From Haloferax larsenii JCM 13917 (GTDB lineage: Archaea; Halobacteriota; Halobacteria; Halobacteriales; Haloferacaceae): DNA of 60,976 nucleotides. Below are positions 1 to 60,976 of the stretch, piece after piece (within the stretch, counting starts at the first letter, position 1; every line of letters starts with the position of its first letter). Location: positions 1 through 60,976 of the forward strand of contig NZ_AOLI01000006.1 in assembly GCF_000336955.1 (NCBI RefSeq), written 5' to 3'. The translations under genes were made by a program, and so were the position numbers. The notes below the pieces were generated by a model, which worked only from the letters and a program-made list of their open reading frames with translations, was not told the DNA's origin and did no database searches.

Positions 1-611
1 GCGACGGCCTTCGCGAGCATCGTCTTCCCGGTGCCCGGCGGCCCATAGAGCAGGACGCCCGACGGCGGGTCGATACCGACCTTCTCGAACATCTCGGGGC
101 GGTCGAGCGGCATCTCGACCGTCTCGCGGACCTCTTCCATCTGGTCTTCGAGTCCGCCGATGTCTTCGTAGGTCACGTCGGGGCTGTGTTCGACTTGCAT
201 GACACGCGCCCGGACGTCGGTCTCTTTGTCGAGTCGCTTGACGATAGAAAGCGAGTTGTTCACCGCGACACGCGCGTCAGGTTCGAGCTTCTCGCGCATC
301 TCGTCGGTCACTTCGGTGAGGGCCTCTTGGTTGTTACCGTGCTGCTTGATGATGACCCCCTCGTCCGTGATTTCCTGTACCGTCGCAACGAAGAGCGGTG
401 ATTGCTTGAGCTTCTTATTCTCGTGCGTCAGACGCTCGAGCTTCTGTTGATACTTGTTATTCTCGGCGTTCGCATCGAGAAGTTTGTCCCGCATCTCCTC
501 GTTTTGCGATTCGAGAACCTCGAGCCGCTCTTGAAGGGCGGTGATCTTCTCCTGCTGCGACGCCGCGTCCTTGTCGTAAGGAAGGTCGACGTCGTCCACA
601 GTGTCGGTCAT
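1..611 (-). CDS. panA: Proteasome-activating nucleotidase (PAN), N-terminal part only
   Basis: Hexameric AAA+ ATPase that unfolds proteins and feeds them to the 20S proteasome in the cytoplasm. The gene runs off the left edge, so only about 203 residues are visible. They start [11 protein letters not shown], continue with a long coiled coil (about residues 17-75), then the OB-fold region, the family motif [12 protein letters not shown], and the Walker A motif GPPGTGKT at the cut edge. The ATG at 611 is favoured because a TATA-like CTCTTATGAG lies about 26 bases upstream, suggesting a leaderless mRNA. The symbol panA is chosen because this paralogue neighbours mre11-rad50 in Haloferax volcanii as I remember it; panB is the alternative. 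Confidence 0.93.
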
Positions 612-700
612 CACCCGGGGTAGGACGCAGGCTCATAAGAGGCTTCGGGTGTGTGTGGGCTTCGCCGCCTGTAGACCTTCTTTACGGGGGATAACGAGTC

Positions 701-712
701 TGACACGTGTCA
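701..712. promoter_or_regulatory. 12-bp perfect palindrome between pan and the winged-helix gene
   Basis: TGACACGTGTCA is a perfect dyad in the divergent spacer between pan and the small winged-helix gene. It lies about 90 bases upstream of the pan start and 71 bases before the regulator start. It has the size and symmetry of a dimer operator. The neighbouring winged-helix protein is the obvious candidate binder, but that is inference. Confidence 0.4.
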
Positions 713-782
713 TACAAATTCCCTACAGTAATAAATCTGGATAGCAAATATTATCTAATAGCATTTCATCGTGTGTGGTACG

Positions 783-1052
783 ATGAGCACCACCGAAGCA
801 GTCGAACGCCAATCCGAACCTCACTCAGAAGACCGCTGGGAAACGGTTCGTGACATGCCTCCGAGCGCGAAATTGGTCGCGAAAATCCTCGATTACGAGG
901 ACACACTCACCCAGAGCGAAATCGCCGAGGAGTCGCTGTTGCCGCCACGTACCGTTCGGTACGCGCTTTCCCGCCTCGAAGAAGAAGGCGCTGTCGACTC
1001 CCGGTTTTCGTTCTCGGACGCGCGCAAGCGGCTCTACACCCTGCAGCTTTAA
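783..1052 (+). CDS. Small winged helix-turn-helix (MarR/ArsR-like) protein
   Basis: An 89-residue protein, essentially one winged-helix DNA-binding domain. After a polar N-terminus of about 25 residues come a helical segment (PPSAKLVAKILDY), the HTH (about residues 40-70: TQSEIAEESLLPPRTVRYAL, then SRLEEEGAV), and a short wing ending FSDARKRLYTL. The ATG at 783 is chosen over an in-frame ATG at 771 because AT-rich TATA-like DNA (about 745-755) sits at leaderless distance and the extra residues (MCGT) add nothing. No effector domain is present, so its ligand and targets are unknown. It precedes the mre11-rad50 unit by 26 bases, but that unit seems to have its own promoter. Confidence 0.8.
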   Translation: MSTTEAVERQSEPHSEDRWETVRDMPPSAKLVAKILDYEDTLTQSEIAEESLLPPRTVRYALSRLEEEGAVDSRFSFSDARKRLYTLQL

Positions 1053-1078
1053 ATCAAAAGACGGGCCCACGTCGGCCC

Positions 1079-1432
1079 ATGACTGACCACGCCACTGTCG
1101 GCCGCGCGCTCCGCGAACTCGCCGACAGCGACGCTCCTTCTCGGCGTCGCCAACACGAAGCTGTCGTTGCCGCCGCGCGCGACGCGTTTTCCACGCTCGA
1201 ACGCGCGGCCGATTTTCTCGACGAAGACGGTGAAGAGCGACTTCGCCGTGCTGTCGGCGCCGCAGCGCGACAGGGCGACCACGACGTTGCGCGCGAGGGC
1301 CGAGCGTTACTGGACGCACTCGACTCGCTGCGTTCGTCTCTCGACAGTCCCAACTCCGTCTCCGAGAGACGCCCCGTTCAGTCCGGTCGCACAACCGTTT
1401 TCAGCGGCGGCGGCGAAGCAGCGGATAGATGA
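1079..1432 (+). CDS. Conserved haloarchaeal hypothetical upstream of mre11
   Basis: A 117-residue, Ala/Arg/Asp-rich, predicted helical protein (MTDHATVGRALREL...). I recognise no enzymatic motif. Its stop overlaps the mre11 start in an ATGA tetranucleotide, so it is very probably co-translated with mre11-rad50. A TATA-like TTTAAAT overlapping the stop of the previous gene lies about 27 bases before this ATG, so this is probably the first gene of the repair operon and leaderless. A small inverted repeat (GGGCC ... GGCCC, about 1062-1077) abuts the start. A role linked to Mre11-Rad50 is inferred from position only. Confidence 0.75.
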   Translation: MTDHATVGRALRELADSDAPSRRRQHEAVVAAARDAFSTLERAADFLDEDGEERLRRAVGAAARQGDHDVAREGRALLDALDSLRSSLDSPNSVSERRPVQSGRTTVFSGGGEAADR

Positions 1433-2793
1433 CACGGGTGATACACACCGGCGACACCCACATCGGGTATCAGCAGTACCACTCGCCGGACCGACGGCAG
1501 GACTTCCTCGCGGCGTTCGAGCAGGTGGTGAGCGACGCCATCGACGAGGACGTCGATGCGGTCGTCCACGCGGGTGACCTCTATCACGACCGACGACCCG
1601 AACTCCCCGACTTACTCGGGACGCTCTCTGCACTGCGTCGGCTTGACGGCGCAGGTATCCCGTTTCTGGCTATCGTCGGGAACCACGAATCCACGCGCGG
1701 CGGCCAGTGGCTCGACCTCTTCGAGCGACTCGGGTTGGCGACCCGTCTGGGGGACGACCCGGCTCTCGTCGGCGACGTGGCCTTCTACGGACTCGACCAC
1801 GTGCCGCGGTCCCGACGCGACGAACTGGACTACCAGTTCGAGCCACACGACGCGCCCCACGCCACTCTTGTCGGGCACGGACTCTTCACGCCCTTCGCAC
1901 ACGCAGACTGGGAGACCGAGACGGTCCTCGAAGAGTCGAACGTCGAGTTCGACGCGGTCCTCCTCGGCGACAACCACGTCGCGGACGTGACGACCGTCGA
2001 CGACACGTGGGTCACGTACTGCGGCTCGACCGAGCGCGCCAGCGCGAGCGAGCGCGACCCGCGCGGGTACAACTTTGTCACCTTCGAGGACGACACGGTC
2101 GATATTCGCCACCGGACGCTCGAAACCCGACCGTTCGCGTTCATCACGGTCGACCTCGCCGAGGGTGAGGGAATCGAGCGCGTCCGCCAGCGCGTCCGTG
2201 AGTTCGACCTCGAAGACGCGGTCGCTATCGTCGAACTGACCGGTGACGGCGAGTCAGTGACGCCCGCCGCGGTCGAGACGTTCGCGGTCGAGCAGGGGGC
2301 GCTCGTTGCGCGCGTGACCGACCGCCGCGAGGTCGACACCGAAGCGGAGCAACTCGCGGACGTCTCCTTCGCCGACCCCGACGACGCGGTCAACGACCGA
2401 ATCCGCGAGATGGGGCTGTCGAGCGCCGCCCTCGACGTCGACGAGACGGTTCGGGCGAGCAAGACGGCCGATTCGAACGTCCGTGACGAGGTTCGCGAGC
2501 GCGTCACCACCCTACTTTCGGACGACCCGAACGCGCTCGTCGCCGCCGACGATGGAGACGAGAGCGGTACGGGAGACTCCGGCCAGGCCGACGACAGTGC
2601 TGACGAATCTGAGGCAGTCGAGGACGAGGGCGAACCTGAGGCAGTCGAAGGTGAGACCGAACCCGAGGTAGTCGAAGACGAGGACAATCCCGAGGGAGTT
2701 GACGGCGAAACAGTCGAGACGGAGTCCGAAGACGACTCGCCACCGGAACAACCGAACGCCGCCCAAGACAGCTCGCTGGGTGATTTCGCATGA
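1429..2793 (+). CDS. mre11: DNA double-strand break repair nuclease Mre11
   Basis: Manganese-dependent nuclease of the Mre11-Rad50 complex, which processes DNA ends. The 454 residues open with phosphoesterase motif I (GDTHIG, Asp9 and His11), followed by [11 protein letters not shown] (Asp50), VGNHES (Asn85, His86), VGHGLF and [10 protein letters not shown], so all metal-binding blocks are present. The last 80 or so residues form a very acidic low-complexity tail with an imperfect repeat. The gene starts in a 4-base overlap with the preceding small gene and ends in an ATGA overlap with rad50, as expected for translational coupling of two subunits. In Haloferax this complex has been reported to restrain homologous recombination. 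Confidence 0.96.
2611..2709 (+). repeat. Imperfect tandem repeat coding the acidic tail of Mre11
   Basis: About three copies of a 30-base unit encoding variants of [27 protein letters not shown] and EGVDGE. The repeat is in frame and lies after the nuclease core, so copy number can change without a frameshift. Confidence 0.7.
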
Positions 2794-5471
2794 GATTCAC
2801 ACGCGTTTCTCTCCGGAACTTCAAGCCCTACGAGGACGCCGAACTCGACCTCCGAGACGGCGTCACGGTCATCCACGGCGTCAACGGGAGCGGAAAATCG
2901 TCCCTCCTCGAAGCGTGTTTCTTCGCGCTCTACGGGTCGAAGGCACTCGACGGGACGCTCGAAGACGTGGTGACGACCGGCGAAGACGACGCCGAGATAA
3001 CACTGGAGTTCGTCCACGCGGGCGGCCAGTACCGCATCGACCGCCGGGTTCGTGTCTCGGGAGACCGCGCGACGACGGCCAAGTGCGTCCTCGAAGGCCC
3101 CGACGAGACTATCGAGGGTGCGCGCAACGTCCGCAAGGCTGTCGCGTCGCTCCTGCGAATGGACAACGAGGCGTTCGTCAACTGCGCGTACGTCCAGCAG
3201 GGCGAGGTCAACAAGCTCATCAACGCCACGCCTTCCCAGCGGCAGGACATGATAGACGGTCTGCTGCAACTCGGCAAACTCGAAACCTACCGCGAACGTG
3301 CAGGCGACGCCCGGTTGGGAGTTCAGGACGTGCTGACGAGCAAGCGCAGTGTCCTCGAAGACGTCGAGTCGCAAATCGAGACCAAGGAGGACGAGAACCT
3401 CCACAGCAGGCTCAACGCACTCGAATCAGAACTCTCAGAGGTCACGTCGAAAATCGAGCGCTACGAAGACCAGCGCGACAAGGCACGGCAGACACTCGAA
3501 GCGGCCCAGTCCACACTCGACGAACACGAGGAGAAACGCGAGCGACTGGCCGAGGTCGAATCTGCCATCGACGAACTCAAAGAGAAAATCGCAGACGACG
3601 AGACGACGCGCGACCGACTCACAGAGAGAATCCGCGAACTGGACGAGAACGTCGACGAACTCGACGATAGCATCGCGGCAGCCGTCTCGAAAACCGACCT
3701 CGACGAGGCCAGCGACGACGCGCTCGCAGCAGCGCGAGAGACGCTCGACGACCGTGAAGCCGAGATTCGCGAAGAACTGTCGGATGCGCGCACCAAGGCC
3801 CAGGCGCTCACGACGCAGGCCGACCGCCTCAAAGAGCGGGCCGAGGACCTCGAATCGCGCGCGAAGGAGAAACGCGAGAGCGCCGACGAGGACGAGGCGG
3901 CCGCGGGCGACGCGGCGGCCGACCTGGACGAACTTCGCGAGACGCGGGCTGATATCGAGTCGTCGCTGGCGTCCATCGACGAAAGGTTCGAAGACGCGCC
4001 TGTCGAACGAGGGGCAGCGGCCGACCTCCTCGCCGAGCGTCGAGACACGCTCTCGGAGACCCGCGAGTCGCTCGCCGAGACGGAGACCGAATTGAAGAAC
4101 GCGCGCGAGCGACTGGCGGAAGCCCGCGAACTCCGCGACGCTGGCAAGTGTCCCGAGTGCGGGCAGCCGGTCGACGAGTCGCCACACGTCGATGCCATCG
4201 CCGAACGGGAGGCGGCGGTCGAGTCACTCGAAGCAAAATGCGAGTCACTCGAATCGAAGGTCGAATCCTGCCGGTCGGCAGTCGAGGCTGCCAAACAACT
4301 GGAAGCGGCCGAGAGCCGCGCCGCATCTCTCGAAGACCGTCTCTCGCTCGCCGAAGAACGAATCGCCGACCGCGAAGAGACTGTGGAATCGCGGCGTGAC
4401 GCGGGCGAAACGAAGCGCGAGGAGGCGACGGAACTCGAAGCCGACGCCGAGGAGAAACGCGAGGCGGCCGCGACGCAAGCCGACCGCGCGGCGACGGTCA
4501 AAGAGACGGTCACAGAGCTCGAATCCGACCTCGAAGCACTCAGTGACCGCCGTGACGACCTCGACCGAGTCGAATCGCTGCTCGACGACCGCGAGGCGGC
4601 AATCGACGACCGGGACCGACTCCGAGAGAAGCGCGAGACGCTCGCCGAGGTCAACGACGAGCGCCGTGAACATCTGCAGGACCGCCGCGACCGCCGTGCC
4701 GACCTTCGCGAAGCGGTCGACGAAGACGCGGTCGAAGACGCCCGCTCGCGCAAGCAGAAGGCCGAATCGTACATCGAGCAGGTCGAATCTGACGTGCTTC
4801 CCGACCTGCGCGAGAAGCGCGACGACCTCCAGAGCAAGATTGGCGGGGTGAAAGCCGACCTCGAACGCCTCTCGGAACTCCGAGAGCGTCGTGAGGAACT
4901 CGCCGAGCGCGTCGACGCCCTCCAGTCGCTCCACGACGAGGTGACGGACCTCGAATCGACTTACGGCGACCTCCGGGCGGAACTCCGCCAGCGGAACGTC
5001 GAGATTCTCGAACGGATGCTCAACGAGACGTTCGACCTCGTCTACGGCAACGACGCCTACTCGCGCATCCGCCTCGACGGCGAATATGGGCTTACAGTGT
5101 TCCAGAAAGACGGGACTGCGCTCCAACCCGAGCAGCTATCGGGTGGCGAGCGAGCCCTGTTTAACTTGAGCCTCCGGTGTGCTATCTACCGACTTCTCGC
5201 TGAGGGTATCGACGGGGCTGCACCCCTCCCACCGCTCATCCTCGACGAACCGACCGTCTTCCTCGACGACGGCCACGTCTCCCGACTCGTGAACCTCGTC
5301 GAAGAGATGCAGCGCCGCGGCGTCAAGCAGATTCTCATCGTCAGCCACGACGACGAACTCGTCGGCGCGGCGGACGACCTCGTGCGCGTCGAGAAGAACC
5401 CGACGACCAACCGGTCGTCGGTCGAACGAACCGACGCGCCGGACCTCCAGAGCGCGCTGGCAGACGACTAA
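2790..5471 (+). CDS. rad50: DNA double-strand break repair ATPase Rad50
   Basis: SMC-like ATPase that pairs with Mre11 and tethers DNA ends. The 893 residues show the full architecture. Walker A (GVNGSGKSS) is at residues 30-38 and the Q-loop region YVQQGEVN near 135. Two long Glu/Arg/Asp-rich coiled-coil arms flank the zinc hook CPEC at residues 454-457. The ABC signature ([14 protein letters not shown]) and Walker B (LILDEPT) lie near residues 790-830, followed by the D-loop (VFLDDGH) and H-loop (IVSHDDE). It starts inside the stop of mre11 (ATGA). The unusually acidic coiled coils are normal for halophiles. Confidence 0.97.
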
Positions 5472-5518
5472 CACCGCGCTGTCGCCGTCTGTGGTCTTAG
5501 GGCCGGACTCCCGTCCCT

Positions 5519-5941
5519 TCAGCGCCGAAGGTGAGAGACACCCTCGTGAGCGACTGCCGTCGCCTCGTATCCACGCTCGCCGTACACGCGCGTCTCTTCG
5601 ATGAGTCCCGCGATTTTGAACTCCGTCAGGAGGCCGTGGAGGTCGCTCTCGCAGAGGTCGTAGGCGTCCATGAGTTCGACGACAGAGAGGGGGCCGCGCT
5701 CGACGAGTTCGACGAGGAGTCCGAGTGCCTGCTCGGTCGGCACGGCGACGAGCACTCGGCGGGCTGATTCGGGAACGGCGCGTGCGGCGGTTTCGAGTGG
5801 TGACTCGCCGCCCACGTCTTCGAGTTCGGCGTTCGGAAAGTGGCGCTCCTCGCCGGTCTTCGGGTCGCGGACGCGACTGGCGTCGCTGGAGCGTTTGACG
5901 AGCAAGTACGTGCGGCCGTCAGGCCCGCGGACCGTGCGCAT
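5519..5941 (-). CDS. Haloarchaeal winged-helix-like hypothetical
   Basis: A 140-residue protein beginning MRTVRGPDGRTYLLVKRS. The first third is beta-rich (GPDGRTYLLVKRSSDASRVRDPKTGEERHFPNAEL). The C-terminal part (about residues 65-140: VLVAVPTEQALGLLVELV, LSVVELMDAYDLCESDLHGLL, TEFKIAGLIEE) has the spacing of a winged helix-turn-helix. The start was placed at the ATG at 5941; the reading frame stays open further upstream, but that extension is Arg/Ser/Thr-rich shadow coding under the neighbouring gene. It is convergent with rad50 (47 bases apart) and lies 25 bases downstream of the membrane-protein gene on the same strand, so the two may form an operon. Function unknown; a DNA-binding or regulatory role is inferred. 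Confidence 0.7.
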   Translation of the reverse strand: MRTVRGPDGRTYLLVKRSSDASRVRDPKTGEERHFPNAELEDVGGESPLETAARAVPESARRVLVAVPTEQALGLLVELVERGPLSVVELMDAYDLCESDLHGLLTEFKIAGLIEETRVYGERGYEATAVAHEGVSHLRR

Positions 5942-5966
5942 GGTCGGTCGAAAGCGTCGGCGACTG

Positions 5967-6527
5967 TTAGCGGTTGCGCTCGTCGGCGTGGGCGTGGGCG
6001 TGGGCGTCGGCGTCGCCTTTCTCGCCGCTGTTGTCCCGGTCGGCGTCGCCTTTCTCGCCGCTGTTGTCCCGGTCGGCGTCGCCTTTCTCGCCGCTGTCGT
6101 CGCCCTCGCCGTCGTCACTGTCCTCGTCGCTCGACCAGTCGTGTGCCTGGTACTCTCGGTAGAGAGAATACACACGGGTGAGCGCAAGCACGCCGAGGAG
6201 TGTCGCACCGCCGCCGACGAGCGTCTCACCGCGGAAGTAGATGAGCATCGGGCCGACCGTGACACCCGCGACACCCACGTTTGCGAGGATGACGCTGGCC
6301 CAGAACATCCGCGACTGCTCGGGGTTGATGTCGGCGGTGAACTCGGGGGCGTCATCGGAATTCGCATCCTCGCCGGGGATGTCGACGCGCGGGACGTTCG
6401 GGAGGTCGGTTTCGGGATTTCCCCAGCGTTTCTCAGGGTCTCCCCACCGCTCCTCCGGGTCCCCCCAGCGAGCAATAGGGTCGATTTGGGGAGCGTCGTC
6501 CTCATCGCGCCGCTCGTCGTCCGTCAC
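5967..6527 (-). CDS. Two-helix membrane protein with charged His/Asp repeat tail
   Basis: About 186 residues from a GTG at 6527 (VTDDERRDEDDAPQ). A Pro/Trp-rich acidic N-terminus contains repeats of RWGDPE (about residues 18-40). Two hydrophobic helices follow (about residues 75-95, MFWASVILANVGVAGVTVG, and 100-120, ETLVGGGATLLGVLALT). The tail is highly charged, with three copies of GEKGDADRDNS and then DAHAHAHADERNR. Two membrane helices with cytosolic or external tails are predicted; no catalytic motif is seen. The GTG start is inferred: no ATG precedes the conserved-looking region in frame, and upstream codons look non-coding. Alternating His residues could bind metal, which is speculative. 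Confidence 0.65.
   Translation of the reverse strand: MTDDERRDEDDAPQIDPIARWGDPEERWGDPEKRWGNPETDLPNVPRVDIPGEDANSDDAPEFTADINPEQSRMFWASVILANVGVAGVTVGPMLIYFRGETLVGGGATLLGVLALTRVYSLYREYQAHDWSSDEDSDDGEGDDSGEKGDADRDNSGEKGDADRDNSGEKGDADAHAHAHADERNR
6006..6104 (-). repeat. 33-bp tandem repeat, three copies, in frame
   Basis: Two identical copies of a 33-base unit at 6006-6038 and 6039-6071, and a third (6072-6104) that diverges at its end. Each codes for 11 residues (GEKGDADRDNS) in the tail of the membrane protein. Near-identity at the DNA level indicates recent duplication or slippage. Confidence 0.9.
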
Positions 6528-6577
6528 GCTCTCACCGAGATACCGTGCCGAGAAAAAGGGACCGTTTCGAGTACCAA

Positions 6578-6763
6578 TCAGGCGCAGTCGTCGAGGCTCA
6601 TCGACCGGGTGGCCTCGACCCAAGCAAGTGGGTTCTCCGCATCGTAGAACACCACGCCTCCGTCGATATCGTAGGATTCGATCGTCTCGGCTCCTGTCGG
6701 ACCACTGGGTCCAGTGCCGTCGATCGTGCCATCCCACCGTTCCGAAGTTGCGTGGTCGGTCAT
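6578..6763 (-). CDS. Small acidic haloarchaeal hypothetical (61 aa)
   Basis: A 61-residue protein (MTDHATSERWDGTID ... VFYDAENPLAWVEATRSMSLDDCA). Its C-terminal half resembles a short conserved haloarchaeal module in which a beta hairpin ends with NPLAWVEA. No catalytic motif is visible. The ATG at 6763 has a TATA-like TTTATATA about 26 bases upstream (6786-6797 on the other strand), consistent with a leaderless transcript. An in-frame TTG at 6775 is less likely. It is divergent from polB across a 130-base spacer. Confidence 0.7.
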   Translation of the reverse strand: MTDHATSERWDGTIDGTGPSGPTGAETIESYDIDGGVVFYDAENPLAWVEATRSMSLDDCA

Positions 6764-6893
6764 ATCGCGTGTCAATGAATGTCACACATATATAAATGTC
6801 TTTCCGTAATTTGAATAACGAGTAGAGAGTAGTCTGAAAGCTAGGGTCCACAGAAGCGCGGGGATTTTAATCGGGCCCGCCAAATCGATTGCC

Positions 6894-9800
6894 ATGACGC
6901 AGACGGGTCTGACCGAATTCGGGGGGAACGATGCCGACAGCGTCGGCGACGCGCGGCCGGACGGAGAAGCCGCTATCGCCGAAGTTGTCGCTGGCGACGC
7001 CGACCAGTACGTCGCCGACATCATCGACACGGACGAGGTACGATTTCCCGACCCCCAGGGGACGGTCGAGCTGGCTGTCACCCAGGTAGACTACACTATC
7101 GAGGGAAGCGGCCGAAACGAGTACCCCGTAATCCACATCTTCGGTCGGACGGCGGAGGACGACACGCCCGAGCACATTCGCGTCCTCGGGTTCGAACCGT
7201 ACTTCTACGCGCCGACCGAGAGCCTCGACGACGACCTCCTCGACAAGGACGTCATCACGCGAACAGAGGATGGATACGAGAGTATCCGCGGTGAGGAACT
7301 GACGAGGATTCACACGCGAACCCCCCGCGACGTTGGACAGATTCGCGACGAGTTCGACCACTACGAGGCGGACATTCTGTTCCCGAACCGCCTTCTCATC
7401 GACAAGGACATCAAAAGCGGCGTCCGCGTCCCCGACCGCCGCCTCGACGACGGGTCGATTCAGGTTCCGCATCAGGAAGTCGAACCGGCAGACGTCGAAG
7501 CGAACCTCCGGGTGAACACCTTCGACATCGAGGTGAACGACCGCAACGGCTTCCCCGAAGACGGCGAAGAGCCGATTATCTGTCTCACCAGTCACGACTC
7601 CTATCTCGACGAGTACATCGTCTGGCACGCCGTCGCCGACGAGGGACTCGGCAAGCGCCCCGAGTCGCTGCCGAACTACGACTTCCTCAACGACGACTCT
7701 GAGGTCGAGGTCCGAACCTTCGACGACGAGGACGCGATGCTCGATGCGTTCCTCACGTACATCGAGGAAACCGACCCAGACATTCTAACTGGTTGGAATT
7801 TTGAAGATTTCGACGCACCGTATTTCCTCGACCGACTCGACGTGCGGAACCCGACGAGTGACTACGACCTCGACCCGGACCGCATGTCTCGCCTCGGTGA
7901 GGTCTGGCGCAGCGGGTGGGGTGGCCCGGACATCAAGGGTCGCGTCGTCTTCGACCTGCTGTATGCGTACAAGCGAACGCAGTTCACCGAACTCGAATCC
8001 TACCGACTCGACGCCGTCGGCGAACTCGAACTCGACGTCGGCAAGGAACGGTACTCCGGCGACATCGGGGACCTCTGGGAACAGGACCCGGAGCGTCTCT
8101 TGGAGTACAACCTTCGCGACGTCGAGTTGTGTGTCGAAATCGACCGCAAACAGGACATCGTCGCCTTCTGGGACGAGGTGCGAACCTTCGTCGGGTGTAA
8201 ACTGGAAGACGCGCCGACACCCGGCGACACGGTCGACATCTACGTCCTCCACAAGGTTCACGGCGAGTTCGCCCTCCCCTCGAAGGGCAAACAGGAGTCG
8301 GAAGACTACGAGGGCGGTGCCGTCTTCGACCCCATCACGGGCGTCAAAGAGAACGTGACGGTGCTGGACCTGAAGTCGCTGTACCCGATGTGTATGGTGA
8401 CTGTCAACGCGTCGCCGGAGACGAAGGTCGACCCCGAGACCTACGACGGGGAGACGTTCCACGCCCCCAACGGGACGCACTTCCGGCAGGAACCGGACGG
8501 CATGATTCGGGAGATGGTCGACGAACTCCTCGCAGAGCGCGAGGAGAAGAAGGGTCTCCGTAACGACCACGAACCCGGCACGTCCGAGTACGAGCAGTTC
8601 GACCGGCAGCAGGCCGCAGTGAAGGTCATCATGAACTGCTTCTCGTCGGATACCGACGTGCTCACTCCGAGTGGAGTCCGGAACATCCGTGACCTCGATG
8701 TCGGCGACGAGGTGTACTCGCTCGACCCGGAGACGATGCGGATGGAGGTAAAACCGGTCGTCGAGACGCACGAGTACCCCGACTACCGCGGGGAGATGGT
8801 CGATATCGAGACGAGCAAAATCGACTTCAGCGTCACGCCAAACCATCGGATGCTGGTCAGAAAAGACGACAAAAACGGCGCGTCGTGGGACGACTTCCAG
8901 TTCGTCGAGGCCGGAGACCTAAACGAGTCGTCGCACTACGAACTCCCACACGGATGGGAGGGACCCACGGGAACCAGCTTGGAGACTGTCGACCTCACCG
9001 AGCTTCTCGACGGCGACTACGAGGTATGGGCCAAAAACGAGGTCCACGGCCACACCCTCGCGGCCGAACTCGGGTGGTACCCCGACAAAATGGAGAAACA
9101 GGGTGAACCCGGAACCGGGTACGTGTTCTCGGCTGAGGAGTTCGAGGAACACAGAGCGTATCTCGACGAGGTCTGCTCGGTGTTCTACGTCCACAGCGAA
9201 CGCGGCCGAAAGTGGATTCCGCGGTTCTACGACGCCGACGACTTTCTCGAACTCCTCGCATGGTACATCACGGAGGGGTCGGTGTACACGTCCGAGGACA
9301 AGGCGTTTGGCGAGAACTTCCGTGGTTCGTCGACGACAGTCAACATCGCACAGGACGCCGTCGCGGATGGCGGCGGACACGACGACCACACCGCTATCGG
9401 TGAACTCCTCGACCGAATGGGGTTCGACTACTATGTCGACGGGAAGGGGTTCCAGTTCACATCGAGAGTACTCGGTCGCTGGTTGGAGACCACCTGCGGT
9501 GACAACAGCTTCGAAAAGCGGATTCCTGACCTCGTGTTCGACGCAAGCCACGAGCAGAAAGAGCGCTTCTTGGACACACTCGTCGCTGGCGACGGTGACA
9601 GGCAGGTGAACAGCTGGCGCTACACGACGTCTAGCGAGCGACTTCGAGACGACGTCCTCAGGCTCTGTGCACACCTCGGGAAAACCGCGAGCTACAACCA
9701 CGACAGTGGTTCGTGGCGCGTCTACTGCACCGAAGACGCGAAAAACAGCTTCCGAATGCACCGTTCGGGCGGACAGAGTGAGGCCGAAGACGGCGCGTAC

Positions 9801-10919
9801 TGCGTGACTGTCGCCGACAACCACACCCTTCTGGCCGGACGTAACGGAACGTTCCAGTTCGTCGGTCAGTCACTTTACGGTGTTCTGGGGTGGGACCGCT
9901 TCCGTCTGTACGATAAGGAGATGGGTGCCGCGGTGACGGCGACCGGACGGAGCGTCATCGAGCACACCGAGTCCGCCGCGAACGATGCGGGCTACGACGT
10001 CGCCTACGGAGACACCGACAGCGTCATGTTGGAGGTCGGACACATTTCGCCGGAAGACGTCGAGGGCGACATCGAAGTGACAGACGAGATGCGCGAGGCC
10101 CACCCGGAGATGTCCGAAGCAGAACTCGAGTCCCTCGCCGCGACCATCGAGAAGGGATACGAGTTAGAAGAACACATCAACGGGTCGTACGACGAGTTCG
10201 CCCTCGAGGAGTTAGACGCCCACCACCACCGCTTCCAAATCGAGTTCGAGAAGCTCTACCGACGGTTCTTCCAGGCGGGAAAGAAGAAGCGCTACGCCGG
10301 GCACATCGTCTGGAAAGAGGGCAAGGACGTCGACGATATCGACATCACGGGCTTCGAGTACAAGCGGTCGGACATCGCACAGATTACGAAGGAAGTCCAG
10401 AAGGAGGTCATCGACATGATTGTCCACGGTGAGGACACCGAGGTCATCAAAGACTACCTCTACGATATCATCACGGACTTCCAAGCCGGGAACCTCCCGC
10501 TGGAGGAGGTCGGTATCCCCGGCGGAATCGGGAAGAAACTCACGGCATACGAGACTCCCACCGCGCACGTGCGCGGGGCGCAGTACGCGAACGCATTCCT
10601 CGGTACCAACTTCGGCCGAGGCTCGAAACCGAAGCGTCTCTATCTCAAGAAAGTTCACCCGTCGTGGTTCCGGAAGATGGAGAACGAAGAGGGCTTCGAC
10701 CCGCAGCGAGACGACCGCTACCGGGCGTTCAAACGCGACCCAGACGTCATCTGTTTCGAGTACGCAGACCAGATTCCCGACGAGTTCGAAGTCGACTGGG
10801 ACACCATGCTCGACAAGACGCTCGAAGGGCCAATCTCGCGTATCATCGAGGCGCTCGGGATGTCGTGGGACGAGGTCAAGAGCGGCCAAGAACAGACTGG
10901 GCTCGGAAGCTTCGTCTAA
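6894..10919 (+). CDS. polB: Family B DNA polymerase with internal intein
   Basis: Replicative DNA polymerase B. The 1341-residue reading frame contains a 411-residue intein; the spliced polymerase would be 930 residues, normal for archaea. The proofreading domain shows Exo I (FDIE, Asp211 and Glu213). The polymerase domain has motif A (DLKSLYP, Asp492), motif B (KVIMN ... SLYG, interrupted by the intein between Asn581 and Ser993) and motif C (YGDTDS, Asp1040 and Asp1042). The intein must splice out for activity because it splits a catalytic motif. A TTTTAATC box about 25 bases before the ATG suggests a leaderless transcript. The gene stands alone, divergent from the small gene upstream. Confidence 0.97.
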   Translation: MTQTGLTEFGGNDADSVGDARPDGEAAIAEVVAGDADQYVADIIDTDEVRFPDPQGTVELAVTQVDYTIEGSGRNEYPVIHIFGRTAEDDTPEHIRVLGFEPYFYAPTESLDDDLLDKDVITRTEDGYESIRGEELTRIHTRTPRDVGQIRDEFDHYEADILFPNRLLIDKDIKSGVRVPDRRLDDGSIQVPHQEVEPADVEANLRVNTFDIEVNDRNGFPEDGEEPIICLTSHDSYLDEYIVWHAVADEGLGKRPESLPNYDFLNDDSEVEVRTFDDEDAMLDAFLTYIEETDPDILTGWNFEDFDAPYFLDRLDVRNPTSDYDLDPDRMSRLGEVWRSGWGGPDIKGRVVFDLLYAYKRTQFTELESYRLDAVGELELDVGKERYSGDIGDLWEQDPERLLEYNLRDVELCVEIDRKQDIVAFWDEVRTFVGCKLEDAPTPGDTVDIYVLHKVHGEFALPSKGKQESEDYEGGAVFDPITGVKENVTVLDLKSLYPMCMVTVNASPETKVDPETYDGETFHAPNGTHFRQEPDGMIREMVDELLAEREEKKGLRNDHEPGTSEYEQFDRQQAAVKVIMNCFSSDTDVLTPSGVRNIRDLDVGDEVYSLDPETMRMEVKPVVETHEYPDYRGEMVDIETSKIDFSVTPNHRMLVRKDDKNGASWDDFQFVEAGDLNESSHYELPHGWEGPTGTSLETVDLTELLDGDYEVWAKNEVHGHTLAAELGWYPDKMEKQGEPGTGYVFSAEEFEEHRAYLDEVCSVFYVHSERGRKWIPRFYDADDFLELLAWYITEGSVYTSEDKAFGENFRGSSTTVNIAQDAVADGGGHDDHTAIGELLDRMGFDYYVDGKGFQFTSRVLGRWLETTCGDNSFEKRIPDLVFDASHEQKERFLDTLVAGDGDRQVNSWRYTTSSERLRDDVLRLCAHLGKTASYNHDSGSWRVYCTEDAKNSFRMHRSGGQSEAEDGAYCVTVADNHTLLAGRNGTFQFVGQSLYGVLGWDRFRLYDKEMGAAVTATGRSVIEHTESAANDAGYDVAYGDTDSVMLEVGHISPEDVEGDIEVTDEMREAHPEMSEAELESLAATIEKGYELEEHINGSYDEFALEELDAHHHRFQIEFEKLYRRFFQAGKKKRYAGHIVWKEGKDVDDIDITGFEYKRSDIAQITKEVQKEVIDMIVHGEDTEVIKDYLYDIITDFQAGNLPLEEVGIPGGIGKKLTAYETPTAHVRGAQYANAFLGTNFGRGSKPKRLYLKKVHPSWFRKMENEEGFDPQRDDRYRAFKRDPDVICFEYADQIPDEFEVDWDTMLDKTLEGPISRIIEALGMSWDEVKSGQEQTGLGSFV
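8637..9869 (+). mobile_element. PolB intein with LAGLIDADG homing endonuclease
   Basis: Protein-splicing element at residues 582-992 of the polymerase. Block A starts CFSSDTDVLTPSGVR with nucleophile Cys1; block B is TPNH. The homing endonuclease carries two dodecapeptides, LLAWYITEG (acidic Glu794) and LDTLVAGDG (acidic Asp900), so both catalytic acids are kept. Block F is CVTVADNHTLLAG. Block G is FQFVGQ followed by Ser+1: the usual His-Asn end is replaced by Gly-Gln. Insertion is in motif B of the polymerase. From memory, H. volcanii polB carries a homing-active intein of this kind. Confidence 0.95.
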
Positions 10920-11137
10920 TCACCGGTATCACGCGCTAAGTAACCGAATTCGATTACATTTGGACAGATAGCGTGGTATCCTTCGGTTCACCGAAACCCG
11001 GACACACGTCTCAAAACCCCTATTCTTCTTTCTCCTTTTGAAAACAAATTTTCTATCTACAAAAGGTGGCGGGGGTAAATGCGCAAGCATTATGGCCGAT
11101 ACTCCCTACGCTTTCAATACGAGGCAACGAACCAACG
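10920..11137 (+). promoter_or_regulatory. Spacer between polB and sufC (terminator-like tract and promoter)
   Basis: 218 bases without a gene. A T/C-rich run (about 11018-11040, CCCCTATTCTTCTTTCTCCTTTT) is a plausible archaeal polB terminator. The stretch AAAACAAATTTTCTATCTAC just after it is AT-rich and could hold the suf promoter, leaving a leader of up to about 70 bases. No tRNA or small ORF was seen. Confidence 0.4.
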
Positions 11138-12043
11138 ATGGCAACTCTCGAGATCAAAAACCTCCACGCACGTGTCGCGGAGGACGATGGTGAGCAGATT
11201 CTGCGAGGCGTCGACCTTGAAGTTCGTTCCGGTGAGATCCACGCGCTTATGGGTCCCAACGGGTCCGGAAAGTCGACAACCTCCAAAGTAATCGCCGGAC
11301 ATCCGGCCTACGAGGTCACCGAAGGCGAAATCCTCCTCCATCTTGAGGAGGGCGACTTCGGCGGCATCGAGATTCCTGAAGACGCCCGCACGTGGAATCT
11401 TCTGGAACTGGAGCCGAACGAGCGCGCCGCGCTCGGTATCTTCCTCGGCTTCCAGTACCCCGCGGAAATCGAAGGCGTCACGATGACGAACTTCCTCCGA
11501 ACCGCGCTCAACGCGAAAATCGACGAGCGCGAGGAACTCCTCTTCGGCGAGGACGAGGAAGAAGAAGACGAAGACGTCGGCTACGACACCTCCCCGATGG
11601 AGGGTAACGTCGACGAAGGCGAGATTGGTGTCGCCGAGTTCCAGAAGCTCCTCAAAGAGAAGATGGAGCTTCTCGACATGGACGAGAAGTTCATGCAGCG
11701 GTACCTCAACGCCGGCTTCTCCGGCGGTGAGAAGAAGCAGAACGAAGTGCTTCAGGCCGCCATTCTCGAGCCTTCGATTGCCGTTCTCGACGAGATCGAC
11801 TCCGGTCTCGACATCGACCGTCTGCAGGACGTATCGAAGGGGATCAATGCCCTCCGCGACGAGCAGGGCACCGGTATCCTCCAAATCACTCACTACCAGC
11901 GTATCCTCGAGTACGTCGAGCCCGACCACGTCCACATCATGCTGGACGGCAAGGTCGTCAAGAGCGGCGACGCGGGTCTCGCGTCCGAACTCGAAGACAA
12001 GGGCTACGACTGGGTCCGTGAGGAAGTCTACGAGACCGCGTAA
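11138..12043 (+). CDS. sufC: Fe-S cluster assembly ATPase SufC
   Basis: ABC-type ATPase of the SufBCD scaffold that assembles Fe-S clusters in the cytoplasm. From the ATG at 11138 (MATLEIKNLHARV) it has 301 residues. It shows Walker A (GPNGSGKST), signature (FSGGEKKQNEV, the variant typical of SufC) and Walker B (IAVLDEIDSGLDID). A very acidic insertion of about 35 residues (around 130-165, DEEEEDEDVG) explains the length over the bacterial form of about 250. The reading frame is open upstream to 11066, but homology begins at MATLEIK. It is the first gene of a tight sufC-sufB-sufD operon. Confidence 0.96.
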   Translation: MATLEIKNLHARVAEDDGEQILRGVDLEVRSGEIHALMGPNGSGKSTTSKVIAGHPAYEVTEGEILLHLEEGDFGGIEIPEDARTWNLLELEPNERAALGIFLGFQYPAEIEGVTMTNFLRTALNAKIDEREELLFGEDEEEEDEDVGYDTSPMEGNVDEGEIGVAEFQKLLKEKMELLDMDEKFMQRYLNAGFSGGEKKQNEVLQAAILEPSIAVLDEIDSGLDIDRLQDVSKGINALRDEQGTGILQITHYQRILEYVEPDHVHIMLDGKVVKSGDAGLASELEDKGYDWVREEVYETA

Positions 12044-12055
12044 ACCATACACACC

Positions 12056-13486
12056 ATGAGTTCCGAACAAGACCACCTCAAAGAGACTGACACCGAAGCT
12101 CGCTTCGAGTTCAAGAAGGAGCAGAAGGCCGCGTTTGCGGCCGAAAAGGGTCTCACAGAAGAGACCATCCGGGTCATCTCCGAAGACAAAGACGAACCCG
12201 AGTGGATGCTCGAGCGGCGTCTCCGCGCCCTCAAGCAGTTCCAGAAGATGCCGATGCCGACCGACTGGCCCGGCCAGCCCGACCTCTCCGAGGTCGACGT
12301 CGACCAGATTGTCCCGTACATCCGCCCCGACGTGGAAGTGCGCGGCGGTGTCGACGACTGGCGCGACCTGCCGGACGACATCAAGGACACCTTCGACAAA
12401 CTCGGCATCCCGGAAGCAGAGAAGAACGCCCTCTCTGGTGTCGGCGCTCAGTACGAGTCCGAAGTCGTCTACCAGAACATGCAGGAGCGCTGGGAGGAGA
12501 AAGGCGTCGTCTTCATGAACATGGACCAGGCGGTCCAGGAGCACGAAGACATCGTCAAGGAGTACTTCATGACGAAGTGCGTTCCCCCGAGCGACAACAA
12601 GTTCGCCGCACTCCACGGTGCCATCTGGTCCGGCGGGTCGTTCGTCTACGTCCCCGAGGACACCACCGTCGACATGCCGGTGCAGGCGTACTTCCGCATG
12701 AACTCCGAAGGGATGGGCCAGTTCGAGCACACCCTCATCGTCGCCGAGAAGGGCTCCGAAGTCCACTACATCGAGGGTTGTTCCGCACCCAAGTACTCCG
12801 CGTTCAACCTTCACTCCGGCGGCGTCGAAGTGTTCGTCGGCGAGGACGCTCACGTCCAGTACTCGACCGTCCAGAACTGGTCGAAGAACACGTACAACCT
12901 CAACACCAAGCGCGCCATCGTCGAGAAGGGCGGTCGTATGGAGTGGATTTCGGGCTCGATGGGCTCGAAGGCCACCATGCTGTACCCCGCGTCCATCCTG
13001 AAGGGTCGTGGTGCCTCCGACAATCACATCACCATCGCCTTCGCGGGCGAGGGTCAGAACATCGACACCGGTGCGAAGGTCTACCACAACGCCCCCGAGA
13101 CGAAGTCGACCATCGAGTCGAAGTCCATCTCGAAGGACGGCGGCCGTACCAACTACCGCGGTCTCGTCCACATCGCCAACGGCGCGAAGAACTCCTCGAC
13201 CTCGGTCGAGTGTGACGCGCTGATGTTCGACAACGAGTCCACCTCGGACACGATGCCGTACATGGAAATCAACGAGTCCACGGTGGACGTCGCTCACGAG
13301 GCGACCGTCGGGAAGATCGGCGACGAGGACGTGTTCTACCTCCAGTCGCGCGGTCTCGACGACGACGACGCGAAGCAGATGATCGTCTCCGGGTTCATCG
13401 AACCCATCACGGAGGAACTGCCCATCGAGTACGCAGTCGAACTCAACCGACTGGTCGAACTCGAGATGGAGGGTAGCCTCGGATAA
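12056..13486 (+). CDS. sufB: Fe-S cluster scaffold protein SufB
   Basis: Core scaffold subunit of the SufBCD complex, 476 residues, 12 bases after sufC. It shows typical SufB sequence: SGVGAQYESEVVYQN, FAALHGAIWSGGSFVYVPE, HYIEGCSAPKYS (candidate cluster-binding Cys), the beta-helix core, and the end YAVELNRLVELEMEGSLG. Full length and undamaged. It partners with SufC ATPase and SufD, encoded on either side. No separate cysteine desulfurase SufS lies next to this operon, so sulfur donation must come from elsewhere. Confidence 0.96.
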   Translation: MSSEQDHLKETDTEARFEFKKEQKAAFAAEKGLTEETIRVISEDKDEPEWMLERRLRALKQFQKMPMPTDWPGQPDLSEVDVDQIVPYIRPDVEVRGGVDDWRDLPDDIKDTFDKLGIPEAEKNALSGVGAQYESEVVYQNMQERWEEKGVVFMNMDQAVQEHEDIVKEYFMTKCVPPSDNKFAALHGAIWSGGSFVYVPEDTTVDMPVQAYFRMNSEGMGQFEHTLIVAEKGSEVHYIEGCSAPKYSAFNLHSGGVEVFVGEDAHVQYSTVQNWSKNTYNLNTKRAIVEKGGRMEWISGSMGSKATMLYPASILKGRGASDNHITIAFAGEGQNIDTGAKVYHNAPETKSTIESKSISKDGGRTNYRGLVHIANGAKNSSTSVECDALMFDNESTSDTMPYMEINESTVDVAHEATVGKIGDEDVFYLQSRGLDDDDAKQMIVSGFIEPITEELPIEYAVELNRLVELEMEGSLG

Positions 13487-13489
13487 CCA

Positions 13490-14698
13490 ATGAGTGCGCA
13501 ACTTCCCGCAAACCTGTCTGAAGAGACAGTACGAGAGATTTCGGACGCACGGGACGAGCCGGAGTGGCTCCTCGAGGCCCGCCTCGAAGCCCTCGCCGCG
13601 CTCGACGAACTCGACCTGCCGGACGTCATCCAGACGCCCGGCCGTCGCTGGACGAACCTCGAAGCCCTCGACTTCGAGTCGCTCGTCGACCCACTGAACC
13701 AGTCCGACGAGACCGTTCGTGAGGCACCTGACGACGTCGTCGTCCTTCCGTTCACGGAGGCACTCGACGAACACGGCGACCTTATCGAGGAGCGATTCGG
13801 CTCCGTCATCGACCTCGAAGAGAACTACCTGACGGCGCTGTCGGCCGCCCTCTTCACGACGGGCACGTTCGTCTACGTCCCCGAGGGCGTCGACGCACAG
13901 GACGTGAAGGTTCGCGCCGAGATGAACTCTCGGTCGCTCTTCAGCCACACGCTCGTCGTGACCGAGGAGTCGTCGTCGGTTACCATCCTCGAAAGTATCG
14001 CCTCCGGTGAGGACGCCGACGAGGACCGATACTTCTCGAACCTCGTGGAAATCGCCGCGGGCGAGAACTCCTACGTCCAGTACGGGTCGCTCCAGAACCT
14101 CGACGAGGAGACCTACACGTACACGCTCAAGCGCGGTGACGCGGACACCTACGCCACCATCAACTGGATCGAAGGCAACCTCGGCTCTCGACTCACCCGC
14201 AGCGACATCGAGACCGAACTCAACGGTGACGCCTCCGAGACGAAAATCGTCGGCGCGTTCTTCGGCCACGAGGACCAGCACTTCGACGTGAACGCTCGCG
14301 TCTGGCACCAGGCCGAGAACACGACCGCAGACCTCGTGACCCGCGGTGTCCTCGACGACGAGGCCCGTTCGGTCTACGAGGGTGTACAGGACGTCGGCCG
14401 CGACGCGTGGAGTACGAACTCCTACCAGCGTGAGAACACGCTGATGCTCTCGGACGAGTCCGAGGCAGACGCGTCGCCGAAGCTCATCATCCACAACCAC
14501 GACACCGAAGCGTCGCACGCCGCGACGGTCGGACAGGTGGACAAAGAGGACCTCTTCTACATGGTCTCTCGGTCCATCCCCGAACTGCAGGCTCGCAACA
14601 TGCTCGTCGAAGGCTTCTTCGTCCCCGTCCTCGACGAAATCGAAGTCGACGAGTTCCGCGACGACCTCGAAGAACTCATCGCCGCGCGCTTGCAGTAA
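13490..14698 (+). CDS. sufD: Fe-S cluster assembly protein SufD
   Basis: A SufB paralogue and heterodimer partner in the Fe-S scaffold, 402 residues, starting 3 bases after the sufB stop (MSAQLPANLSEETVREIS). It shares the N-terminal DEPEWLLEARLEAL helix and the C-terminal beta-helix with SufB (TGTFVYVPEGVDAQ, FFGHEDQHFDVNARVWH, SHAATVGQVDKEDLFYM, SRSIPELQARNMLVEGFF). The conserved His in SHAATVG is kept. It closes the operon. Confidence 0.95.
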   Translation: MSAQLPANLSEETVREISDARDEPEWLLEARLEALAALDELDLPDVIQTPGRRWTNLEALDFESLVDPLNQSDETVREAPDDVVVLPFTEALDEHGDLIEERFGSVIDLEENYLTALSAALFTTGTFVYVPEGVDAQDVKVRAEMNSRSLFSHTLVVTEESSSVTILESIASGEDADEDRYFSNLVEIAAGENSYVQYGSLQNLDEETYTYTLKRGDADTYATINWIEGNLGSRLTRSDIETELNGDASETKIVGAFFGHEDQHFDVNARVWHQAENTTADLVTRGVLDDEARSVYEGVQDVGRDAWSTNSYQRENTLMLSDESEADASPKLIIHNHDTEASHAATVGQVDKEDLFYMVSRSIPELQARNMLVEGFFVPVLDEIEVDEFRDDLEELIAARLQ

Positions 14699-14802
14699 GC
14701 GCACCTCACCATCGACTTCCGCTTTCTTTTGTGGCCGACAGCGTCGGTCAGTGCAGCACAGAACGTGGAGGAGTTAAGTCAATCCCCCACAGATGCAGAG
14801 AC

Positions 14803-14844
14803 ATGAACGAGGTATCGCGCTCGAATCAGGGGTGTCTCGCGTGA
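14803..14844 (+). other. Possible 13-codon upstream reading frame overlapping the next GTG start
   Basis: ATG at 14803 opens a 13-residue frame (MNEVSRSNQGCLA) whose TGA overlaps the GTG start at 14841 (GTGA). A TATA-like GAGTTAAG (about 14770-14777) lies about 27 bases upstream, so this ATG could be at the very 5' end of the mRNA. This layout would allow translational coupling. No experimental support is available from sequence alone. Confidence 0.35.
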
Positions 14845-15332
14845 GTGTGGGCTACCAAGTAACCTCGGACCACCAACTCGCGCGGTTGCTCCAGATTGGT
14901 ATCGTCCTCGAAGAGGTCGTGGAGGCTCGCGCCTACCACCACCACGAGGAGATGGGCGACGACTCGCTCGACGAGGAGATTCGAGACCTGCTTTCGCACG
15001 CTGCCGAGGAGTCGAACGAACACCGAGAACGTCTCGAAGCGGTCATCGACCGACTCGACGTGGACAGCGTCCCCTTTGAGGAGATTGAGGCGCTCGTCGA
15101 AGCACAGTACGGGCAGACGAAGCCCGAAGACTTCGACGGTGTCCTCTACGACCAACTCTGCAACGAGGAGACGGCGTACAAGTTCTACGACGACGTTATC
15201 GAGGCCATCGAGGCGAGTGATGCACAGTTTACCATCGACCGCGAAGAACTCCTCACGACGCTCAGAGAACTTCGGGAGGAAGAGGCCGATGGCGTCGAAG
15301 AGGTGACGCGAATCATGGAAGGGCGCGAGTGA
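14841..15332 (+). CDS. Ferritin-like (rubrerythrin-type fold) protein
   Basis: 163 residues, largely helical, with the carboxylate/His pattern of the ferritin-like fold: EEVVEARAYHHHEE (helix 1), HAAEESNEHRERLE (helix 2, ExxH) and NEETAYKFYDDVIEAIE (helix 3, Glu pair). It may bind iron or manganese, but the exact reaction is unknown. The GTG at 14841 (VSVGYQVTSDHQLAR) is preferred because AGGGGTG lies about 7 bases before it and conserved-looking sequence begins there. An in-frame ATG at 14793 is the alternative. It is followed after 4 bases by a DtxR-family metalloregulator, which supports a metal-homeostasis role and probable control by that regulator. Confidence 0.75.
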   Translation: MSVGYQVTSDHQLARLLQIGIVLEEVVEARAYHHHEEMGDDSLDEEIRDLLSHAAEESNEHRERLEAVIDRLDVDSVPFEEIEALVEAQYGQTKPEDFDGVLYDQLCNEETAYKFYDDVIEAIEASDAQFTIDREELLTTLRELREEEADGVEEVTRIMEGRE

Positions 15333-15336
15333 AACA

Positions 15337-15789
15337 ATGAACACGGCAGACCAATACGTCAAAGCGATTTACCTGTTGCAGCAGATAGAAAACGGTCCTG
15401 CGGCGACGGGGACGCTCGCAGACAAGATGGACGTGAGCCCGGCGAGTGCCAACGAGATGATTGGCAAACTCGAATCCCGCGGCCTCGCGGAGCACGAGAA
15501 GTACAAAGGCGTCTCGCTGACCGACGAGGGAATCGTCCAGGCGCGCGACGCGCTCCAGACGTACTGTATCATCGAGCGGTTCCTCTCGAACGTCCTCGAC
15601 GTCGAGGACTTCCGCGCGGAAGCCCGCGAACTGGAACCGGTCATCGACGACATGATTGCGGGTCGACTCGACACCATCATCGACCGGAAATCGGAGTGTC
15701 CGGACTGCTTCGACCCGGAGAGTGACGCCTGCCAGTACCTCGACGTGTGCGACGCCGAGGCGGAGACCGAGACCGAAGCCGCGGACTGA
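15337..15789 (+). CDS. DtxR/MntR-family metal-dependent transcription regulator
   Basis: 150 residues. The N-terminal winged helix (residues 5-60: YVKAIYLLQQIENGP, LADKMDVSPASANEMIGKLESRGL) is typical of DtxR/SirR. The helical dimerisation domain follows (ERFLSNVLDVEDFRAEARELEPVIDDMI). The C-terminus has four Cys, CPDCFDPESDACQYLDVC, a possible zinc or iron site, and an acidic Glu/Thr tail. No SH3 domain is present. It sits 4 bases downstream of the ferritin-like gene, so it likely reports iron or manganese status and may regulate this unit. Whether it is Fe- or Mn-specific cannot be told from the sequence. Confidence 0.88.
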   Translation: MNTADQYVKAIYLLQQIENGPAATGTLADKMDVSPASANEMIGKLESRGLAEHEKYKGVSLTDEGIVQARDALQTYCIIERFLSNVLDVEDFRAEARELEPVIDDMIAGRLDTIIDRKSECPDCFDPESDACQYLDVCDAEAETETEAAD

Positions 15790-15840
15790 CGCCGCAGACT
15801 GACGCCGCTCGGTGCGCTCTCGGGACCCTTCTGAGACACG

Positions 15841-15947
15841 TTTATCATCCTCGACCGCAAAGTGAAGGTGCAATGATGGTTGGTGGCTGCTTTACACGCC
15901 GGGTTTGAGCCCGCACACCTAGCCACTTCCATCCTCGATTCTCGACC
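15841..15947 (+). promoter_or_regulatory. Structured leader in front of thrS (promoter, upstream frame, hairpin)
   Basis: TATA-like TTTATCA at 15841-15847 predicts transcription start near 15870, leaving about 75 untranslated bases before the thrS ATG at 15948, unusual for a haloarchaeal gene. Inside are an 11-codon frame and a two-part hairpin: outer stem GTGGCT (15883-15888) with AGCCAC (15921-15926), inner stem CGGG (15900-15903) with CCCG (15910-15913). The upstream frame and hairpin overlap, so translating one would open the other. Confidence 0.45.
15873..15908 (+). other. Possible 11-codon leader peptide upstream of thrS
   Basis: ATG ATG at 15873 begins an 11-residue frame (MMVGGCFTRRV) ending TGA at 15906-15908. 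Its start lies about 28 bases from the predicted TATA box, so it could be translated as a leaderless message. It holds one Thr codon (ACA, 15894-15896), just before the inner hairpin stem. Resemblance to an amino-acid-sensing leader is suggestive only, since one Thr codon is weak evidence. Confidence 0.35.
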
Positions 15948-17879
15948 ATGTCTACGCAAGAACACGGACAGATAGTGGTAACGCTTCCAGACGGTTCTGA
16001 ACTCGAAGTCGACGCGGGTGCGACTGTCGAGGACATCGCCTTCGAAATCGGTCCCGGTCTCGGCCGAGACACGGTCGCGGGCGTCGTCGACGGTGACCTC
16101 GTCGACAAGACGACGCCGCTCTACTCGGACGCGAGGGTCGAAATCGTCACCGCCGCCAGCGACGAGTATCTCGATTGTCTGCGACACACTGCGGCCCACG
16201 TCTTCGGACAGGCGCTCCAGCGACTGTATCCGGATGCAAAGCTCGCAATCGGTCCCCCGACGGACGAGGGGTTCTATTACGATATCTACGGCGTCGAGAT
16301 AGACCGCGACGACCTCGAAGCCGAGATGGCCGATATCGTCGCGGCCGACTACGAGATGGAGCGCGTGCTCGTCGACCGAGCAGAGGCGCTCGACCGCTAC
16401 GAGGAGAATCGGTTCAAGCGCGAGATTCTCCAGAACGAAGCCGCAGGCGAGGACCCAGTTTCCTTCTACCGGCAGGACGACTGGGTCGACCTCTGTCAGG
16501 GACCCCACGTCGAATCGACGGGGGAGATTGGTGCGTTCGCGTTGCTCGATATTTCGGCTGCGTACTGGCGTGGCGACGAGGAGAACGAACAACTCACCCG
16601 CGTGTATGGCACGGCGTTCGAGTCCGAGTCCGAACTGGAGCGTTTCCTCGAACGCCGCCGGGAGGCCGAAGAGCGCGACCACCGGAAAATCGGCCGCGAG
16701 ATGGACCTCTTTTCGGTCCGCGACTACTCGCCGGGGTGTGTCCACTACCACCCCAACGGGATGACGATTCGCCGCGAACTGGAGGCGTACATCCGAGAGA
16801 AGAACGAAGAACTCGGGTATCAGGAAGTGTGGACGCCCGAACTCAACAAAGCCGAGTTGTGGAAGCCGACGGGCCACTACGACGCGTTCAAAGAAGAAGG
16901 CGAGATGTTCGCGTGGGAGCAAGACGACGCCGAGTACGGCCTGAAGCCGATGAACTGTGCGAACCACGCCCACATATACGGGAACGAACGTCACTCCTAT
17001 CGTGACCTTCCGCTCAAATACTCCGAGTTCGGGACGGTCTACCGAAACGAGCAGTCCGGGGAGCTGTCCGGGTTGCTTCGGGTTCGGGGGCTGACGCAGG
17101 ACGACGGCCACGCGTTCGTGCGACCAGACCAAATCGAAGACGAGATTCGCCAGACGGTCCGGGTCATCGAAGAGATATACGAACAGTTCGACCTCGAAGT
17201 GCTCTACAAACTGGAGACGAGAGGCGACGACGCGATTGGCAGCGACGAAATCTGGGAGACGGCGACGAGTTCGCTTCGAAACGCCCTCGAACACGAGGGC
17301 ATCGAATACGATGTTGAGGAGGGAGAGGCCGCCTTCTACGGACCGAAGATAGGTCTCGACGTGCGCGACGCCCTCGGTCGCGAGTGGACGATTGGAACGG
17401 TTCAAGTCGACTTCAACATCCCGCGACGACTGGACCTCGTCTACGTCGGGAAGGACAACGAAGAACACCGGCCAGTGGCTATCCATCGCGCGTTACTCGG
17501 AAGCTTCGAGCGCTTCATGGGCGTCCTCATCGAGCACTTCAAGGGCAACTTCCCGCTGTGGCTCGCCCCCGAGCAAGTTCGTGTCTTGCCGATATCGAAG
17601 GCACACCACGAGTACGCACACGAGGTCGCCGAGAAACTGTCTGACTTCCGCGTCGAGGTCGAAGCCCGCGATTGGACGATTGGTCGGAAGATTGCCGAGG
17701 CGCACGAAGACCGCGTCCCCTACATGCTCATCGTCGGCGACGACGAGGCGGAATCGGGGACGGTGTCGGTCCGCGACCGCCAGGAGCGCGAGAAGAACGA
17801 CGTGCCTGTCGACGCCTTCCGTGACCACATCGAAGCCGAACGAGCAGAAAAGCGCACCGAGGTCGATTTCCTCGGATAA
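15948..17879 (+). CDS. thrS: Threonyl-tRNA synthetase (bacterial-type, with TGS and editing domains)
   Basis: Charges tRNA-Thr with threonine. The 643 residues contain, in order, a TGS domain (1-65), the bacterial-type second editing domain with the zinc-like site HTAAH ... CQGPH (about residues 80-235), the class II catalytic core ([10 protein letters not shown] with the zinc Cys, [15 protein letters not shown]) and the anticodon-binding domain (from about 535). Archaea often carry a different ThrRS editing domain, so this bacterial-type form is worth noting; I believe it is usual in haloarchaea. The ATG at 15948 is clear. A structured leader lies upstream. The gene stands alone. Confidence 0.96.
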
Positions 17880-17906
17880 CTGAACACCGCCACGAGAGCG
17901 CGGGCA

Positions 17907-18566
17907 CTATGCACGCGCTTCGTCGTGGTCGTCGAGGTCGCTGCCGATACCCCGGGCGAGCGCGAGGAGGAAGTGCATCCCGCGCTGGACGTCTGGGTCG
18001 CGCAGTGAGCGAACCATTCCGAGGGTTCCGATTTGCTTCGGCGGTTCGCGTCCGGCGTCACCCATCCCGCGCAGCATCGTCTGGACGGCACGGACCGTGT
18101 TCGGGTCGCTCGCGGTGTCGGCGACTTCGCCGAGCGAGCTACCCGTCTTGGCCAGTGTCGCCACCATCTCGTCGTCTAACGCGGCGGTGAGCAGCGTGAC
18201 TGCGTCGGCAATCTGGGCGAGTTCGTCCAGCGTGCCGGTCTGTTCGAGTCGGACGAGCGTCTGGAGTGCGCTCTCCAAATCCTCGGCGTTCTCCCCCACC
18301 GACGATGCGAGTGAAGCCGTCTCGCGGGTGGCCAAGCCATCGGCCGATTCGAGGAGGAGCGAAGACGTGCCGGCGAGCCTCGTCACCATCTCGTCGTCCA
18401 TCGCGGCGGTGGCCAGTTGGGTCGTATCGAGGAGTTCGTTCACGAGACCGACTCGTTCGACGAACGCGACGACCTCCTCCGGGTGCTCTGCGATTGCGGC
18501 TTCGAGCGCCTCTCTCGGCGCTCGTTCTTGACTTTGTCCGCTCGTGGTTGTGCTTGAATCACTCAT
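17907..18566 (-). CDS. DUF1641-family helical protein of the sulfur operon
   Basis: 219 residues, Ala/Leu/Asp-rich with repeated helical segments (LDELAQIADAVTLLTAALDDEM, and a similar LVNELLDTTQLATAAMDDEM earlier), ending in the conserved block PPKQIGTLGMVRSLRDPDVQRGMHFLLALARGIG. This pattern fits DUF1641, a family often encoded beside sulfide:quinone oxidoreductase-like and formate dehydrogenase genes. No catalytic residues are known. It is the last gene of the four-gene minus-strand unit, 9 bases after the oxidoreductase, so a partner or membrane-adaptor role is inferred. Confidence 0.8.
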   Translation of the reverse strand: MSDSSTTTSGQSQERAPREALEAAIAEHPEEVVAFVERVGLVNELLDTTQLATAAMDDEMVTRLAGTSSLLLESADGLATRETASLASSVGENAEDLESALQTLVRLEQTGTLDELAQIADAVTLLTAALDDEMVATLAKTGSSLGEVADTASDPNTVRAVQTMLRGMGDAGREPPKQIGTLGMVRSLRDPDVQRGMHFLLALARGIGSDLDDHDEARA

Positions 18567-18575
18567 CGAATCACC

Positions 18576-19724
18576 TCAGATGAGCCCCCGGGCTGTGAGC
18601 CAGTACGATTCGTTGTACGCGAGTTTGCTCCAGTGGAGCAGTTTCGACGGTTCACGGACTGCAGGCTCGTCTCCGTAGGCGAACTCGACGAACGTGGCTT
18701 CGTCCATCCCGCTCTCGATGAAGCAGATGGTCTTGCCGTCGTAGGTCGCCGTGGGGACGAGCCCGCGGACGTGACTCGCGAGGCGGTCCGCAACCGTTCC
18801 GGCCGCGTAGTGGGCGACGCTCCCTGCCTTCGACGTCGGCAGGTCGGCAACGTCGCCGATGGCGTACACGTCTTCGGCGTTTGCGGCTTCGAGGGTGTGT
18901 TTGTCGACTGCGACCCAACCGTCGTCGCCGAGCCCCGCGTCGGTCACGAGGTCGCTTCCCGCGTGCGGCGGGATACCGACGAGGAGGTCGTAGTCGAGTT
19001 CGGTCCCTTCCATCGTCTCGACGACCTTCGCGTCGGGGTCGATTTCCTCGGCGTTGAAGAACGTCTCCAGATTGATGTCGCGTTCTTCGAAGAGGTCGGT
19101 CGCCCAGTCGGCAATCGACTGGATGCCGTGGGCGCGCTGGATGGGGTAGGTGTATGTGATGTCGATGTCGTCGCGGAGGCCGCGCTCGCGGAACCACGCG
19201 TCGGCCATGAGGACGAACTCGACAGGTGCGGCGGGGCACATGTGCGGCACGCCGATGACCGAGAGGACGAGGTGTCCATCGGTGAAGTCCGCGAGCGCGT
19301 CGCGGAGGCGTTCGGCACCGTCGGGGCCGTAGAAGTGGTGGCCGCCTTCTTTCAACCCCGGAACCTCGTCGGGGACGAGATTCGCCCCCGTCGCGAGGAC
19401 GAGATAGTCGTAGTCGAGTCCGCGGTCGTCGGCGTCCAGTGTCAGGTGTTTGTTCTCGGTGTCGATGCCGCTAACGCGGTCGACCACGAGGTCGACACGC
19501 CGAGTGTCGACTAAGTCTGTCAGCGGTCGGTGCGCCTCTGCGAGCGTCTTCTTGCCGAAGGCGACGTAGAGGAACGCCGGTTTGTACGTCTGTTCCGGCG
19601 TATCGTTGACGAGCGTCACCTCGACGTCACCGGCGTCGATTTCTGCGGCGAGGTCGTCGGTGAGGCGGTTAGTGAGGACGGTGCCACCCGTGCCGCCGCC
19701 GACGATTACGATTCGTTCTGTCAT
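18576..19724 (-). CDS. Sulfide:quinone oxidoreductase-like FAD protein
   Basis: FAD-dependent pyridine nucleotide-disulfide oxidoreductase fold, 382 residues from the ATG at 19724 (MTERIVIVGGGTGG, Rossmann FAD motif). It shows YLVLATGANLVPDEVPG, a central Cys in GVPHMCPAAPVEF, the second FAD motif YAIGDVADLPTSKAGS, and a membrane-binding-like C-terminus. It resembles type II/III SQR-like flavoproteins that pass electrons from sulfide or persulfide to quinone. Only one strongly conserved redox Cys is obvious; classical SQR uses two or three, so the substrate may be a protein persulfide rather than free sulfide. Lies between tusA-like and DUF1641 genes. Confidence 0.8.
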   Translation of the reverse strand: MTERIVIVGGGTGGTVLTNRLTDDLAAEIDAGDVEVTLVNDTPEQTYKPAFLYVAFGKKTLAEAHRPLTDLVDTRRVDLVVDRVSGIDTENKHLTLDADDRGLDYDYLVLATGANLVPDEVPGLKEGGHHFYGPDGAERLRDALADFTDGHLVLSVIGVPHMCPAAPVEFVLMADAWFRERGLRDDIDITYTYPIQRAHGIQSIADWATDLFEERDINLETFFNAEEIDPDAKVVETMEGTELDYDLLVGIPPHAGSDLVTDAGLGDDGWVAVDKHTLEAANAEDVYAIGDVADLPTSKAGSVAHYAAGTVADRLASHVRGLVPTATYDGKTICFIESGMDEATFVEFAYGDEPAVREPSKLLHWSKLAYNESYWLTARGLI

Positions 19725-19796
19725 GGTGTTGTGAGTGAAGTGGATGTAGTTCGGCCGGGAGGCCGGGCGACGCGGGTGTCTGGGTCGACCCAAGCG

Positions 19797-20045
19797 TTAC
19801 TTCGTGGTCTCGATGAAGACGGACCAGTAGCCCTCGTCTTCGTGTTCGACGACGTCGAGCGTCTCGTGGCCGGCCTTGGCGACCCACTCGGGCACGTCGT
19901 GGCTGGACGACGTATCGGTCGTCATGAGTTCGACGACGGTGCCGGGGTCGGCTTTCTTGACTTTCCCGATGAGGTCCATGAGCGGACCGGGGCAGGTCGC
20001 ACCGCGGGAGTCGATTGTTACGTCGGGGGTGATTGATTCGGTCAT
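19797..20045 (-). CDS. TusA/SirA-family sulfur carrier
   Basis: 82 residues with the signature CPGP (Cys18) that carries persulfide in TusA proteins, in the context SRGATCPGPLMDLIGKVKK. The two-layer fold is completed by EDEGYWSVFIE at the end. It likely hands sulfur between the DsrE-like protein and the oxidoreductase encoded next to it, because the order is DsrE-like, TusA-like, SQR-like, DUF1641 on one strand. Sulfide or thiosulfate oxidation is one possible role and tRNA thiolation another. Confidence 0.88.
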   Translation of the reverse strand: MTESITPDVTIDSRGATCPGPLMDLIGKVKKADPGTVVELMTTDTSSSHDVPEWVAKAGHETLDVVEHEDEGYWSVFIETTK

Positions 20046-20114
20046 TGTCTTAGTGTGGTTGTGTGGATTGTTCGAACAGCAGTGCGTGGCGGTCGGTGGC
20101 TGTGGACAACCTCC

Positions 20115-20513
20115 TCAGACGAATATCACCTGTTTGTCTTGGGCGTGAGTCAGGAACCCCGAGACGCCGAGGACGTCGTCGAAGACCTCGTGGTAGTCGT
20201 CGAGGGACTTCCCGAGCATGTCCATCGACAGTTCACAGGCGTAGACGTGCAACGGGCCGATTTCCTTCGCTTGCGCGATGCTCTCGAAGAACATCGGCAT
20301 GTCCACGTCTTCGGCGGCCAGCATCGCGCGGCCGACCTCGCCGACTTCGTAGTCCATCGACGCCATGCGTTCGTTGTCGAACGCTTCGAGGCCGCCCATG
20401 GTCGCGAAGATGTCTACCGGGACCTCAGACGCGGCGGCGATAGCCGCGATGTTGCCAACCGCTTGGAGCCGTTCGAGTCGTGCGGATTCGAGGACGATTG
20501 CATAGCCAGTCAT
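20115..20513 (-). CDS. DsrE/DsrF-like sulfur relay protein
   Basis: 132 residues from the ATG at 20513 (MTGYAIVLES). It shows the DsrE-like fold: alternating beta and alpha segments and a conserved Cys93 in LHVYACELSMDMLG, the persulfide acceptor position of this family. The reading frame is open to 20570, but the upstream part is AT-rich non-coding DNA with a TATA-like CAATAATATAG about 40 bases from the ATG. It is the first gene of the sulfur-relay operon and should hand sulfur to the TusA-like carrier. Confidence 0.85.
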   Translation of the reverse strand: MTGYAIVLESARLERLQAVGNIAAIAAASEVPVDIFATMGGLEAFDNERMASMDYEVGEVGRAMLAAEDVDMPMFFESIAQAKEIGPLHVYACELSMDMLGKSLDDYHEVFDDVLGVSGFLTHAQDKQVIFV

Positions 20514-20794
20514 GTTGCTCACAGATGAAGAGAGGATTCGAGCAGCTATATTATTGTATAGATGTTCCAAGATTGTGGGAAACGAGTTGGTGGTTAAGAG
20601 GGCTTCGAGCGAGCAAGTTCTTCTGTGAGATGCTGCATGCCGTGTGTGACGTTCTCCGTTGCAATTCAGTCACGTCCGGCGAATATGGGACCGAACCGCA
20701 CGACTCGAAAAGTAAGCTTATTGTGCCGTCACCTCGCTACCTCAAGATGCGAAGTTCCGCGGTGGTACGCGGAGCGGACGAACGAAATGCGCGA
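20514..20794. promoter_or_regulatory. Divergent spacer between the sulfur operon and tRNA-Gln
   Basis: 281 bases without a protein gene. It holds the promoter of the sulfur operon (CAATAATATAG near 20555 on the minus strand) and an AAGCTTATTGTG element near 20718 that could drive tRNA-Gln. Otherwise nothing recognisable. Confidence 0.4.
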
Positions 20795-20867
20795 AGTCCC
20801 ATGGTGTAGTGGCCAATCATAGCGGCCTTTGGAGCCGCTGACGGCGGTTCGAATCCGCCTGGGACTA
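20795..20867 (+). tRNA. tRNA-Gln (anticodon TTG)
   Basis: Cloverleaf of 73 bases. The acceptor stem is AGTCCCA/TGGGACT with discriminator A at 20867. The anticodon stem-loop GCGGC CTTTGGA GCCGC holds TTG, and the T-arm GGCGG TTCGAAT CCGCC is intact. The CCA end is not encoded, as usual in archaea. No intron. A T4 run follows at 20868-20871. Confidence 0.96.
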
Positions 20868-20893
20868 TTTTGCGAACGAAGTGAGCAAATAGT
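20864..20893 (+). terminator. Hairpin directly 3' of tRNA-Gln
   Basis: The last bases of the tRNA gene (ACTATTT(T)GC, 20864-20873) pair with GCAAATAGT (20885-20893), with one bulged T and an 11-base loop. The loop region GCGAACGAAGTGAGC is a motif that recurs at gene ends in haloarchaea. It may serve as a terminator or 3' processing signal. Confidence 0.4.
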
Positions 20894-20899
20894 CACGAC

Positions 20900-20947
20900 G
20901 CGGATTCGAAGCAGGGAGCGACAGTGACCGAGGTTCGAATCCGCCTG
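20900..20947. repeat. Inverted and direct copies of the tRNA-Gln T-arm
   Basis: GCGGATTCGAA (20900-20910) is an 11-base perfect inverted match to TTCGAATCCGC (20934-20944). GGTTCGAATCCGCCTG (20932-20947) is a 16-base direct repeat of 20846-20861 inside the tRNA gene. Partial tRNA copies of this kind can be traces of integrase att sites; no integrase gene is adjacent. Confidence 0.7.
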
Positions 20948-21049
20948 ACACGAGCGATATTCTCCAAACCCGAAAGATACCCACCGGTCTGAGTCGTTTC
21001 TATATCGATTGTATCTCGCACCTCTGACGAGAAGAACGCCGAGGAGTCG

Positions 21050-21331
21050 CTATGTGCTCTGGGGCAGCGGCTCCACCGGATAGACCCCCGCAATCGCGAG
21101 CAAAGCAAGGAGCGTCAACAGCGCAAAAAAGAGCCACGCGTGCTCGTCGGTCCATTCACGTACACCGTGCGATTGCAATCGCAACACCGCAACCGCGCCG
21201 AAAGTCGAGAGCGAAATACTGGTGAGCGTATTCCCGTCGATGAACATCCAGACGGCGACGACGAGCATCCCAATGGCAACACCACTGTCCGAAATTTTCG
21301 ACCACCCACCATATCCTCCATTTCGTTCCAT
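21050..21331 (-). CDS. Small two-helix membrane protein
   Basis: 93 residues (MERNGGYGGWSKISD) with hydrophobic segments at about residues 17-31 (VAIGMLVVAVWMFIDG), 38-51 (SISLSTFGAVAVLRL) and 66-84 (AWLFFALLTLLALLAIAGV). No functional motif is visible. The frame keeps halophile-like composition and the alternative frames are worse, so it is probably real. It lies between the tRNA-Gln region and the divergent FkbM gene. Confidence 0.55.
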   Translation of the reverse strand: MERNGGYGGWSKISDSGVAIGMLVVAVWMFIDGNTLTSISLSTFGAVAVLRLQSHGVREWTDEHAWLFFALLTLLALLAIAGVYPVEPLPQST

Positions 21332-21466
21332 CTGGTTGATAACAGCCGAAGTAGCGTAATTACCTTTGCCCCCGAGTCATCCCACGACCCGTCGCCGAAT
21401 ACGCCGGGGGTTTCGCCGCCACCCCAACGAACAATTTTTACTCCCTCACAATGACAACCAGATAAG

Positions 21467-22243
21467 GTGTCTTTCCGCCACCCGCTTACGACACTGCGAC
21501 ACTACGGCTATCTGCTCCATTACGCACTCGTCCGCAAGAACTACGAGTACCGACTGGTCGCACCGAAAAAGCGGGTTGGACAGACGAAATTCCGCAGTTA
21601 CGAGCTGTACAACCGCCACGGAAGCGACGTGCTTCTCAAGGCGCTCTTACTCAACCTCGACCGCAGTGACGTCGTCGTCGACGTGGGTGCCAACACCGGG
21701 ACGTACTCGCTCGCGGCGGCGGCGAACGCCCCGTCGGCCGAAGTCGTCGCAGTCGAACCGAACCCGGAGGTCGCGAGCCAACTCCGGGCGAACGTCGAGG
21801 CCAACCCGTTCGACGACCGCATCCGAGTGCTGGAGTGCGGACTCGGCCACACCGACGAGACGCGGGAGTTCCACCTCTCGAACTACGACGAGTTGGGGTC
21901 GTTCTCGTCGGCCCACGCGAGCGCGTGGGAAGCGCAAGTCGTCGAGACGACGCCGGTGCCCATGCGGAGTCTCGACTCGCTGGTCGAATCCGACGTGGTG
22001 CCGCCACCGGACCACCTGAAGATCGACGTCGAGGGGTTCGGCGTGAACGTCCTCCGTGGGGCGCGGCGCGTGCTGCGCACGCACCGGCCGACGGTGTACT
22101 TCGAACAGCACGACTCGCGCGGTGGTCACGACGAGTCGGTCGCGAAGAATCTCCTCCGCGAGGCTGGATACGAACTCATTCCCGTCCGAGAAGGATGGGT
22201 CGGTGAACCGACGGCCAAGACCACGACGCCGAAGTCGGCGTGA
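21467..22243 (+). CDS. FkbM-family SAM-dependent methyltransferase
   Basis: 258 residues from a GTG at 21467. It contains the SAM-binding motif VVDVGANTGTYSLAAA, then VVAVEPNPEVASQLRANVEAN and the FkbM motif LKIDVEGFGVNVLRGA. FkbM enzymes often O-methylate sugars or polyketides, so glycan or lipid methylation is a reasonable inference. A TATA-like AATTTTTACTC lies about 27-35 bases upstream, fitting a leaderless GTG start. No sugar-biosynthesis gene is next door, so the substrate is unknown. Confidence 0.88.
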   Translation: MSFRHPLTTLRHYGYLLHYALVRKNYEYRLVAPKKRVGQTKFRSYELYNRHGSDVLLKALLLNLDRSDVVVDVGANTGTYSLAAAANAPSAEVVAVEPNPEVASQLRANVEANPFDDRIRVLECGLGHTDETREFHLSNYDELGSFSSAHASAWEAQVVETTPVPMRSLDSLVESDVVPPPDHLKIDVEGFGVNVLRGARRVLRTHRPTVYFEQHDSRGGHDESVAKNLLREAGYELIPVREGWVGEPTAKTTTPKSA

Positions 22244-22300
22244 GCGTGAGCGCGAACGCGACTGTGCTCACCTCTCGCGTGTTCGTATTGGTGTTCGTAT

Positions 22301-23260
22301 TCACGTCCGATAGAACGCGTCCGCGCCGTGGTCGTCGTACCATGCAAACGCGAAGAGTCGTCGCGCAGGGACGCGGTCGAGTGAGCGGCCGTCCTCGGCG
22401 ACACCCGTTGCGCCGTCCCACCGCGTTCCGTCGGCGCTGAAACGCCGACCATCGCCGACCGGGTCGAACGAGTACCCCGGAGTAGCGAAGGCGTGGATGC
22501 CGGCGTCGGTGGCGAAGACGACGACGCGGTCGTCGCCAACGTCCAGTGAGAGGACGCCGCCCGCCGATTCGACAGCAGCAGCGGTGACGCCGATAGCCAC
22601 CCCGTCGCGTTCGAGTCCGAGTACGACGTCTTTGGGTTCGATACCGTCGAGTCCGTCGGCGTCCCACTCGCGGCCGCCGGTCCCGCGGTGCGCACCGAGA
22701 CCGAAGCCATCCATCTCGAAGTAGCGCTCGTACGGTTCGAGGTCGTAGTCGATTGGCTCGGGGTCGTCGCCCTCGCCAGCGGCCTCACTTTCTCCGCCCG
22801 GCGGTGCCATGACGCGCCCGTCAGGGTTCGATTCCTCGAAGGCGGCCAACGTCGTCACGGCGGCGGGCAGGACAGTCAGCGACGCTCCCTGCAACTCGCC
22901 CGCGAAACACTCGCCGAGCGACTGCTTCCACTCTGAGTCGGTTTCGCGGTCGTACATGACGAGGTCGTCGTCCGCGAGCTTTCCCGAGACGCCGAATTCG
23001 AGCGTCTGGCCGTCGATGCGGCGGTCGTACACGACGGCGCTCCCGCAGAGTGGACACCACGTGACGGCGACGGGAACATCGGCGACGACGTCGTTGACGA
23101 TTTCGTGGTAGTGGAGGTAGCGAATCGGGTACGCACGGGCAGTGCCCTCGATATCGAGCGCGATGACCTCGTCGTCACCGGGGCCGTCGTACGACGGGAC
23201 GAACTGCGGGTCGTCCACACTCGGAATCGTATCCTTCGGAATGACTTGCCGGACGTTCAT
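22301..23260 (-). CDS. DUF3179 domain protein
   Basis: 319 residues with the DUF3179 signature: VIPKDTIPSVDDPQF, RAYPIRYLHYHEIVND, VTWCPLCGSAVVYDRRIDG, LEFGVSGKLADDDLVMYDRET, SEWKQSLGECFAGELQG. The CPLC pair suggests metal or redox chemistry. The family's reaction is unknown. No signal peptide is visible, unlike many bacterial relatives, so it is probably cytoplasmic. It overlaps the upstream alaX gene by 4 bases and is co-translated with it. A low-complexity acidic linker lies around residues 150-180. Confidence 0.85.
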   Translation of the reverse strand: MNVRQVIPKDTIPSVDDPQFVPSYDGPGDDEVIALDIEGTARAYPIRYLHYHEIVNDVVADVPVAVTWCPLCGSAVVYDRRIDGQTLEFGVSGKLADDDLVMYDRETDSEWKQSLGECFAGELQGASLTVLPAAVTTLAAFEESNPDGRVMAPPGGESEAAGEGDDPEPIDYDLEPYERYFEMDGFGLGAHRGTGGREWDADGLDGIEPKDVVLGLERDGVAIGVTAAAVESAGGVLSLDVGDDRVVVFATDAGIHAFATPGYSFDPVGDGRRFSADGTRWDGATGVAEDGRSLDRVPARRLFAFAWYDDHGADAFYRT

Positions 23261-23985
23261 CGAAGTACGAATTCGACGCGCTCGTGTGAAGAACCCTGTG
23301 TCGTGCGCCCAGTCACCACGACCGTCCCAATCTCACCCGTGGAGGGGACGTGAGTACCAGCACAGGCGGTTCGGTCGAACGGGTCGGCTTCGTCGCCGAT
23401 TTCGACGATTCTGACCTCGCGAATCGAGTCGGGGAGGAGGTGTAGACGGGTTCGCTCGGGGTCGAGCGTCGCCTCGGCTTCGTCGCGGTCGAGGGTGTAC
23501 CACCGGACAGGGAGGTCCGAATCGACCAACTCGTTCAGTCGCGACTCGATGTGGTCGAGGTCCGTCTCGTCGAATCGCTCGTATGCACAGTCGAGGTGCG
23601 CGTGGTCGGTGTACAGTTGATTACCGGTCGTTTCGGCGTCGTACTCGTCGAGCAGAACTGCCGAGAGGAGGTGCTGCGCCGTGTGATAGCGCATGTGCGC
23701 TCGGCGGCGCTCGGCGTCGATGTCGCCTGTTACGGTCGTTCCCGGCTCGGGTGGGTCGCCGTTTCCGACCTCGACGACGTGTTCGATTCGGTCGCGTTTC
23801 TGGACGTCGGCGACGGTCCACTCCTGTTCGGCCGTCGAGAGCGTTCCCGTGTCGTGGGGTTGCCCGCCACCAGTCGGGTAGAAGTACGTCTGGTCGAGGA
23901 CAACGCGGTCGGTCCCTCGAACCGCTTCGACAGTGGCATCGAACGTGAGGCGGTCGGCGTCGTCGAGATAGCGTGCGTCGGTCAC
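23257..23985 (-). CDS. alaX: Alanyl-tRNA editing protein AlaX
   Basis: Free-standing editing hydrolase that removes mischarged amino acids (Ser or Gly) from tRNA-Ala. The 242 residues carry both zinc-site halves: HTAQH (His101, His105) and CAGTH near residue 208. GGGQPHDTG is the family glycine motif. No C-terminal alanyl-tRNA synthetase C-Ala domain is present. The stop overlaps the start of the DUF3179 gene by 4 bases, so the two are coupled, an unusual partner for AlaX. Confidence 0.93.
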   Translation of the reverse strand: MTDARYLDDADRLTFDATVEAVRGTDRVVLDQTYFYPTGGGQPHDTGTLSTAEQEWTVADVQKRDRIEHVVEVGNGDPPEPGTTVTGDIDAERRRAHMRYHTAQHLLSAVLLDEYDAETTGNQLYTDHAHLDCAYERFDETDLDHIESRLNELVDSDLPVRWYTLDRDEAEATLDPERTRLHLLPDSIREVRIVEIGDEADPFDRTACAGTHVPSTGEIGTVVVTGRTTQGSSHERVEFVLR

Positions 23986-24290
23986 AGGCGAAGCAGGTGT
24001 CGAACGGAGTTAGGTGTGACTCCGGGCAGAGAGGGTTGTGGTGGCTGGGTGGTGAGTGTCGCGGTGGCCCGGTATTGAGAGTTGAGGTGGCTGGGCGGTG
24101 GGCGTTTCGACTGGCCTGTATTTCTCGGATTCGAGAGTGTTACACTGTGACGGGGGCAACCGTGAGACGCGCCGAGTTCGGTCGATGTCGGCGATTCGGG
24201 AACTCAGGGTGTCGTAACGCCTAAGAGTAAAACGGTCCTCATTCGGTATAATGAGAATACATACGTGCCCTCTCCCACGGAGGTGTCACC
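23986..24290. promoter_or_regulatory. 305-base spacer before the HD-domain gene
   Basis: No convincing gene. G-rich DNA with repeated GGTGGCTGGG (about 24041 and 24088) lies next to alaX. Near the right end are two symmetric elements: CTCATT-cggtat-AATGAG (24238-24255), around a TATA-like GTATAATG, and the hairpin CCCACGG-aggtgtca-CCGTGGG (24274-24295). The short frame at 23973-24224 looks like chance. Confidence 0.5.
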
Positions 24291-24295
24291 GTGGG
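24274..24295 (+). promoter_or_regulatory. Hairpin over the ribosome site and GTG start of the HD-domain gene
   Basis: The 7-bp stem CCCACGG (24274-24280) / CCGTGGG (24289-24295) includes the GTG start codon (24291-24293) in its right arm and holds GGAGGTG (24279-24285), a Shine-Dalgarno match, partly in its loop. If formed in mRNA it would hide the initiation site. Confidence 0.45.
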
Positions 24296-24980
24296 CGTTG
24301 AGATAAAAGAGTCGTCCGTCTCTGATACGGAATTCGCCGAGATGAAGCGATTCGTCTCGGATTATCTCGCCGCCAGCGTCGAGAACGAAGACGACGGCGG
24401 TCGGATGCGGTGGTACCCGTGGCACTCCGCGGAGTACCGGTTCAACCATATCTTGAACGTCGTCGGCCTCGCCGCCGACATCGCGAGACACGAGGGTGCA
24501 GACGTCGACGTGGTCAAAGTTGCGGCGCTCTTCCACGACATTTCCAAACTCGAAGCCGAACAGGAAGTCCACGCCGAAGAAGGTGCTCGCGTCGCACGCG
24601 AGTATCTCGAAACCCACGGCGACTACCCGGCGTCGTTCGTCGACCAGGTGTGTCAAATCATCGCCGACCACTCGTATCAGGGGTCGCTCATGGACGTCTC
24701 GCTGGAGATGCGGTGTCTCATCGAGGCGGATATCCTCGACAAAATCGGTGCCAACGGGACTGCGTTGATGCTCCTGCGGATGGGCTACGAGGCGCGGACC
24801 CACATGGACGCCGCGGAGATGGTCGAACGCGTCTTCCAGCGTGGCCACGACGCGTCGCGCCGAATCGTCACCGAGCGCGGCCAGAGCCTCGCCCACCAGC
24901 GCCTCAAGCGCGTCAAGTGGTTCCGCGAGTGGTTGGAAGACGAGGTCCCGCAGATGGACCACGAAGACGGCCTGCTCTAA
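24291..24980 (+). CDS. HD-domain phosphohydrolase
   Basis: 229 residues from a GTG at 24291 (MGVEIKESSVSDTEF). The HD motif set runs HSAEYRFNHILNVVGLAADIARHEG, then ALFHDISKLE (HD catalytic pair), then HAEEGARVAREYL and IADHSYQG. This is the small HD family related to metal-dependent hydrolases of nucleotides and phosphoesters; the exact substrate is unknown. It appears on its own, behind an SD-like GGAGGTG that sits in a hairpin. Confidence 0.85.
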   Translation: MGVEIKESSVSDTEFAEMKRFVSDYLAASVENEDDGGRMRWYPWHSAEYRFNHILNVVGLAADIARHEGADVDVVKVAALFHDISKLEAEQEVHAEEGARVAREYLETHGDYPASFVDQVCQIIADHSYQGSLMDVSLEMRCLIEADILDKIGANGTALMLLRMGYEARTHMDAAEMVERVFQRGHDASRRIVTERGQSLAHQRLKRVKWFREWLEDEVPQMDHEDGLL

Positions 24981-25029
24981 GGGCGGGGCGTCTCAGAACT
25001 CGCCGCTGTTTGTAGTCGCAACCTCGTCT

Positions 25030-26019
25030 TCAGAGCGTATCGAGAATCGAGAGCACGCGCGCTTCGGCGTCGCGTCCGGGGTCGTGTTCAGACCCGTCTC
25101 GGTCGCTGTCGCGGTGTGACTCGACGGAACGGCGCATCGCCTCTTCGACTGGCGTCGACTCCCACCCGAGACTGGCGAGTTTGTTCGTCGCGAGGACGTG
25201 CGGGTACTCTCGGTAGAGGACGAAGTCAGTGGGGTCGAGACCGCCTGCGGCGAGTTCGCGCTCGCCCGCGTGGACGACTTCGACGTTCGTCCCAGCCACG
25301 TCGGCGATGACCTCGACCATCTCTTCGAGCGTCACGAGACGCCTGTCGCCGACGTTGTACGCCTCGCCCGCCTCGCCTTCTTCGGCGACGACGCGCATCG
25401 CGCTCGCCACGTCTTCGACGTAGGCGCGGTGCCAGACGTTCGTGCCGTCGCCGGGAACGACGACGCGGTCGTGGTTCAGCACGCGGTCGATCCAGTAGTC
25501 CAGGCGCTCGGTGTAGTCGTGCGGGCCGTAGACGATACACGGCCGAACTGACATCGCGTTGATGCCGCGAGATGCCGCCTCGAAGACGACGCGGTCGCCC
25601 TCGGCCTTGCGGGGGCCGTAGCTCTCCGGCGAGTCGTCGCGTGCTTGTTCGTCGGTGCAGTCGCAGAGAGGCGTGACGCCCTCGCGCTTGGGAATCTCTT
25701 CGCGGCCGTAGGCTGCCCCGCTGGAGATGTAGACGTAGGCGTCAACGTCGGCGAAGATGTCCACCGCCGACGCGACCTCGCTTGGTTTGTACGCCACGCA
25801 GTCGAAGACGGCATCGGGGTCGGCCGTCAGTTTGGCAGTCCGCAGAGCCTCGTCGTCGGCCCGGTCACCCTGCATGTGCTGGACGCGCGGGTCGTCGGCG
25901 AAGGGATTGTCGTGGTTCCCGCGGTTGAACAGGGTCACGTCGTAGCCGTTATCGAGGAGGTCCGAGACGAGGTGGCGACCGATAAACCGGGTGCCGCCGA
26001 TGACGAGTGCAGTATCCAT
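25030..26019 (-). CDS. NAD-dependent epimerase/dehydratase family protein
   Basis: Extended SDR, 329 residues. The Rossmann motif GGTRFIG is at residues 8-14; the catalytic pair Y134/K138 lies in ESYGPRKAE; VYGPHDYTERLDYWIDRVL is typical of nucleotide-sugar epimerases and reductases. Its form resembles atypical SDRs that act on nucleotide sugars or isoflavone-like substrates. The C-terminal tail is acidic and low-complexity (HRDSDRDGSEHDPGRD). It has no sugar cluster around it. Substrate unknown. Confidence 0.82.
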   Translation of the reverse strand: MDTALVIGGTRFIGRHLVSDLLDNGYDVTLFNRGNHDNPFADDPRVQHMQGDRADDEALRTAKLTADPDAVFDCVAYKPSEVASAVDIFADVDAYVYISSGAAYGREEIPKREGVTPLCDCTDEQARDDSPESYGPRKAEGDRVVFEAASRGINAMSVRPCIVYGPHDYTERLDYWIDRVLNHDRVVVPGDGTNVWHRAYVEDVASAMRVVAEEGEAGEAYNVGDRRLVTLEEMVEVIADVAGTNVEVVHAGERELAAGGLDPTDFVLYREYPHVLATNKLASLGWESTPVEEAMRRSVESHRDSDRDGSEHDPGRDAEARVLSILDTL

Positions 26020-26100
26020 GTCTGGGTCGAAGGCGTGCGGCGTGAAAAACGTGAGAGAACCGGCGGCGGATTCCGACGCTCTCTGTGGCTCACAGTGAGT

Positions 26101-26412
26101 TCACTCGACGCGTTCGAGTACCACGCCGTCTTCGAATCCCCCTCGATTTTCAGCCTTCTCGGCCGCCAGCGTCTCGATTGTCTCCCAGTCCTCCCCACGT
26201 CGGTCGAGGACTGCCTCCATCACGGCGAACACGTCGGCGAGTTCTTCGAGCAGACCGTCTTCGGCGAACTCGTCGGCCTCTTCGACCAATTTTTCGCGGA
26301 GTCGGCGGTCGAACTCGTCTCCGTCGGCGACGTGGGTGATGGGCGTTTCCCCGGATTCGCGGATTACCTCGGGGATGTCGTCGCGGACCAGTTTGTCGTA
26401 TTCGCGGGGCAC
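26101..26412 (-). CDS. MazG-like nucleoside triphosphate pyrophosphohydrolase
   Basis: 103 residues with the motif KLVRDDIPEVIRE near the N-terminus and the MazG-type helix pair LREKLVEEADEFAED ... EELADVFAVMEAVLD, where the Glu/Asp residues bind Mg. It probably hydrolyses NTPs or damaged nucleotides to monophosphates (house-cleaning). Length fits the small family related to phosphoribosyl-ATP pyrophosphohydrolase. Stands alone, 81 bases downstream of the epimerase gene on the same strand. Confidence 0.85.
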   Translation of the reverse strand: MPREYDKLVRDDIPEVIRESGETPITHVADGDEFDRRLREKLVEEADEFAEDGLLEELADVFAVMEAVLDRRGEDWETIETLAAEKAENRGGFEDGVVLERVE

Positions 26413-26496
26413 GCCAGTACTTCTGTGGTCTGTAGTAAAATGAGTCGAGGGTATCGATATCGTTCGGTCACTGCCCGACGAGTCTGCTGTAATGTC

Positions 26497-26880
26497 TCAG
26501 CGCAGCACCGAAACGACGCGCCCGACGGCGGCACTTACGCCATTGCCGAGTGCCGTGAGCGCGCCGCCAACCCGGAACTCAGCCGGAGCAATACCCAGTT
26601 CGCGAGAGACGACCCCCGGTCGGGCACCGGTACCGACGACCGCGACAGTCCGCCCTCGGACCCTGAGTTCGGTCGTCAAGTCTGTCGTCGTCAGCACGCG
26701 GGTGAGTCTCTCCACGTCGAAGTTGACAGCACGAGCGACCTGTATCGCGCTCCACAGGGTCGGCACTTCTACGAACAACTGGTCTCCGGTCGAGGAGACG
26801 GGCATCGACACGCCTGCGACGGTTAGGGTGAGGTCGTCCGTGTCGACCGTCAGCGGCGCGACCAGATTATTCTCGCTCAC
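26497..26880 (-). CDS. Unknown protein, second gene of an overlapping pair
   Basis: 127 residues from a GTG at 26880 (VSENNLVAPLTVDTDDLTL). Beta-rich, with a hydrophobic middle (QLFVEVPTLWSAIQVARAVNF) and a Val/Gly-rich C-terminus (GALTALGNGVSAAVGRVVSVL) that could form an amphipathic helix. No family recognised. It overlaps the stop of the upstream 73-residue gene by 14 bases, so the two are almost certainly co-translated. Confidence 0.6.
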   Translation of the reverse strand: MSENNLVAPLTVDTDDLTLTVAGVSMPVSSTGDQLFVEVPTLWSAIQVARAVNFDVERLTRVLTTTDLTTELRVRGRTVAVVGTGARPGVVSRELGIAPAEFRVGGALTALGNGVSAAVGRVVSVLR

Positions 26881-27088
26881 GGGTGGTGACCCGGACCGTT
26901 CCGTCGAGTCGCCAGTGGGCGTGTTCGGCGTCCTCGCCGGTGCCACTCGGAACGTCGACAGCCATATCTTCGAAGGCGTAGGTAATCTCTGCGTTACGTC
27001 CAGTGAGTCGGTCGTAGAGACTGATTGCGAGGTCTGGCCATGTGGTCGTTTCGTCGATGCGGTTTTGGGACGCTTCGGCGTCGCTCAT
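26867..27088 (-). CDS. Unknown 73-residue protein, first gene of an overlapping pair
   Basis: 73 residues from the ATG at 27088 (MSDAEASQNRIDETTTWPDLAISLYDRL). The C-terminal half (ITYAFEDMAVDVPSG, HWRLDGTVRVTTRE) suggests a compact beta sheet, a pattern I cannot tie to a named family. TATA-like CCTATAAGTATGG lies about 28 bases upstream of the ATG, and a dyad (TATGG-tctcc-CCATA) is in between. Probably leaderless and regulated. Forms a two-gene unit with the overlapping downstream gene. Confidence 0.65.
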   Translation of the reverse strand: MSDAEASQNRIDETTTWPDLAISLYDRLTGRNAEITYAFEDMAVDVPSGTGEDAEHAHWRLDGTVRVTTRERE

Positions 27089-27097
27089 ACACTGCTG

Positions 27098-27118
27098 TAT
27101 GGTCTCCCCATACTTATA
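27098..27118 (-). promoter_or_regulatory. TATA-like box with operator-like dyad before the small gene pair
   Basis: Inverted repeat TATGG (27098-27102) / CCATA (27108-27112), spacer 5 bases, placed directly between the TATA-like element (27113-27118) and the predicted transcription start near 27090. A repressor bound here would block initiation. Confidence 0.4.
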
Positions 27119-27251
27119 GGCTAGTTGACGATTCTGCCTACTGTGCCTCTTTGTAGACACGCGGCTATCCACTGTAACCCGAGTATAGCCGCCTCGACGA
27201 CGAAAAAGCCGTCTCGCATCGACGAAAACAGGTCTCCGTCGACGGTGTCGC

Positions 27252-30200
27252 TCAGTCGTCGCTCGTCGTTGCTGCACCGACTTTCTCTGCAGGCACGTCG
27301 ACGACTGCACCCGCGCTCTCGGGGAGTTCGGAGCGCACGTCCTGCCGGGCGTCTTCTTCGATGACCGCGGCGTAGGCGTCGGGCATCACCTTCACGAAGT
27401 CGCCGAGGGCGGCGTCCCAGTCGTCGAGGAGTTCCGCCGCGCGGTCGGAGTCGGTGTACGCGAGGTGGTTCTCGACGAGGCGGGTGAGCATCTGTTCGTC
27501 GGACTCGTCGAGGCCGTCTTCGAGCGTCACCATGCCGGTGTTCGCCTTCGCGGCGAACTCGTCGTCGGGGTCGTAGACGTACGCGACACCGCCGGACATG
27601 CCTGCGGCGAAGTTGCGGCCGGTCTCGCCGAGGACGGCGACGACGCCACCGGTCATGTACTCACACCCGTGGTCGCCGACGCCTTCCACGACGGCCTTGA
27701 CGCCGGAGTTGCGGACGGCGAAGCGCTCGCCCGCGACGCCGTTGACGTAGGCTTCGCCCTGGGTCGCACCGTAGAGCGCGACGTTGCCGATGAGGATGTT
27801 CTCGGCGGCGTCGTAGTTCGCCTCCGCAGGCGTCTGGACGACCACGCGGCCGCCCGAGAGGCCCTTCCCGACGTAGTCGTTCGAGGCTCCGGTGAGGCGC
27901 ATCGTGACGCCTTTTGCGAGGAAGCCACCGAACGTCTGCCCAGCGACGCCGGAGAACTCACACCGGATGGTGTCGTCCGGCAGGCCGTCGCCGCCGTGTT
28001 CGTTCGAGATGCGGTTCGAGAGCATCGCGCCGACGGCGCGGTCCTCGTTCGAGAGGTCGCGGCGGATGACGACGGGGTCGCCGTCGTCGATGGCCGCGCT
28101 CGCCTCGTCGATGAGTTTGTGGTCGATGTGGGTGTCTACGTCCGCGTGCGTCTGGTCTTCGGTCTTCCGACGCGCGCCGGAGTCGGGTTCCGCGAGGACG
28201 GCCGAGAGGTCGAGGTGCTTGGCCTTCTCGTGGTCGGTCTCGCGCTGGCGGAGGACCGACGGGCGGCCAATCATCTCGTCCAGCGTGCGGAAGCCGAGTT
28301 CGGCCATGATTTCGCGGAGTTCCTGCGCGATGAACGTCATGTAGTTGATGACGTGGTCGGGTTGGCCGGGGAAGCGGCGGCGCAGGTTCTCGTCCTGCGT
28401 GGCGACACCGACCGGACAGGTGTTCTCGTGGCACTGACGGGCCATGACACAGCCCGAGGTGACGAGCGACGCCGTCCCGAAGACGTACTCCTCAGCGCCG
28501 AGGAGCGCGGCGACGGCAACGTCGCGGCCGGTCTTCATCCCGCCGTCGGCGGAGACGCGGATGCGCGAGCGCAGGCCGGTCGCACGGAGCATCTGGTTGG
28601 CTTCGGCGAGGCCGAGTTCCCACGGGAGGCCCGCGTTCTTGATGGAGGTCTTCGGCGACGCGCCGGTCCCGCCGTCGTGGCCGGAGATGTGGACCACGTC
28701 GGCTTTGGCCTTCGAGACACCGGCCGCGATAGTGCCGATGCCCGCCTCGGAGACGAGTTTCACGTTGATGTCGGCGTCGGGGTTGGCCGACTTCAGGTCG
28801 AAGATGAGCTGTTTGAGGTCTTCGATGGAGTAGATGTCGTGCAGCGGCGGGGGCGAGATGAGACCGACGCCCGGCGTCGCATAGCGGACGTGGGCAATCA
28901 TCTCGTTTACCTTCTTGCCGGGGAGGTGGCCGCCTTCGCCGGGCTTCGAGCCCTGGGCCATCTTGATTTGAATCTCGTCGGCCGACGAGAGGTACTCGGA
29001 GGTGACGCCGAAGCGGCCGGATGCGACCTGCTTGACGTTGCACTCCTTTTCGGTGCCGAAGCGCTCCGGCGGTTCGCCGCCCTCGCCGGAGTTGGACTTG
29101 CCGCCGATGCGGTTCATCGCGATGGAGTTGTTCTCGTGCGCCTCGGGCGAGAGGCTCCCGAGCGACATCGCGGCCGTCGAGAAGCGCTCGACGATGGACT
29201 CGACGGATTCGACCTCGTCGATGTCGACGGGTTCGCGGTCGGGGTCGAATTCGAGGAGGCCGCGGAGCGTCTGAAGTTGCTCCGATTGGTCGTTGACGAG
29301 TTCGGCGAACTCCCGGTACTTCTCGTAGTCGCCAGCGCGGACGGCCTGCTGGAGCGTGCCGACGGTTTGGGGGTTCCAGCCGTGGTGGAAGCCGCCGGAG
29401 CGGTTCTCGAACTCACCTTGCCGGTCGAGTTCGGGGTCGGCACCGAACGCGGCGGCGTGGCGCGTCAGCAGGTCGGACTCGATTTCGTCGAGACCGATGC
29501 CTTCGGTGCGAATCTCGGTGCCCTCGAAGTACTCGGCGACGAAGTCGGAGTCGAGACCGACCGCCTCGAAGATTTGGGCACCGCGGTAGCTCTCGACCGT
29601 CGAGATGCCCATCTTGGCCATCGTCTTGAGGAGGCCGTCTTCGAGCGCGTGAACGTACGACTCGATTGCTTCCGCCGGGTCTGCGCCGTCGGGCCCGGCG
29701 ACGACGTCCTCGATGGTCTGGTAGGCGAGGTAGGGGTTCACCGCGCCCGCGCCGTAGCCGACGAGGGTGGCGAGGTGATGGACCTCGCGGGGGTCACCGG
29801 ATTCGACGACGAGCCCGGCGTGGTTGCGCAGGCCGTTGCGGACGAGGCTGTGGTGGACCGCGCCCGTCGCGAGGAGGCTCGGAATCGCCACGCGCTCCGC
29901 GCCGACGTTGCGGTCCGAGAGGACGACGATGTCCGCGCCGTCTTCGATAACTGCCTTGGCCTCGTCGCGGACGGCCTCGATAGCCTCGCGGAGGTCGGTG
30001 CCCTTCTCGTAGGTGATGTCAACGACTGCGCTCTGCATGTCGTCGTCGAGGTCTTTGATGGCGGCCGTCTGCGCGTCCGTGAGGACGGGGGAGTCGAGGA
30101 CGAGTTGGCGTGCGTGTTCGGGAGATTCGTCGAGCAGGTTGCGCTGGTAGCCGAGGCGGGCTTCGAGGCTCGTCACCAACTTCTCGCGGATGTAGTCGAT

Positions 30201-31805
30201 AGGCGGGTTCGAGACCTGCGCGAAGAGTTGCTTGAAGTAGGTAAAGAGCGGGCGGTTGAGGTCAGACAGCACCGAAAGCGGCGTGTCGTCGCCCATCGAC
30301 CCGACGGGGTCCTTCCCGTCGCGGGCCATCGGCTCTATCATGTGGTTCAGTTGGTCGTGGGTGTAGCCGAACGACGCCTGTGCCGCGCGCAGGCTCTCGA
30401 CTTCGCCGCGGGAGGTCAGGTCGTCGTCCTCGGCGATGTCGTCGAGGTGGCGTTGCTGTTCGCGCACCCACTCGCCGTACTTCTCGTCGGTGAGTTCGTC
30501 GAACACTTCGGCGTCGGGGATGACGCGGCCTTCCTCGGGGTCGGCCATGAAAATCTCGCCCGGGCGGAGACGGCCGCGCGACTCGATTTCCGCGGGGTCG
30601 GTGTCGAGCGCGCCGACCTCGCTGGCCACGATGAGGCGGCCGTCGGTGGTCACTTCGTAGCGACACGGGCGGAGACCGTTGCGGTCGAGGACGGCAGCGA
30701 TGCGGTCGCCGTCGGTGGCAGCCACGAGCGCGGGGCCGTCCCACGGTTCGACCAGCGAGGCGTGGAAGTCGTACCAGTCGCGGCGCTCGTCGCTCATCGC
30801 GTCGTCGTTGCGGTACGCTTCGGGGATGAGCATCCGAAGGACGTGCGGGAGGTCGCGGCCGCCCTTGAGCAGGAGTTCGACCGCGTTGTCGACGCTCGCG
30901 GTGTCGGATTGGTCGGCCTTGGTGATTGGCCGGAGCGTGTCGAGGTCCGCGCCGAAGTCCCCGTGTTCGAGGTCGGTCTCGCGGGCGCGCATCCAGTTGA
31001 CGTTGCCGCGGATGGTGTTTATCTCGCCGTTGTGGATGACTTGGCGGTACGGGTGGGCGAGATGCCACGCGCCGAGCGTGTTGGTCGAGAAGCGCGCGTG
31101 GACGAGCACGAGTTCCGAGACCATGCGCTCGTCGGAGAGGTCAGGGTAGTAGTTCGGGAGTTGCTCGGCGGTGAGCAGTCCCTTGTAGACGATGGTCTTG
31201 CGGTCGAGCGAGCAGACGTAGAAGCGCCCCGCACCGGGGAGCGTGAGGTTTGCGACGGCTTTCTCGGCGGCGCGGCGACCGACGTAGAGTGCGCGGTCGA
31301 AGTCGTCGGTGTCGAAGTCGCCCGCGGCCGACGCGTCTTCGTCGGGTTCGACGAAGACCTGCCAGACGTCCGGTTCGGACTCGAGTGCGGTCGCACCGAG
31401 GCCAGAGTTGTCGGTCGGGACGTCGCGCCAGTGGAAGACAGACAGGCCGTGTTCGGCGAGGGCGTCCTCGAAGACGGCGGCGACGCGCTCTCGGACCTCG
31501 TCGTCGGTCGGCATGAACACGGAGCCGACAGCGTACGTCTCGGGGAGGTCGTCTTCGACGATTGCCTCGAAGAACTCGTCCGGGCGCTGAAGCAAGATGC
31601 CCGCGCCGTCGCCGGTGTTTTCTTCGGCTCCGGTGGTGCCGCGGTGTTCGAGGTTCTCCAGTAGTTCGATACCGTCCGAGACGACGCGGTGCGAAGCGCC
31701 GTTCTCGAGGTCTACGACGGCCCCAACGCCGCAGTTCGACCGCTCGTCGGTCGGGTCGGCCAACCCGCTTCGAGCAGAGGGTGCGTCTATGTGTGGCTTG
31801 GTCAT
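27252..31805 (-). CDS. gltB: Glutamate synthase, large subunit (ferredoxin- or NAD(P)H-type)
   Basis: Converts 2-oxoglutarate plus glutamine to two glutamates. 1517 residues, full length. A 24-residue propeptide precedes catalytic Cys25 (NCGVGAVVDLE) of the class II glutaminase domain (to about 420). The FMN-binding synthase domain carries GSKPGEGGHLPGKKVNEMIA. The 3Fe-4S cluster is CVMARQCHENTCPVG (three Cys). The GXGXG beta-helix follows near the end (VGKGLSGGRVVV). No gltD small subunit is adjacent, so it may use ferredoxin. Start ATG at 31805 with a TATA-like CTTATG about 27 bases upstream. Confidence 0.97.
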   Translation of the reverse strand: MTKPHIDAPSARSGLADPTDERSNCGVGAVVDLENGASHRVVSDGIELLENLEHRGTTGAEENTGDGAGILLQRPDEFFEAIVEDDLPETYAVGSVFMPTDDEVRERVAAVFEDALAEHGLSVFHWRDVPTDNSGLGATALESEPDVWQVFVEPDEDASAAGDFDTDDFDRALYVGRRAAEKAVANLTLPGAGRFYVCSLDRKTIVYKGLLTAEQLPNYYPDLSDERMVSELVLVHARFSTNTLGAWHLAHPYRQVIHNGEINTIRGNVNWMRARETDLEHGDFGADLDTLRPITKADQSDTASVDNAVELLLKGGRDLPHVLRMLIPEAYRNDDAMSDERRDWYDFHASLVEPWDGPALVAATDGDRIAAVLDRNGLRPCRYEVTTDGRLIVASEVGALDTDPAEIESRGRLRPGEIFMADPEEGRVIPDAEVFDELTDEKYGEWVREQQRHLDDIAEDDDLTSRGEVESLRAAQASFGYTHDQLNHMIEPMARDGKDPVGSMGDDTPLSVLSDLNRPLFTYFKQLFAQVSNPPIDYIREKLVTSLEARLGYQRNLLDESPEHARQLVLDSPVLTDAQTAAIKDLDDDMQSAVVDITYEKGTDLREAIEAVRDEAKAVIEDGADIVVLSDRNVGAERVAIPSLLATGAVHHSLVRNGLRNHAGLVVESGDPREVHHLATLVGYGAGAVNPYLAYQTIEDVVAGPDGADPAEAIESYVHALEDGLLKTMAKMGISTVESYRGAQIFEAVGLDSDFVAEYFEGTEIRTEGIGLDEIESDLLTRHAAAFGADPELDRQGEFENRSGGFHHGWNPQTVGTLQQAVRAGDYEKYREFAELVNDQSEQLQTLRGLLEFDPDREPVDIDEVESVESIVERFSTAAMSLGSLSPEAHENNSIAMNRIGGKSNSGEGGEPPERFGTEKECNVKQVASGRFGVTSEYLSSADEIQIKMAQGSKPGEGGHLPGKKVNEMIAHVRYATPGVGLISPPPLHDIYSIEDLKQLIFDLKSANPDADINVKLVSEAGIGTIAAGVSKAKADVVHISGHDGGTGASPKTSIKNAGLPWELGLAEANQMLRATGLRSRIRVSADGGMKTGRDVAVAALLGAEEYVFGTASLVTSGCVMARQCHENTCPVGVATQDENLRRRFPGQPDHVINYMTFIAQELREIMAELGFRTLDEMIGRPSVLRQRETDHEKAKHLDLSAVLAEPDSGARRKTEDQTHADVDTHIDHKLIDEASAAIDDGDPVVIRRDLSNEDRAVGAMLSNRISNEHGGDGLPDDTIRCEFSGVAGQTFGGFLAKGVTMRLTGASNDYVGKGLSGGRVVVQTPAEANYDAAENILIGNVALYGATQGEAYVNGVAGERFAVRNSGVKAVVEGVGDHGCEYMTGGVVAVLGETGRNFAAGMSGGVAYVYDPDDEFAAKANTGMVTLEDGLDESDEQMLTRLVENHLAYTDSDRAAELLDDWDAALGDFVKVMPDAYAAVIEEDARQDVRSELPESAGAVVDVPAEKVGAATTSDD

Positions 31806-31965
31806 GCATCCAAAAATTCACTACCAACATAAGCCCCTTTTCCTGAAACCATAAGGGTGTTTCAATACCATATAAGGATGTAATGAGTGTTGGAATGTAC
31901 ACTAATCATAATTCGACAGCCGACGAAATATATAAAAGACCGTGTAGAACTCTTCTACAGGTTGT
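31806..31965 (-). promoter_or_regulatory. AT-rich spacer between proS and gltB with repeats and palindrome
   Basis: 160 bases. TGTAGAA-ctc-TTCTACA (31943-31959) is a 7-bp dyad 7 bases beyond the proS stop, followed in the direction of transcription by TCTTTTATATATTT (about 31926-31938), like a terminator or a strong AT promoter element. Two related direct elements, ACCATAAGGG and ACCATATAAGG (about 31849-31877), lie upstream of gltB and could be operator sites. Confidence 0.45.
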
Positions 31966-33432
31966 TTAGTAGGATTTAGCGAAATATGCAGTTTCGTCTG
32001 CGGCCTCGCCACAGACGGCGCAGTCTTCGCCGTCGTGAATCTCCGCGTCTTCGTCGTTCAGGGGAACCATCACGATTTCCGCGGCGATTTGGTCTTTAAT
32101 CTCCTCTTCACAGGACTCGTCGCCACACCACGGGGCCTTCACGTACCCGCCGTGTTGGCCGATGGTGCCGAGAATCTCGTTGCGCGAACTGGCTTCGCGG
32201 ACGTTCGATTCGAGGTTCTCCTCGGCGGCGGCGTAGAGCTTGGCGTAGACTTCGTCGAACTGCTCTTGGACGCCCTCTGCGATGTTCTCGCGGTCGAGTT
32301 CGACCGTCTCGCCGTCGGGGCGGTGAACCACGGTGACGACTCCGTCGTCGACCTCGTTCGGGCCGATTTCGAAGCGGACGGGGACGCCCTTGAGTTCCCA
32401 CTCGTTGAACTTGAAGCCGGGATTGCGCTCGTCGCGGTCGTCGAGTTCGACGCGGACGCCGGCGTCTTCGAGTTCGTCTGCGATGTCTTCGGCGTAGTCG
32501 AGGACCTTCTCTTGGGTGTCTGCCTGCCAGATAGGGACGATGACGACCTGTTCGGGCGCGATAGTCGGCGGGAGGACGAGACCCTGGTCGTCGGAGTGGG
32601 TCATGATGAGCGCGCCGAGTGAACGCCACGAGAGGCCCCACGAGGTCGTGTGGGCGGGCTGTTCGTCCTCGGCCTCGTCGGTGTAGGTGATGTCGAACGC
32701 TTCGGCGAACGAGGTGCCGAGGTAGTGCGAGGTCCCCGCCTGCACGGATTTGCCGTCGGGCATGAGCGCCTCGACGGTCGTGGTCGTGTCCGCACCGGGG
32801 AACTTGTCGTGTTCGGGCTTCGCGCCGCGGAGCACCGGAATCGCAAGTGCGTCTTCGTAGAGGGATTGGTACTGCGAGAGGCGCGTCATCGTCTCGTCCC
32901 ACGCGTCGTCGCGTGTCTCGTGGGCCGTGTGGCCTTCCTGCCAGAGGAACTCCTTCGTCCGGAAGAACGGCTTTGTCTCAGTCGCTTCCCAGCGAATGAC
33001 CGAGGCCCACTGGTTCACGCGAAGCGGGAGGTCACGGTGGCTGCGGACCCACTGCGCCATGTACGGCGCGATGATGGACTCGGACGTCGGTCGGACCGCG
33101 AGGCGCTCTTCGAGTTCCTCGTGGCCGCCGTGGGTGACCCACGCGACTTCGGGGTCGAAGCCTTCGACGATGTCCTTCTCGCGTTCGAGGTAGCTCTCCG
33201 GGATGAGAAGCGGGAAGTACGCGTTCTGGACGCCGGTCTGCTTGAACTCGCTGTCGAGGAAGTTCTGGACGGCCTCCCAGAGCGCGTACCCGCGCGGGCG
33301 AGTGACGATGAAACCGCTCATGCCCTCCGGACCGTAGTTCGCGAGTCCCGATTTACGGACGACCTCCGCGTACCACTCACCGGTGTTGTACTCCTTCGAC
33401 TTGGTTATTCCAAGTTCCTGCTCGTCGCTCAT
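31966..33432 (-). CDS. proS: Prolyl-tRNA synthetase (archaeal/eukaryal type)
   Basis: Charges tRNA-Pro. 488 residues, typical of the archaeal form without the bacterial editing insertion. Class II motifs: motif 1 near GYALWEAVQNFLDSEF; motif 2 RWEATETKPFFRTKEFLWQEGHTAH; motif 3 GLSWRSLGALIMTHSDDQGLVLPP. The C-terminal zinc domain has CGDESC and CAVCGE and ends in Tyr (FAKSY), as in the family. Start ATG at 33432 is preceded by GGAGG five bases upstream and a TTTAAG box. A perfect CGCCCC-gaag-GGGGCG hairpin sits in the promoter. Confidence 0.97.
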   Translation of the reverse strand: MSDEQELGITKSKEYNTGEWYAEVVRKSGLANYGPEGMSGFIVTRPRGYALWEAVQNFLDSEFKQTGVQNAYFPLLIPESYLEREKDIVEGFDPEVAWVTHGGHEELEERLAVRPTSESIIAPYMAQWVRSHRDLPLRVNQWASVIRWEATETKPFFRTKEFLWQEGHTAHETRDDAWDETMTRLSQYQSLYEDALAIPVLRGAKPEHDKFPGADTTTTVEALMPDGKSVQAGTSHYLGTSFAEAFDITYTDEAEDEQPAHTTSWGLSWRSLGALIMTHSDDQGLVLPPTIAPEQVVIVPIWQADTQEKVLDYAEDIADELEDAGVRVELDDRDERNPGFKFNEWELKGVPVRFEIGPNEVDDGVVTVVHRPDGETVELDRENIAEGVQEQFDEVYAKLYAAAEENLESNVREASSRNEILGTIGQHGGYVKAPWCGDESCEEEIKDQIAAEIVMVPLNDEDAEIHDGEDCAVCGEAADETAYFAKSY

Positions 33433-33463
33433 TGTCCTCCGATAGCCGCAGCGCGCCCTTAAA

Positions 33464-33479
33464 CGCCCCGAAGGGGGCG
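33464..33479. promoter_or_regulatory. GC-rich perfect hairpin in the proS upstream region
   Basis: CGCCCC (33464-33469) and GGGGCG (33474-33479) form a 6-bp stem with loop GAAG, just upstream of the TTTAAG box for proS. It may be an operator or a barrier between divergent transcripts. Function not known. Confidence 0.3.
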
Positions 33480-33611
33480 GCGACTCGTTACCTCACTCGG
33501 ACGCGAGTTAAGATATGTCTGGACGAACTCCAATCCGCTCCGACTGTCGCTCGTTGCGACGGACGCATAGTTACATATCGTGAGCTATCGTACCTCCGAA
33601 ATGGTGGTGGC

Positions 33612-34112
33612 ATGTTAGCAACAGACACGACATGGGGTAGTGAGCGCCCCCGTGGAGGCGGTGGGTCGGTCCGGGTCGAACTCTGGGTTCCGTGTGGCAA
33701 GCGGGGGGAGTTCGAGGCGGTCATCGACCGACTGGAGGAGGCCGAACGACGCGGCGTGATAGATGGTTTCTCCGTCGAGGACTGGGACCGACACGTGGAC
33801 CTGTCGGGCCAGTTGTCGCCTCGCGAGAAGACGGTCAGAGAGCGACTGACGTCGTTTGCGCGGTGGGCCGCCCTCCACGGTGAACAGCTCCCGGGCCTGG
33901 GCGAGCCAGTCGTCAAGGGCGTCGGTCGGATGGGACCGGAACGACTGACGAGACGCGCGCCGCGAGCCGTCCTCGCCGAGTACGAAGATGGCGTCCTCGC
34001 GCGCGTCACTGCGTGCGAAGAGTGCGTCGGCGCGCTCCGAGACCGCGTGTGCGACCTCGACGACGAGTTCGACCGGACGCACCCCGTCGAACCAGTCACC
34101 GTCGAGTCGTAA
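33612..34112 (+). CDS. Haloarchaeal hypothetical, possible regulator
   Basis: 166 residues from the ATG at 33612 (MLATDTTWGSERPRG). A beta-rich core (SVRVELWVPCGKRGEFEAVIDRLEEAERRGVIDGFSVEDW) is followed by helices (EKTVRERLTSFARWAALHG) and two Cys in ACEECVGALRDRVCDLDD. It resembles haloarchaeal proteins of the small HTH/10TM-associated type, but I cannot name a family. The opposite-strand frame 33615-34082 is its shadow. TATA-like GTTACATATCG lies near 33573; an in-between ATG (33601, MVVAC) is out of frame. Confidence 0.65.
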   Translation: MLATDTTWGSERPRGGGGSVRVELWVPCGKRGEFEAVIDRLEEAERRGVIDGFSVEDWDRHVDLSGQLSPREKTVRERLTSFARWAALHGEQLPGLGEPVVKGVGRMGPERLTRRAPRAVLAEYEDGVLARVTACEECVGALRDRVCDLDDEFDRTHPVEPVTVES

Positions 34113-34172
34113 TCGGCTCGGGAGTTCGGTCTCGGTCTTCTCTCCCGACGTCCGAAGCTCGAATACCTCTTC

Positions 34173-34652
34173 TCACAGCCGACTCTCGAACGGACTATCG
34201 CCTTCCTGCCACGACCATCCGGGGAGTCGCGTCTGAAAACCGGCCGCCAGTGCGGCGTCTAAGTCGTCTTCCCCGGCGACTCCGTCCGTGTGGACGGCGA
34301 CGTCTGCGAAGTGAAAGGTCGCCTCTGCGAGCAACCCGAGCGGGTCGCCACCGGCGATGGTCGCCGCCAGTCGTCGGCCGATAACCTCGTCGACGACGAA
34401 TCCGGGATAGTCGTCTTCCACGTCGAGGGTTCGAAGGATGCGTACGTAGGCGGCGACGTTGACGGCTACGTCACCGCGGACGAACACGTCGTCGACGGCC
34501 GCGAGATAGGCGGCTTCGTCGACGACACCCACGTCAGTGTCGAACAGGTCGCCGAGTTTGTCGCGCGTCTCGTTGATGAGCGGAACGATGTCGTCTGCCC
34601 GGTCGCGCACCCACTGATGTTCGTCGGCGACGGCCGCTGGAGTGAGTTCCAT
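34173..34652 (-). CDS. Hypothetical all-helical acidic protein
   Basis: 159 residues (MELTPAAVADEHQWVRDRADDIVPL). Predominantly helical and acidic, with Ala-rich segments (VRGDVAVNVAAYVRILRTL, GFVVDEVIGRRLAATIAGG). I see no enzymatic or DNA-binding motif. It is convergent with the preceding gene and divergent from the aCPSF1 gene, so it is probably its own unit. Haloarchaea-specific by appearance; function unknown. Confidence 0.6.
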   Translation of the reverse strand: MELTPAAVADEHQWVRDRADDIVPLINETRDKLGDLFDTDVGVVDEAAYLAAVDDVFVRGDVAVNVAAYVRILRTLDVEDDYPGFVVDEVIGRRLAATIAGGDPLGLLAEATFHFADVAVHTDGVAGEDDLDAALAAGFQTRLPGWSWQEGDSPFESRL

Positions 34653-34900
34653 ACCCGCTGATTGGGGCCGATGTGCTTCGATTTTGCGAAGGGTTTTATA
34701 CTGACGATGTGGTAGGGTCGCATAAGCGGGTTTTCCCTGCCTCTTCCCGCAGTCGAGATACCACCGTATTCAGTTCACTATGCTCTCTCCGCAGTTGCCC
34801 GAGACTGGCACCACCACGTGTGGAGAGTCTCGCGGCCGCGCTCCTGAGGCAGCGGTTCCCGAAGTCCGCCGGCGCTGGACCGGGCGGATTGCTCGTAACT
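34653..34900 (+). promoter_or_regulatory. Upstream region of the aCPSF1 gene
   Basis: 248 bases with no gene. TATA-like GGGTTTTATACTG (about 34691-34703) suggests a leader of roughly 170 bases before the ATG at 34901, unless a nearer promoter exists. The reading frame stays open to 34673, but its codons look non-coding. Confidence 0.35.
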
Positions 34901-36823
34901 ATGAGCTCAGTAGATAAACAACTCGAAAATCTGAAAGCAGAGATTACGAACGAACTCCCACGCGACATTTCGGTTTCCGACGTGAAGTACGAGGGTCCTG
35001 AACTCGTCGTCTACACGCGTGACCCCAAGCGATTCGCCAAGAACGGTGATCTCATCCGAAAACTGGCGAGCAAGCTCCGAAAGCGCATCACGGTTCGCCC
35101 GGACCCCGACGTGTTGTCGGACCCGCGCGAGGCCGAACCCAAGATTCTCAACGTCATTCCCGAGGAAGCGGGCGTCACCGACCTCGACTTCCACGCTGAC
35201 ACGGGCGAAGTCGTCATCGAAGCCGAAAAGCCCGGGATGGTCATCGGCCGACACGGCTCGACCCTCCGAGAGATTACACAGCAAGTCGGCTGGACACCCG
35301 AAGTCGTCCGCACTCCTCCTATCGAATCTTCGACCGTCTCGAACGTCCGCAACTTCCTGAAACAAGAACGCGAAGACCGCCGCCGTATTCTCGAACGCAC
35401 TGGCCGACAGATTCACCGCGAGCAACTGTCGGACGACGAATGGGTGCGCATCACGACGCTCGGCTGCTGCCGTGAGGTCGGTCGCGCTTCCTTTATCGTC
35501 TCGACGCCCGAGACGCGAATCCTCGTCGACTGCGGTGACAAGCCCGGGTCCGAGGACGTGCCGTATCTCCAAGTCCCCGAGGCGCTCGGGTCGGGCGCGA
35601 ACTCGCTCGACGCCGTCGTGCTTACGCACGCTCACCTCGACCACTCCGCGCTCATTCCGCTTCTGTTCAAGTACGGCTACGACGGCCCCATCTACACGAC
35701 CGAACCGACTCGCGACCTGATGGGTCTCCTGACGCTCGACTACCTCGACGTCGCGTCCAAGGAAGGCCGCACCCCGCCGTACGAGTCCGAGATGGTCCGC
35801 GAGGCCATCAAGCACACCATCCCGCTGGAATACGGCGACGTGACCGACATCGCGCCCGACGTGAAGCTCACGTTCCACAACGCGGGCCACATCCTCGGCT
35901 CGGCGGTCACCCACTTCCACATCGGCGACGGTCTCTACAACGTCGCGTTCTCCGGCGACATCCACTACGAGGACACGCGCCTGTTCAACGGTGCCGTCAA
36001 CGACTTCCCGCGCGTCGAGACGCTCGTCCTCGAATCGACCTACGGTGGTCGCAACGACTACCAGACCGACCAGCAAGACTCCGAGCAGAAGCTCATCGAC
36101 GTCATCAACGAGACGTACGAACGCGGCGGGAAGGTCGTCATCCCGGCGTTCGCAGTCGGTCGGTCACAGGAGATTATGCTCGTCCTCGAAGAGGCGATGC
36201 GCTCCGGGAAGATTCCGAGCATGCCCGTCCACCTCGACGGGATGATTTGGGAGGCGACGGCCATCCACACGACCTACCCCGAGTACCTCCGTGACGACCT
36301 CCGCGACCGCATCTTCCACGAGGACGAAAACCCGTTCCTCGCCGAAGAGTTCAACCACATCGACGGCGGCGAAGAAGAGCGTCAGGACGTCGCCGACGGC
36401 GACCAGGCGATTATCCTCTCGACCTCCGGTATGGTCACCGGTGGCCCCATCATGTCGTGGCTTCGCCACGTCGGTCCCGACCCGGACTCGCGTCTCGTCT
36501 TCGTCGGTTACCAGGCACAGGGGACCCTCGGCCGCCGTATCCAGAACGGCTGGGACGAGATTCCCGTCAACGACGGTGACGGCCGCGGACGCTCTGACAC
36601 TCTCAAGCTCAAGATGGACGTCGAGACGGTCGACGGGTTCTCCGGTCACGCCGACCGCCAGGGCCTCGAAAACTTCGTCAAGACGATGAACCCACGGCCC
36701 GAGAAGGTGCTGTGTGTTCACGGCGACGAGCGCTCCGTGCAGGACCTCTCGTCGGCGCTCTACCACGACTACAACATGCGAACGTTCGCGCCGAAGAACC
36801 TCGAAACGTTCCGGTTCAAGTAA
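34901..36823 (+). CDS. Beta-CASP ribonuclease aCPSF1 (transcription termination / mRNA 3'-end factor)
   Basis: Archaeal homologue of CPSF73, a KH-domain metallo-beta-lactamase nuclease that cleaves pre-mRNA 3' ends and drives transcription termination (FttA/aCPSF1). 640 residues from the ATG at 34901 (MSSVDKQLENLKAEI). Two KH-like RNA-binding domains (about 1-150, with the GxxG-type loop VIGRHGSTLREI) are followed by the MBL core with HAHLDHS, then the beta-CASP domain, ending with GFSGHADRQGLENF and CVHGDE. Full length. In H. volcanii the orthologue (HVO_0874 by memory) occupies this same neighbourhood. Confidence 0.95.
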   Translation: MSSVDKQLENLKAEITNELPRDISVSDVKYEGPELVVYTRDPKRFAKNGDLIRKLASKLRKRITVRPDPDVLSDPREAEPKILNVIPEEAGVTDLDFHADTGEVVIEAEKPGMVIGRHGSTLREITQQVGWTPEVVRTPPIESSTVSNVRNFLKQEREDRRRILERTGRQIHREQLSDDEWVRITTLGCCREVGRASFIVSTPETRILVDCGDKPGSEDVPYLQVPEALGSGANSLDAVVLTHAHLDHSALIPLLFKYGYDGPIYTTEPTRDLMGLLTLDYLDVASKEGRTPPYESEMVREAIKHTIPLEYGDVTDIAPDVKLTFHNAGHILGSAVTHFHIGDGLYNVAFSGDIHYEDTRLFNGAVNDFPRVETLVLESTYGGRNDYQTDQQDSEQKLIDVINETYERGGKVVIPAFAVGRSQEIMLVLEEAMRSGKIPSMPVHLDGMIWEATAIHTTYPEYLRDDLRDRIFHEDENPFLAEEFNHIDGGEEERQDVADGDQAIILSTSGMVTGGPIMSWLRHVGPDPDSRLVFVGYQAQGTLGRRIQNGWDEIPVNDGDGRGRSDTLKLKMDVETVDGFSGHADRQGLENFVKTMNPRPEKVLCVHGDERSVQDLSSALYHDYNMRTFAPKNLETFRFK

Positions 36824-36937
36824 CGGCGCGTCGCCTCAGAGAGCACGTTTCTCGCCCTCCGGTATCTCTGTTGGCCGTCTCTCGCCAGCGGCGACTGTTC
36901 GAGTAAGATTCATGAGTACACTCTCACGAGTAAACCT

Positions 36938-37321
36938 ATGCGTCTCGCACTCATCGCGCACGACGAAAAGAAACCGGACCTCATCGAGTTCGCCCAAAAT
37001 CGGAAGGGCGACCTCGAACAGTTCGAACTGATGGCAACCGGAACGACCGGGCAACGACTCATCGACGCCACCGGACTCGACATCGAGCGCAAACAGTCGG
37101 GACCGCTCGGCGGCGACATGCAAATCGGTTCTGAGATTGCCAGCGAGACCTGCGACGGCGTTATCTTCCTTCGGGACCCGCTGACGGCCCAACCGCACGA
37201 ACCCGATATTACGGCGCTTCTGCGCATCTGCGACGTTCACGGCACGCCATTGGCGACCAACCTCGCCAGCGCAGACGCGGTTCTCGACGAACTGCTCGAC
37301 CAGCTCTCCGACCAGCCGTAG
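36938..37321 (+). CDS. mgsA: Methylglyoxal synthase
   Basis: Converts dihydroxyacetone phosphate to methylglyoxal and phosphate, relieving phosphate-starved glycolytic overload. 127 residues ([22 protein letters not shown]) with the family pattern [17 protein letters not shown], the catalytic Asp in [11 protein letters not shown], and [15 protein letters not shown]. This is normal length for the hexameric family. Position beyond the aCPSF1 gene, with a 114-base gap, suggests a separate unit. Confidence 0.93.
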
Positions 37322-37383
37322 CCGCGTATCACTGCTGATAATTGTCGCGGAATGTTAAGTAAGCGCTCGCGGTAGTGGTGTGT

Positions 37384-37812
37384 ATGCACACTGCGTTTCG
37401 CTTCCTGGTGGTGGCGGTGCTGGTACTCACCGTGGCGTCCGCCCCCGCCGCGGCCGCGAACGCGACATCTCCGTGTTTCCCCGGCGAGGGACACCAATTC
37501 GACATCGGTGACGAGGGCAGCACTATCGACCTCGTGGTCTTTCTCTCCATCGTCGAGAATCTCGGTGGTCCCGGTGGCTTCGGCCTCGAAGCGGCTGGGG
37601 GTATCGGCGACCAGGAGATTATCCAACTTCGTGCCGGTGTCGTCTTCGATGGCGTCGGTCCACTGACGGACTTCCTCTCGAATCCGTTTTCCCGCTTTAG
37701 CGTCGTCTACGACTTCTCGCTCGACTTCCCGATGTTCTCGGGGTCGGGCATCGATTCGAGTTACGAAGACGACGGGTCGCCGGTGAAGGGCGTGAACACG
37801 ACGGAGTGTTAG
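37384..37812 (+). CDS. Secreted haloarchaeal hypothetical
   Basis: 142 residues from the ATG at 37384 (MHTAFRFLVVAVLVLTVASAPAA). A classical Sec signal peptide of about 25 residues ends in AAAA. The mature part is short (TSPCFPGEGHQFDIGD), with one Cys before the middle and one at the end (NTTEC), possibly a disulfide pair. The sequence PLTDFLSNPFSRFSVVYDFSLDFPMFSGSG suggests a beta-rich domain. Function unknown; an extracellular or cell-surface location is inferred. Confidence 0.7.
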   Translation: MHTAFRFLVVAVLVLTVASAPAAAANATSPCFPGEGHQFDIGDEGSTIDLVVFLSIVENLGGPGGFGLEAAGGIGDQEIIQLRAGVVFDGVGPLTDFLSNPFSRFSVVYDFSLDFPMFSGSGIDSSYEDDGSPVKGVNTTEC

Positions 37813-38019
37813 TCAGAGAGAGGCGAAGCGCTGTCTGCGCCGGCAACTCACATATCTGTGTAAAAACGCGTGCTTCCGAGTCGTGGCAAGAATTTAACCT
37901 GTTTGCTGTTGAATATTTAACAAAGAGTCGCTGGGACTTGCCTCGTCTCACGACAGCAGGCCGCCGAGAGGTGTGAAATAGGACGTTCGGGTGTCCGGCG
38001 CAGACAGGAGAACGCACGC

Positions 38020-38916
38020 ATGAATCTGGAATACTCACGGAGTGGGAACAAGAAGTGGGTGGCAATCGCAGCCGTTGGTGCGGTCGCACTGTCGCTTCCC
38101 GCACTTAGTTACTTCAACTACGTATCCGGTGCGACAGCAGGCGCGTTCAATACCGCCATTCTGGTCGTCATCACGTTTTTGTACGTCATCTACACGCAGT
38201 CACTCGTCGTGGAGGGGAGAAAAGACCGAAAGCGCCCCGTCATTCACGAGATACTCGAAGAGACGATTCGTCCGACTCTCGACCGAGCAGCAGCGAATGT
38301 ACAGACACTCGACACTCCCAAATCGAACGACCAACCGAGCGCGTTCCTTCCGGTGGCCAGTGTCCCCGACCCGAATCAGAAACACGTCTTCGACATCCGA
38401 ACCGTCTACCCTGACTTCGCCGAAGACGTAGCCACGTGTAACGAGTTGAGAGAGAAATACCACGAAACGCGGCAAGACGCGATAGAGGCACTCTCGTGGA
38501 CACTCGAAACCAACATCACGGTCGCGAACAGGGACGTTCCCGACGACGTAGAAGAGTTCGACGACACCGTGAAAGATGCAATCGAGTGGACGGAGACACA
38601 ACAATCTGAGCTGGCCGACTGGTGGACTGCGGGTGTGTTCGCTGATTTCGACGTCGAGCACTCCACACAGCTAGCGCGGGACTTGATTGAACTCACAGAA
38701 TCAGCCGAGCAGTCTTACCCGTACCAGCACACGTTGCTCTCCGAGTATCGAGACGAACTGCTGGCAGTCAGAGCGGAGCGGGACATATACCAGCAGTTAC
38801 TCCGTGACCACGAGAACCTTCGAGACCAGACCGAGACGCTTCTCGAAAAGCTGCGGGAAACCAGAGACCAACTGACCGCCGAATACGACATTATGCGAAC
38901 CGAAATCGGCGAGTGA
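38020..38916 (+). CDS. Membrane-anchored coiled-coil hypothetical
   Basis: 298 residues. Two N-terminal membrane helices (about residues 12-33, KWVAIAAVGAVALSLPALSY, and 38-60, AGAFNTAILVVITFLYVIY) are followed by a long soluble helical domain with coiled-coil-like C-terminus (RDHENLRDQTETLLEKLRETRDQL). Orientation and function are not predictable. It has a good SD (AGGAG about 12 bases before the ATG), unusual here, and a leader of about 80 bases from the TATA-like element near 37915. Lower GC than its neighbours, so it may be strain-specific. Confidence 0.65.
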   Translation: MNLEYSRSGNKKWVAIAAVGAVALSLPALSYFNYVSGATAGAFNTAILVVITFLYVIYTQSLVVEGRKDRKRPVIHEILEETIRPTLDRAAANVQTLDTPKSNDQPSAFLPVASVPDPNQKHVFDIRTVYPDFAEDVATCNELREKYHETRQDAIEALSWTLETNITVANRDVPDDVEEFDDTVKDAIEWTETQQSELADWWTAGVFADFDVEHSTQLARDLIELTESAEQSYPYQHTLLSEYRDELLAVRAERDIYQQLLRDHENLRDQTETLLEKLRETRDQLTAEYDIMRTEIGE

Positions 38917-38945
38917 CTGAGGAATTAGCCCGTTACTTCGCTCTC

Positions 38946-39749
38946 TCACTCCCGAACGTCAGCGGGGTCGCACACGTCCCTCGTCTCCGGAGACACGCCA
39001 ACACTGTCGCACACGTCGTCCATCGGGCAGGCTTCCGGGCCATCCAGACACGCGGGCTTGCGCGCCGTACAGTACTCGCGGCCGAACTGAATCATCGCAG
39101 TGTGTCCGAAGCCGCACGCCTCGCCGGGGACGTCGCGTTCGAGTCGCTCCCGGACGCCCTCGTGGTCCGCATCTGCGGGGGCGAGACCGATGCGACGCGA
39201 GATACGGTGGACGTGGGTATCGACCGGAAAGACGCCGTCGCGCCCGCCCGCGAACAATAACACACAGTCGGCCGTCTTCGGGCCGACGCCCTTCATCTCC
39301 AAGAGTCGCTCGCGGACGGTTTCGGGGTCGCCCTCGCGGACCCACTGGTCGAAGTCGGCCTCGCTTCCGAAGTCCGAAAGCACCGCTTCGGCGACGCCGA
39401 TGATGAGTTTCGATTTCTGGTTGTACAACCCCGCGGAGCGAATCGCCTCGACGAGCGCCTCGCGGTCGGCCGCCGCGAGCGCCTCGGCTAAGTCTCCGCC
39501 GCCAAAGCGCTCCATCAGCCTGTCGTGTGCGGGCTGACTGGCCTTGTCGCTCGTGTTCTGGCTGAGAATCGTGCGGACGAGACACTCGAACCCGCCCTGT
39601 CCGCCGTAGGCTTTCTGCCAGTACAAGTCGCCGAGGCGGTCGACGACGACGGCAGCGCGCGTGGTCGCCGACTCCGACAGGTCGACCGCGACTTCCTGGC
39701 CGCCACCGCCGGGACCGCCGCTGATGTTCTCGTCGGGTTCGTCTGGCAT
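38946..39749 (-). CDS. nth: Endonuclease III (DNA glycosylase/AP lyase)
   Basis: Base-excision repair glycosylase for oxidised pyrimidines. 267 residues with a Gly/Pro-rich N-terminal extension (about 1-35). The HhH motif with catalytic Lys (LLEMKGVGPKTADCVLL) and catalytic Asp (FPVDTHVHRISRRIGL) are intact. The C-terminal Fe-S loop has four Cys (CTARKPACLDGPEACPMDDVC) with spacing C-x6-C-x6-C-x5-C; the Escherichia coli enzyme is C-x6-C-x2-C-x5-C, so there is a four-residue insertion. Still consistent with a 4Fe-4S cluster. Confidence 0.93.
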   Translation of the reverse strand: MPDEPDENISGGPGGGGQEVAVDLSESATTRAAVVVDRLGDLYWQKAYGGQGGFECLVRTILSQNTSDKASQPAHDRLMERFGGGDLAEALAAADREALVEAIRSAGLYNQKSKLIIGVAEAVLSDFGSEADFDQWVREGDPETVRERLLEMKGVGPKTADCVLLFAGGRDGVFPVDTHVHRISRRIGLAPADADHEGVRERLERDVPGEACGFGHTAMIQFGREYCTARKPACLDGPEACPMDDVCDSVGVSPETRDVCDPADVRE

Positions 39750-39832
39750 AGCTGTCAGTTACGATTCCGTGGGGATAAACGACCTGTCGGCAGCCATCGC
39801 CAGCGTGCGAAACGTATCAGAATGGTGGTTAT

Positions 39833-39844
39833 TCTCTGCAGAGA
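39833..39844. promoter_or_regulatory. 12-bp palindrome beside the TATA-like box of the phosphatase-like gene
   Basis: TCTCTGCAGAGA is a perfect dyad directly before the TATA-like GAGATATAGTAG, about 45 bases ahead of the ATG at 39890. Possible operator. Confidence 0.35.
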
Positions 39845-39889
39845 TATAGTAGAACAACAAACAAATACCTGCCAAACGTTACCATTCCT

Positions 39890-40804
39890 ATGTATTCTGC
39901 TGCGCAGGTCGCACGTGGGTTGCGGAGGCCACGGTTAATCGCCGAGGAGGTTAACCGGCTCTACAACTCACGGTTCGGGTCGAAGTCGTACAACGACGAC
40001 GGGGTCGACTTCATCACCGAAGAGTGGGACACGCTCGTCCTGCTCGACGCCTGTCGCGCCGACGTGCTCCGCGAGTGTAACCCGTTCGGCGCCGAGGTCG
40101 GAACGCGCACGTCGCGCGGCTCACAGACTATCGAGTTCCTCCGCGGCACGTTCGAGGACAAAGACCTCCTCGATACGGTCTACGTCACGGCGAACCCGCA
40201 ACTGTATCGGTTGAACAACGGGGTGTACGACCGCGGCGAAGTCGACGTGACGTTCTACGCCCAGATAGACGTCTGGAAGGACAACTGGGACGACGAGGTC
40301 CGAACTGTTCGGCCCGAGTGCGTCACCGACGCCGCCATCGAGGCCCACGAGACGTACCCCGACAAGCGCATTATCGTCCACTATATCCAACCGCACGCGC
40401 CGTTTCTCGGTCCCACCGCCCAGAAGCACTTCCGCGGCGACAGTCTCGCGTTCGACTGGGAGACACGGGAGGGAGCGAGCGACGAAATCGTACGGCAGGC
40501 GTACAGAGAGACGCTGGAAGTGACGCTCCCGGAAGTCGAGCGCTTAGCCGGGTCGATAGACGGGAAGGTCGTCATCAGCTCTGACCACGGACAAGCGATG
40601 GGTGAACGCGGATTCCCGGTCCCGATAAAGACCTACGGCCACCCGCCGAGCAACTACATTCCCGCACTCGTCGAAGTTCCGTGGGTCGAACTGCCCTACG
40701 AGCGCCGACGCGACATCGTCGCGGGAACGCGGTCGCACGTCGAACATGACCCTGTCGAACACGACATCGTCCAAGAGCGCTTGGTCGACCTTGGCTATCG
40801 CTGA
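39890..40804 (+). CDS. Alkaline-phosphatase-superfamily (sulfatase-like) protein
   Basis: 304 residues. The family fold is indicated by DTLVLLDACRADVL (metal-binding Asp at the start of the domain) and KVVISSDHGQAMGERGF with the Asp/His pair, plus IVHYIQPHAPF. The usual nucleophile Thr/Ser-containing stretch after DACRADVL (REC or GTRTSRGSQ) is not clear, so activity is uncertain. No signal peptide, so probably cytoplasmic. Haloarchaea have several such proteins near glycosyltransferases; here it stands alone. Confidence 0.78.
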   Translation: MYSAAQVARGLRRPRLIAEEVNRLYNSRFGSKSYNDDGVDFITEEWDTLVLLDACRADVLRECNPFGAEVGTRTSRGSQTIEFLRGTFEDKDLLDTVYVTANPQLYRLNNGVYDRGEVDVTFYAQIDVWKDNWDDEVRTVRPECVTDAAIEAHETYPDKRIIVHYIQPHAPFLGPTAQKHFRGDSLAFDWETREGASDEIVRQAYRETLEVTLPEVERLAGSIDGKVVISSDHGQAMGERGFPVPIKTYGHPPSNYIPALVEVPWVELPYERRRDIVAGTRSHVEHDPVEHDIVQERLVDLGYR

Positions 40805-40828
40805 CCGCCGACGCCGCTGCGGTGGGTG

Positions 40829-41254
40829 TTACTCGACCTGTATCGTCAGCGTTAGCTCTGCTCCATCCGCGAGCGAATCGACGAGTTCGCGGTCGAAGCC
40901 CGCGGCGGCGTGTTCCGCGCCGACCATTCCGGTTCGGTCGTCGACGTAGTCGCTCGTTCGGAAGACGATGCTCCGGTCGCCCTCGAACGTCAGGTCGGGG
41001 TGGCCGCGGCCAGTGACGACCTGTTCGTACGTGCGTGCGCCCGAGTCTACCTCCATGCTCACCTGAATAGTCGCGTCGTGGGACTGGCACGCCTCGACGA
41101 ACGCGTCGTCGAAGTCCGCCGGCGTCCGGTCCGCCTCGACGGCGAGGATGCAATCACCAGCGGGGGTGAGCCAGTCGTCCGACGTGACCTCGAACGTACT
41201 CGCGTGTTCGGCGCTGACGTGTTCGTGGCCGAGTGCGCGAATCGTCTCTCTCAT
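40829..41254 (-). CDS. DUF371 family protein
   Basis: 141 residues from the ATG at 41254 (MRETIRALGHEHVSAEHASTFEV). The short archaeal DUF371 module is recognisable: GHEHVSAEHASTFEVT, ILAVEADRTPADF, GRGHPDLTFEGDRSIVFRTSDYVDDRTGMVGAEHAA. Structure-only family with no known reaction. It shares a 298-base spacer with the divergent coiled-coil gene. Confidence 0.85.
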   Translation of the reverse strand: MRETIRALGHEHVSAEHASTFEVTSDDWLTPAGDCILAVEADRTPADFDDAFVEACQSHDATIQVSMEVDSGARTYEQVVTGRGHPDLTFEGDRSIVFRTSDYVDDRTGMVGAEHAAAGFDRELVDSLADGAELTLTIQVE

Positions 41255-41552
41255 GGGTGCCCGTCTGTAACGACGCGGTTTAGCCCCCTCGATTTGCTCC
41301 CTTTTTATATTGATGTGTGAATGACTCGCATGGTGAATTCCCGGAGAAGAAGCGGTGTGGTAACTGTTTTCACCCGTTTCAGCACCGAAGTACTTATTAC
41401 TTCGACGCCTGTATGGACATATACCTGAGCGCCTCCGGCGTTCCGGCGGCATAGCACGCAGAATGATCGGGAATTCTTATCCACGGTCGGTCGCACTCCA
41501 AAGAGCAGCCGCCACGCACGGAGTGGTGATGGTATCGAGGCTTGATTAACCA
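41255..41552. promoter_or_regulatory. 298-base structured spacer
   Basis: No convincing gene. It contains a 7-bp inverted repeat, CGAAGTA-cttat-TACTTCG (41386-41404), and a GC hairpin, GCCTCCGG / CCGGCGGC (about 41431-41450), with TATA-like CATATACC (41418-41425) between. AATTCTTATCC (about 41472-41482) may be the promoter of the coiled-coil gene with a 50-base leader. A minus-strand frame (41305-41553) is open but composition is weak. A small RNA is possible. Confidence 0.4.
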
Positions 41553-42476
41553 ATGGTAACGAAGCAGGAAGTGCTAGAAGAATTCGACGTACAGGAACTC
41601 GCAGAAAACAACAACATCGATCTCCCAGAAGAAAAACTCGAGAGCGGCTCGAAGGGAGAGCTCATCAAACTTGCCGGTCAACTCCGCGACCGACGTAACG
41701 AGCTGAACCAGATGGCTTCTGAGCGCGCCTCCAAGCGCGACGACCTCAACGCGATGACTCGCGAGAAGGTCGACGAGGCGCAGAAGCACCGCGAGCAGCG
41801 TGACGAGATGAACGCTGCGGTGCAGGAGCACAAGCAGCAGCGCAACGAGCTCAACGCGAAGGCCAACGAGCTGTTCGACGAGGTCGACGAGATGAAGAGC
41901 GACCTCGAACTCGACGACGGCAAGGACATCGACGAGCTCAAAGAGGAGATCGAGCAACTCGAGTTCCGCCAGCAGACCGAAGTTCTCTCGACAGAAGACG
42001 AGCGCGAACTCATCGAGAAGATCGAGAACAAGCGCGACGAGCTTCGCCAAAAAAAGGACAAGGTCGAAGAGAGCGGTGACCTCGAAGAACTCATCGAAGA
42101 GGCCGAAGAGGTCCGCTCCGAAGCGTCCCAGCACCACCAGAAGGTGACCGAGCTGGCAGACGACGCACAGGAGCACCACAACCAGATGATCGAGGCCTAC
42201 CGCGAGGCCGACGACATCCGTGACAAGGCCGACGAGATGCACGAGCTCTTCGTCGAAGCCCAGGAAGCCGCCGACCGTCACCACGAAGACTTCGTCCGCG
42301 TCCAGAAGCGCCTCCGCGAACTGGACAAGAAGGAAGAGCGTCAGCGCAAGGACTCCCGTGCCGAGGAACGCGAAGCCGCCAAGGAAGAGGCCGAGGAGAT
42401 CTACCAGAAGTTCAAGGAAGGCGAGACGCTCGAAACCGAGGACCTGATGAAGCTCCAGAAGGCGGGGCTTCTCTAA
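41553..42476 (+). CDS. Archaeal conserved coiled-coil protein
   Basis: 307 residues, almost all heptad-like Glu/Lys/Arg/Asp helices (NELNQMASERASKRDDL, NELNAKANELFDEVDEM), with a globular N-terminal 40 residues (MVTKQEVLEEFDVQELA). Strongly conserved across archaea as an uncharacterised coiled-coil protein. It ends with a short helix (EGETLETEDLMKLQKAGLL). It is not an SMC protein (no ATPase motifs). Followed by a terminator-like element. Confidence 0.85.
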   Translation: MVTKQEVLEEFDVQELAENNNIDLPEEKLESGSKGELIKLAGQLRDRRNELNQMASERASKRDDLNAMTREKVDEAQKHREQRDEMNAAVQEHKQQRNELNAKANELFDEVDEMKSDLELDDGKDIDELKEEIEQLEFRQQTEVLSTEDERELIEKIENKRDELRQKKDKVEESGDLEELIEEAEEVRSEASQHHQKVTELADDAQEHHNQMIEAYREADDIRDKADEMHELFVEAQEAADRHHEDFVRVQKRLRELDKKEERQRKDSRAEEREAAKEEAEEIYQKFKEGETLETEDLMKLQKAGLL

Positions 42477-42485
42477 ACCCGGTCA

Positions 42486-42529
42486 GGTTTTTTCTCTCTC
42501 TTCGTCGCGTCTGCGACGACCCTGTTTTT
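42486..42529 (+). terminator. Hairpin plus T-tracts after the coiled-coil gene
   Basis: A T6 run (42488-42493), then the perfect hairpin CGTCGC-gtct-GCGACG (42503-42518), then GACCCTGTTTTT. Two T-rich tracts around a stem fit archaeal intrinsic termination. Confidence 0.6.
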
Positions 42530-42568
42530 AAGACGACCGCGCCCCGAGCGTCGGCTACGTGATTTACC

Positions 42569-43570
42569 GTGACTGACACACTCACTCGCGTACTGCAATT
42601 TGCGATTATCCTCGTCGCGGCAGTCGTCGCGGCGGTCGTCGGATGGATCGTCTTTTTCGAACTTCCGGGGAGTCTCGCGGACCTCTTTGGCGTTCTCTTG
42701 GTCATCGCGACAGTCGTCGTGGCGATTCAACTCGGGGGGCGAATCGCCGCGTCGGCGTTTCCCTCCTACGACGTCGCGGAAGTCGCGGTCGAGGGACCGA
42801 TTACCCGTGACGGTGGACGCGGACCGATTCCCGGTGGTGCTATCGGGACGCCAGCCGACGATATCGTCGAACAGATAGAAACCGCTGCCGACGACAGCAA
42901 CGTCGAGGCGCTGCTTCTCAAGCTCAACACGCCGGGCGGTGAGGTACTCCCGAGCGACGACATCCGACGCGCGGCCGAGTCCTTCGACGGGCCGACAGTG
43001 GCCTACGCGACCGACGTGTGCGCCTCGGGTGGCTACTGGATTGCAAGTGGGTGTGACGAACTCTGGAGCCACGACGCGAGCATCGTCGGCTCTATCGGCG
43101 TTATCGGCTCGTCGGTCAACGCGTCGGAACTCGCGGACCGACTCGGTATCTCCTACGAGCGTTTCGCCGCCGGGAAGTACAAAGACGCGGGCAACGTGCT
43201 GAAGGAACCGAGCGAGGACGAACGCGAGTACCTCCAAGGGCTCATCGACGACTACTACGACGATTTCGTCGAGACCGTCGCCGAAGGCCGCGGGATGGAC
43301 CCCGAGACGATTCGCGAGACCGAGGCACGCGTCTACCTCGGCGACGAGGCACACGAAATCGGACTCGTGGACGACCTCGGAACCCGAGACGACGTCGAAG
43401 ACAGACTTGCCGACCTGCTCGACCGCGACGACGTGACCGTCGAGGAGTTCACGCCGGAGGCTGGATTCATGGCGCGACTTCGCGGCGGAGCCGAAGGCGT
43501 CGCGTACTCGTTCGGTGCCGGCGTCGCCTCGACGCTCGACGCCGACGACGGATTCACCTTCAGGTTTTGA
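42569..43570 (+). CDS. sppA: Signal peptide peptidase SppA (S49 family)
   Basis: Membrane-bound serine protease degrading residual signal peptides. 333 residues from a GTG at 42569. Two N-terminal membrane helices (about 12-50) are followed by the S49 domain: KLNTPGGEVLPSDD, YATDVCASGGYWIASGCDELW (nucleophile Ser in ASGGY), GSIGVIGSSVNASEL, and FAAGKYKDAGN with the catalytic Lys. This short form has one protease domain, as in many archaea and bacteria. Preceded by a terminator-like hairpin. Confidence 0.9.
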   Translation: MTDTLTRVLQFAIILVAAVVAAVVGWIVFFELPGSLADLFGVLLVIATVVVAIQLGGRIAASAFPSYDVAEVAVEGPITRDGGRGPIPGGAIGTPADDIVEQIETAADDSNVEALLLKLNTPGGEVLPSDDIRRAAESFDGPTVAYATDVCASGGYWIASGCDELWSHDASIVGSIGVIGSSVNASELADRLGISYERFAAGKYKDAGNVLKEPSEDEREYLQGLIDDYYDDFVETVAEGRGMDPETIRETEARVYLGDEAHEIGLVDDLGTRDDVEDRLADLLDRDDVTVEEFTPEAGFMARLRGGAEGVAYSFGAGVASTLDADDGFTFRF

Positions 43571-43613
43571 CAACCGGGAGGGTTTTTAGCCCCCGGTCGC
43601 ATTTGGCTTCCAC

Positions 43614-44741
43614 GTGACAACGCTCGTCCTCTGTGTCGACCGGGCGAACGATATCGGCCGGAAGACGGGGCTCTCGACGCCCGTCGTCGGCTGGGAAGCG
43701 GTTCGGTCGCTCGTCACGGACGTCGGCCTCGCCGACCCGGAGGATTCGAGCGTCAACTGCCTCCTCGAAGCGCTGCGTGTGACTCGCGAACTCCGCGACG
43801 ACCGCGAGTCTGCGGAAGTCGCGGTCATCTCGGGGTCGAGTGAGTCGACTGTGGGTGCCGACAGAGCGGTCGCCCAGCAACTCGACGACTTGGTCGAGCG
43901 ATACGACGTGGAGTCCGCCGTCGTCGTCATCGACAGTGCGGAAGACGAACGACTCGTCCCCGTCGTCGAGAGTCGCCTGCGCGTCGACGCCGTGGACAGA
44001 GTGGTCGTCAGACAGGCCCACGACATCGAATCGACGTACTACCTGCTCAAGCAGTTCCTCGCAGACGAGGAGTTGCGGTCGACGGTTCTCGTCCCCGTCG
44101 GTGTCGGATTGCTTCTCGTCCCGCTGTTGCTCGTCCAGTTCACTCCGGCGGTCGCGATGGCGGGTCTGGCGGCACTTCTCGGTGCCGTCTTCCTCTACAA
44201 GGGACTCGCCATCGACGAGGTGCTGTCGAACGCCCCGGAACAAGCCCGTGACGCCCTCTACTCCGGGCAGGTGTCCGTGGTCACCTACGCCGTCGCGGCC
44301 GGACTCGCCATCGTCGGATTGTTTCTCGGCGCGCTCTCGATTCGGACGCTCGACGTTGCGGGCGACGAAGTGCTGGTTCCGTCACTCCTCTTCGTGTATC
44401 ACAGCGTCCCGTGGCTGGCGCTCGCCGCGCTCACGGCCAGTGCCGGGCGTCTCCTCGACGAACTCATCGGGAGCGAATCCATCTCGACGTCCTATATGAA
44501 CCTCCCGTTCGGCGTCATCGCCATCGGACTCGTCGTCCGCGGCTTCGCTGGCTTCCTGCTCGAACGGCAGGCGGAACTCGCCCACCTGGTCTTACTCGGG
44601 CGGTTCGAACTCACGCCGATACAACGGCTGACGATGTTCATCTTCGCGGGTATCGTCATCAGCCTCGTCGGCGTCCGCATCTCTGCGACCGTCTCGGACG
44701 AGACGCTCGAAGAGGTGGTCAACGGGAGAAACGAAGGGTGA
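43614..44741 (+). CDS. DUF373 family integral membrane protein
   Basis: 375 residues from a GTG at 43614. The soluble N-terminal domain (about 1-150: TLVLCVDRANDIGRK, VISGSSESTVGADRAVAQQLD) is followed by five or six membrane helices (for example LVPVGVGLLLVPLLLVQF, VAMAGLAALLGAVFLYKGLA, VTYAVAAGLAIVGLFLGAL). DUF373 is an archaeal family of unknown function. A TATA-like TTTTTAG sits about 28 bases before the GTG, inside an imperfect hairpin (43571-43598). Confidence 0.85.
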   Translation: MTTLVLCVDRANDIGRKTGLSTPVVGWEAVRSLVTDVGLADPEDSSVNCLLEALRVTRELRDDRESAEVAVISGSSESTVGADRAVAQQLDDLVERYDVESAVVVIDSAEDERLVPVVESRLRVDAVDRVVVRQAHDIESTYYLLKQFLADEELRSTVLVPVGVGLLLVPLLLVQFTPAVAMAGLAALLGAVFLYKGLAIDEVLSNAPEQARDALYSGQVSVVTYAVAAGLAIVGLFLGALSIRTLDVAGDEVLVPSLLFVYHSVPWLALAALTASAGRLLDELIGSESISTSYMNLPFGVIAIGLVVRGFAGFLLERQAELAHLVLLGRFELTPIQRLTMFIFAGIVISLVGVRISATVSDETLEEVVNGRNEG

Positions 44742-44752
44742 GAAGTCTGCCG

Positions 44753-44944
44753 TCAGTTGCTCGCCCGGAACTCACCGTGTTTGACACCGATAGCGAGCGT
44801 GAGCGCACCGAACACGAGCATCGCTGGCGTCACCATCATCAACACGGTACTCGTCGCCATCACGCCCATCCCGACGAGCGCCGCGGTTCCGAGCGCGACG
44901 AGGCCGACGAGTAGTGCAACTGTCGTTGGAAGGGTGAACTCCAT
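44753..44944 (-). CDS. Small two-helix membrane protein (63 aa)
   Basis: 63 residues from the ATG at 44944 (MEFTLPTTVALLVGLVALGTA), with two hydrophobic helices (residues 6-28 and 31-52, LMMVTPAMLVFGALTLAIG) and a short polar tail (KHGEFRASN). Small haloarchaeal membrane protein, function unknown. Convergent with the DUF373 gene (11 bases between stops). Confidence 0.7.
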   Translation of the reverse strand: MEFTLPTTVALLVGLVALGTAALVGMGVMATSTVLMMVTPAMLVFGALTLAIGVKHGEFRASN

Positions 44945-45053
44945 ACGAATCCGTCGGTACGCAGGTAACAAATCGGTTGTGGCTGCGGGTTGGTTTTCGA
45001 AGCCCGTTCGAGGCGGGAAGAACGCAGCCAGACGGCGGGGATAACGCGCCGAC

Positions 45054-45884
45054 TTACCAGGGCGCGAAGTCGGGGTCGACGCGGCGGTCGACCTGCTCGA
45101 TAGCGTCTATCGCGTCGATATCTTCGTCGTCGAGGTCGAGCGCGAGCGACTCCCAGTTGTCGCGGATGTGCGACTCGCTCGTCGCTTTCGGGATGGCGGT
45201 GACGCCTTTCTCGCGGAGCCACGCGAGCGACACTTGCGCCTCGCTCACGCCGTGTTTGTCGGCGATGTCGGAGAGGACGTCGACGTCGAAGACGGTCCCG
45301 CGTGCGAGCGGGGAGTACGCGACGATTTCGACGCCCTCCTCGGCGCAGACCTCACGCAGTTCGTCCTGTTGGAGAAGGGGGTGTAGTTCGATTTGGTTCG
45401 CGAAGATACCGGCGTCCGAGCGCTCGACGGCTTCGCGGACCTGTTCGGGTTCGAAGTTGGAGATGCCCACGCGCTTCGTGAGCCCTCGCTCGACGAGTTC
45501 GTCGAAGGCAGAAAGCGTCTCCGATGGGTCGTACGCCCGGGCGGGCCAGTGGACGTACAGGAGGTCGACGTAGTCGACGCCGAGTTTGTCGAGGCTCTCT
45601 TTCGTGCTCTCGATGACGTCGTCGTGGCCGAGTTCGTTTATCCAGACCTTGGTCGCGAGGAAGATGTCCTCGCGGTCGACGTCGGCGGCGGCGATACCCG
45701 CGCCAACGTCCTCCTCGTTGCCGTATATCTGGGCCGTGTCGATGTGACGGTAGCCCATCTCCAGCGCCGTCTGCACCGCGTTCGCACACGCGTCGGGGTC
45801 CGTGTTCTCCCACGTCCCGAGACCGAGCATCGGCATCCCGTTGGCTATCGGCACGTCGTCCGCAGAGAGCGCCTGTTGTGACAT
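45054..45884 (-). CDS. Aldo/keto reductase
   Basis: NAD(P)H-dependent oxidoreductase of the AKR superfamily. 276 residues from the ATG at 45884 (MSQQALSADDVPI). The catalytic tetrad is present: Asp in HIDTAQIYGNE, Tyr in the same motif, Lys in FLATKVW, His in DLLYVHWP. The signature GLTKRVGISNFEPEQV and the end IPKATSESHIRDNWESL fit the AKR5-like family. Substrate not predictable. Stands alone. Confidence 0.9.
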   Translation of the reverse strand: MSQQALSADDVPIANGMPMLGLGTWENTDPDACANAVQTALEMGYRHIDTAQIYGNEEDVGAGIAAADVDREDIFLATKVWINELGHDDVIESTKESLDKLGVDYVDLLYVHWPARAYDPSETLSAFDELVERGLTKRVGISNFEPEQVREAVERSDAGIFANQIELHPLLQQDELREVCAEEGVEIVAYSPLARGTVFDVDVLSDIADKHGVSEAQVSLAWLREKGVTAIPKATSESHIRDNWESLALDLDDEDIDAIDAIEQVDRRVDPDFAPW

Positions 45885-46045
45885 ACCCGTGACCACGGCA
45901 GCGAGTTGAAAAGGGGTAACGAAAGGGTACTGGATTTCCGCCTTCGTGGGTGAGTTCGATACCGAGTCGCCTCGTCGTCGCCCGAGAAGTCGGCGACAGA
46001 GTTTTCATGTGGTGTGGTAGCATATAGTATGTTGGGTGATTTGGG

Positions 46046-46258
46046 ATGTCCACTACATCTGAGCCACTGACCGAGGAGAACACGAACGCGTTCGCACACC
46101 GCATCGCGGGTGACTCACTCGTCTACGAGTGTCCGAACTGCGAGTTCGGCGAGGTGCTCCTGACGGAACTCATCGAGTCGGACGACGCCCGCTGTCTCGA
46201 ATGCGGGACGCGCTACCGACTCAGCGTGGACGTCGTCGAGGAGCCAACACCCGAGTAG
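46046..46258 (+). CDS. Small zinc-ribbon protein (70 aa)
   Basis: 70 residues. A CxxC...CxxC zinc ribbon (YECPNCEFGEVL ... ARCLECGTRYRL) is the whole protein after a 25-residue polar tail. A TATA-like GCATATAGTATG lies about 20-25 bases before the ATG, fitting a leaderless mRNA. Archaeal zinc ribbons of this size often act in transcription or protein complexes, but the partner is unknown. Confidence 0.75.
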   Translation: MSTTSEPLTEENTNAFAHRIAGDSLVYECPNCEFGEVLLTELIESDDARCLECGTRYRLSVDVVEEPTPE

Positions 46259-46362
46259 GAAGTCGCTGTAGCGCCGTAGGAGTGGTCCGAGAGCACTTCT
46301 CTCGGTTCGACTGTGTCGCCGAGAGTACCTCTTCATGTCTGTCGGGCACCTATTATGCTAGC

Positions 46363-47088
46363 ATGCCACACAAACGAACAGCTCCGGCCGTCGCACTCGC
46401 GTTCGTCGTTCTCTTTTCGGGGTGCCTCGGCGGCGCGACGACGTTCACGGCCGAACCGGCGACGATTCCGGCTTCGGCGTACGAATCACACGGGTACGTC
46501 CACGGAAACAGTACGCTCGTTCCGCTCGGCCAACGCGTCGGCGTCGGTCCGGTGTCGCGTACGGTGGGCGTCGAAGTGTGGGTCTCCGGCTACTCGAAGA
46601 CGACCGCCGACGAGGACGTCACCGGGCTGGCCGTCATCTCGTCGCCGAACGTCCGGGTCGCCGGTCAGTCGGTGAATCCGCTGGCGAGTCTCGGGAACCG
46701 CGAACTGGTCGGTGCTGGTCTCGACATCCTCTCGGATGTGCAGGCGCTGGGAAACGTCTCTGAGGTCAACGGCCTCCGCGAGGTCGACTCGCGGCCCGTG
46801 ACGATGCTCGGCGAGGAGACTGAACTCGTCACGTACGCCGGGACTGTCGTCGTCGAACCCGGCGAGACGACCGTCGATGGTGAGTCGGTGACGCACGAAG
46901 GGGGGAGTGTCGACGTTCGCATCCATCTCGCGACGGTGGAACACGAGGGCGACGTTATCGTCGTCATCGCCGTCCACGGTGCAGACGTCGACGAGACGGA
47001 CGCAGTCGAGGCGTTAGCGAGCGCTGTCGAACATCCGGGGACGGTCGAAAGAACGGGAGAATTCGGGGAGTCGAACGCGGTTCAGTAG
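46363..47088 (+). CDS. Lipoprotein, haloarchaeal family (DUF6517-like)
   Basis: 241 residues from the ATG at 46363 (MPHKRTAPAVALAFVVLFSGCLGG). The Leu-Phe-Ser-Gly-Cys lipobox puts the lipid-anchored Cys at residue 21. The mature part is beta-rich (GYVHGNSTLVPLGQRVGVGPVS, VRVAGQSVNPLASLGNRELV, VVVEPGETTVDGESVTHEGG). Its 3' end overlaps the convergent korB gene by 7 bases. Surface-exposed; function unknown. Confidence 0.78.
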   Translation: MPHKRTAPAVALAFVVLFSGCLGGATTFTAEPATIPASAYESHGYVHGNSTLVPLGQRVGVGPVSRTVGVEVWVSGYSKTTADEDVTGLAVISSPNVRVAGQSVNPLASLGNRELVGAGLDILSDVQALGNVSEVNGLREVDSRPVTMLGEETELVTYAGTVVVEPGETTVDGESVTHEGGSVDVRIHLATVEHEGDVIVVIAVHGADVDETDAVEALASAVEHPGTVERTGEFGESNAVQ

Positions 47089-47945
47089 AACTCGCGAACG
47101 AGGTCCATGGCGTCGTCGGGTGCGCCCGACGGGATGTCGGACATGTTCTCGGTGACGCCGAACTTCTCTTCGTAGGAGACCGAGCTTTCGTCTTTGTAGA
47201 TGACGCCCTCGTACTCCTTCGAGGAGTCGAGAATCTTGTCGGTGGCCGCGTCGTAGTCGGTCGGGTCGTGGTCGGTGTCCGCGAGGTCGACGAGGTTGTC
47301 GCGGAAGTAGTCGTAGGTGTCCACGTCGTTGAACGTGACACACGGACTGAACACGTTCACGAAGCCGAAGCCGTCGTGCTCGATAGCCTGCTGGACGATT
47401 TCGGCGTGACGCTTGTGGTCAGTCGCGAAGGACTGCGCGATGAACGTGCCGCCAGCGGCGAGCGCGAGCGCGAGCGGGTTGACCGGGGGCTGCTGCGGCC
47501 CTTCGGGGGTCGTCGAGGTCTCGAAGTCCTCGCGCGACGTGGGCGAGGCCTGACCCTTGGTCAGCCCGTAGATGCGGTTGTCCATGACCGTGTAGGCCAT
47601 ATCGACGTTGCGGCGGACGGCGTGGATGAAGTGACCCGCACCAATCGAGTACCCGTCACCGTCGCCACCGGCGGCGACGACAGTCAGGTTGGGGTTGGCG
47701 AGTTTGACGCCGGCGGCGACAGGGAGCGAGCGCCCGTGGACGCCGTGGATGGCGTACGAGTGCATGTACGTCCCGATTTTGCCGGAACAGCCGATACCGG
47801 CGACCACGAACGTGTTGTCGGGGTCGTTGCCGGAGTTGGCCAGCGCCTTCATGATGCCGTTCATCGTCCCGAAGTCCCCACAGCCGGGACACCAGGTCGG
47901 TTGCTTGTCGGATTTGAAGTCAGTGAAGCGAACGTCGGAGCTCAT
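47082..47945 (-). CDS. korB: 2-oxoacid:ferredoxin oxidoreductase, beta subunit
   Basis: Oxidative decarboxylation of a 2-oxoacid (most likely 2-oxoglutarate) to acyl-CoA with ferredoxin reduction. 287 residues with the Fe-S/TPP motif CPGCGDFG (Cys19, Cys22) and TPP-binding GGDGDGYSIGAGHFIHAVRRN plus DNRIYGLTKGQASPT. The start overlaps the alpha-subunit stop by 4 bases, so the two are coupled. Its 3' end overlaps the convergent lipoprotein gene by 7 bases. Pyruvate:ferredoxin oxidoreductase is the alternative; korAB is the usual haloarchaeal name for this two-subunit form. Confidence 0.93.
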   Translation of the reverse strand: MSSDVRFTDFKSDKQPTWCPGCGDFGTMNGIMKALANSGNDPDNTFVVAGIGCSGKIGTYMHSYAIHGVHGRSLPVAAGVKLANPNLTVVAAGGDGDGYSIGAGHFIHAVRRNVDMAYTVMDNRIYGLTKGQASPTSREDFETSTTPEGPQQPPVNPLALALAAGGTFIAQSFATDHKRHAEIVQQAIEHDGFGFVNVFSPCVTFNDVDTYDYFRDNLVDLADTDHDPTDYDAATDKILDSSKEYEGVIYKDESSVSYEEKFGVTENMSDIPSGAPDDAMDLVREFY

Positions 47946-49705
47946 GCTGAAACCTCCTCCTCGGATTCGAGGGTGGTTTTGATTCTCTCTGCGAGTTCGT
48001 CCGCCTTGTAGCGGACGCCGTTGTATTTGTTGATGCGCTTGACACGGGTTAACGTGTCGTGTTCGATGACGTTGGCGAACTGACCGGTCGCGTTACACTC
48101 GACGACGATGACTTCGTCGGCTGCCTCGATGTCGTCCGAGAGGTCGGGTCGCGGGAAGATGTACGGGACAGAGAGGAAACGCACGTCGACGCCGTCCTCT
48201 TCGAGGAACTCTATGGCCTCGACCATCGCACCTTCGTTGGAGCCCCACGAGATGACGAGTTTATCCGAGTCGGGGTTGCCGAACTCACGCGGCGAGAGGT
48301 CTTCGTCGTTCTTCGCGGTCTCGACCTTACGGTCGCGCTTGTCGACCTGCTCGACGCGCATCTCGGTGTCTTCGGTCCGGCGACCGAGTTCGTCGTGTTC
48401 GAGACCGGTCGACATGTGTGCACCCTGGTCCGTGCCGGGGAACGCACGCGGACTGACGCCGTCGTCCGTAATCGCGTGTGGCTGGAATCGACCCTTGTCG
48501 TCGAGCCACTCGTCGATGGAGTCGTCGTCGACGACCTTGCCGCGGTCGATTTCGACTTCGTCCATGTCGAAGGCTTCCGGCGGGAACGTCTGTTCCGTGA
48601 CGGCCATCGCGAGGTCGGCCGCGACGTAGACCGGAACCTGGTACTTCTCGGCGAAGTTGAACGCCTCGACGGTCTTCCAGAAACACTCGTCGATGCTCGT
48701 CGGGGCGACGACGAAGCGCGGAACCTCGCCGTGACCGCCGTAGAGCATCATGTTCAGGTCGCCCTGTTCCTGCTTGGTCGGCATCCCCGTGGAGGGACCC
48801 GAGCGCATGACGTCGACGATGACGAGCGGCGTCTCGGAGGTCGCGACGAGACCGAACGTCTCGGTCATGAGGTCGATACCCGGACCGGACGTGGCCGTCA
48901 TCGAGCGCGCACCGGCGCGTGCCGCACCGAGCGCGAGGTTGATGGCCGCGAGTTCGTCTTCCGCCTGCACGACGTGGCCGCCGTAGCGTTCGATGCGTCC
49001 AGTGAGGTATTCCATCACGTTCGTCGCGGGCGTGATGGGGTAGCCAGCGTAGAAGCGGCAGCCGGCAGCGATGGCGCCCATACCGATTGCCTGGTCACCG
49101 TTGAGCAGGACGTAGTCGTTGTCCGTCGTATCGAGGTCGTAGTCGAACTCGTGGTCGAACTCCTCGTGGACGTATTCGAGCCCTGCGCGGGCCGCCTCCT
49201 TGTTGTTCTCGACGATTGCCTCGCCCTTGCCGCCGAATCGCTTCTTGAGGGCGCTGTCGAGGTTCTCGATGGGGAAGTCGGTGACGGCGCACGCCGCACC
49301 CAGCGCAACGACGTTGCGCATGATTGCGCCGCCCGCTTCCTCTGCGAGTGCCTTGAGGGGAACGTCCAGCCCGACCATCCCCTCGGGAATCTCGACGTCC
49401 GCCATCGTCGACCGGTCGCCATCGTAGATGATGACCGACCCGTCGTGGAGTTCGTCGAGGTTTTCCTCGATAGTTCGTGGTGTGAGTGCGATGAGCACGT
49501 CGAGTCTGTCGACGACGCTCTGTACGGGGTCGATGGCAGTCCGAACCTTGTACGCAGTGTATCCGCCACGGATTCGCGAAGCGAAATCCTTGGAGGTGAA
49601 CACGTGTCGTCCAGCCCGGGAGAGTGCCTGAGCGAAAATCTTCCCCGTGGAGTCGATGCCATCGCCAGCCTCGCCGCCGATGGCCCAGTTGAAGTCCGCT
49701 GGCAT
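47942..49705 (-). CDS. korA: 2-oxoacid:ferredoxin oxidoreductase, alpha subunit (gamma-alpha fusion)
   Basis: Partner of the beta subunit. 587 residues. The N-terminal gamma-type domain (about 1-190: IGGEAGDGIDSTGKIFAQALSRAG, YTAYKVRTA) is fused to the alpha-type pyrimidine-binding and transketolase C-terminal domains (from about 200: GDQAIGMGAIAAGCRFYAGYPITPAT). This two-subunit arrangement is the standard haloarchaeal enzyme used in place of the pyruvate or 2-oxoglutarate dehydrogenase complex. The ATG at 49705 is clear. Confidence 0.93.
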   Translation of the reverse strand: MPADFNWAIGGEAGDGIDSTGKIFAQALSRAGRHVFTSKDFASRIRGGYTAYKVRTAIDPVQSVVDRLDVLIALTPRTIEENLDELHDGSVIIYDGDRSTMADVEIPEGMVGLDVPLKALAEEAGGAIMRNVVALGAACAVTDFPIENLDSALKKRFGGKGEAIVENNKEAARAGLEYVHEEFDHEFDYDLDTTDNDYVLLNGDQAIGMGAIAAGCRFYAGYPITPATNVMEYLTGRIERYGGHVVQAEDELAAINLALGAARAGARSMTATSGPGIDLMTETFGLVATSETPLVIVDVMRSGPSTGMPTKQEQGDLNMMLYGGHGEVPRFVVAPTSIDECFWKTVEAFNFAEKYQVPVYVAADLAMAVTEQTFPPEAFDMDEVEIDRGKVVDDDSIDEWLDDKGRFQPHAITDDGVSPRAFPGTDQGAHMSTGLEHDELGRRTEDTEMRVEQVDKRDRKVETAKNDEDLSPREFGNPDSDKLVISWGSNEGAMVEAIEFLEEDGVDVRFLSVPYIFPRPDLSDDIEAADEVIVVECNATGQFANVIEHDTLTRVKRINKYNGVRYKADELAERIKTTLESEEEVSA

Positions 49706-49989
49706 GCTGACTGAAATCTACCCATAGCCGGGTCAAAAGCCTTCTGAAAATTTGTGTAAAACGCCACTCCAATACATAAACGAAAACCCGTTTTAGGGGG
49801 CTTGTGAGTGTACATTTCGATAGTTTCAGTAACCCGAACCGGCACTGTATCGCCATGTGGTGGACAAGTGTCCAATTATTTCGTATTCGGGGCTCTCGCG
49901 GCAAGTATAGCAGGTTCTTCGATACGTCATAACTTATTGATACGTTAACGAAGGCAAGGCCCTTGTGACCCTGCCTCCAACCGGGTCGC
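49706..49989. promoter_or_regulatory. Divergent spacer between korA and the flavoprotein gene
   Basis: 284 bases, AT-rich in the middle. A perfect dyad TGGACA-ag-TGTCCA lies at 49861-49874, followed on the plus strand by ATTATTTCGTATTC. Near 49925-49945 is CGTCATAACTTATTGATACGTTAACG, the probable promoter of the flavoprotein gene. No small gene seen. Confidence 0.45.
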
Positions 49990-50634
49990 ATGGACGCAAC
50001 CGTCACCGTCGCCGCGGTCCGCGACGTTGGACCCGACACGGTCGCTATCGAGTTCGAGACCCCCGACGAATTCGATGCCGAGCCGGGTCAGTTCGTAAAG
50101 CTCTCTGCAATCATCGACGGCGAGTCGTACGCCCGCTTCTACACGCTTTCTTCGCTGGGCGTCACGGAGACGTTCGAAGTAACGGTCGGCATCGACCCCG
50201 AAGAGGGCGGCCCGTTCAGTCAGCACCTCGAATCGCTCGCCGCGGGCGACGACATCGACCTCTCTGGACCGTTCGGCGACAGCTACTACGACGGTGACGC
50301 GCGCGTCGTCGTCCTCGCTGGCGGTCCGGGTGTCGGCCCGGCGGTCGGCATCGCAGAGGCCGCGCGCGCTGACGGCAACGAGGCCGCGGTCGTCTACGTC
50401 GACGACGCGCCCGCGCATGAAGACCGCCTCGACGCGCTCCGCGAGGAGGGTGCGAGCGTGGTCGTCACCGACGACGAAGCCGACCTTTCGGACGCAGTCG
50501 CTGACGCGCTGACTGGTGCCGAGGGAGAACAGGTGTTCGTCTACGGGTTCGCCGGGTTCGTCGAAGCCGCCGCCGACGCTATCGAAGCCGCGGACGGCGA
50601 CGCCGACGCAGCGAAGGTCGAGAACTTCGGCTGA
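49990..50634 (+). CDS. FNR-like FAD-dependent oxidoreductase
   Basis: 214 residues with the ferredoxin-reductase fold. The FAD-binding motif RFYTLSSLGVTETF (Arg-x-Tyr-Thr/Ser) is at about 51-64, and the NAD(P)-binding glycine motif LAGGPGVGPAVGIAEAARA follows near 115. It is a short, stand-alone flavodoxin-reductase-like module. Divergent from korA, so it may return electrons from reduced ferredoxin to NAD(P)+, which is inference. Convergent with nosY. Confidence 0.85.
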   Translation: MDATVTVAAVRDVGPDTVAIEFETPDEFDAEPGQFVKLSAIIDGESYARFYTLSSLGVTETFEVTVGIDPEEGGPFSQHLESLAAGDDIDLSGPFGDSYYDGDARVVVLAGGPGVGPAVGIAEAARADGNEAAVVYVDDAPAHEDRLDALREEGASVVVTDDEADLSDAVADALTGAEGEQVFVYGFAGFVEAAADAIEAADGDADAAKVENFG

Positions 50635-50658
50635 ACGGTCTCTTCTCTTCCGAGTTCG

Positions 50659-51486
50659 CTACTCGACCGGCTTCCACGCCGTCACCACTGCCACGAAGAG
50701 CGCCCCTGCGAGCCAGCCGCCGAGCCCCACGAGCGCCACCAGTGGCGTCGTCGCCTGCCCCGTCTCGACGGCCACGCCGAAGACGAGCGACCGAAACGCC
50801 CCGTTCGGACTTAACGCGAGCAGGTGCGGGACGGTGTCGATGCCGAATCGCCCGGTTGCCAACCCGGCCACAGCCGCGGCGTCGACGCCGACGACGAAGG
50901 CGACGAGCAGGCCGACGGCGAGGGCGATTGCCTGCCGGGCCGTCCGTGCTGCGGCGGAGACGGCGAGCGCGACCGATGCAGTCGAGAGCGCGAATACGAC
51001 CGCGAGCACGGCAAAGCGGGCAAACGCGGCCGGTGAGTCGGCGGCCGCATTCAGTGCCAAAAACGTCGGTTTCTCCGGTGACAACACGGGAACGGTCGCG
51101 CCCGCGACGAGGAGCGACCCGAAGACGACGGCGACGAGTGCGAGACTTCGGCCGAGGAAGACGCCGCCCACGTAGGCTGGCCGGGACACGCCGAACGTCT
51201 GCAGGACGTCCAACTCGCCGCTTCGTCGGTCCGAAAGCACCGTCCGGTAACAGAGCGCGAAGCCGAGAAGTGGAACGAGCGCCTCGACGAACGGGAGCAA
51301 ATCGAGGACGAGGGGAACGTACCCGCCGCGCGCGCCCGACCCCGCGGCCGCGACGCCGACGACAGTCAGGGCGAACACGACTGCGAGCGCGACCACCGCG
51401 GGCGTTCGAACGACAGTTCGGAGTTCGCGAGTCGCGATAGTAAAGAGGTCGTCGACGGCGCTCGTGAGGTCCTCGGCGGCGCTCAT
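50659..51486 (-). CDS. nosY: NosY-like ABC transporter permease
   Basis: 275 residues with about six membrane helices and the ABC2-type pattern (LSDRRSGELDVLQTFGVSRPAYVGGVFLG after helix 2). In nosDFY operons NosY and NosF form the transporter needed to mature the copper centre of nitrous oxide reductase. Its ATG overlaps the stop of nosF by 4 bases. Last gene of the operon. Confidence 0.85.
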   Translation of the reverse strand: MSAAEDLTSAVDDLFTIATRELRTVVRTPAVVALAVVFALTVVGVAAAGSGARGGYVPLVLDLLPFVEALVPLLGFALCYRTVLSDRRSGELDVLQTFGVSRPAYVGGVFLGRSLALVAVVFGSLLVAGATVPVLSPEKPTFLALNAAADSPAAFARFAVLAVVFALSTASVALAVSAAARTARQAIALAVGLLVAFVVGVDAAAVAGLATGRFGIDTVPHLLALSPNGAFRSLVFGVAVETGQATTPLVALVGLGGWLAGALFVAVVTAWKPVE

Positions 51487-52262
51487 CGGCCATCCACCTC
51501 CTCGGTCGAAACGAGCGCCCCGAACGCAGTCTGGAGGTCAGTTGCTCCCGCCGATTCGACCAACTCCTGTGGCGACCCAGTTGCGACGAAGCGCCCGCCG
51601 TCGAGGACGACGACGCGGTCGGCCGTCCGCTCGACTGGCCCGAGGTTGTGCGACGAGAGCACGACGGCTGTTCCCTCGTCTGCAAGCTCCGCGACGATTT
51701 CGAAGAGCCGTTCGACCATCCCCGGGTCGAGCCCGCTCGCGGGTTCGTCGAGGACGACCACGTCTGGGTCGCCGACGAGTGCTCGGCCGAGTCCGAGGAG
51801 CCGCGTCATCCCACCCGAGAGGGCTTCGACACGGCGGTCCGCAGCCTCGCTGAGGCCGACCCGGTCGAGCGTGGTGCCGATGTCCACACCCTCCTCGACG
51901 AACTGCGTGTAGAACCGGAGCGTGTCGGCCACGGTGAACCCCTCGCGGAATTCGGGGCGCTGCGGGAGGTAGCCGACGCGAGTTCGGTCTCCTGCGCCGA
52001 CCGTGACAGTCCCAGCATTCGGTGCCCGAACCTTCGAGAGGAACTGGAGCAGCGTCGTCTTCCCCGAGCCGTTCGGGCCGACGAGCGCGACAATCTCGCC
52101 CGGTTCGACCGTCAGCGAGAGGTCGTCGAGGACGACCACGTCGCCGAAGGCGTGCGAGAGTCCGGACGCGTCGATAGCGACGGAGGACGCCGCGGACGCA
52201 GACTGGCTCGTCGAGTCTCCTTCCGACACAACTTCGCGGACCATTCCATCTCGGTCAGACAT
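51483..52262 (-). CDS. nosF: NosF-like ABC transporter ATP-binding protein
   Basis: 259 residues with Walker A GPNGSGKTT, signature ALSGGMTRLLGLGRAL, Walker B DVVVLDEPASGLDPG and H-loop LSSHNLGPVE. A 25-residue polar Ser/Glu-rich N-terminus precedes the domain. It overlaps nosD by 8 bases and nosY by 4, so the three are one translational unit. Confidence 0.9.
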   Translation of the reverse strand: MSDRDGMVREVVSEGDSTSQSASAASSVAIDASGLSHAFGDVVVLDDLSLTVEPGEIVALVGPNGSGKTTLLQFLSKVRAPNAGTVTVGAGDRTRVGYLPQRPEFREGFTVADTLRFYTQFVEEGVDIGTTLDRVGLSEAADRRVEALSGGMTRLLGLGRALVGDPDVVVLDEPASGLDPGMVERLFEIVAELADEGTAVVLSSHNLGPVERTADRVVVLDGGRFVATGSPQELVESAGATDLQTAFGALVSTEEVDGR

Positions 52263-54216
52263 TGGGTTTCTCCGTGTGGGTCATCGCTCCGGTGGTGTTC
52301 GCAGTCTCGGTCGCGTTCAGGCTGGCCAGCGTCGCTGACCGCACTGGCTCGGTTCGCGGTGCCGCATCGACGACGCCCGACCCCCGGAGCCCGGCGACTT
52401 CGTCGCGGGCGCTTCGGAGGGCATCCATCACGGGCGACCGCGACAGCACGAGCGCTCCCGGGTGGCGACCGAGTTCGGAGTCTATGGGGCCAGATGGCTG
52501 GAACGCTCGGTCGTACGCACCGTCCCGGTCTTCGTCGGCGAGTGGCAGGTCGCCCCAGTAGTTCCCCTCGCCGTCGGTCGTCCACGTCCGCATGGGACCG
52601 AGCGTCGATTCGACCTGCACGTCGTTGCCGACGATGTCGTTTCTGACGACGACGTTCGTCGGGAAGGTCGAACTGCCGCGAACGCCGATATTGTTGCCGA
52701 CGACGACGTTTCGCGTGTACACCTGTCGGTCGCCGCTTACGTCCATGCCGTACTCGTTGGTGGCGAACACGTTGTCGGCGACGTAGGTGTTGCTTCCGGC
52801 GGGGATGAACCCGAAGTCGGAGTCGCGGATGTCGTTTCCGACCACGAGATTGCCCACGGGTCGCGTCATGATGATGACCCCGATTCGCTCGTCTCGGACG
52901 ACGTTGTCGGCGACGAGCATATCTGAGGTGTACATCTCGTGGACGCCGTAGCGACCGCCCTCCATGTAGTTGTCGCGGACGACGCTCCCGTCGGCGCGGT
53001 GGGTGTAGACGCCGTCTCGGCCGTCGTGGAGCGTCGAGTGCTGGACGACCGACGGTTCGCCGATGAGCACGATACCCATGAAGCCCTCGGAGGGAGTCGC
53101 GGCCCCGCGGATAGTGAGATTGTCGAGGACGCTGTCGGCGCTCTCGCGGACGATGACGCCGCTTGCGGGCGTGTCGATGATGACGTTGCGGAGCGCCGAG
53201 TCGGTGGCTCCGTCGAGGACGACACCGGCGTCGCCGCGGCCGTAGGCGAGTTGGACGCGCGTGTCCCAATCGACCGACTCGTTCGTGGCGCGAACGCGCC
53301 GGGTTCCAACGCTGCCGACACCGGAAATCGAGAGATTCCCGACTGCCGCTTCGTCGGCCCGAACGTGGACCACCGTCCCGTTTCCGTCTCCGACGAGGTG
53401 CGTCGCGTTCCCAGCGCCGAGGAGCGTAATCGACCGATTCACGTCGATGCTGTCGACGGAGTAGGTGCCCGGCGGGACGTAGACTGCGGTTCCCTCGGGC
53501 GCGGATTCGACGGCCGCCTCGATGGTTGGTGCGTCCTCGCCGACGACAGTCGAGACCGGACGGTCGAACAGCGGTTCACGTGCAGCAGTGGTCTGGTCGG
53601 CCCAGTCGTGGTGGGATTCGACGGACGATTCGAAGGCGTCGAGTCGCCCCGAGAGCGAGCTTTCGGACCGCTCGCGGAGCGTTTCCCAGTCGACGACCGT
53701 TCCACCGTATTCGTCGGTGAACGACCGTGCTGCCGTGGGGTCAGAGAAGGGAACGACAATTGGCCCAGATGGGATGCGGGCGTCAGAATCGACGACGAAC
53801 ACCGCATCGGAGGCCTCGACCCAGCCGGGATGGCGGTTGTGTTCGGTCCGAAGATAGTCGTCTTCGTCGAGGACCGGCGAGACGGTGGCGTAGTCGCTGA
53901 CGAACACCGCAAGCGGGTCGCCGAACTGACGAGCGCTCTCTGGTGACGCGACATCCGCGGCGGCGGTTCCGACACCGTAGTAGCCGATGATGTACCGATA
54001 CCGGGAGAAGTGCGCCTGTGCGACCGGCACTTCGAATCCGTCGGTCTTGGCTTGCTGGACGTCGACTGCGGTCCCGCCAGTTTTCACGGTGTCGTCGAAG
54101 GAAACGGGCGAGACGGTGCCCGACACTGGGACGACGAAGGAGACGCTGGCGAGGACGAGCACGAGTGCGGCCACGCCAGCGACCCATCGCGTCGCAGTCG
54201 GGGTTACGAACGCCAT
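52255..54216 (-). CDS. nosD: NosL-NosD fusion: copper-related periplasmic-type beta-helix protein
   Basis: 653 residues. An N-terminal membrane helix or signal (about 10-32, TRWVAGVAALVLVLASVSFVV) leads into a NosL-like domain (about 35-190: HPGWVEASDAVFVVDSDARI, VVPFSDPTAARSFTDEYGG, VVDWETL). A right-handed beta-helix of the NosD/CASH type follows (about 230-570), with repeating NNVVRDE- and NDIRDSDF-like rungs. The fusion of NosL and NosD in one chain is notable. The usual NosL copper ligand Cys is not visible. Exported and surface-located; first gene of nosDFY. Confidence 0.85.
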   Translation of the reverse strand: MAFVTPTATRWVAGVAALVLVLASVSFVVPVSGTVSPVSFDDTVKTGGTAVDVQQAKTDGFEVPVAQAHFSRYRYIIGYYGVGTAAADVASPESARQFGDPLAVFVSDYATVSPVLDEDDYLRTEHNRHPGWVEASDAVFVVDSDARIPSGPIVVPFSDPTAARSFTDEYGGTVVDWETLRERSESSLSGRLDAFESSVESHHDWADQTTAAREPLFDRPVSTVVGEDAPTIEAAVESAPEGTAVYVPPGTYSVDSIDVNRSITLLGAGNATHLVGDGNGTVVHVRADEAAVGNLSISGVGSVGTRRVRATNESVDWDTRVQLAYGRGDAGVVLDGATDSALRNVIIDTPASGVIVRESADSVLDNLTIRGAATPSEGFMGIVLIGEPSVVQHSTLHDGRDGVYTHRADGSVVRDNYMEGGRYGVHEMYTSDMLVADNVVRDERIGVIIMTRPVGNLVVGNDIRDSDFGFIPAGSNTYVADNVFATNEYGMDVSGDRQVYTRNVVVGNNIGVRGSSTFPTNVVVRNDIVGNDVQVESTLGPMRTWTTDGEGNYWGDLPLADEDRDGAYDRAFQPSGPIDSELGRHPGALVLSRSPVMDALRSARDEVAGLRGSGVVDAAPRTEPVRSATLASLNATETANTTGAMTHTEKPNV

Positions 54217-54329
54217 CGAGTGTTCGTCTCCTCTAGGGATGGGGTCAGTGATAGGCGCGATGGTCTGGCCGTCGAAGCGGGTTGTCGGATACCCGAATCC
54301 TTAATCATCGTCCATACGACTCCCTGTGT

Positions 54330-56030
<1,701 letters not shown>

Positions 56031-56036
56031 CGTCGG

Positions 56037-56681
56037 CTATCGCGTCTCTGCTTGTTCTTGGAGCTGTTCCGCTAGCTCGTCGAGTTCCGCTTTGAGCGAC
56101 CCTATCTTGTCGAGTGTCGTCTCCGGTCCGGCGCTCACGTTCGTCGCGTACAGGCGACCCACGAGACTCTGAAACAGGAGGTCGATTTCTTCTTCCCCAC
56201 CGTTGCCCTGATAGCCGAGTTGATTGATGAGGTGGTGGAGACACGACCCCCACCCGACTGCGTAGTCTTCGTCTTCGAACTCGTCGAGCGCGTCGGGAAG
56301 CGGGTCGAACGTGTCCAGACACGCTAGGCTCATGCGACTCGCGGCGTACCGGAGTCTGAACTGTAGGCGCTGTCGGTCGTCTAACTCCGTGACGTCGACG
56401 TTTGGGTCCACGAGTTCCCATTCGTCGACGAGGCCGTTATCGACGAGGTCGTCCCATCGCGACCGCTCGTCGCGAATTAGCGCCTCCGTGTCGCCGACGA
56501 GATAGAACACGACTTCGCCGTGGCTGACCGATGGGTCTTGTCCGTAGCGGTTGAACACTGGCCACTGCGCGTCGTCTCTCGCTTCGAGTCGCTCGAACGC
56601 AGACGCGACGTACTCCCGAATCAGCCGTTCTTCGGTAGCCACGTCGGCGACTGTGAAGACGACCTTTTTTAACTTTGACAT
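56037..56681 (-). CDS. Standalone lantibiotic-dehydratase-C / thiopeptide-type domain-like protein
   Basis: 214 residues (MSKLKKVVFTVADVATEERL). By eye it follows the C-terminal domain of lantibiotic dehydratases and thiopeptide-type enzymes (Lant_dehydr_C/SpaB_C): a WPVFNRYGQDP block matching the family's W-x-F-x-R-Y-x-D-P region (about 39-49), then a long helical part, then a WGSCLHHLINQLGY motif (about 146-159) matching the S-x-x-H-M-x-x-N-R-L-x-G region of those proteins, and a short coiled C-terminus. It lies 97 bases downstream of lanM on the same strand, so a maturation role for the peptide is likely. Assignment is by eye and moderate. Confidence 0.5.
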   Translation of the reverse strand: MSKLKKVVFTVADVATEERLIREYVASAFERLEARDDAQWPVFNRYGQDPSVSHGEVVFYLVGDTEALIRDERSRWDDLVDNGLVDEWELVDPNVDVTELDDRQRLQFRLRYAASRMSLACLDTFDPLPDALDEFEDEDYAVGWGSCLHHLINQLGYQGNGGEEEIDLLFQSLVGRLYATNVSAGPETTLDKIGSLKAELDELAEQLQEQAETR

Positions 56682-56778
56682 GATTGTGGCTTTCGCAGCA
56701 TCGCCTTGTAATTTGGGGCTTCACTGACATCCGAAACCAGCGTCGAGTTGGTACCCGCCGCGGCAGTTCAGGACGGCG

Positions 56779-59700
56779 TCACTCCATGAGGAGGACACAG
56801 GGGAGGTCGTCCCTGCTTGCGAACCGGAGGAGGCTGTACGCGACACCGCTGCTCCCGTTGAAGAACGTCGGATTCGGGATGTGCTCGCTGTGGCCGGGCA
56901 TGGAGAGTGCGCCTGCGTCGCCCCCTGCGACATAGCGACCGACCAGCGCCCGCGCGTCACTCTCTTCACGGCCGGCCTTGCGGGTCGCTTCGAGGAGGGC
57001 AGTCGCCCGCCCGAGCGTTCCACAACAGAGGTGGTCGTACTCGTTCACGTCGGCGGATGCGGTCGCCGACAGCAACTCGTCGGCTTCGTCGAAGAACGAC
57101 TCGTCACCGAGGGCGCTCCCGATACCGAGGCGTGCGAGTGCACATCCCGCCCGGCCCTCACACCATCGGTCGAGATAGGTCGTCCCTCCGGCGTCAGTCG
57201 GAATCGGGTAGTTCGAGCGTTCTGGGTCGTAGACCGACGACTCGTACGCGAGGGCGTCTCTGGCTGCCGCTTCGTACCGGTTGTCGTCGGTCGCCGCGGC
57301 GAGGCGGGCGAGCGCGTACGCGATTCCACTCTGGCCGTGTGCCATCCCCGGCAGCGGTTTGTCGGAGCCAGTTATCCAGACCTGCTTCCCGTCGACCGAT
57401 TCGCGGTTGTCGAGTAAGTGCTCGCCACAGTCGCGCGCGCGTTCGAGAATTGCGTCGCCACCGAATCGCTCGTAGTACGCGAGGAGTGCGAGGAGGACGC
57501 CGGCAGTGCCACCGACGACGTCGTACGTCTCGTCCGCTTCGAGTTGCGCTGTCGTTACTTCCCGAGCGTGGGCCGCGGCGTGCTCCCTGTACGCCGGTCG
57601 GTCGAGAAGTTCGGCCGCAACCGAGAGCGTGTACACGAGCGACCCGGTCCCGTTGACGCCACCGAACTCGGTCGCCGACTCGCCTTTGTCGGCGGCGACG
57701 GCGTCGAAACATTCGGTGGCGAGGGCTTCGAATCGGTCGTACCCAGTCTGGTCGTACAGCGCGGCCGCGGCGAGTCCGATGCCTCCTCGTCCATCGTACA
57801 GTGTGTTTTCGACCGGCGAGAGGCCGAGTTGTGGTAACTCTGCGCCGATGAACGACATCCACCGGCGTCCGTCAGCCGTGTCGAACGCGGCGTCGAGGAC
57901 GGCGTCGCCGTGGGCCACTGCCCGGGTCAGGAGGTCGTCGTCGCTCGGCGCGTGCGTTGTAGCGTGGTCGGCTCGCTCCGGTATCGAGGAGTCGAGACAG
58001 CGACGGAGAAGCTCGGTTTCTCGCATCCGGTCGTCTTCGCCCATCGAATCGAGTCGCCGAAGACACCGTTCGTAGCCAGCGACATCGACCGAAACACCAG
58101 TCGGTTCGCCGTCGTGGAGAACCGTCGTCTGGTCTGGCTGGGACGTGAATCGCGGGACGTCACGCCGACGGAGGGACTGTCGCTCGTTTTCGTATAGTCC
58201 CCAGAACTGGTCGGTCTGTATCCGCCCGTCGAAGAACGGCACGGCGAGTCGTTCGACTTCGACCGAGAGGCGAGCGCCGTCTCGAAGTGGGTCTCGTGCG
58301 CGGCTCAACCGTAGAATCGAACTGTACGTCGCTGTCGGTCGGTACACCATCCGGTTTTCGACGCCCTCGACTAGCTCGGGCGTGAGGATTTCGTCGCGGA
58401 GTCGGCCGTCCTCGTGGAGGTCACAGATAGTCTCGTGGGCTCGTCGGAACCCGGAGACGATGGTGTCGAGAGAGTCCTCTGGCGGCTGGTCGATGCCGTC
58501 GACGCTGGGGGTGTTCGTCTCTCGATTGACCGTTGGCGACTTCCCTTCCACTGCCATCACGTCCGTGTTGACGGCCTCGATTTTGGGCTTCGAAATCTCG
58601 GGAATCTCCTTGGTGTCGCTGTTTCGACCGAGACCGGCGGCCAAAAACGGTGACGACCCGTCGTCGTCGCTGTCGACGACTTTCCAGGGCAACAGTGCTG
58701 TTCGGAGGACGGAATCCATCGTTGCAGCAGCAATCGTCGTGGTCGGTGACGACGCGGTCGGTTCGATATAGGGGTGGAAGAGCGTCTCCGCATCGATGAT
58801 GGTCGGCTGGTCGCCGCGAACGATGAGGTTCTCGTACTGGCAGTCCGGGAGGTCCAGCACGTATCCAACACAGAGGAGCACGCCGACGCGTTCGTAGTAC
58901 CGCTCGACTGCAGTCGCATCGCTCGGTTCCGCGTACTCGATTGGCGCCATCCACCCGTAGCTGTCGCGTGAGAGGTACGCCGGCGACGTGAACGGTGGTG
59001 TGTCGAGATGGTCGTCGAGCCGTTCGAGGACTGTGTACAGCGCGACACCGGCGTCTATCGGCCGCGGTTTGTAGATAGCCGACCCCGACTCGAAGGAGAC
59101 GCGAACCGGGACCTGCCCGCCTGCGTGGGCGTCGTCTGCGAGCGCCGTGACCTCGGTGACTGCCCCCTCGACGTCGAATCGTGATTCGAGTGCTGACCGG
59201 TCGGCTTCCAGTCGATGGACGAATCGCGTGACGTTCGTCACCCACTGGTCGACGAAGGAAACGACGTATCTGGCGAGGACCGGATATTCGAGACAGAGGT
59301 TCCGGGTTCCGCCGTCGAACATCGCTTCGACGAACTGGTCGTAGTACGTCGTCCCCGGGTCCGAGACGGCCGACGGGTCGGCTGCCGCGAGGTCCGGGTC
59401 GTGGTATTCGACGAAGGACTTGAATTCGACGTAGAGCGCCCGGACAGACACGCGACTGAGACGGAAGACGAGCCACTCGGCGAGTTGCTTCGCAACTGGG
59501 TGTGACCGAACGTCGGCATCGAGTTGCGCCAGTGCGTAGTCTGCGAACCCGACCAAGAGGTGGCTGAATGGAACGTCCTCGGTGGGGGACAGTAGTGTAT
59601 CGTCCCGAGACGGATACGTAGAGACGTACTGGAGAAGCGAGTCGAGTCGGTCGACCCACTCTGGAAGCGGTTCCGTCTCTGGCCACTGTGTCGCCGTGAG

Positions 59701-59919
59701 TTGGTCGCGGACAGCCGATTCGGTGAGGTCGTCGTACGCGAGTCGCTCGCGGAAGGTGTCCTCGTCTGGAAAGAGCGACGCCCACTCGTCGAGAATGTCG
59801 TCTGGGTCGATGACTGGGGCTTCGCCGTGTTCGTTCGGTGGCCCTTCGAGTCGCTCGTGTAACGTTCGCGCCTGCCCTGCGATTGCACGCCGGTCTCGCT
59901 GGGATAGCTCTTGTGGCAT
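56779..59919 (-). CDS. lanM: Class II lanthionine synthetase LanM
   Basis: Bifunctional enzyme that phosphorylates and dehydrates Ser/Thr of a precursor peptide, then couples Cys to form lanthionine rings. 1046 residues from the ATG at 59919; the frame is open to an ATG at 60042 (1087 aa). The dehydratase half shows YKPRPID (Lys284), DCQYEN (Asp359, Asn364, with Gln361 where His is usual) and IIDAETLF (Asp376, Glu378). The LanC-like cyclase shows GMAHGQSG (His861), WCEG (Cys920) and CCG (Cys965, Cys966), a three-Cys zinc site as in ProcM. It is divergent from the 49-residue precursor gene. No protease or exporter is adjacent. Confidence 0.93.
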   Translation of the reverse strand: MPQELSQRDRRAIAGQARTLHERLEGPPNEHGEAPVIDPDDILDEWASLFPDEDTFRERLAYDDLTESAVRDQLTATQWPETEPLPEWVDRLDSLLQYVSTYPSRDDTLLSPTEDVPFSHLLVGFADYALAQLDADVRSHPVAKQLAEWLVFRLSRVSVRALYVEFKSFVEYHDPDLAAADPSAVSDPGTTYYDQFVEAMFDGGTRNLCLEYPVLARYVVSFVDQWVTNVTRFVHRLEADRSALESRFDVEGAVTEVTALADDAHAGGQVPVRVSFESGSAIYKPRPIDAGVALYTVLERLDDHLDTPPFTSPAYLSRDSYGWMAPIEYAEPSDATAVERYYERVGVLLCVGYVLDLPDCQYENLIVRGDQPTIIDAETLFHPYIEPTASSPTTTIAAATMDSVLRTALLPWKVVDSDDDGSSPFLAAGLGRNSDTKEIPEISKPKIEAVNTDVMAVEGKSPTVNRETNTPSVDGIDQPPEDSLDTIVSGFRRAHETICDLHEDGRLRDEILTPELVEGVENRMVYRPTATYSSILRLSRARDPLRDGARLSVEVERLAVPFFDGRIQTDQFWGLYENERQSLRRRDVPRFTSQPDQTTVLHDGEPTGVSVDVAGYERCLRRLDSMGEDDRMRETELLRRCLDSSIPERADHATTHAPSDDDLLTRAVAHGDAVLDAAFDTADGRRWMSFIGAELPQLGLSPVENTLYDGRGGIGLAAAALYDQTGYDRFEALATECFDAVAADKGESATEFGGVNGTGSLVYTLSVAAELLDRPAYREHAAAHAREVTTAQLEADETYDVVGGTAGVLLALLAYYERFGGDAILERARDCGEHLLDNRESVDGKQVWITGSDKPLPGMAHGQSGIAYALARLAAATDDNRYEAAARDALAYESSVYDPERSNYPIPTDAGGTTYLDRWCEGRAGCALARLGIGSALGDESFFDEADELLSATASADVNEYDHLCCGTLGRATALLEATRKAGREESDARALVGRYVAGGDAGALSMPGHSEHIPNPTFFNGSSGVAYSLLRFASRDDLPCVLLME

Positions 59920-60258
59920 CAGGCGGGACACCCCGGCGTCAACGTTGGTCGTCGCTGCGCCCTTCTGTCTGTTGTCGTGGTGGCAAGTGTCATGCTCTGC
60001 GAGTTTTGTTGGTGGTGTTAAATTACTTCTGCAAGGACACATATGCAGTCTGAGATGTGTTCAACGATGGCCTGATTTTACACACTTTGTTCACACCTGG
60101 ACAAAATAATCAATTGTTAGCTACTAATCCGTGATAAGACATCATCGTCTTCTGATTTTGATTGTATCTCACACCGACAGCAACGCGCGCAAAAACATAA
60201 TATAAATTCGTCAATGTTGGCCGAAAAACATATAATATAGGGTGTCAATTGGTCTCAT
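59920..60258. promoter_or_regulatory. AT-rich spacer between lanM and its precursor gene
   Basis: 339 bases, or 216 if lanM starts at 60042. Notably AT-rich against the coding DNA. TATAATATA (60231-60239) lies about 25 bases before the precursor ATG, so that mRNA should be leaderless. A second box, ATAATATAAATT (60197-60208), reads as TTTATATTAT on the minus strand and could drive lanM with a long leader. No other small Cys-rich frame was found here. Confidence 0.5.
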
Positions 60259-60408
60259 ATGTCGATAGCACTCGACATCGAAACTGGTGACAAAGCATCG
60301 TACGACCAGCAGTTCGACGACAACCACACGGTGAACGACCAGCGGGTCAGTACCTGTACGTATGGTGGCGGGATGGACAAGCGAGCCTGTCCCACCTGCG
60401 ACTTCTAA
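60259..60408 (+). CDS. lanA: Candidate lanthipeptide precursor peptide
   Basis: 49 codons (MSIALDIETGDKASYDQQF...). The first 30 residues are acidic and Cys-free, like a leader. The last 19 (RVSTCTYGGGMDKRACPTCDF, residues 31-49) hold Ser31, Thr32, Thr34, Thr46 and Cys33, Cys44, Cys47, enough for up to three lanthionine or methyllanthionine rings. It is divergently transcribed from lanM and has its own promoter (TATAATATA about 25 bases before the ATG, leaderless). Too short to be called by most gene finders. The leader cut site is unclear; no GG/GA double-glycine site precedes the core, only GGG inside it. Confidence 0.8.
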   Translation: MSIALDIETGDKASYDQQFDDNHTVNDQRVSTCTYGGGMDKRACPTCDF

Positions 60409-60635
60409 GTAGGGCGTTTTCTGCGGTCATTTTTTAGCGGCTACCCGAGCCGTCGCGTCGCACTCGAACAGTCACTCGATAGGACGCTCCTAACACCACG
60501 CCGACACGCAGTATTTCGAGTCCTGGACGCTGACGAACGGAATTCGGTCTGTTGCAGAATACGTTCATACTACCCTACCGATTACCGATGCTCGCATAGA
60601 TTTATCATGGAGAATTAGTGTAGTTAACACACACT
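60409..60635 (+). promoter_or_regulatory. Spacer after the precursor gene; terminator and acs promoter
   Basis: 227 bases. T-tracts at 60417-60420 and 60430-60435 directly after the precursor stop look like its terminator. TTTATCA (60601-60607) is a probable TATA box for the acetyl-CoA synthetase gene. The dyad TAGTGT (60616-60621) / ACACTA (60631-60636), around a central GTTAAC, overlaps that gene's start. No further gene seen. Confidence 0.5.
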
Positions 60636-60976
60636 ATGGTAGACAGTGACGGAGATGGGGAACTCGAGGCACGGCTGGTGGAACAAGAGGAGTTCGAACC
60701 GTCGCGGGAGTTCGTCGAGCAGGCGAACGTTTCGGACCCGAAGATATACGACGAGTTCGAGAAGAACTGGCCGGGGTGCTGGGAGCAAGCGGCGGCGTTG
60801 CTGGACTGGGATTCTCCTTACGACGAAGTACTCGACGATTCGAACCCGCCGTTCTACAAGTGGTTCACGGGTGGGAAACTGAACGCTTCGTACAACTGCC
60901 TCGACCGACACGTCGAAAACGGCGACAAGAACCGGGTCGCCATCAAGTGGGAAGGCGAACACGGAGACACACGGAC
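60636..60976 (+). CDS. acs: Acetyl-CoA synthetase (AMP-forming), N-terminal part only
   Basis: Activates acetate to acetyl-CoA with ATP. Only about 113 residues are visible before the window ends, with no stop. They start MVDSDGDGELEARLVEQEEF and include the family N-terminal domain: PGCWEQAAALLDWDSPYDEVLD, NPPFYKWFTGGKLNASYNCLDRHVE, NRVAIKWEGE. The full enzyme is usually about 650-670 residues. A propionyl-CoA synthetase is the alternative. Probably leaderless (TTTATCA 29-35 bases upstream). Confidence 0.9.
   Translation, partial: MVDSDGDGELEARLVEQEEFEPSREFVEQANVSDPKIYDEFEKNWPGCWEQAAALLDWDSPYDEVLDDSNPPFYKWFTGGKLNASYNCLDRHVENGDKNRVAIKWEGEHGDTR

Follow-up and report, generated by a model that had tools for sequence, protein, structure and literature searches.

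The closest described relatives of the locus analyzed here are the haloarchaeal class II lanthipeptide systems of Song et al. 2025 (PMC12144867), among them the meda biosynthetic gene cluster (BGC) of Haloferax mediterranei, whose medlans are diamino-dicarboxylic (DADC) products with methyllanthionine (MeLan) rings, as are the products of the present locus. The same study describes the lar BGC, also of DADC lanthipeptides, quotes two fragments of LarA, STCTY and CPTCDF, and reports m/z values of 631.2198 for larlan A2 and 652.2251 for larlan A5. When larA is expressed with larM alone, larlan A2 appears only in traces, and its yield is strongly increased by larH, an unannotated gene; the family to which LarH belongs was not recognized, and a regulator, a cofactor, and a chaperone were ranked equally as its possible role (PMC12144867).

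A second point of comparison is the LanB glutamate-elimination domain, which forms the C terminus of NisB (PF14028, Lant_dehydr_C; TIGR03891) and has LanB and LanC as its partners, whereas the presumed partner of LarH is a LanM. The same fold occurs in the free-standing proteins TbtC/TclL, TbtD/TclM, and TsrL (PDB 7cww). These thiopeptide-pathway proteins are enzymes of LanB/YcaO pathways and act on a RiPP peptide.

The window, by which we mean the whole 60,976-nucleotide stretch of Haloferax larsenii JCM 13917 that was analyzed (contig NZ_AOLI01000006.1), has three genes in the interval from the mcmA stop (56030) to the acs start (60636), coding for a LanM, a 49-codon precursor, and a 214-aa protein, and this interval contains no peptidase gene and no exporter gene. 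The features are as follows.

Approximately 56031 to 60590, no strand: insertion between mcmA and acs, with no counterpart in 13 other Haloferax genomes; the ends are not base-exact.
56037 to 56681, minus strand: LarH, 214 aa, predicted LanB elimination-domain-like fold, with a ferredoxin-like half plus helices (hhalign, Foldseek).
56779 to 59919, minus strand: LarM, class II lanthipeptide synthetase LanM (TIGR03897, DUF4135, LANC_like); the open reading frame is open to 60042.
59920 to 60258, no strand: AT-rich intergenic region between the divergent larM and larA, 44% GC against 63% for the window.
60259 to 60408, plus strand: larA, 49-aa precursor; leader, residues 1 to 30; core, residues 31 to 49.
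60349 to 60405, plus strand: LarA core peptide STCTYGGGMDKRACPTCDF; the mass of STCTYG plus CPTCDF with three dehydrations equals that of published larlan A2.
60367 to 60387, plus strand: in-ring segment GGMDKRA, cut out in larlan A2 in the sole fitting two-chain partition.

This cluster is the published lar BGC that makes the two-chain larlan, an identification that follows from the shared fragments together with the matching masses of larlan A2 and A5. Both STCTY and CPTCDF are present in the precursor core, and of the 486 possible ways to divide the core into two chains, computed with three dehydrations, only one fits the published larlan A2 value at a tolerance of 0.001 m/z. This is STCTYG plus CPTCDF with GGMDKRA removed, with a computed m/z of 631.21976; addition of an acetyl group gives 652.2250, as compared with 652.2251 for larlan A5. 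The same partition reproduces the published residue numbers, with rings Thr2-Cys10, Thr9-Cys3, and Thr4-Cys7. The present cluster agrees with the published one in the core fragments, the product mass, the LanM, the lack of need for a peptidase or exporter in the cluster, and probably the unannotated helper gene, and we found no difference between them. The open reading frame at 56037 to 56681 lies downstream of larM on the same strand and is most likely the published larH, as it is the sole small gene beside larM. The lar BGC probably comes from Haloferax larsenii, or else from a strain very close to it; H. larsenii is named as a carrier in an earlier paper (PMC10105419).

The LarM open reading frame (56779 to 60042, minus strand) matches two Pfam domains, DUF4135 for the LanM dehydratase (E = 8e-89) and LANC_like for the cyclase (E = 2e-53), and NCBIfam TIGR03897 covers both domains with E = 3.8e-193 and a score of 644 against a cutoff of 304. 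Translation probably starts at 59919 (1046 aa) and not at 60042, because the LarM of Halocatena salina begins at the equivalent of MPQELSQRD. The zinc-site cysteines C961, C1006, and C1007 are present and are invariant among 23 archaeal LanMs, as are the dehydratase residues D304, H306, K325, R327, R564, and T570. With both domains and an adjacent precursor, LarM is confirmed, as judged from its sequence, to be an intact class II LanM. LarM and Halocatena salina LarM are sister sequences (support 1.0, 59% identity), and a search for viral carriers of LarM found none.

We note that the zinc-site motif of LarM is WCEG, as opposed to WCHG or WCYG in most archaeal LanMs. Its glutamate is residue 962, counted from the 60042 start; the 22 other archaeal LanMs have His, Tyr, or other residues at this position and never Glu. 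LarM is reported to be active despite this motif. Among about 40 archaeal LanM loci (L032 to L061, L090 to L109, L139, and L142), nearly all of those with a recognized motif have the ProcM-like three-cysteine CCG zinc motif, and one, L108, has CHG instead.

Thirteen other Haloferax genomes, including a sister in which the end of mcmA is 95% identical, have acs about 120 to 300 bp after mcmA and no lar genes between the two. A conserved acs promoter-like block starts near 60592. These comparisons support the interpretation of the lar cluster as an acquired island; mobile-element signatures were sought at its ends and none was found. The divergent gap between larM and larA is probably the promoter region for both genes, and its Halocatena salina counterpart is of nearly equal length (334 bp; L062, 5644 to 5977). 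The idea of a further precursor in the space from larM to larH was rejected, as there is no credible open reading frame there. Also near mcmA is a 653-aa protein (52255 to 54216, minus strand) that by eye resembles a NosD-type parallel beta-helix surface protein.

Much of the preliminary description of this DNA is thus borne out, namely a class II LanM with profile matches over both domains, a divergent 49-codon precursor with a Ser/Thr/Cys core that is conserved beside lanM in Halocatena salina, an acquired island that other Haloferax genomes lack, and no leader peptidase or exporter between mcmA and acs. Its suggestion that the layout may be new does not stand, as the larA, larM, and larH BGC and its product were published in 2025 (PMC12144867).

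LarH has no match in Pfam, NCBIfam, or PHROGs, but structural models and profile-profile comparison strongly indicate a LanB-C-like fold. An alignment of 23 LarH family sequences was compared with 15 elimination domains from NisB and plasmid-borne lantibiotic dehydratases, the NisB query being confirmed against PDB 4wd9. With hhalign, LarH residues 13 to 126 align (Prob 76.9, P = 2.1e-5) with the LarH motif FNRYGQDP on the NisB FFLRYTDP region, and the register is unchanged with either of two disjoint subsets of LarH sequences. The profile score is 43.2, whereas the highest score among 400 controls with shuffled columns or blocks is 28.1, and reversed-profile controls score 13.6 and 14.2; column shuffles were used because only three unrelated haloarchaeal families were usable as an hhalign control. 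An hmmsearch of LarH with the LanB-C profile is not significant, and the LarH profile, searched against PDB sequences, returns only noise.

The AlphaFold models, one for LarH (pLDDT 71.5) and one for a 36% identical relative (pLDDT 68.4), have a ferredoxin-like half and a helical half, at a moderate confidence (pLDDT 68 to 72) that is low in the C-terminal helices. Among 350,542 PDB chains searched with Foldseek, NisB ranks first for the LarH model, MadB, NisB, and MibB fill the top eight places for the relative, and the thiopeptide protein TsrL is tenth for both. The matches to lantibiotic dehydratases have E-values of about 1e-3 and TM-scores of 0.42 to 0.50, which suggests remote homology or close fold likeness and not plain LanB-C membership. 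LarH shares with the LanB elimination domain the order of strands and helices and the RYxDP motif region, but it is standalone, shorter, and below all curated cutoffs.

Foldseek also returns IsdG, ABM monooxygenases, and ribosomal protein S6 at similar E-values, and one LarH family member has a weak NCBIfam match to a YciI-like family, as might be expected if LarH were a plain ferredoxin-like (Dabb/ABM/YciI-like) protein and its likeness to LanB-C were common-fold convergence. We consider such convergence quite unlikely, given that LanB chains head the Foldseek results though they are much larger targets, that the profile alignment is collinear past the ferredoxin half and far above the shuffles, and that one distant LarH relative has a weak match to TIGR03891 thiopep_ocin (E = 0.076).

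Five catalytic NisB residues, R784, R786, E823, R826, and H961, do not vary among the 15 LanB-C domains, and H961 is essential in NisB (PMC4341554). R784 and R786 align to LarH Val58 and Tyr60, and the Tyr60 position is never Arg in the LarH family. Within the trusted part of the alignment, nothing in LarH corresponds to the segments that contain E823, R826, and H961. LarH thus differs from TbtC/TclL, TbtD/TclM, and TsrL both in having no retained elimination site and in sitting with a LanM. It appears to be a catalytically dead relative of the LanB glutamate-elimination domain, as the residues are absent from its alignable part. Class II LanMs do not use glutamyl-tRNA, and there would thus be no substrate here for glutamate-elimination chemistry. 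Action as an extra dehydratase is not supported, given the replacement of the two aligned arginines and the lack of counterparts for the remaining catalytic residues, and neither is the preliminary suggestion of an extra step, if this is taken as added dehydration chemistry. The description of that protein as dehydratase-C-like holds at the level of fold, with no curated profile match, and none of the outcomes named beforehand as contradicting that description came about: in the curated-family searches both LanM domains match, the Foldseek searches with the LarH models do not point to an unrelated fold, and the precursor is conserved beside lanM in Halocatena.

Halocatena salina has larA, larM, and larH in an identical layout, with a larM-larH spacing of 4 bp. 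Its precursor is 61% identical to that of the window (E = 4e-12), with leader and core both conserved, and it ends in STCTYLPNGVGMCHTCG; the STCT...CxTC pattern is kept, so that the three rings of larlan are predicted here too, and the organism is predicted from these sequences to make a larlan-type peptide. The linker has no Lys or Arg, and the protease that cuts it thus need not be trypsin-like. The Halocatena salina chromosome also carries an orphan second larA copy (L098:8899-9045) with the core STCTIIPHGAGACITCF, next to two ABC transporter ATPase genes of opposite orientation and with no LanM in the 18-kb stretch. It is plausible that this orphan might be modified in trans by LarM.

LarH relatives are present in 41 of the 392 genomes of the order and LanM in 40, and the two were seen side by side only in the window and in Halocatena salina. 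LarH was found in none of 14 other Haloferax species searched and in none of about 20 other archaeal LanM neighborhoods of 14 to 18 kb. Most LarH relatives are solitary genes, with hydrolases, MATE and MFS transporters, trp genes, and others as neighbors, and no RiPP genes were seen around them; as most are far from RiPP genes, the general role of the family is presumably not lanthipeptide specific. In one genome (G096), two LarH-family genes are in tandem (L066:7136-8705), and no LanM was found in that genome. A search for PF14028 proteins in 194 haloarchaeal genomes gave none, but the controls likewise gave none and absence is unproven.

The solitary relatives and their varied contexts would also be consistent with LarH being a regulator or producer-immunity protein and not a biosynthetic partner, and a regulator is among the options named previously (PMC12144867). 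We regard this as unlikely, since the effect of LarH arose from plasmid expression in a foreign host, LarH has no match to any DNA-binding family, and the 4-bp larM-larH spacing in Halocatena suggests cotranslation.

We propose that LarM would dehydrate three threonines of the LarA core, Thr2, Thr4, and Thr9 in product numbering, and join Cys10, Cys7, and Cys3, respectively, to the dehydrated residues, giving three interlocked methyllanthionine rings, and that host proteases encoded outside the cluster would remove the leader and GGMDKRA to leave the two-chain DADC peptide. LarH would act as a noncatalytic partner of LarM and LarA, perhaps as a peptide-binding chaperone or stabilizer, a reading that draws on the rise in yield reported for larH, on the operon-like closeness of larM and larH in Halocatena, and on the lost catalytic residues; binding to LarM or LarA and a chaperone role are what we infer from these. 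Taken as a whole, the explanation, with the lar BGC, rings formed by LarM, host proteolysis, and LarH as a diverged noncatalytic LanB-C-like partner, is in our view reasonably probable.

The two LL-methyllanthionines of the larlans lack the neighboring dehydro residue by which LL stereochemistry is normally controlled (PMC12144867), and LarH may instead guide cyclization by LarM, toward this unusual stereochemistry or toward the interlocked ring pattern, and not be a general chaperone. Glu962 sets LarM apart from the 22 other archaeal LanMs, and the STCT...CxTC core pattern is common to the second larH-bearing cluster, both in keeping with such a guide; however, Halocatena LarM keeps the ordinary His with LarH beside it, larA and larM alone already yield traces of the same larlan A2 (PMC12144867), and medlans also have LL-MeLan, with no LarH in the other Haloferax species searched (H. 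mediterranei is not confirmed among these). A guiding role therefore seems improbable. Participation of LarH in the in-ring proteolysis that yields DADC peptides is very unlikely: the cluster has no peptidase and larH increases the doubly cut product (PMC12144867), but LarH matches no protease family, trace product forms without larH, and proteases encoded outside the cluster are favored in the published work (PMC12144867). Each of these four alternatives has less support than LarH as a noncatalytic partner.

LarH was left unannotated and its function unexplained in the published study (PMC12144867), and the LanB-C assignment is what the present analysis adds. We give an even chance to the reading that LarH, drawn from a so far undescribed family of LanB-C-like proteins that are solitary in haloarchaea, is the first recognized example of a class II LanM having recruited a dedicated partner with the fold of the LanB elimination domain but not its catalytic residues. 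Halocatena salina provides a second natural example of larA-larM-larH, and LarH points to a family that is present in 41 of 392 haloarchaeal genomes and has no Pfam match. Placement with LanB-C in the apparent absence of catalytic residues would narrow LarH to a noncatalytic partner of LanM, and its role thereby becomes testable.
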